Positions 1-13,351 of a DNA stretch of 13,351 bases are shown here, piece by piece. A model generated the notes under the pieces. It had not been told where the DNA came from. It made no database searches and saw only the letters and a list, made by a program, of their open reading frames with translations. The stretch is taken from contig DOTA01000048.1 of assembly GCA_003513015.1 (NCBI GenBank), forward strand, positions 1-13,351, read 5' to 3'. A program made the translations under genes and the position numbers. The stretch comes from Chloroflexota bacterium. GTDB taxonomy: Bacteria > Chloroflexota > Anaerolineae > Anaerolineales > UBA11858. Each line of letters starts with the position of its first letter. The stretch's first letter is position 1.

Positions 1-560
1 GTTCCCCCCGCTTCCTTTATGGCAATCATGGCGAATAACCCGATGGTTCCAGCTCCCAGCACCATAACCCGATCTCCTGGCTGCACGCCGCCCACTCGGA
101 TGGCTCGAACGCCGCACGCCATGGGCTCTGCCAGCGAATTGAGCAACAAACTGGATGCGGTGGGAGAAATGGGCAGGCAATTGGCTTCTGGCACACTCAC
201 ATATTCGGCAAAAGCACCCGGGGTATGGACGCCAATGAGTTGTCGTTGTTTACACAAATTTTGTAATCCTCGCGAGCAGAAAAAACATTCTCCACAGGTG
301 ATCAAGGGATTGACGACAACGCCATCTCCTGTTTTGAAACGCGTGACCTGACCCCCTAACTGAGCGACAATCCCAGAGAATTCATGTCCCATAATTAATG
401 GAGGAATCCGTAAGCTATTCTCACCCAGAAAACCGGATAACTCACTTCCGCAAATTCCGACGGAATGGACTTTGATCAACACCTCTCCAGCTTTTGGTTT
501 TGGCATCGGCACATCGCTGATATCCATCTGGCGTGGGCCATTCCAAATAATTGCACGCAT
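1..560 (-). CDS. Zinc-dependent alcohol/polyol dehydrogenase (MDR family), 3' end cut by window edge
   Basis: The first ~186 residues of a medium-chain dehydrogenase are present; the frame is open to the window edge. Visible are the catalytic-zinc cysteine in GICGSE (about residue 37), the GHE motif near residue 60, a four-cysteine structural zinc lobe (CGECFFCSRGLQNLC, spacing C-x2-C-x2-C-x7-C, about residues 89-103), and the start of the Rossmann fold with GAGTIG near residue 170. Family members oxidise polyols, sugar alcohols, threonine or hydroxy-acids with NAD(P); the sequence seen does not fix the substrate. The ATG at 560 has AAAGGAG six bases upstream. The gene follows the permease at 600 by 39 bp and is probably the last visible gene of the same operon, consistent with oxidation of the imported sugar or a product of it. 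Family assignment is firm, substrate unknown. Confidence 0.88.
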   Translation of the reverse strand, partial: MRAIIWNGPRQMDISDVPMPKPKAGEVLIKVHSVGICGSELSGFLGENSLRIPPLIMGHEFSGIVAQLGGQVTRFKTGDGVVVNPLITCGECFFCSRGLQNLCKQRQLIGVHTPGAFAEYVSVPEANCLPISPTASSLLLNSLAEPMACGVRAIRVGGVQPGDRVMVLGAGTIGLFAMIAIKEAGG

Positions 561-599
561 CTTAAGCTCCTTTGACCGAACCTTCTGACAAACTGGGGT

Positions 600-1472
600 T
601 TATTTGAACCCTGTCATCGTAATGCCGCGCACAAAACGGCGCTGGAAAATAGCGTACACAATCAAGATCGGCAGTAGCACAAGGATTGAGGCTGCCATGG
701 TTAGATCGTAGCGTGTGCCATGCTGAGAGTTGTACCAGGTGAGCAGCAAGGGCAGCGTTCTTTTTTCGTGGGTGGTGATCACTATCAGAGGCCAAAGATA
801 ATCATTCCAGGTTCCCATAAAAGTAAAAATCCCGAGAGCTGCAATAGCCGACCCCAATTGTGGCAAGATAATCCGCCAATAGATTCCAAATTCAGATGAA
901 CCATCAATGCGGGCAGCATCCATTAATTCAGAGGGGATGCCCTCAATGAATTGGCGCATCAAGAAAATCCCGAAGGCATCCACCATAGATGGAATGATCA
1001 AACCCCATAGAGAATCTACAAGATGCAGCTTAACCAGGATCAAGTAGCCGGGGATCATGACCACCTGAAATGGGATCATCAATTGCACTAGAATAAAGCC
1101 AAAGATGGCATCTTTCCCCCCAAATTTATACTTAGCAAAAATAAACCCTGCCAGAGTGCTGGTAAAAATAGTAATAACTACCCGAAAAGTGGCAACAAAG
1201 AAGCTATTGAAGTAAAAAAGAGCCAGGGGAACATGCGGATCGGTGAAAATCGTACGATAACTATCTAACGTCCAGGTCTCCGGAAAGAAGGTTGGCGGAA
1301 TACGAATGATCTCACTGGCTGGCTTTAATGAAGTAAAAATTACCCAAATAAAGGGTACCAGTGTAACTAATGTGCCAAAAATTAATATCAGGTATGCAAA
1401 ACTTTGGGAAAACAACCGTTTTATGGAAAATTTATTTTGCTTACCAGAGGTAGATATTGAGTATGTTTCCAT
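600..1472 (-). CDS. ABC sugar transporter permease, CUT1 MalG/AraQ type
   Basis: A 290-residue inner-membrane permease of the carbohydrate uptake 1 (CUT1) class. An N-terminal membrane segment lies at about residues 25-48 and several more follow to the C-terminus, consistent with the usual six. The cytoplasmic EAA loop that docks the ATPase is clear at about residues 177-210, with DAARIDG at 185-191 and WRIILPQL after it. The C-terminus ([14 protein letters not shown]) is typical of the MalG/UgpE/AraQ half. It pairs with the permease just upstream, starting three bases after that gene's TAA stop and in the same reading frame. GGGAG about ten bases before the ATG, inside the upstream gene, is the probable ribosome binding site. 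No ATPase gene is nearby, so a shared MsmX/UgpC-like ATPase encoded elsewhere is likely (inference). Confidence 0.95.
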
Positions 1473-1475
1473 GAA

Positions 1476-2468
1476 TTAGTACTCCCAATCGGTGCGCAAA
1501 ACCTTGAACTGGACGATCGTGACAAACAAAATGATCAAAAACAGTACCATCGAAATGGCCGCAGCCCAGCCCATATTTTGGTAGCGAAAAGCATTTTGAT
1601 AGATGCTCATAACGAGGGGGGTTGTTTGGTTGCGAGGGCCGCCATTTGTCATTACATCAAAGATCACAAACACTTGTAATGATGAAAGCATGGTTAACAC
1701 ACAGACAAAGAGTAGGGTTGGTTTCAACAAAGGCAATGTAATTCGCCAAAAAGTGTTCCAGGCATTTGCTCCATCCACGCGGGCGGCATCCTGAATTTCA
1801 CGCGGGATCCCTTGTAGTGCGGCGATAAAGAGAATCAGGTTATAGCCAAAATCTTGCCAGATGTAAGCAATAATCACTGCGATCATGGCTAAGGGGATGC
1901 CAAAATACACGGCACTGGGGTCTGTCAACCAGGCTTTAGGAGGGGTCAGGCCGACTGCACGAATGATGGAATTTAGCAAACCTTGCTGTGGGTGATAGAT
2001 ATATCCCCACATCACGGCTACCGCGACGGAAGAACTGATCGTGGGCATAAAATAAATTGCCCGGAAAAATCCTTTAAATCGTTCGTGAATACTTTCGATG
2101 ATGACGGCTAATGGCAAAGTGATGGCCAGGTTGATCGGTAATACCAAAAGAGCAAACATAAAAGTATTTACGACGGCGCTGCGAAAAACCCGGGCTGGTT
2201 GTGTATCTAAAAACATAGCCCGATAATTATCCAGACCGATGAATGGATTTTGACCACCCAGCCCCAAAAAACTACTACCTGCTCGGATGGGGGAATAATC
2301 GAAAAAACCCAAGACTACGGCCCAAACCATCGGGAGTAATGAAAAAAATAGCATGTAGAGCATAATGGGCGTTAGGCTGCGCGTGACAAATTTATTTTTG
2401 ACCCGCTCGAGTGCCGAAAATTTACTCTTCCCCTTATTCTGTTTTGCAAGAATTGTCGGATTATCCAT
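1476..2468 (-). CDS. ABC sugar transporter permease, CUT1 MalF/UgpA type
   Basis: A 330-residue permease and partner of the gene downstream. After a basic cytoplasmic N-terminus of about 30 residues the first membrane segment spans about 33-55. Further segments are near 98-124, 143-160, 188-210, 250-270 and 300-320. The EAA loop is at about 218-250 with [11 protein letters not shown] at 227-237 and [10 protein letters not shown] following. The motif TNGGP near 274-278 is common in MalF/UgpA-type permeases. The ATG at 2468 is preceded by AAGAGG five to six bases upstream. The gene lies 59 bp after the binding-protein gene, with a strong stem-loop in the gap. Ligand specificity comes from the binding protein and cannot be read here. 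Confidence 0.95.
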
Positions 2469-2488
2469 TTAAGCCTCTTGAAAGGGGA

Positions 2489-2515
2489 GTGGGGTGATCT
2501 TGACGATCACCCCAC
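2489..2515 (-). promoter_or_regulatory. Intergenic mRNA stem-loop between binding-protein and permease genes
   Basis: An uninterrupted 11-bp inverted repeat: GTGGGGTGATC at 2489-2499 and GATCACCCCAC at 2505-2515, with a five-base loop. It lies 12 bases after the stop of the binding-protein gene and about 20 bases before the permease start. No U-run follows on the minus strand (CCCCTTTC follows), so it is not a classic intrinsic terminator. Stem-loops at this position in binding-protein-dependent transport operons, such as the one between malE and malF, are known to protect the upstream message from 3' exonucleases and so keep the binding protein in excess. That role here is inference; the hairpin itself is plain in the sequence. 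Confidence 0.8.
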
Positions 2516-2527
2516 GATTGGTTGGTT

Positions 2528-3856
2528 TTAGCGGGAATCAACTACAGCATTGGCTTCGGTATTGATGCTCATTAAGGCTTCGTCTACGCTGACAACTCCT
2601 TGTAGGGCGTCTAGTATATGAGGGTAGAGGATTTCGTAGAAAATCTGATCACGATCTGTCAAGTCGCCAATAAACTGGCCGTGTGGCAACAGGTTGAAAG
2701 TAGCTTTTAAGAACGGAGCGTGGGCCAGCAATTCTTCTGGACTCTCCACCAAACTTTTTAGAGCTGGAATGGTTGAAGTGTTGCTGTTCCAAAGGAGTGC
2801 GTTCTCTTTTTCGGCGGTCATAAACATTGCCAGTTTCCAGGCTTCTTCGGGATACTTGGTGTTGGCAGAAACAACTTTGCCCCAGCCCGAGTCAGCTGCA
2901 AATCGGTTTTCTGTGCCAAAATAAGGAGGAATTTCAACGTAATCAAAAACCATATCGGGGTAGTTGATCATGCCTTCGCCAGCGGCCCAAGAGCCTACAA
3001 AACCAATCGCTACATTTCCTGCAAAAAACGAGTCGCCCACCCAGTTTGATTCATCGTTGAATAAAACTGGATCAACGATCTGATCTTTTTGAGCCATATC
3101 GACCAATAATTGAAGGGCGTTCCGGGCCTCGGGTGTGTCGAAATTGAAGTGCATCCCATCATCAGCAAAGTAAGAGCCACCTTGCTGCAAAATCGCGGCG
3201 AAGAATGCAAACGATAAGCCATCACCAGTCACATAGTTGAAACCTGCCCGGGTCATGATATCGCCATCAAATTCCGTCATTTTCTTGGCATCGGCGATCA
3301 TGGATGCAAAATCGGTCCATTGGGGGGGGTAGGTAACACCATGAGCTTCAAAGAGGGCCGGGTTGACCAGGGATCCTCCGTTTTCGAGGTTGAATTCCTG
3401 GGGCAAACCATAAAGCTTATTGTCACAGTAGTAGCCATCCAGGGGAGCCTGGTAAAACAACTCTTGAGCCTGACCGTAGGTCATCAAATTGTCTGGAAGC
3501 AGCGACAGGCGTCCGCCATCGGCATAGGAACAAACCCAGGTACCGAACATTTCGATAACATCTGCCTCTGTTCCTGCTGGCATAGAGGTTTGCAGGGTTT
3601 GGATAAACAGATCGTATTCGAACGTTTCATATTTAACTTCGATATTCGGGTTCTGTTCCATGAATTTTGCGATGATCGCCTCATTTCCAGCCTGAAATGC
3701 GGCATTTTGGTGCGACCAGAGTCGCAATGTAATTTTTTCCTCTTTGGGCGCGGCACCATCACTAGCTTGATCGGTTCCGGTTTTGTCTTGACCACCGCAA
3801 GCCACAAGCACTGCTATGATAGCCAGCAGGATGATCCCATATAGCATTTTCTTCAT
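2528..3856 (-). CDS. Lipoprotein sugar-binding protein of the CUT1 ABC transporter
   Basis: A 442-residue extracellular solute-binding protein (SBP family 1). It begins with a lipoprotein signal peptide: MKK, a hydrophobic stretch from about residue 5 to 18, then the lipobox LVAC with the lipidated cysteine at 20. A Gly/Asp/Thr-rich linker follows to about residue 40, and the folded domain starts at ITLRLWSH, a typical first beta strand. The body shows the usual LYGLP element and, towards the C-terminus, the AWKLAMFMT segment and the [10 protein letters not shown] segment. The ATG at 3856 has AAAGGAG eight bases upstream. It is the first of the four transport/dehydrogenase genes and is separated from the enzyme genes by 159 bp, so it may have its own promoter as well as read-through. 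Ligand is unknown; a mono- or oligosaccharide or a derivative is expected from the family. Confidence 0.95.
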
Positions 3857-3936
3857 GATCGATTCTCCTTTATTTTAACGATTCACTGAGCGAAATATAA
3901 AACTCTGGGGAAATACAAATATTTTTGTTCCGGGCA

Positions 3937-3954
3937 GCCTCCTTTCATCGAGGC
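3937..3954 (-). other. Small stem-loop in the spacer before the transport genes
   Basis: The 159-bp spacer 3857-4015 separates the second amidohydrolase from the binding-protein gene. It holds a 5-bp inverted repeat GCCTC/GAGGC (3937-3941 and 3950-3954, eight-base loop) with a Shine-Dalgarno-like AAAGGAGG partly in its 3' arm. A few bases further on (minus strand) is a short ACAAA/TTTGT dyad. No T-run follows the stem, so it is not a convincing terminator. I could not find a convincing -35/-10 pair in the spacer. It could be an internal regulatory or mRNA-processing region, but nothing in it is decisive. Confidence 0.25.
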
Positions 3955-4015
3955 GCAAATCTTGGATCTGCAAAATATTTAATGAAAAGTTGTACATCAC
4001 CAAATAGATATGTGA

Positions 4016-5053
4016 TTATTCATTTCGCAAGATTACGCGATGGGCATTCTGAAAATATACTTTTTTCAAAACATCATCGGGTAAATACAAACCATAAATG
4101 CGCCAACGCCCTGAGCCTGGCGGCTCTTCATTGTCATAATTGAAATATTCATCATCACTTTCCAGGAATCGGTAATAAATCCGGTAGCTATCCAGATCCG
4201 GGCTCATGTCAGTTCCAAACAAGATCCGATCGGCATATTTGATGAAAAATTTTCGAGCGGTGTAGGGTTGACGGCCCAATTCGGGGATACGTGCTCCAAT
4301 ATCCACATAGAAATTTGGGCAACGATCCAGGAGATTGCCAACCCAATCCAGATTTTCAGCGTAGCAACCAACATGAGCACCGATGAATGTGGTCGCTGGA
4401 TATTTGGATACGAGATTGGCCAGGGATTGCAGAATGAATTCAAATGTTGGAAATTGTGGGGCCGGAAAATGCCAATCTGGGTGGGCTTGAAGTTCCTCCC
4501 AGCGCTCATTTTGGGGATTTAAATCCCAAAAAAAAGCTACAGGGTCGGCAATATGGATGAGCACGGGCAATCCTAGTTCCCCTGCAGTCTTCCAGATTGG
4601 TTCCAGGCGAGGGTCATCAACAGAAACCAATACCCCCAGGTGATCTCGTACCGATAACCCAAAAGGCTTCCAGATCTTCACTCCCTGGGCTCCCCAACCT
4701 TTCTGCACCTGCAAGCGCTTGGCTGCCCAATCTGGAAAATTGTCACCATGCTCAGTCCAAGCGCTCCAATTTACCCCACCAAAAACTGCAAAGCGTTCGG
4801 GGGCAGGCATTTTGAAATAATCTAGATGGCTTCGCAGTACATCCTCTCCCCAGCCCCCATCCAAATCTACATATACCTGGACCCCAGCCTCGTCAAGCCG
4901 ATCTAATAACATAGGCAGGGGACGCTGATCCCAACCCCCTCCAAACGTTCCAGATAAATGGTTGTGCGCATCAATCACGGGAAAGCGCGGTTTTGTAATG
5001 AGAGTGGTTTTGGTTTGTAGAGCCGATTTTGGGCGATATTCACTGAGCAACAT
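4016..5053 (-). CDS. Amidohydrolase-2 family metal-dependent hydrolase (paralogue 1)
   Basis: A 345-residue TIM-barrel hydrolase of the amidohydrolase superfamily (amidohydrolase_2 type, which includes sugar-lactonases and decarboxylases). Candidate metal and active-site residues: DAHNH with the H-x-H pair at 30 and 32, VLIH with His 167, GAHVG with His 227 and FGTD with Asp 282; VKIWK near 125-129 is also conserved with the paralogue. No signal peptide, so cytoplasmic. I chose the ATG at 5053 because AAAGGG lies six bases upstream and the resulting N-terminus (MLLSEYRP) matches that of the paralogue at 8333-9370 (MLLQNYRP). A GTG five codons earlier, overlapping the stop of the FAH-family gene, is also possible. 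Roughly two thirds of residues match the paralogue by eye. The reaction is unknown; lactone or amide hydrolysis within the pathway is plausible. Confidence 0.9.
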   Translation of the reverse strand: MLLSEYRPKSALQTKTTLITKPRFPVIDAHNHLSGTFGGGWDQRPLPMLLDRLDEAGVQVYVDLDGGWGEDVLRSHLDYFKMPAPERFAVFGGVNWSAWTEHGDNFPDWAAKRLQVQKGWGAQGVKIWKPFGLSVRDHLGVLVSVDDPRLEPIWKTAGELGLPVLIHIADPVAFFWDLNPQNERWEELQAHPDWHFPAPQFPTFEFILQSLANLVSKYPATTFIGAHVGCYAENLDWVGNLLDRCPNFYVDIGARIPELGRQPYTARKFFIKYADRILFGTDMSPDLDSYRIYYRFLESDDEYFNYDNEEPPGSGRWRIYGLYLPDDVLKKVYFQNAHRVILRNE

Positions 5054-5064
5054 CTCTAACCCTT

Positions 5065-5985
5065 TCACGCAACGCGATTTTTTAGCACACCCAAGTTTTC
5101 GATTTCGACTTCCATTTGGTCGCCGGGCTTTAGATATAACGGGGGTTTGCGCGTAAACCCAACTCCGTGAGGGGTTCCCGTAGACAGGATATCTCCAGGT
5201 TCCAGAGTGATGGTCTGTGAGAGATAACTCAATAATTCTGGTATCTTAAAAATCATTTTGTTGGTGTTAGAGTCTTGCACCAGTTCCCCATTCAACCGGC
5301 ATCGAATAAATAAATTATTGGCGTCCCCCGCCTCGTCTGAGGTTACGATATAAGGCCCAAACGGACAAAATGTATCGAATGATTTCCCGCGGATCCACTG
5401 TCCATCTGCAAATTGTGCATCTCGAGCGCTGATATCATTAAGCATAGTATAGCCGGCAATATAATCCCCAGCCTGTTCTGGCGGAATTCCTTTGCACTTT
5501 TTTTTAATAACCACTGCCAATTCGGCTTCGTAATCTACCTGGGAACTGCTTTTGGGCGGCCAGCTAACTGCATCATCTGGGCCAATAATGGAAGATGGGA
5601 ATTTGCAAAAGAAGATCGGTTTCTCAGGGATAGGTGTTCCGGTTTCTTCGCAGTGATCCCGGTAATTCAAGCCAACACAAACGATTTTGCTGGGATTTTC
5701 AATTGGTGCTGAGAATTTGAGATTTTCGAGTTGCAAACGAATGCTTTCTGGTAAAGGCATATTTTGATCAGCTAGCCAATTCATGAGCTTCTCTAGCCCC
5801 AGCCAGGCAGCTTCGCCATAGCGGATCAAAGCCAGTAGATCCTTTGTAGTGTCAACTGAAGGGAAGAGAAACTCCTGAGTCTCGCGGGCATACCAGGCAT
5901 GAGCCTCTCTCAAGTCAACCGCGATGCCATCATTTTCTACCCCCAAAGATTTTTGCTGGTGATTAATGTAAGTAAATAATTTCAT
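5065..5985 (-). CDS. Fumarylacetoacetate hydrolase (FAH) family protein
   Basis: A 306-residue FAH-family enzyme. The N-terminal domain (about 1-95) is the variable cap; the catalytic fold follows. CVGLNYRDH (103-111) and the metal ligands in DYEAELAVVI (Glu 153, Glu 155) and NDISARD (Asp 184) are all present. TGTPHGVGF and GDQMEVEIENLG near the C-terminus are also family hallmarks. Members cleave or isomerise 2,4-diketo or 2-oxo-enoic acids using Mg/Mn; in sugar-acid pathways one member cleaves 2,4-diketo-3-deoxy-L-fuconate or the rhamnonate equivalent. Next to lactonase-like amidohydrolases and a dehydrogenase this last role is attractive, but it is inference. GAGG lies about ten bases before the ATG. 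The gene ends 11 bp before the preferred start of amidohydrolase paralogue 1, with an alternative GTG overlapping its TGA. Confidence 0.92.
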   Translation of the reverse strand: MKLFTYINHQQKSLGVENDGIAVDLREAHAWYARETQEFLFPSVDTTKDLLALIRYGEAAWLGLEKLMNWLADQNMPLPESIRLQLENLKFSAPIENPSKIVCVGLNYRDHCEETGTPIPEKPIFFCKFPSSIIGPDDAVSWPPKSSSQVDYEAELAVVIKKKCKGIPPEQAGDYIAGYTMLNDISARDAQFADGQWIRGKSFDTFCPFGPYIVTSDEAGDANNLFIRCRLNGELVQDSNTNKMIFKIPELLSYLSQTITLEPGDILSTGTPHGVGFTRKPPLYLKPGDQMEVEIENLGVLKNRVA

Positions 5986-6025
5986 ATTACAAGAACCTCG
6001 CTAGCGTTGATTTCAGTATATTTCA

Positions 6026-6050
6026 ATTAAAAACGGGTAATCTGCCGGTT
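6026..6050 (-). terminator. Weak terminator-like hairpin after the SIS gene
   Basis: Directly at the stop codon of the SIS-domain gene the minus strand reads AACCGGCAGATTACCCGTT followed by a run of T's. The stem is imperfect (AAC/GTT and GG/CC separated by a C-C mismatch) and short, so termination would be partial at best. It may lower expression of the downstream genes or may be chance. The 63-bp gap 5986-6048 holds little else beyond the ribosome binding site of the next gene. Confidence 0.25.
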
Positions 6051-7095
6051 ACAAATTCTCCAAATTTAATGTCACAACAGCATTTAGGTTTTTGGGCTGG
6101 TCTGGGTCCAAGCCTTTAGCCATTGACCGGTAATAGGCCATTAATTGCAAAACCGGCAAATACAACACATTGCGGATTTCTTCGGGCAAGCCGCTCTCGA
6201 AACAAACATCCGCCTCGGCTTCGCCCAAAGAGAGCACTTGCCCACCCATTGCCTGCATCTCATCTAAAACGGTTTGCTCGTGCCGGGCGTTGACCGACGA
6301 ACGCAACCCAATCACGGCCGCGCTCTCGCCAACCATCGACATCGGGCCGTGGCGAAACTCAAAAAAGTGAAACGGCTCGCTGTGCGTCAGGGTCATCTCT
6401 TTCATCTTCAAGTTGACCTCGCAAGCCAGCCCGTAGCGCGGCCCGCTGCCCAAAAAGTAAAAACGATCCAGCACCAGATTTTCGCCCAGCGAGCGGGCCA
6501 GCGCCTCATATTTTTCAATCAATTGCTCACCCAAAACGGGCAAGGCTTGCATCTGCGACAGTAAATCCTTGCGCCCGGCAGCCAGCGCGGCAAACGCCGT
6601 GACTGCCACATACATCGAGGCGAACGAGCGGGTTTGTGCCACGCTCTGCTCTTGCCCGGCAGAGATGACGAGGCTCACATCCGCGGCAGCCGTCAGCGGG
6701 GTATCCGCATAATTTGTGATTGCCACCACTGGGCCGCGCCCCGCCGCCTGAAATTTCTGCACCGCGGCCACTGTTTCGCTGGTGGTGCCCGAACGGCTGA
6801 TCGCTATCATCAGCGCGGGCGTATCCGTTTCGTAGGCGGTTTGGGGATACAGGATCAACTCTCCGCCGGGGAAGGGACGCGCCCCGCGTCCGGTTAATTG
6901 CTGAAACAGGGAGGCCGCTGCCCAGGAGAGATAGTATGTCGACCCGCAGCCAGTGAATAATGCCCGGATTTCAGGGTGCGCTTTCCTTAGTTGGGTAATC
7001 GCATCCCGGTGGGATTCCACCACTTCGAGGGCTTGCGCCCAGGCGGCTGTTTGGCTCAGGATTTCGTTCAGCGTGTGTTGACCTCGCTTACTCAT
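6049..7095 (-). CDS. SIS-domain sugar isomerase/deglycase-like protein (GlmS synthase-half homologue)
   Basis: A 348-residue protein with two SIS domains, equal to the isomerase half of glucosamine-6-phosphate synthase without the glutaminase domain. Sugar-phosphate-binding motifs: GCGSTYYL (49-56), SRSGTTSET (100-108) and SVAQTRSF (151-158). In the second half are LKMKEMTLTHSE, holding the probable catalytic Glu, and FRHGP with the conserved His. The C-terminal tail KGLDPDQPKNLNAVVTL aligns with the GlmS tail, but the active-site Lys that sits three residues after PRN in GlmS is Ala here. Relatives without a glutaminase domain include glucosamine-6-phosphate deaminases (NagB-II/GlmD), fructoselysine-6-phosphate deglycase (FrlB) and AgaS. 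It is cytoplasmic. GGAG lies about seven bases before the ATG, and it is 22 bp from the upstream gene. The enzyme class is likely; the substrate is unknown. Confidence 0.9.
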   Translation of the reverse strand: MSKRGQHTLNEILSQTAAWAQALEVVESHRDAITQLRKAHPEIRALFTGCGSTYYLSWAAASLFQQLTGRGARPFPGGELILYPQTAYETDTPALMIAISRSGTTSETVAAVQKFQAAGRGPVVAITNYADTPLTAAADVSLVISAGQEQSVAQTRSFASMYVAVTAFAALAAGRKDLLSQMQALPVLGEQLIEKYEALARSLGENLVLDRFYFLGSGPRYGLACEVNLKMKEMTLTHSEPFHFFEFRHGPMSMVGESAAVIGLRSSVNARHEQTVLDEMQAMGGQVLSLGEAEADVCFESGLPEEIRNVLYLPVLQLMAYYRSMAKGLDPDQPKNLNAVVTLNLENL

Positions 7096-7117
7096 GGGGT
7101 CTCTCCAATTTCATTGG

Positions 7118-8326
7118 CTAATTTTTTAGCAGCATATTCATTTGCTCGGCCAGGGGTTCCAGTCTTGCCCGGATGATCGCGTCAAGATCACCTTTGGGGG
7201 CAGCGATCACTTGCGCGGCAATCTGATTCAGAGCCATACCCAACTGGTGTTCGATTCGGCTCCATAATTGGATGGGGGCATGCGTCCGCCCGCGCTGGAA
7301 GGTGTCTTTGATCACTTGCGAAAACGGCGGCAGATTATCTAGAAAGGCGCTCAAGGCATCATCTCTAACCGGCAATGAATTATGCAGTTGAGCATATTGA
7401 AGTTGTGTCTGGCAATCGGTCAGATATTTCACCAGGCTCAAAGCGGCGCTGCCACTAGACCCAAGGGCATGTTTCCAAATCACCAGGTTATCGCCACCCA
7501 CCCAAGGGATCCCAGGGAGTACGGCTGCGGCCAGGTTTTCGCGCACAACCTTGGCCGTTCTGGCATCTTTCCATAGGCTGATGGCATCATCCGCCCCCAA
7601 AATAGCAGCGGCGGTTTTGCCGCTGGCAAATAGCTGGTTACACTGATCGTAATCGAAACCTTGGATTGAAGCAGGTAGATAGCGAAACAGCTCGAAGAAA
7701 GTACGAAAACCTTGCAGCGCTTCCGGTTGTGCAAACAAGGCCTGTTTGCCATTTCCGCTGACAAATTCGCCGCCGGCGGCCCATAGCCAGTTGGCCGCGA
7801 TGTGGATCAAATCCGGGTTATTTTTGGGTGTCGGAAAAACCCAAGGAATTTTTACACCGCTGGTTTGCAGCCGTGCCAGGGTTTGCTGCAAGGCAGTGGC
7901 CGTGGCCAAGGCGGAGTTTTCATCCAACCCGGCCTTGGCAAATAGATCACGCCGGTACACCAAAATGAAGGTGTAAGCTGTCCAGGGGATGGCCCATACC
8001 CGTTCATCGCTGCCCAGAGCGGCGCTCTGCCAGGACAGCGGCACAAAAGCTTCGGGCGCATCCAGCGTTTTTAGATCACTGGCTGAGAAGGCTCTTAACG
8101 CTTCCATGGCACCGAGAGTGTTGCTCCAGGTGGAGCCGACTTGAGAAACATGCGGCCCTTTACTGTGCAAAGCATTTACCAGCAAAGTGCTCCAGGCTTG
8201 TTCCCAGCCAATGTTGTTTAGCTGAACTTTGAGGCGCTCGTTGCGCTCGAAAGACTGCAACAGGGTGCGCAAACCCTCTAATTCATCAGCTTCATCGGTT
8301 ATCATGGAAAATTCGATTTCGATCAT
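7118..8326 (-). CDS. Solute-binding protein homologue without signal peptide (predicted cytoplasmic)
   Basis: A 402-residue homologue of family 1 extracellular solute-binding proteins. The chain begins straight at the mature fold: IEIEFSM is the first beta strand. Then come LQSFE-type helix 1 residues, GWEQAWSTLL (40-49), KGPHVSQVGSTW (56-67), WAIPWTAYTFILVYRRDLFAKAGL (about 111-134), FASGKTAAAILG (233-244) and LPVRDDAL near 318-325. No N-terminal hydrophobic segment and no lipobox Cys exist. A longer start is excluded because the TAA that ends the preceding amidohydrolase lies in the same frame only two codons before the ATG. GAAGG about ten bases upstream is a usable ribosome binding site. 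The order is repressor, amidohydrolase, this gene, SIS enzyme. Likely role (inference): binding the pathway ligand inside the cell as sensor, buffer or regulator partner. It is unlikely to serve the importer directly unless exported by an unusual route. Confidence 0.88.
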   Translation of the reverse strand: MIEIEFSMITDEADELEGLRTLLQSFERNERLKVQLNNIGWEQAWSTLLVNALHSKGPHVSQVGSTWSNTLGAMEALRAFSASDLKTLDAPEAFVPLSWQSAALGSDERVWAIPWTAYTFILVYRRDLFAKAGLDENSALATATALQQTLARLQTSGVKIPWVFPTPKNNPDLIHIAANWLWAAGGEFVSGNGKQALFAQPEALQGFRTFFELFRYLPASIQGFDYDQCNQLFASGKTAAAILGADDAISLWKDARTAKVVRENLAAAVLPGIPWVGGDNLVIWKHALGSSGSAALSLVKYLTDCQTQLQYAQLHNSLPVRDDALSAFLDNLPPFSQVIKDTFQRGRTHAPIQLWSRIEHQLGMALNQIAAQVIAAPKGDLDAIIRARLEPLAEQMNMLLKN

Positions 8327-8332
8327 TTGGGT

Positions 8333-9370
8333 TTAGCCTTCGATGCCCAGTAAACGTTGGGCATTGCGGAAATAGACTTTTTCCAAAATATCATCGGGCA
8401 AAGCTAAACCGTATATGTACCAGCGGCCTTGCCCGGGGATTTCGCTGGTGCCGTAATTGAAGTATTCATCATCACTTTCGAGAAAACGGTAGTAAACGCG
8501 GTAGGCTTCAGGGTTCGGCCCCATGTCAGTGCCAAACAGGATGCGGTCGGCGTAATTGTGGAAGAAACACCGGGCGGAGTAGGGTTGGCGGCCCAACTCG
8601 GAGATGCGGGCTGAAATATCCACGTGGAAATTTGGGGCGCGGTCGAGCAAAGCGGCTACCCAGACCAGGTTTTCGGAGTAGCAGCCCACGTGCGCCCCAA
8701 TGAAGGTGGTTTGGGGATGGTTGAGCACCAGATTGGCAAGCTGCTCCATAATCGTCATAAAAGCGGGGTAGGGCGGACTGGGGAAGTGCCATTCGAGGTT
8801 GCCTTGTAGTTCATCCCAGCGTTCGTTGTGCTCATCGAGTGGATCGAAAAAGGCCACGGGGTCAGCCACATGAATGAGCACGGGAATCCCTAACTCAGCG
8901 GCGGTCACCCACAAAGGGGAGAGCCGGGGGTCGTTTACGGGCACGAGATTTCCTTTAGGGTCGCGCACCTTTAATCCAAAGCCTTTCCAGATTTTCAGTC
9001 CTTGAGCACCCCACTGAACTTGTTTGCGCAAACGTTGAGCCGCCCACTTCGGGAATTGATCACCCATATCAGCCCAACGCGACCAATCCACGCCGCCAAA
9101 GTGAACAAAGCGGTCTGGCGCGGCGGCTTTGAAATGATCGAGATGCTGCCGCAAAATATATTCTCCCCAACCACCGTCTAGATCGACAAAAACACGCACG
9201 CCAGCTTGATCGAGATTGGCGAGAAAATCGCTAACGGGACGGTTGATCCACGAACCGCCGAAAGCGGTGCCGATGTGGTTATGGGCGTCGATCACGGGGA
9301 AGCGCGGGCGCTCGATTTGGCTGGTTTTGACTTGCAAACGAGATTGGGGTCGGTAATTTTGCAGGAGCAT
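8333..9370 (-). CDS. Amidohydrolase-2 family metal-dependent hydrolase (paralogue 2)
   Basis: A 345-residue TIM-barrel hydrolase, same length as and about two-thirds identical by eye to the product of 4016-5053. The same candidate catalytic residues are at the same places: DAHNH (H30, H32), VLIH (H167), GAHVG (H227), FGTD (D282). Strongly shared blocks include DLDGGWGE, the stretch ending in GAQGLKIWK, ADPVAFF, ELGRQPY and YYRFLESDDEYFNY. The differences cluster near 33-55, 82-118 and 190-216, where substrate-facing loops could differ. No signal peptide. The ATG is six bases after the TAA of the repressor gene and in the same frame, with only a weak AGG as ribosome binding site, so translation is probably coupled. 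Codons are visibly richer in G/C than in the paralogue. The reaction is not known. Confidence 0.9.
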   Translation of the reverse strand: MLLQNYRPQSRLQVKTSQIERPRFPVIDAHNHIGTAFGGSWINRPVSDFLANLDQAGVRVFVDLDGGWGEYILRQHLDHFKAAAPDRFVHFGGVDWSRWADMGDQFPKWAAQRLRKQVQWGAQGLKIWKGFGLKVRDPKGNLVPVNDPRLSPLWVTAAELGIPVLIHVADPVAFFDPLDEHNERWDELQGNLEWHFPSPPYPAFMTIMEQLANLVLNHPQTTFIGAHVGCYSENLVWVAALLDRAPNFHVDISARISELGRQPYSARCFFHNYADRILFGTDMGPNPEAYRVYYRFLESDDEYFNYGTSEIPGQGRWYIYGLALPDDILEKVYFRNAQRLLGIEG

Positions 9371-9376
9371 GGTTAG

Positions 9377-10156
9377 TTAGGCCTGGATAACTCGAACGCC
9401 GCGTTCCCGCAGTTGCTCGACGATCTCCTGCGGGGTTGTGCGGTCTGTGATGATGGTGTGGGCGGCGGTGACTGGAGCCACCAGCATGGTGCTGACTCGG
9501 CCAAATTTGCTGTGGTCGGCCAGCACGATGAGTTGCTGAGCGATGCCCATTACGGCCCGGTCAGTGAGAATTTCAGGGGGGTAATCATTGGTGAAACCGC
9601 ATTCTACGTCGATGGCATACATGCCAATGAAGGCTTTGTCAGCTCGAAGCTCGCGCAGTGCTTGCTCGGCCACGTGTCCAACCATCGAAAGTTCGCTCTG
9701 GCGCAGCATACCGCCGATGACGATTAATTCGATGCCTGGGTGGGTCGCCAATTCGTTGACCACGGGCAGCGAGTTGGTGATGACGGTTAGTTTGATGTTT
9801 GGTGGCAGGTTGCGAGCGACTTCAACAATGGTGGTACCACTGCCCAAAAAGATGGTTTCCCCAAGCTGGATGCGTTCCACGGCGGCCTGACCGATGCGGG
9901 TTTTTTGGTCGGATTGTTCGCCGATACGCTGTACGATCGGGGGTTCCTTGGGCGCTTTTATGGCCTGGACCGCGCCGCCGTGCGTGCGCCGCAGGCGACC
10001 CTGACCATCAAGTTCTTCCAAATCCCGCCGGATGGTGGCCTCGCTAACGCTGAACAGGCTGCTGAGTTCCTGCACGGTGACGCGCCCGCGATCTTTGAGT
10101 AGGTTTTGAATTTGATCGTGGCGTTCGATTTTTAGCGGAGTTTCGTTTATGTTCAT
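9377..10156 (-). CDS. DeoR-family transcriptional repressor
   Basis: A 259-residue DeoR-type regulator. The N-terminal winged helix-turn-helix (about residues 10-65) has the classic pattern ERHDQIQNLL, VTVQELSSLFSVSEATIRRDLEEL and the wing RLRRTHGGA. The C-terminal sugar-phosphate-sensing domain carries FLGSGTT (103-109), TNSLPVVNEL, GGMLRQSE, KAFIG and the final LADHSKFGR (212-220). DeoR proteins usually repress sugar catabolic operons and are released by a phosphorylated sugar intermediate. It leads the minus-strand gene cluster and probably controls it. The ATG at 10156 has no Shine-Dalgarno sequence. A promoter 30-60 bases upstream and direct repeats over the start suggest autoregulation. 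The start is supported by family length; no upstream in-frame ATG extends it. Confidence 0.95.
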   Translation of the reverse strand: MNINETPLKIERHDQIQNLLKDRGRVTVQELSSLFSVSEATIRRDLEELDGQGRLRRTHGGAVQAIKAPKEPPIVQRIGEQSDQKTRIGQAAVERIQLGETIFLGSGTTIVEVARNLPPNIKLTVITNSLPVVNELATHPGIELIVIGGMLRQSELSMVGHVAEQALRELRADKAFIGMYAIDVECGFTNDYPPEILTDRAVMGIAQQLIVLADHSKFGRVSTMLVAPVTAAHTIITDRTTPQEIVEQLRERGVRVIQA

Positions 10157-10183
10157 TTTATGTTCATTTATGTTTGTTCTATG
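10141..10183. repeat. Four tandem 10-11-bp direct repeats, probable DeoR operator
   Basis: On the plus strand four near-identical units follow one another without gaps: TTTCGTTTATG (10141-10151), TTCATTTTATG (10152-10162), TTCATTTATG (10163-10172) and TTTGTTCTATG (10173-10183). Each spans about one helical turn, so a multimeric protein could bind all units on one face. They cover the predicted transcription start, the whole leader and codons 2-6 of the repressor gene. DeoR-family proteins often use short T-rich direct repeats as operators. The repeat is seen directly; its role as operator is inference. Confidence 0.65.
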
Positions 10184-10186
10184 GAA

Positions 10187-10215
10187 ATATTAGCAAATTT
10201 ATGCAAGGATGTCAA
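10187..10215 (-). promoter_or_regulatory. Sigma-70-type promoter of the repressor-led cluster
   Basis: On the minus strand a perfect -35 TTGACA (10215-10210) is followed after exactly 17 bases by TAATAT (10192-10187), four of six matches to the -10 consensus. Transcription would start near 10180, giving a leader of about 24 bases that lies within the direct repeats. No competing promoter for the repressor gene was seen. Repressor binding at the repeats would block initiation or clearance. Confidence 0.7.
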
Positions 10216-10262
10216 TGCGATTTGATGATTTTGTTTGCATTTTCCTTATCGAGTGTGAGAAA

Positions 10263-10273
10263 ATCATTTTATG
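10263..10273. repeat. Distal copy of the DeoR-type repeat
   Basis: ATCATTTTATG matches unit 2 of the array (TTCATTTTATG) at ten of eleven bases, in the same orientation, about 80 bp beyond the array and upstream of the -35 box. It may be an auxiliary operator that allows looping, or may serve the divergent gene. One isolated A/T-rich 11-mer can arise by chance, so confidence is limited. Confidence 0.35.
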
Positions 10274-10315
10274 TGAAGCAAACCAAACCCAGAGAAAATT
10301 CTCAGAAAACAGCAT

Positions 10316-10339
10316 CTTCTGATACTTCTGATCTATAAT
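10316..10339 (+). promoter_or_regulatory. Possible leaderless promoter of the nitroreductase gene with 9-bp tandem repeat
   Basis: A perfect TATAAT at 10334-10339 ends seven bases before the ATG at 10347, so transcription would begin at or one base before the start codon. No Shine-Dalgarno sequence is present, consistent with a leaderless message. No -35 box is recognisable at 16-18 bases. Instead the sequence just upstream is a direct repeat, CTTCTGATA then CTTCTGATC (10316-10333), which could bind an activator. A further dyad, GAGAA-AA-TTCTC, lies at 10292-10303. Confidence 0.45.
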
Positions 10340-10346
10340 ATCGGGC

Positions 10347-11225
10347 ATGAAAAATAACCGATCTATTGTTGAATCTATCCAGAAGAGATATTCTTGCCGT
10401 GCCTACAAAAGGCAGCCTATCGAAGATGATACCCTTCAAAAACTGCGGGATTTCATTGCTTCGTTGCAGCCAGCGCCATTTGGTTCAAAAGCCCGGTTTG
10501 ATCTCGTCGCCGCAACCGCCGATGATCAGAAAGCGCTGCATGGTTTGGGTACCTATGGCTTCATCAAAAATGCGCCAGCTTACATCATCGGGGCAATGGT
10601 TCCCTCTGCTCACGATCTGGAAGATTTTGGTTATTTGTTCGAGCGTATTATTTTGTATGCAACTTCGCTTGGGTTGGGCACCTGTTGGCTGGGAGGCACC
10701 TTCACGAAGAGCCGGTTTGCCGAGAAAATTGGCCTCAAAGAAAATGAGCAAATGCCCGCAGTCGTTGCCATCGGAGAAATTGCCGATCCCAATCGCAAAC
10801 GAAAAGGTCTGGTGAGCCAGGTTGCCACCGCACATAAGCGCTTACCCTGGCAAGAACTCTTCCATAATTACACCATGGGTGTTCCTTTGTTGCCGAATGA
10901 AGCCGGTAAATATGCTGTCCCGCTGGAAATGGTCCGACTATCTCCGTCTGCCTCCAATAAGCAACCCTGGCGGATCGTATCTTTCAATAATGCTTGGCGT
11001 TTTTATCTACAAAGAACCCCAGGATATCGCGATGATCTTATCAAACGTATTCTCCAGCTATGTGATCTCCAACGGGTTGATCTGGGGATTGCCATGTGTC
11101 ATTTCGAATGGACCGCAAAAGAATTGGATTTGCCCGGAATGTGGCAGGTGGAAGAATTTCTTGAGCAAAAAACGCATCCCCTGGGTGAATATCTGGTAAG
11201 TTGGCAGATGGGAACAAAAGCCTAA
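10347..11225 (+). CDS. Nitroreductase-family protein, two-half TM1586 type
   Basis: A 292-residue FMN-dependent nitroreductase-fold protein in which two half-size units are joined in one chain, as in the TM1586 group. The first half has IQKRYSCRAYKRQPI (about 11-25), the usual flavin-phosphate-binding start, and GLGTCWLGGTF (109-119). The second half has RLSPSASNKQPWRIV (197-211), a motif normally at the N-terminus of such enzymes, and ends near LGEYLVSW. It is cytoplasmic; it probably uses NAD(P)H, but the substrate is unknown. It is divergent from the repressor gene with 190 bp between them and lies 26 bp before the HD-GYP gene, so it may be cotranscribed with the latter. No ribosome binding site is visible before the ATG. 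Confidence 0.88.
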   Translation: MKNNRSIVESIQKRYSCRAYKRQPIEDDTLQKLRDFIASLQPAPFGSKARFDLVAATADDQKALHGLGTYGFIKNAPAYIIGAMVPSAHDLEDFGYLFERIILYATSLGLGTCWLGGTFTKSRFAEKIGLKENEQMPAVVAIGEIADPNRKRKGLVSQVATAHKRLPWQELFHNYTMGVPLLPNEAGKYAVPLEMVRLSPSASNKQPWRIVSFNNAWRFYLQRTPGYRDDLIKRILQLCDLQRVDLGIAMCHFEWTAKELDLPGMWQVEEFLEQKTHPLGEYLVSWQMGTKA

Positions 11226-11251
11226 AATTAGCTAATCTTGTGAGGCCCACG

Positions 11252-12652
11252 ATGAGCGATCAAAATAAAACCAAGGCAGAGCTACTTCAAGAGTTGCAGA
11301 AACTGCAACAGCGAATTATGCAATTAGAAAAAATTGAAGATGCTTTAATTGCCAGCCAACAACGCTTCCGCTTGTTCGCTGAAACCACCTTTGAGGGCAT
11401 TATCCTCACGGAAAATGGGATTATCGTTGATATGAACGATCAATTCGTAAACCTGGTTGGCTATCCCCGCGAGGAATTGATTGGTCAATCGGTAATGCTC
11501 ATTATCGCGCCAGAGTCGCAAGATCAGGTCTGGGATGCGATTCGAACAAACAAGTTAGAACCTTATAAAATCTTCGGTTTGCACAAAGACGGCGGGATCA
11601 TTCACGTTGAAGTTATGGCTCGAACAGTCGAGGTTAACGGAATTCAGCTGCGAGCAACTGCGGTTCGGGATATTACCCAAAAAGAACGGATTCAATCGGA
11701 GTTACGGATATCGGAGAAAAAATTCTCAACCGCGTTTCACACCTCCCCCGATTCAATTAATATCAACCGCTTAGCTGACGGGCTTTATCTTGAGATCAAC
11801 CAGGGGTTTACTGAAATCATGGGATATGCCCCCGCTGATGTTATCGGCAAGACTTCCCTTGAACTCGATATCTGGACTAGTCCGGCTGATCGAGCATGTT
11901 TGGTGAAAGGTCTACGGGAAAGAGGGGAGGTTACGAACCTGGAAGCCAAATTTCAGGCCAAGGATGGCAGCTTTCGCATCGGATTAATGTCTGCCAAAAT
12001 CATCGAGTTCAACAACGAAGCCTGTATCCTTTCGGTTACGCGCGACATCACTGGGCGGAAGGAAGACCAAAAGCAAATTGAACTTCTCAACCAGGAATTA
12101 CTGGCGGCATACGATGAAACGCTCGAAGGCTGGTCGCGTGCCCTAAATTTACGCGACCCGAATACGGATGGTCATTCCAAACGGGTTGTAGATTTGACGC
12201 TTGCTCTGGCAAAAAATATTGGCATCCCCGAATCCGAACTCGTTTATATTCGGCGAGGAGCCATCTTGCATGATATTGGGAAAATGGGTATCCCCGATTA
12301 TATTCTATTAAAACCCGGCCCCCTTTCAGATGATGAATGGCGCATTATGCGTATGCACCCGGTTTTTGCCTATGAAATGCTCTCAAAGATTCCATTTCTC
12401 GAAAAATCCTTGGATATCCCTTACTGCCATCACGAAAGATGGGATGGCACAGGCTATCCAAGAGGATTAAAAGGCTTAGAAATTCCACTGGCTGCCCGGG
12501 TCTTCTCGGTCGTAGATACTTTTGACGCGCTCACCTCCGATCGAACCTATCGCCCTGGATGGAAGCGAGAAGATGCGCGGGCCTTTATCCAAGCAGGAGC
12601 CGAAAATTATTTCGATCCGGATGCCGTAAATCTATTCTTGGAACTGGAATGA
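11252..12652 (+). CDS. PAS-PAS-HD-GYP protein, probable cyclic-di-GMP phosphodiesterase
   Basis: A 466-residue soluble signalling protein. A short N-terminal coiled coil (about 5-35) leads into a first PAS domain (about 36-145, ending in AVRDITQKE) and a second (about 152-270, ending in VTRDITGRK). A helix then connects to an HD-GYP domain (about 285-466). The catalytic set is complete: His 308, HDIGKMGIPD with H340-D341, HHERWDGTGYP (393-403) and DTFDALTSDRTYR (422-434). HD-GYP proteins with these motifs hydrolyse cyclic-di-GMP. No membrane segment, receiver or GGDEF domain is present, so the PAS domains are the likely input, perhaps redox, ligand or haem. I chose the ATG at 11252, with GAGG six bases upstream, over an in-frame ATG at 11201 that lies inside the preceding gene. 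Confidence 0.93.
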   Translation: MSDQNKTKAELLQELQKLQQRIMQLEKIEDALIASQQRFRLFAETTFEGIILTENGIIVDMNDQFVNLVGYPREELIGQSVMLIIAPESQDQVWDAIRTNKLEPYKIFGLHKDGGIIHVEVMARTVEVNGIQLRATAVRDITQKERIQSELRISEKKFSTAFHTSPDSININRLADGLYLEINQGFTEIMGYAPADVIGKTSLELDIWTSPADRACLVKGLRERGEVTNLEAKFQAKDGSFRIGLMSAKIIEFNNEACILSVTRDITGRKEDQKQIELLNQELLAAYDETLEGWSRALNLRDPNTDGHSKRVVDLTLALAKNIGIPESELVYIRRGAILHDIGKMGIPDYILLKPGPLSDDEWRIMRMHPVFAYEMLSKIPFLEKSLDIPYCHHERWDGTGYPRGLKGLEIPLAARVFSVVDTFDALTSDRTYRPGWKREDARAFIQAGAENYFDPDAVNLFLELE

Positions 12653-12704
12653 AATATCCAGCAAGCTAAACTAAAAATCATAATCGAATCAGGAGAACAT
12701 CACA

Positions 12705-13351
12705 ATGGTATTAACAATTGAGTGGAAACACCGCCTCGAGCGCTGGCAAACCGCCTTATGGGAGGCCTGCTACCGCCCCTTAGAAAATGTGGAATTTAGC
12801 GGCTTCACAACCACCGAGCATCTGACGCCCCATCAGGTTACCCAAAACTCTTTTCAGGCCATGCCGGTGGGCACGCCTTGGGGTGCCAAATGGGAATATG
12901 GCTGGTTTAAAACCATCGTTACCATTCCCGCGGAAGCGGAAGGCCAACGCGTAGTCATCCGCTTTGATCCGGGCGGGCAGGAAAGCCTGATCTGGATTAA
13001 TGGCCGCGCTGCCGGCTCTCTAGGCTGGGGCCACAAAGAGCTAACCATCGCCATGTCCGCCAAAACGGGCGATCGCTATGATATTTTGATGGAATCCTAC
13101 GCGGGGCACGGACGAATTACCGTGGGTGACGGCCCCTACCCCGCGGGCGTGGAATCTGTTCCGGAACCTGGGGTGACTCAAACCATGATAAAGTCCTCCA
13201 CCTTTGGCATTTGGCGCGAGGAAATCTATCAGGCCGCCCTCGATTTCACCACCCTGTTCGAATTGAGCCAGCGCCTTGACCCGCTCAGCCTGCGCGCCGC
13301 CGAAATTCACGAAGCGCTGATGGAAACTTCCCTGCTGATTGACCCCGAACT
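12705..13351 (+). CDS. Probable GH38-type alpha-mannosidase, N-terminal part only
   Basis: An open frame of 215 codons plus two bases runs to the window edge. The start ATG has AGGAG nine bases upstream and lies 52 bp after the HD-GYP gene. The visible part looks like the N-terminal beta-sandwich that precedes the catalytic domain in long bacterial GH38 alpha-mannosidases. It has an Arg/Trp-rich first helix, PVGTPWGAKWEYGWFK (about 54-69), a jelly-roll with LIWINGRAAGSLGWGHKEL, and LMESYAGHG followed by a GDGPYP turn. The catalytic aspartates would lie downstream and cannot be checked. No signal peptide, so it would act inside the cell on imported oligosaccharides. The same-strand neighbours are not obviously related in function. 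Family call is moderate to good; substrate linkage is inferred. Confidence 0.72.
   Translation, partial: MVLTIEWKHRLERWQTALWEACYRPLENVEFSGFTTTEHLTPHQVTQNSFQAMPVGTPWGAKWEYGWFKTIVTIPAEAEGQRVVIRFDPGGQESLIWINGRAAGSLGWGHKELTIAMSAKTGDRYDILMESYAGHGRITVGDGPYPAGVESVPEPGVTQTMIKSSTFGIWREEIYQAALDFTTLFELSQRLDPLSLRAAEIHEALMETSLLIDPE

Follow-up and report, generated by a model that had tools for sequence, protein, structure and literature searches.

A multicopy family of predicted cytoplasmic solute-binding proteins in the Anaerolineae (Chloroflexota)

Results

Gene content of the locus

The window (the whole 13,351-nt stretch of DNA analysed here) carries on its minus strand the genes listed in Table 1, among them one for a solute-binding protein (SBP) that begins without an export signal and is called leaderless below. 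The two Amidohydro_2 genes bracket the leaderless SBP, SIS and fumarylacetoacetate-hydrolase genes in one operon. Three genes lie on the plus strand between 10347 and 13349: one for a TM1586-type nitroreductase, one for a PAS-HD domain protein, and a third, represented by its start, with a weak alpha-mannosidase jelly-roll match.

Table 1. Minus-strand genes of the window and the basis of their assignment
Feature	Position	Strand	Basis
Leaderless SBP, 402 aa	7118..8326	-	Pfam, AlphaFold2, tree, N-terminus, composition
Amidohydro_2 enzyme, 345 aa, directly upstream of the SBP	8333..9370	-	Pfam
DeoR-family repressor; nearest NCBIfam AgaR, 208.5 bits, below the cut-off of 260	9377..10156	-	
SIS-domain protein like GlmD/AgaS sugar-phosphate deaminase or isomerase	6049..7095	-	below NCBIfam cut-offs
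Fumarylacetoacetate-hydrolase family enzyme; nearest NCBIfam 2,4-didehydro-3-deoxy-L-rhamnonate hydrolase, 233 bits, cut-off 500	5065..5985	-	
Second Amidohydro_2 enzyme, 67% identical to that at 8333-9370	4016..5068	-	
Conventional lipoprotein SBP of the locus, lipobox-like LVAC	2528..3856	-	
ABC permease; best NCBIfam UgpA, below cut-off	1476..2468	-	
ABC permease; best NCBIfam UgpE, below cut-off	600..1472	-	

A preliminary description of this DNA had placed the leaderless SBP gene apart from permeases, which proved incorrect: both permease genes lie downstream on the same strand, with the SIS, fumarylacetoacetate-hydrolase, second amidohydrolase and lipoprotein SBP genes in between. The conventional lipoprotein SBP that it reported is confirmed by the lipobox-like motif. 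Pairwise BLASTP between the two SBPs of the window gave no significant match, their identity in a MAFFT alignment is 15%, and on these comparisons the lipoprotein is no close paralogue of the leaderless protein.

The leaderless SBP is read from an ATG at 8326 to 7118. Ahead of its start the coding strand reads GGC TAA ACC CAA ATG, with an in-frame TAA three codons before the ATG and two codons between them. This TAA is the stop codon of the upstream amidohydrolase gene, and the SBP frame therefore has no longer start, as the preliminary description had argued; a missed start or a frameshift is dismissed on the grounds of this stop codon and of the short N-terminus common to the relatives. The protein matches Pfam SBP_bac_8 (PF13416; residues 23-325, 2.2e-19) and SBP_bac_1 (PF01547; residues 18-287, 2.1e-17), both above cut-off, and AlphaFold2 predicts a confident full-length SBP fold (pLDDT 94.7) whose first strand comprises residues 2-9. 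By both methods it consists of the SBP domain only across its 402 aa, and neither indicates a fused DNA-binding domain. Hydropathy windows and a lipobox motif, used here in place of SignalP, detected no hydrophobic segment and no lipobox at its N-terminus. The gene thus encodes, as first described, a full-length SBP without an export signal, and the full fold of the model speaks against a pseudogene or fragment; the dN/dS values reported below come from relatives of the gene, not from the gene itself.

Extent of the leaderless family

A first search of protein databases, in which about 8000 candidates were scored, returned 106 matches. With E values of 1e-50 or better, 104 of them constitute one family, and the remaining two, signal-bearing SBPs, score 46 and 41 bits. 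A hydrophobic N-terminus or a lipobox is absent from all 104. A profile search of proteins, again with about 8000 candidates scored, added 35 new proteins from the best 120 of 123 matches, and among the matches listed none of these possesses a leader; four of the 139 database proteins (P0081, P0093, P0095 and P0126) start inside the domain and are uninformative on this point. The names seen in the databases, where one is given, are 'extracellular solute-binding protein' or a transport-system substrate-binding protein.

In genomic DNA, 80 stretches yielded 85 distinct open reading frames matching the family profile: 77 leaderless, seven signal-bearing, and one cut at its 5' end that was left out of both classes. 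Among the signal-bearing seven, the leader of L115 is a plain signal peptide without a lipobox, and L110 is cut at the 5' end. Twenty further places, which sit outside the tree described below, comprise 15 leaderless genes with a readable start, three that are 5'-cut, one starting inside the domain and one lipoprotein (L189, in genome G766). Genes were called as the longest reading frame from the first start, so that starts are predicted ones and probably over-long in several cases (upstream gaps to -115). A clear export signal or lipobox was found in none of the 77 genomic members and in none of the 15 further genes with a readable start; two members are doubtful, each only with an over-long start, L093 for an alanine-rich stretch (maximum 1.53) and L091 for a lipobox-like motif without a hydrophobic stretch. 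Orthologues carrying signal peptides, which the preliminary description had named as evidence against its reading, were accordingly not encountered, with L093 as the doubtful case. A search of genome contigs gave 13 loci, several on contigs already represented among the other loci; 12 are family members (one 5'-cut), all from Chloroflexota according to record title or taxonomy, and the thirteenth (L129, Actinomycetales, 147 bits), a lipoprotein, lies outside the family. A fused signalling domain was observed neither among the 77 genomic members, where no leaderless frame exceeds 470 aa, nor among the listed database matches of up to 1.75 times the query length.

The family is multicopy. The window genome contains six copies, all leaderless, among the 23 SBP_bac_1 matches that were read; among its other SBPs, a signal or membrane segment is present in all 12 whose start can be read (L132 and L133 being Tat-like by eye), four are truncated by the end of a contig, and L151, a short match that scores under the cut-off, has no leader. 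Six other genomes searched in full gave 4, 7, 6, 8, 7 and 4 matches at 1e-60; all eight matches of G657 are leaderless, and two of the four in G509 are the halves of a tandem lipoprotein. At the same threshold a match was present in 29 of 400 genomes of an order-level sample and in 31 of 396 of a class-level sample, five genomes being common to both. Among the genomes with a match, G411 in the order-level sample and six in the class-level sample (G766, G788, G800, G849, G914 and G998) contain signal-bearing relatives only, G914 being judged on a gene whose 5' end is cut. Four candidates were scored per genome in these large samples, and copy numbers derived from them are therefore lower bounds. 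Two leaderless SBP genes adjoin each other in L101 (579-2999) and in L076 (8346-10822), where the products possibly work in pairs.

A single leaderless clade

A tree was built from 104 rows, of which 77 are leaderless and 27 signal-bearing, the latter including both halves of L043. All leaderless sequences in it fall on one side of one branch (SH-aLRT 100, length 0.97), which corresponds to one change of state. Their sister group consists of 13 signal-bearing rows, with a support of 86. The tree is of a quick kind with SH-aLRT support only and has long branches at L114, L085, L084, L034 and the outgroup; it omits L124, whose 5' end is cut, and, as near-identical outgroup rows, L014-L017, L019 and L031. 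The separation coincides with sequence features: a proline after the first helix occurs in 25 of 26 signal-bearing rows and in one of the 77 leaderless ones, W284 is present in 77/77 leaderless proteins, and a Gly-rich loop before the GG motif, kept in the signal-bearing relatives, is shortened to a gap in every leaderless member. The root lies among signal-bearing SBPs, from which we infer that the signal was lost. A single loss of the signal peptide, in an ancestral member of the Anaerolineae (Chloroflexota), would then have affected an exported SBP related to beta-glycoside-binding proteins, and the protein would have stayed in the cytoplasm, adapted there and radiated into a multicopy family.

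Selection and amino acid composition

Across nine pairs of relatives, to which the window gene does not belong, dN/dS ranges from 0.08 to 0.18, at dS values of 0.80-2.30 for which synonymous change is partly saturated; close relatives are under purifying selection.

A composition classifier trained on 25 exported lipoproteins, possibly including SBPs of other families, and 190 cytoplasmic proteins was rerun with 21 exported lipoproteins, SBPs being set aside, and the 190 cytoplasmic proteins, all from the same loci. In cross-validation the rerun assigned 18/21 exported and 180/190 cytoplasmic proteins correctly. Both versions called 70 of the 77 leaderless SBPs cytoplasmic and seven exported, and the rerun called exported all signal-bearing SBPs, namely 17/17 of the sisters, 14/14 others (both sets containing near-identical rows) and 9/9 encoded in the loci themselves. 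Leaderless proteins have more arginine than the sisters (6.5% vs 2.4%) and more histidine (2.4% vs 0.6%), and their median pI is 5.9 against 4.4, which is evidence of the same kind as composition. Within the window, the lipoprotein SBP obtains a probability of export of 0.98 and the leaderless SBP one of 0.39-0.40, weakly cytoplasmic and near the line.

Binding pocket and candidate ligand

Pocket residues are retained in the leaderless proteins (W41 in 69/77, W67 in 76/77, W115 in 71/77, Y124 in 74/77, W182 in 74/77, W355 in 73/77 and E359 in 76/77) at about the level of the signal-bearing sisters. E359, the sole near-invariant polar residue, is equally kept in the sisters (13/13). The stacking tryptophans W41 and W67, in the numbering of BGTP, the beta-glycoside-binding protein of Thermus thermophilus, are both present in the window protein, the correspondence resting on sequence alignment. 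The titles of the BGTP structures (PDB 7c63 series) include the mutants W41A, W67A, E117A and W177X, matched to the window protein in the same way, and the CbpB paper attributes stacking to W90 and W296 (PMC9601137), residues that by offset would fall near W41 and D246 of the window protein.

Two pocket positions of the window protein, mapped by alignment and offset rather than by coordinates, stand out. Position 118 (E117 of BGTP) is a tyrosine, where 48/77 family members have D or E and 13/13 sisters have Asp; position 246 or thereabouts (W296 of CbpB) is an aspartate instead of the tryptophan found in 47/77 family members and in 81% of 26 signal-bearing rows. Y118 and D246 suggest a ligand unlike that of the sisters, and because of these two differences the ligand is probably no plain beta-glucan oligosaccharide; an intermediate of the amidohydrolase/SIS/fumarylacetoacetate-hydrolase pathway appears likelier. 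Residues conserved specifically in leaderless proteins are few and mostly conservative (W284, R347, L153), and hence no new shared docking surface is visible.

Genomic context across the family

The neighbour labels derive from 18 seed proteins, and short contigs are numerous; the following raw counts are therefore lower bounds. On the same strand and within eight genes, the 77 leaderless genes are accompanied by GH94 (22), permease (17), GH3 (14), GH1 (13), LacI (9), GH4 (8) and DeoR (6) genes; at least one labelled carbohydrate enzyme occurs in 47/75 loci and none is labelled in 28/75, some of these on short contigs. Pfam scans of the immediate neighbours found GH94 in seven and GH3 in five of the upstream genes (57 scanned of 60), and GH1 in four and GH3 in three of the downstream ones (36 scanned of 39), all other families appearing once or twice each except for domains that accompany GH3. 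An upstream neighbour is co-directional for 69/77 genes, 47/77 start within 60 nt of it, and five overlap the upstream reading frame by 4 nt. Many family genes belong to sugar-catabolic operons, frequently a short way after a gene for an enzyme.

The order DeoR-amidohydrolase-SBP-SIS recurs in L049 and L117 (37% and 40% SBP identity, respectively), which also have a lipoprotein SBP and two permeases. In L117 these genes are followed by ones for a GH4 enzyme, a DeoC/LacD-type aldolase and a PfkB kinase. The arrangement is partly present in L045 and L060, and an amidohydrolase gene directly precedes the SBP in L045, L049 and L117 and is one reading frame away in L060; in the tree, the four loci cluster with the window (support 83). 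A special link to DeoR finds no support as a rule across the family, and neither DeoR nor LacI is supported as a constant partner, being neighbours of 6/77 and 9/77 genes. By plain count, BTAD-type regulators, further candidate partners, lie near L063, L091, L100, L103 and L117. In L038 (116-3067), a leaderless paralogue of the window genome stands immediately behind the gene of a GAF-PAS-nucleotide cyclase, which may be a signalling partner.

Discussion

SBPs are assumed to function on the outer side of the cytoplasmic membrane. A cytoplasmic SBP, at the window locus and beyond it, is nevertheless well supported by the single clade, the composition, the purifying selection in relatives and the recurrence of similar loci, from which the compartment is predicted. 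A retained cytoplasmic protein, as proposed at the outset, remains the prediction for the family, and for the window protein itself the composition score is borderline. The opposite reading, namely export by a different route or an ordinary transport SBP that lost its leader through error or decay, can draw on this borderline score, on the seven members scoring as exported and on the alanine-rich stretch of L093 if its longest start is used; the single leaderless clade, the selection acting on relatives, the loss of exported-type composition and the presence of a separate lipoprotein SBP in the window locus make it the least credible of the readings considered here, and hardly to be expected.

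As for function, the SBP fold may have been re-deployed as a free-standing intracellular sugar sensor or adaptor, a reading in which our confidence is evenly balanced. Each copy would bind the sugar imported or processed by its own operon, or an early intermediate, and closure of the two lobes would be read by a cytoplasmic partner (an operon enzyme, a regulator or a transporter), matching catabolism to the supply of ligand. The suggestion in the preliminary description that the protein senses or sequesters the imported ligand or an intermediate would accord with the retained sugar pocket and the catabolic neighbourhood. The chief weakness of the sensor or adaptor is that no constant regulator, fusion or new conserved surface was found; with neither a regulator family that is constant among the neighbours nor a fused signalling domain observed, sensing rests on analogy. 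The main rival is an intracellular buffer or carrier that passes scarce sugar to an operon enzyme without regulating anything. It agrees with the retained pocket, with the gene often following closely on another reading frame (including the five 4-nt overlaps), with sugar-cleaving enzymes as the commonest labelled neighbours and with the lack of a constant regulator neighbour; against this, the neighbouring enzymes are diverse, and a one-to-one binder of micromolar affinity would store little unless very abundant. The affinity is that of exported CbpB, for which KD values of 0.56-1.9 micromolar for cellodextrins are reported (PMC9601137). We regard the buffer or carrier as rather unlikely and favour the sensor or adaptor, given that a one-to-one binder in the micromolar range holds little sugar and that a copy of its own is kept in many operons.

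Two other roles seem still less plausible. A subunit at the inner face of the transporter, whose ligand-loaded form slows or tunes the permease or a shared ATPase (trans-inhibition), would profit from the contacts with permeases that characterise the fold's family and from the permease gene near 17/75 loci, but 58/75 loci have no labelled permease nearby, on contigs that are often short, and the loop that is Gly-rich in signal-bearing relatives is shortened in 77/77; we consider such a subunit improbable. SBP folds have turned into enzymes before, as in cyclohexadienyl dehydratase and THI5, and the leaderless genes sit among enzymes, so that a catalyst acting on the sugars of the pathway is conceivable. 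It is very unlikely, because no catalytic set specific to leaderless proteins is conserved: E359 is shared with the sisters, and the contexts are too varied for one reaction.

Extending the sensor or adaptor to the whole family, the Anaerolineae might possess free-standing cytoplasmic sensors of the Venus-flytrap type as an entire class, with a single origin in a transporter SBP and up to eight copies per genome (G657), each reporting the intracellular sugar of its own operon to a partner in trans and replacing, or acting alongside, LacI-type repressors. We offer this extension tentatively and hold it to be somewhat doubtful. The clade of 77 sampled leaderless genes would show an SBP changing compartment as a lineage with its pocket kept, and points to intracellular sugar sensing or handling in the Anaerolineae, which are common in sludge and sediments. 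Transporter counts based on SBP matches would be too high in genomes that contain the family, and its members may serve as natural cytoplasmic sugar-binding scaffolds.

Comparison with known systems

The fold and the parent family are already known. In the open literature, covered by titles and abstracts, we found no description of a multicopy SBP branch without export signals. LacI-family repressors use a periplasmic-binding-protein fold as an intracellular sugar sensor, and a LacI neighbour matches Pfam Peripla_BP. The likeness is one of working only: LacI repressors belong to another SBP class and are fused to a DNA-binding domain, which the window SBP does not have.

By the tree, the closest relatives of the leaderless family are the signal-bearing sister SBPs of Chloroflexota (L013-L022, L043, L110-L116 and, outside the tree, L189), which have the same pocket residues and carry lipoprotein-type leaders except for L115 and L110, noted above. 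In L043, L113, L115 and L116 a LacI-SBP-permease arrangement is recognisable by eye, as expected of transport SBPs. L043 (3938-6622, in genome G509) encodes a tandem lipoprotein of 894 aa whose two SBP domains closely resemble each other, with two permease genes and a LacI gene as neighbours. From these relatives the leaderless family differs in the shortened loop before the GG motif. BGTP of Thermus thermophilus and CbpB of Clostridium thermocellum (PDB 7x0i), the latter expressed with its signal peptide left out (PMC9601137), are transporter SBPs; the leaderless family differs from both in having no leader and in its cytoplasm-like composition.
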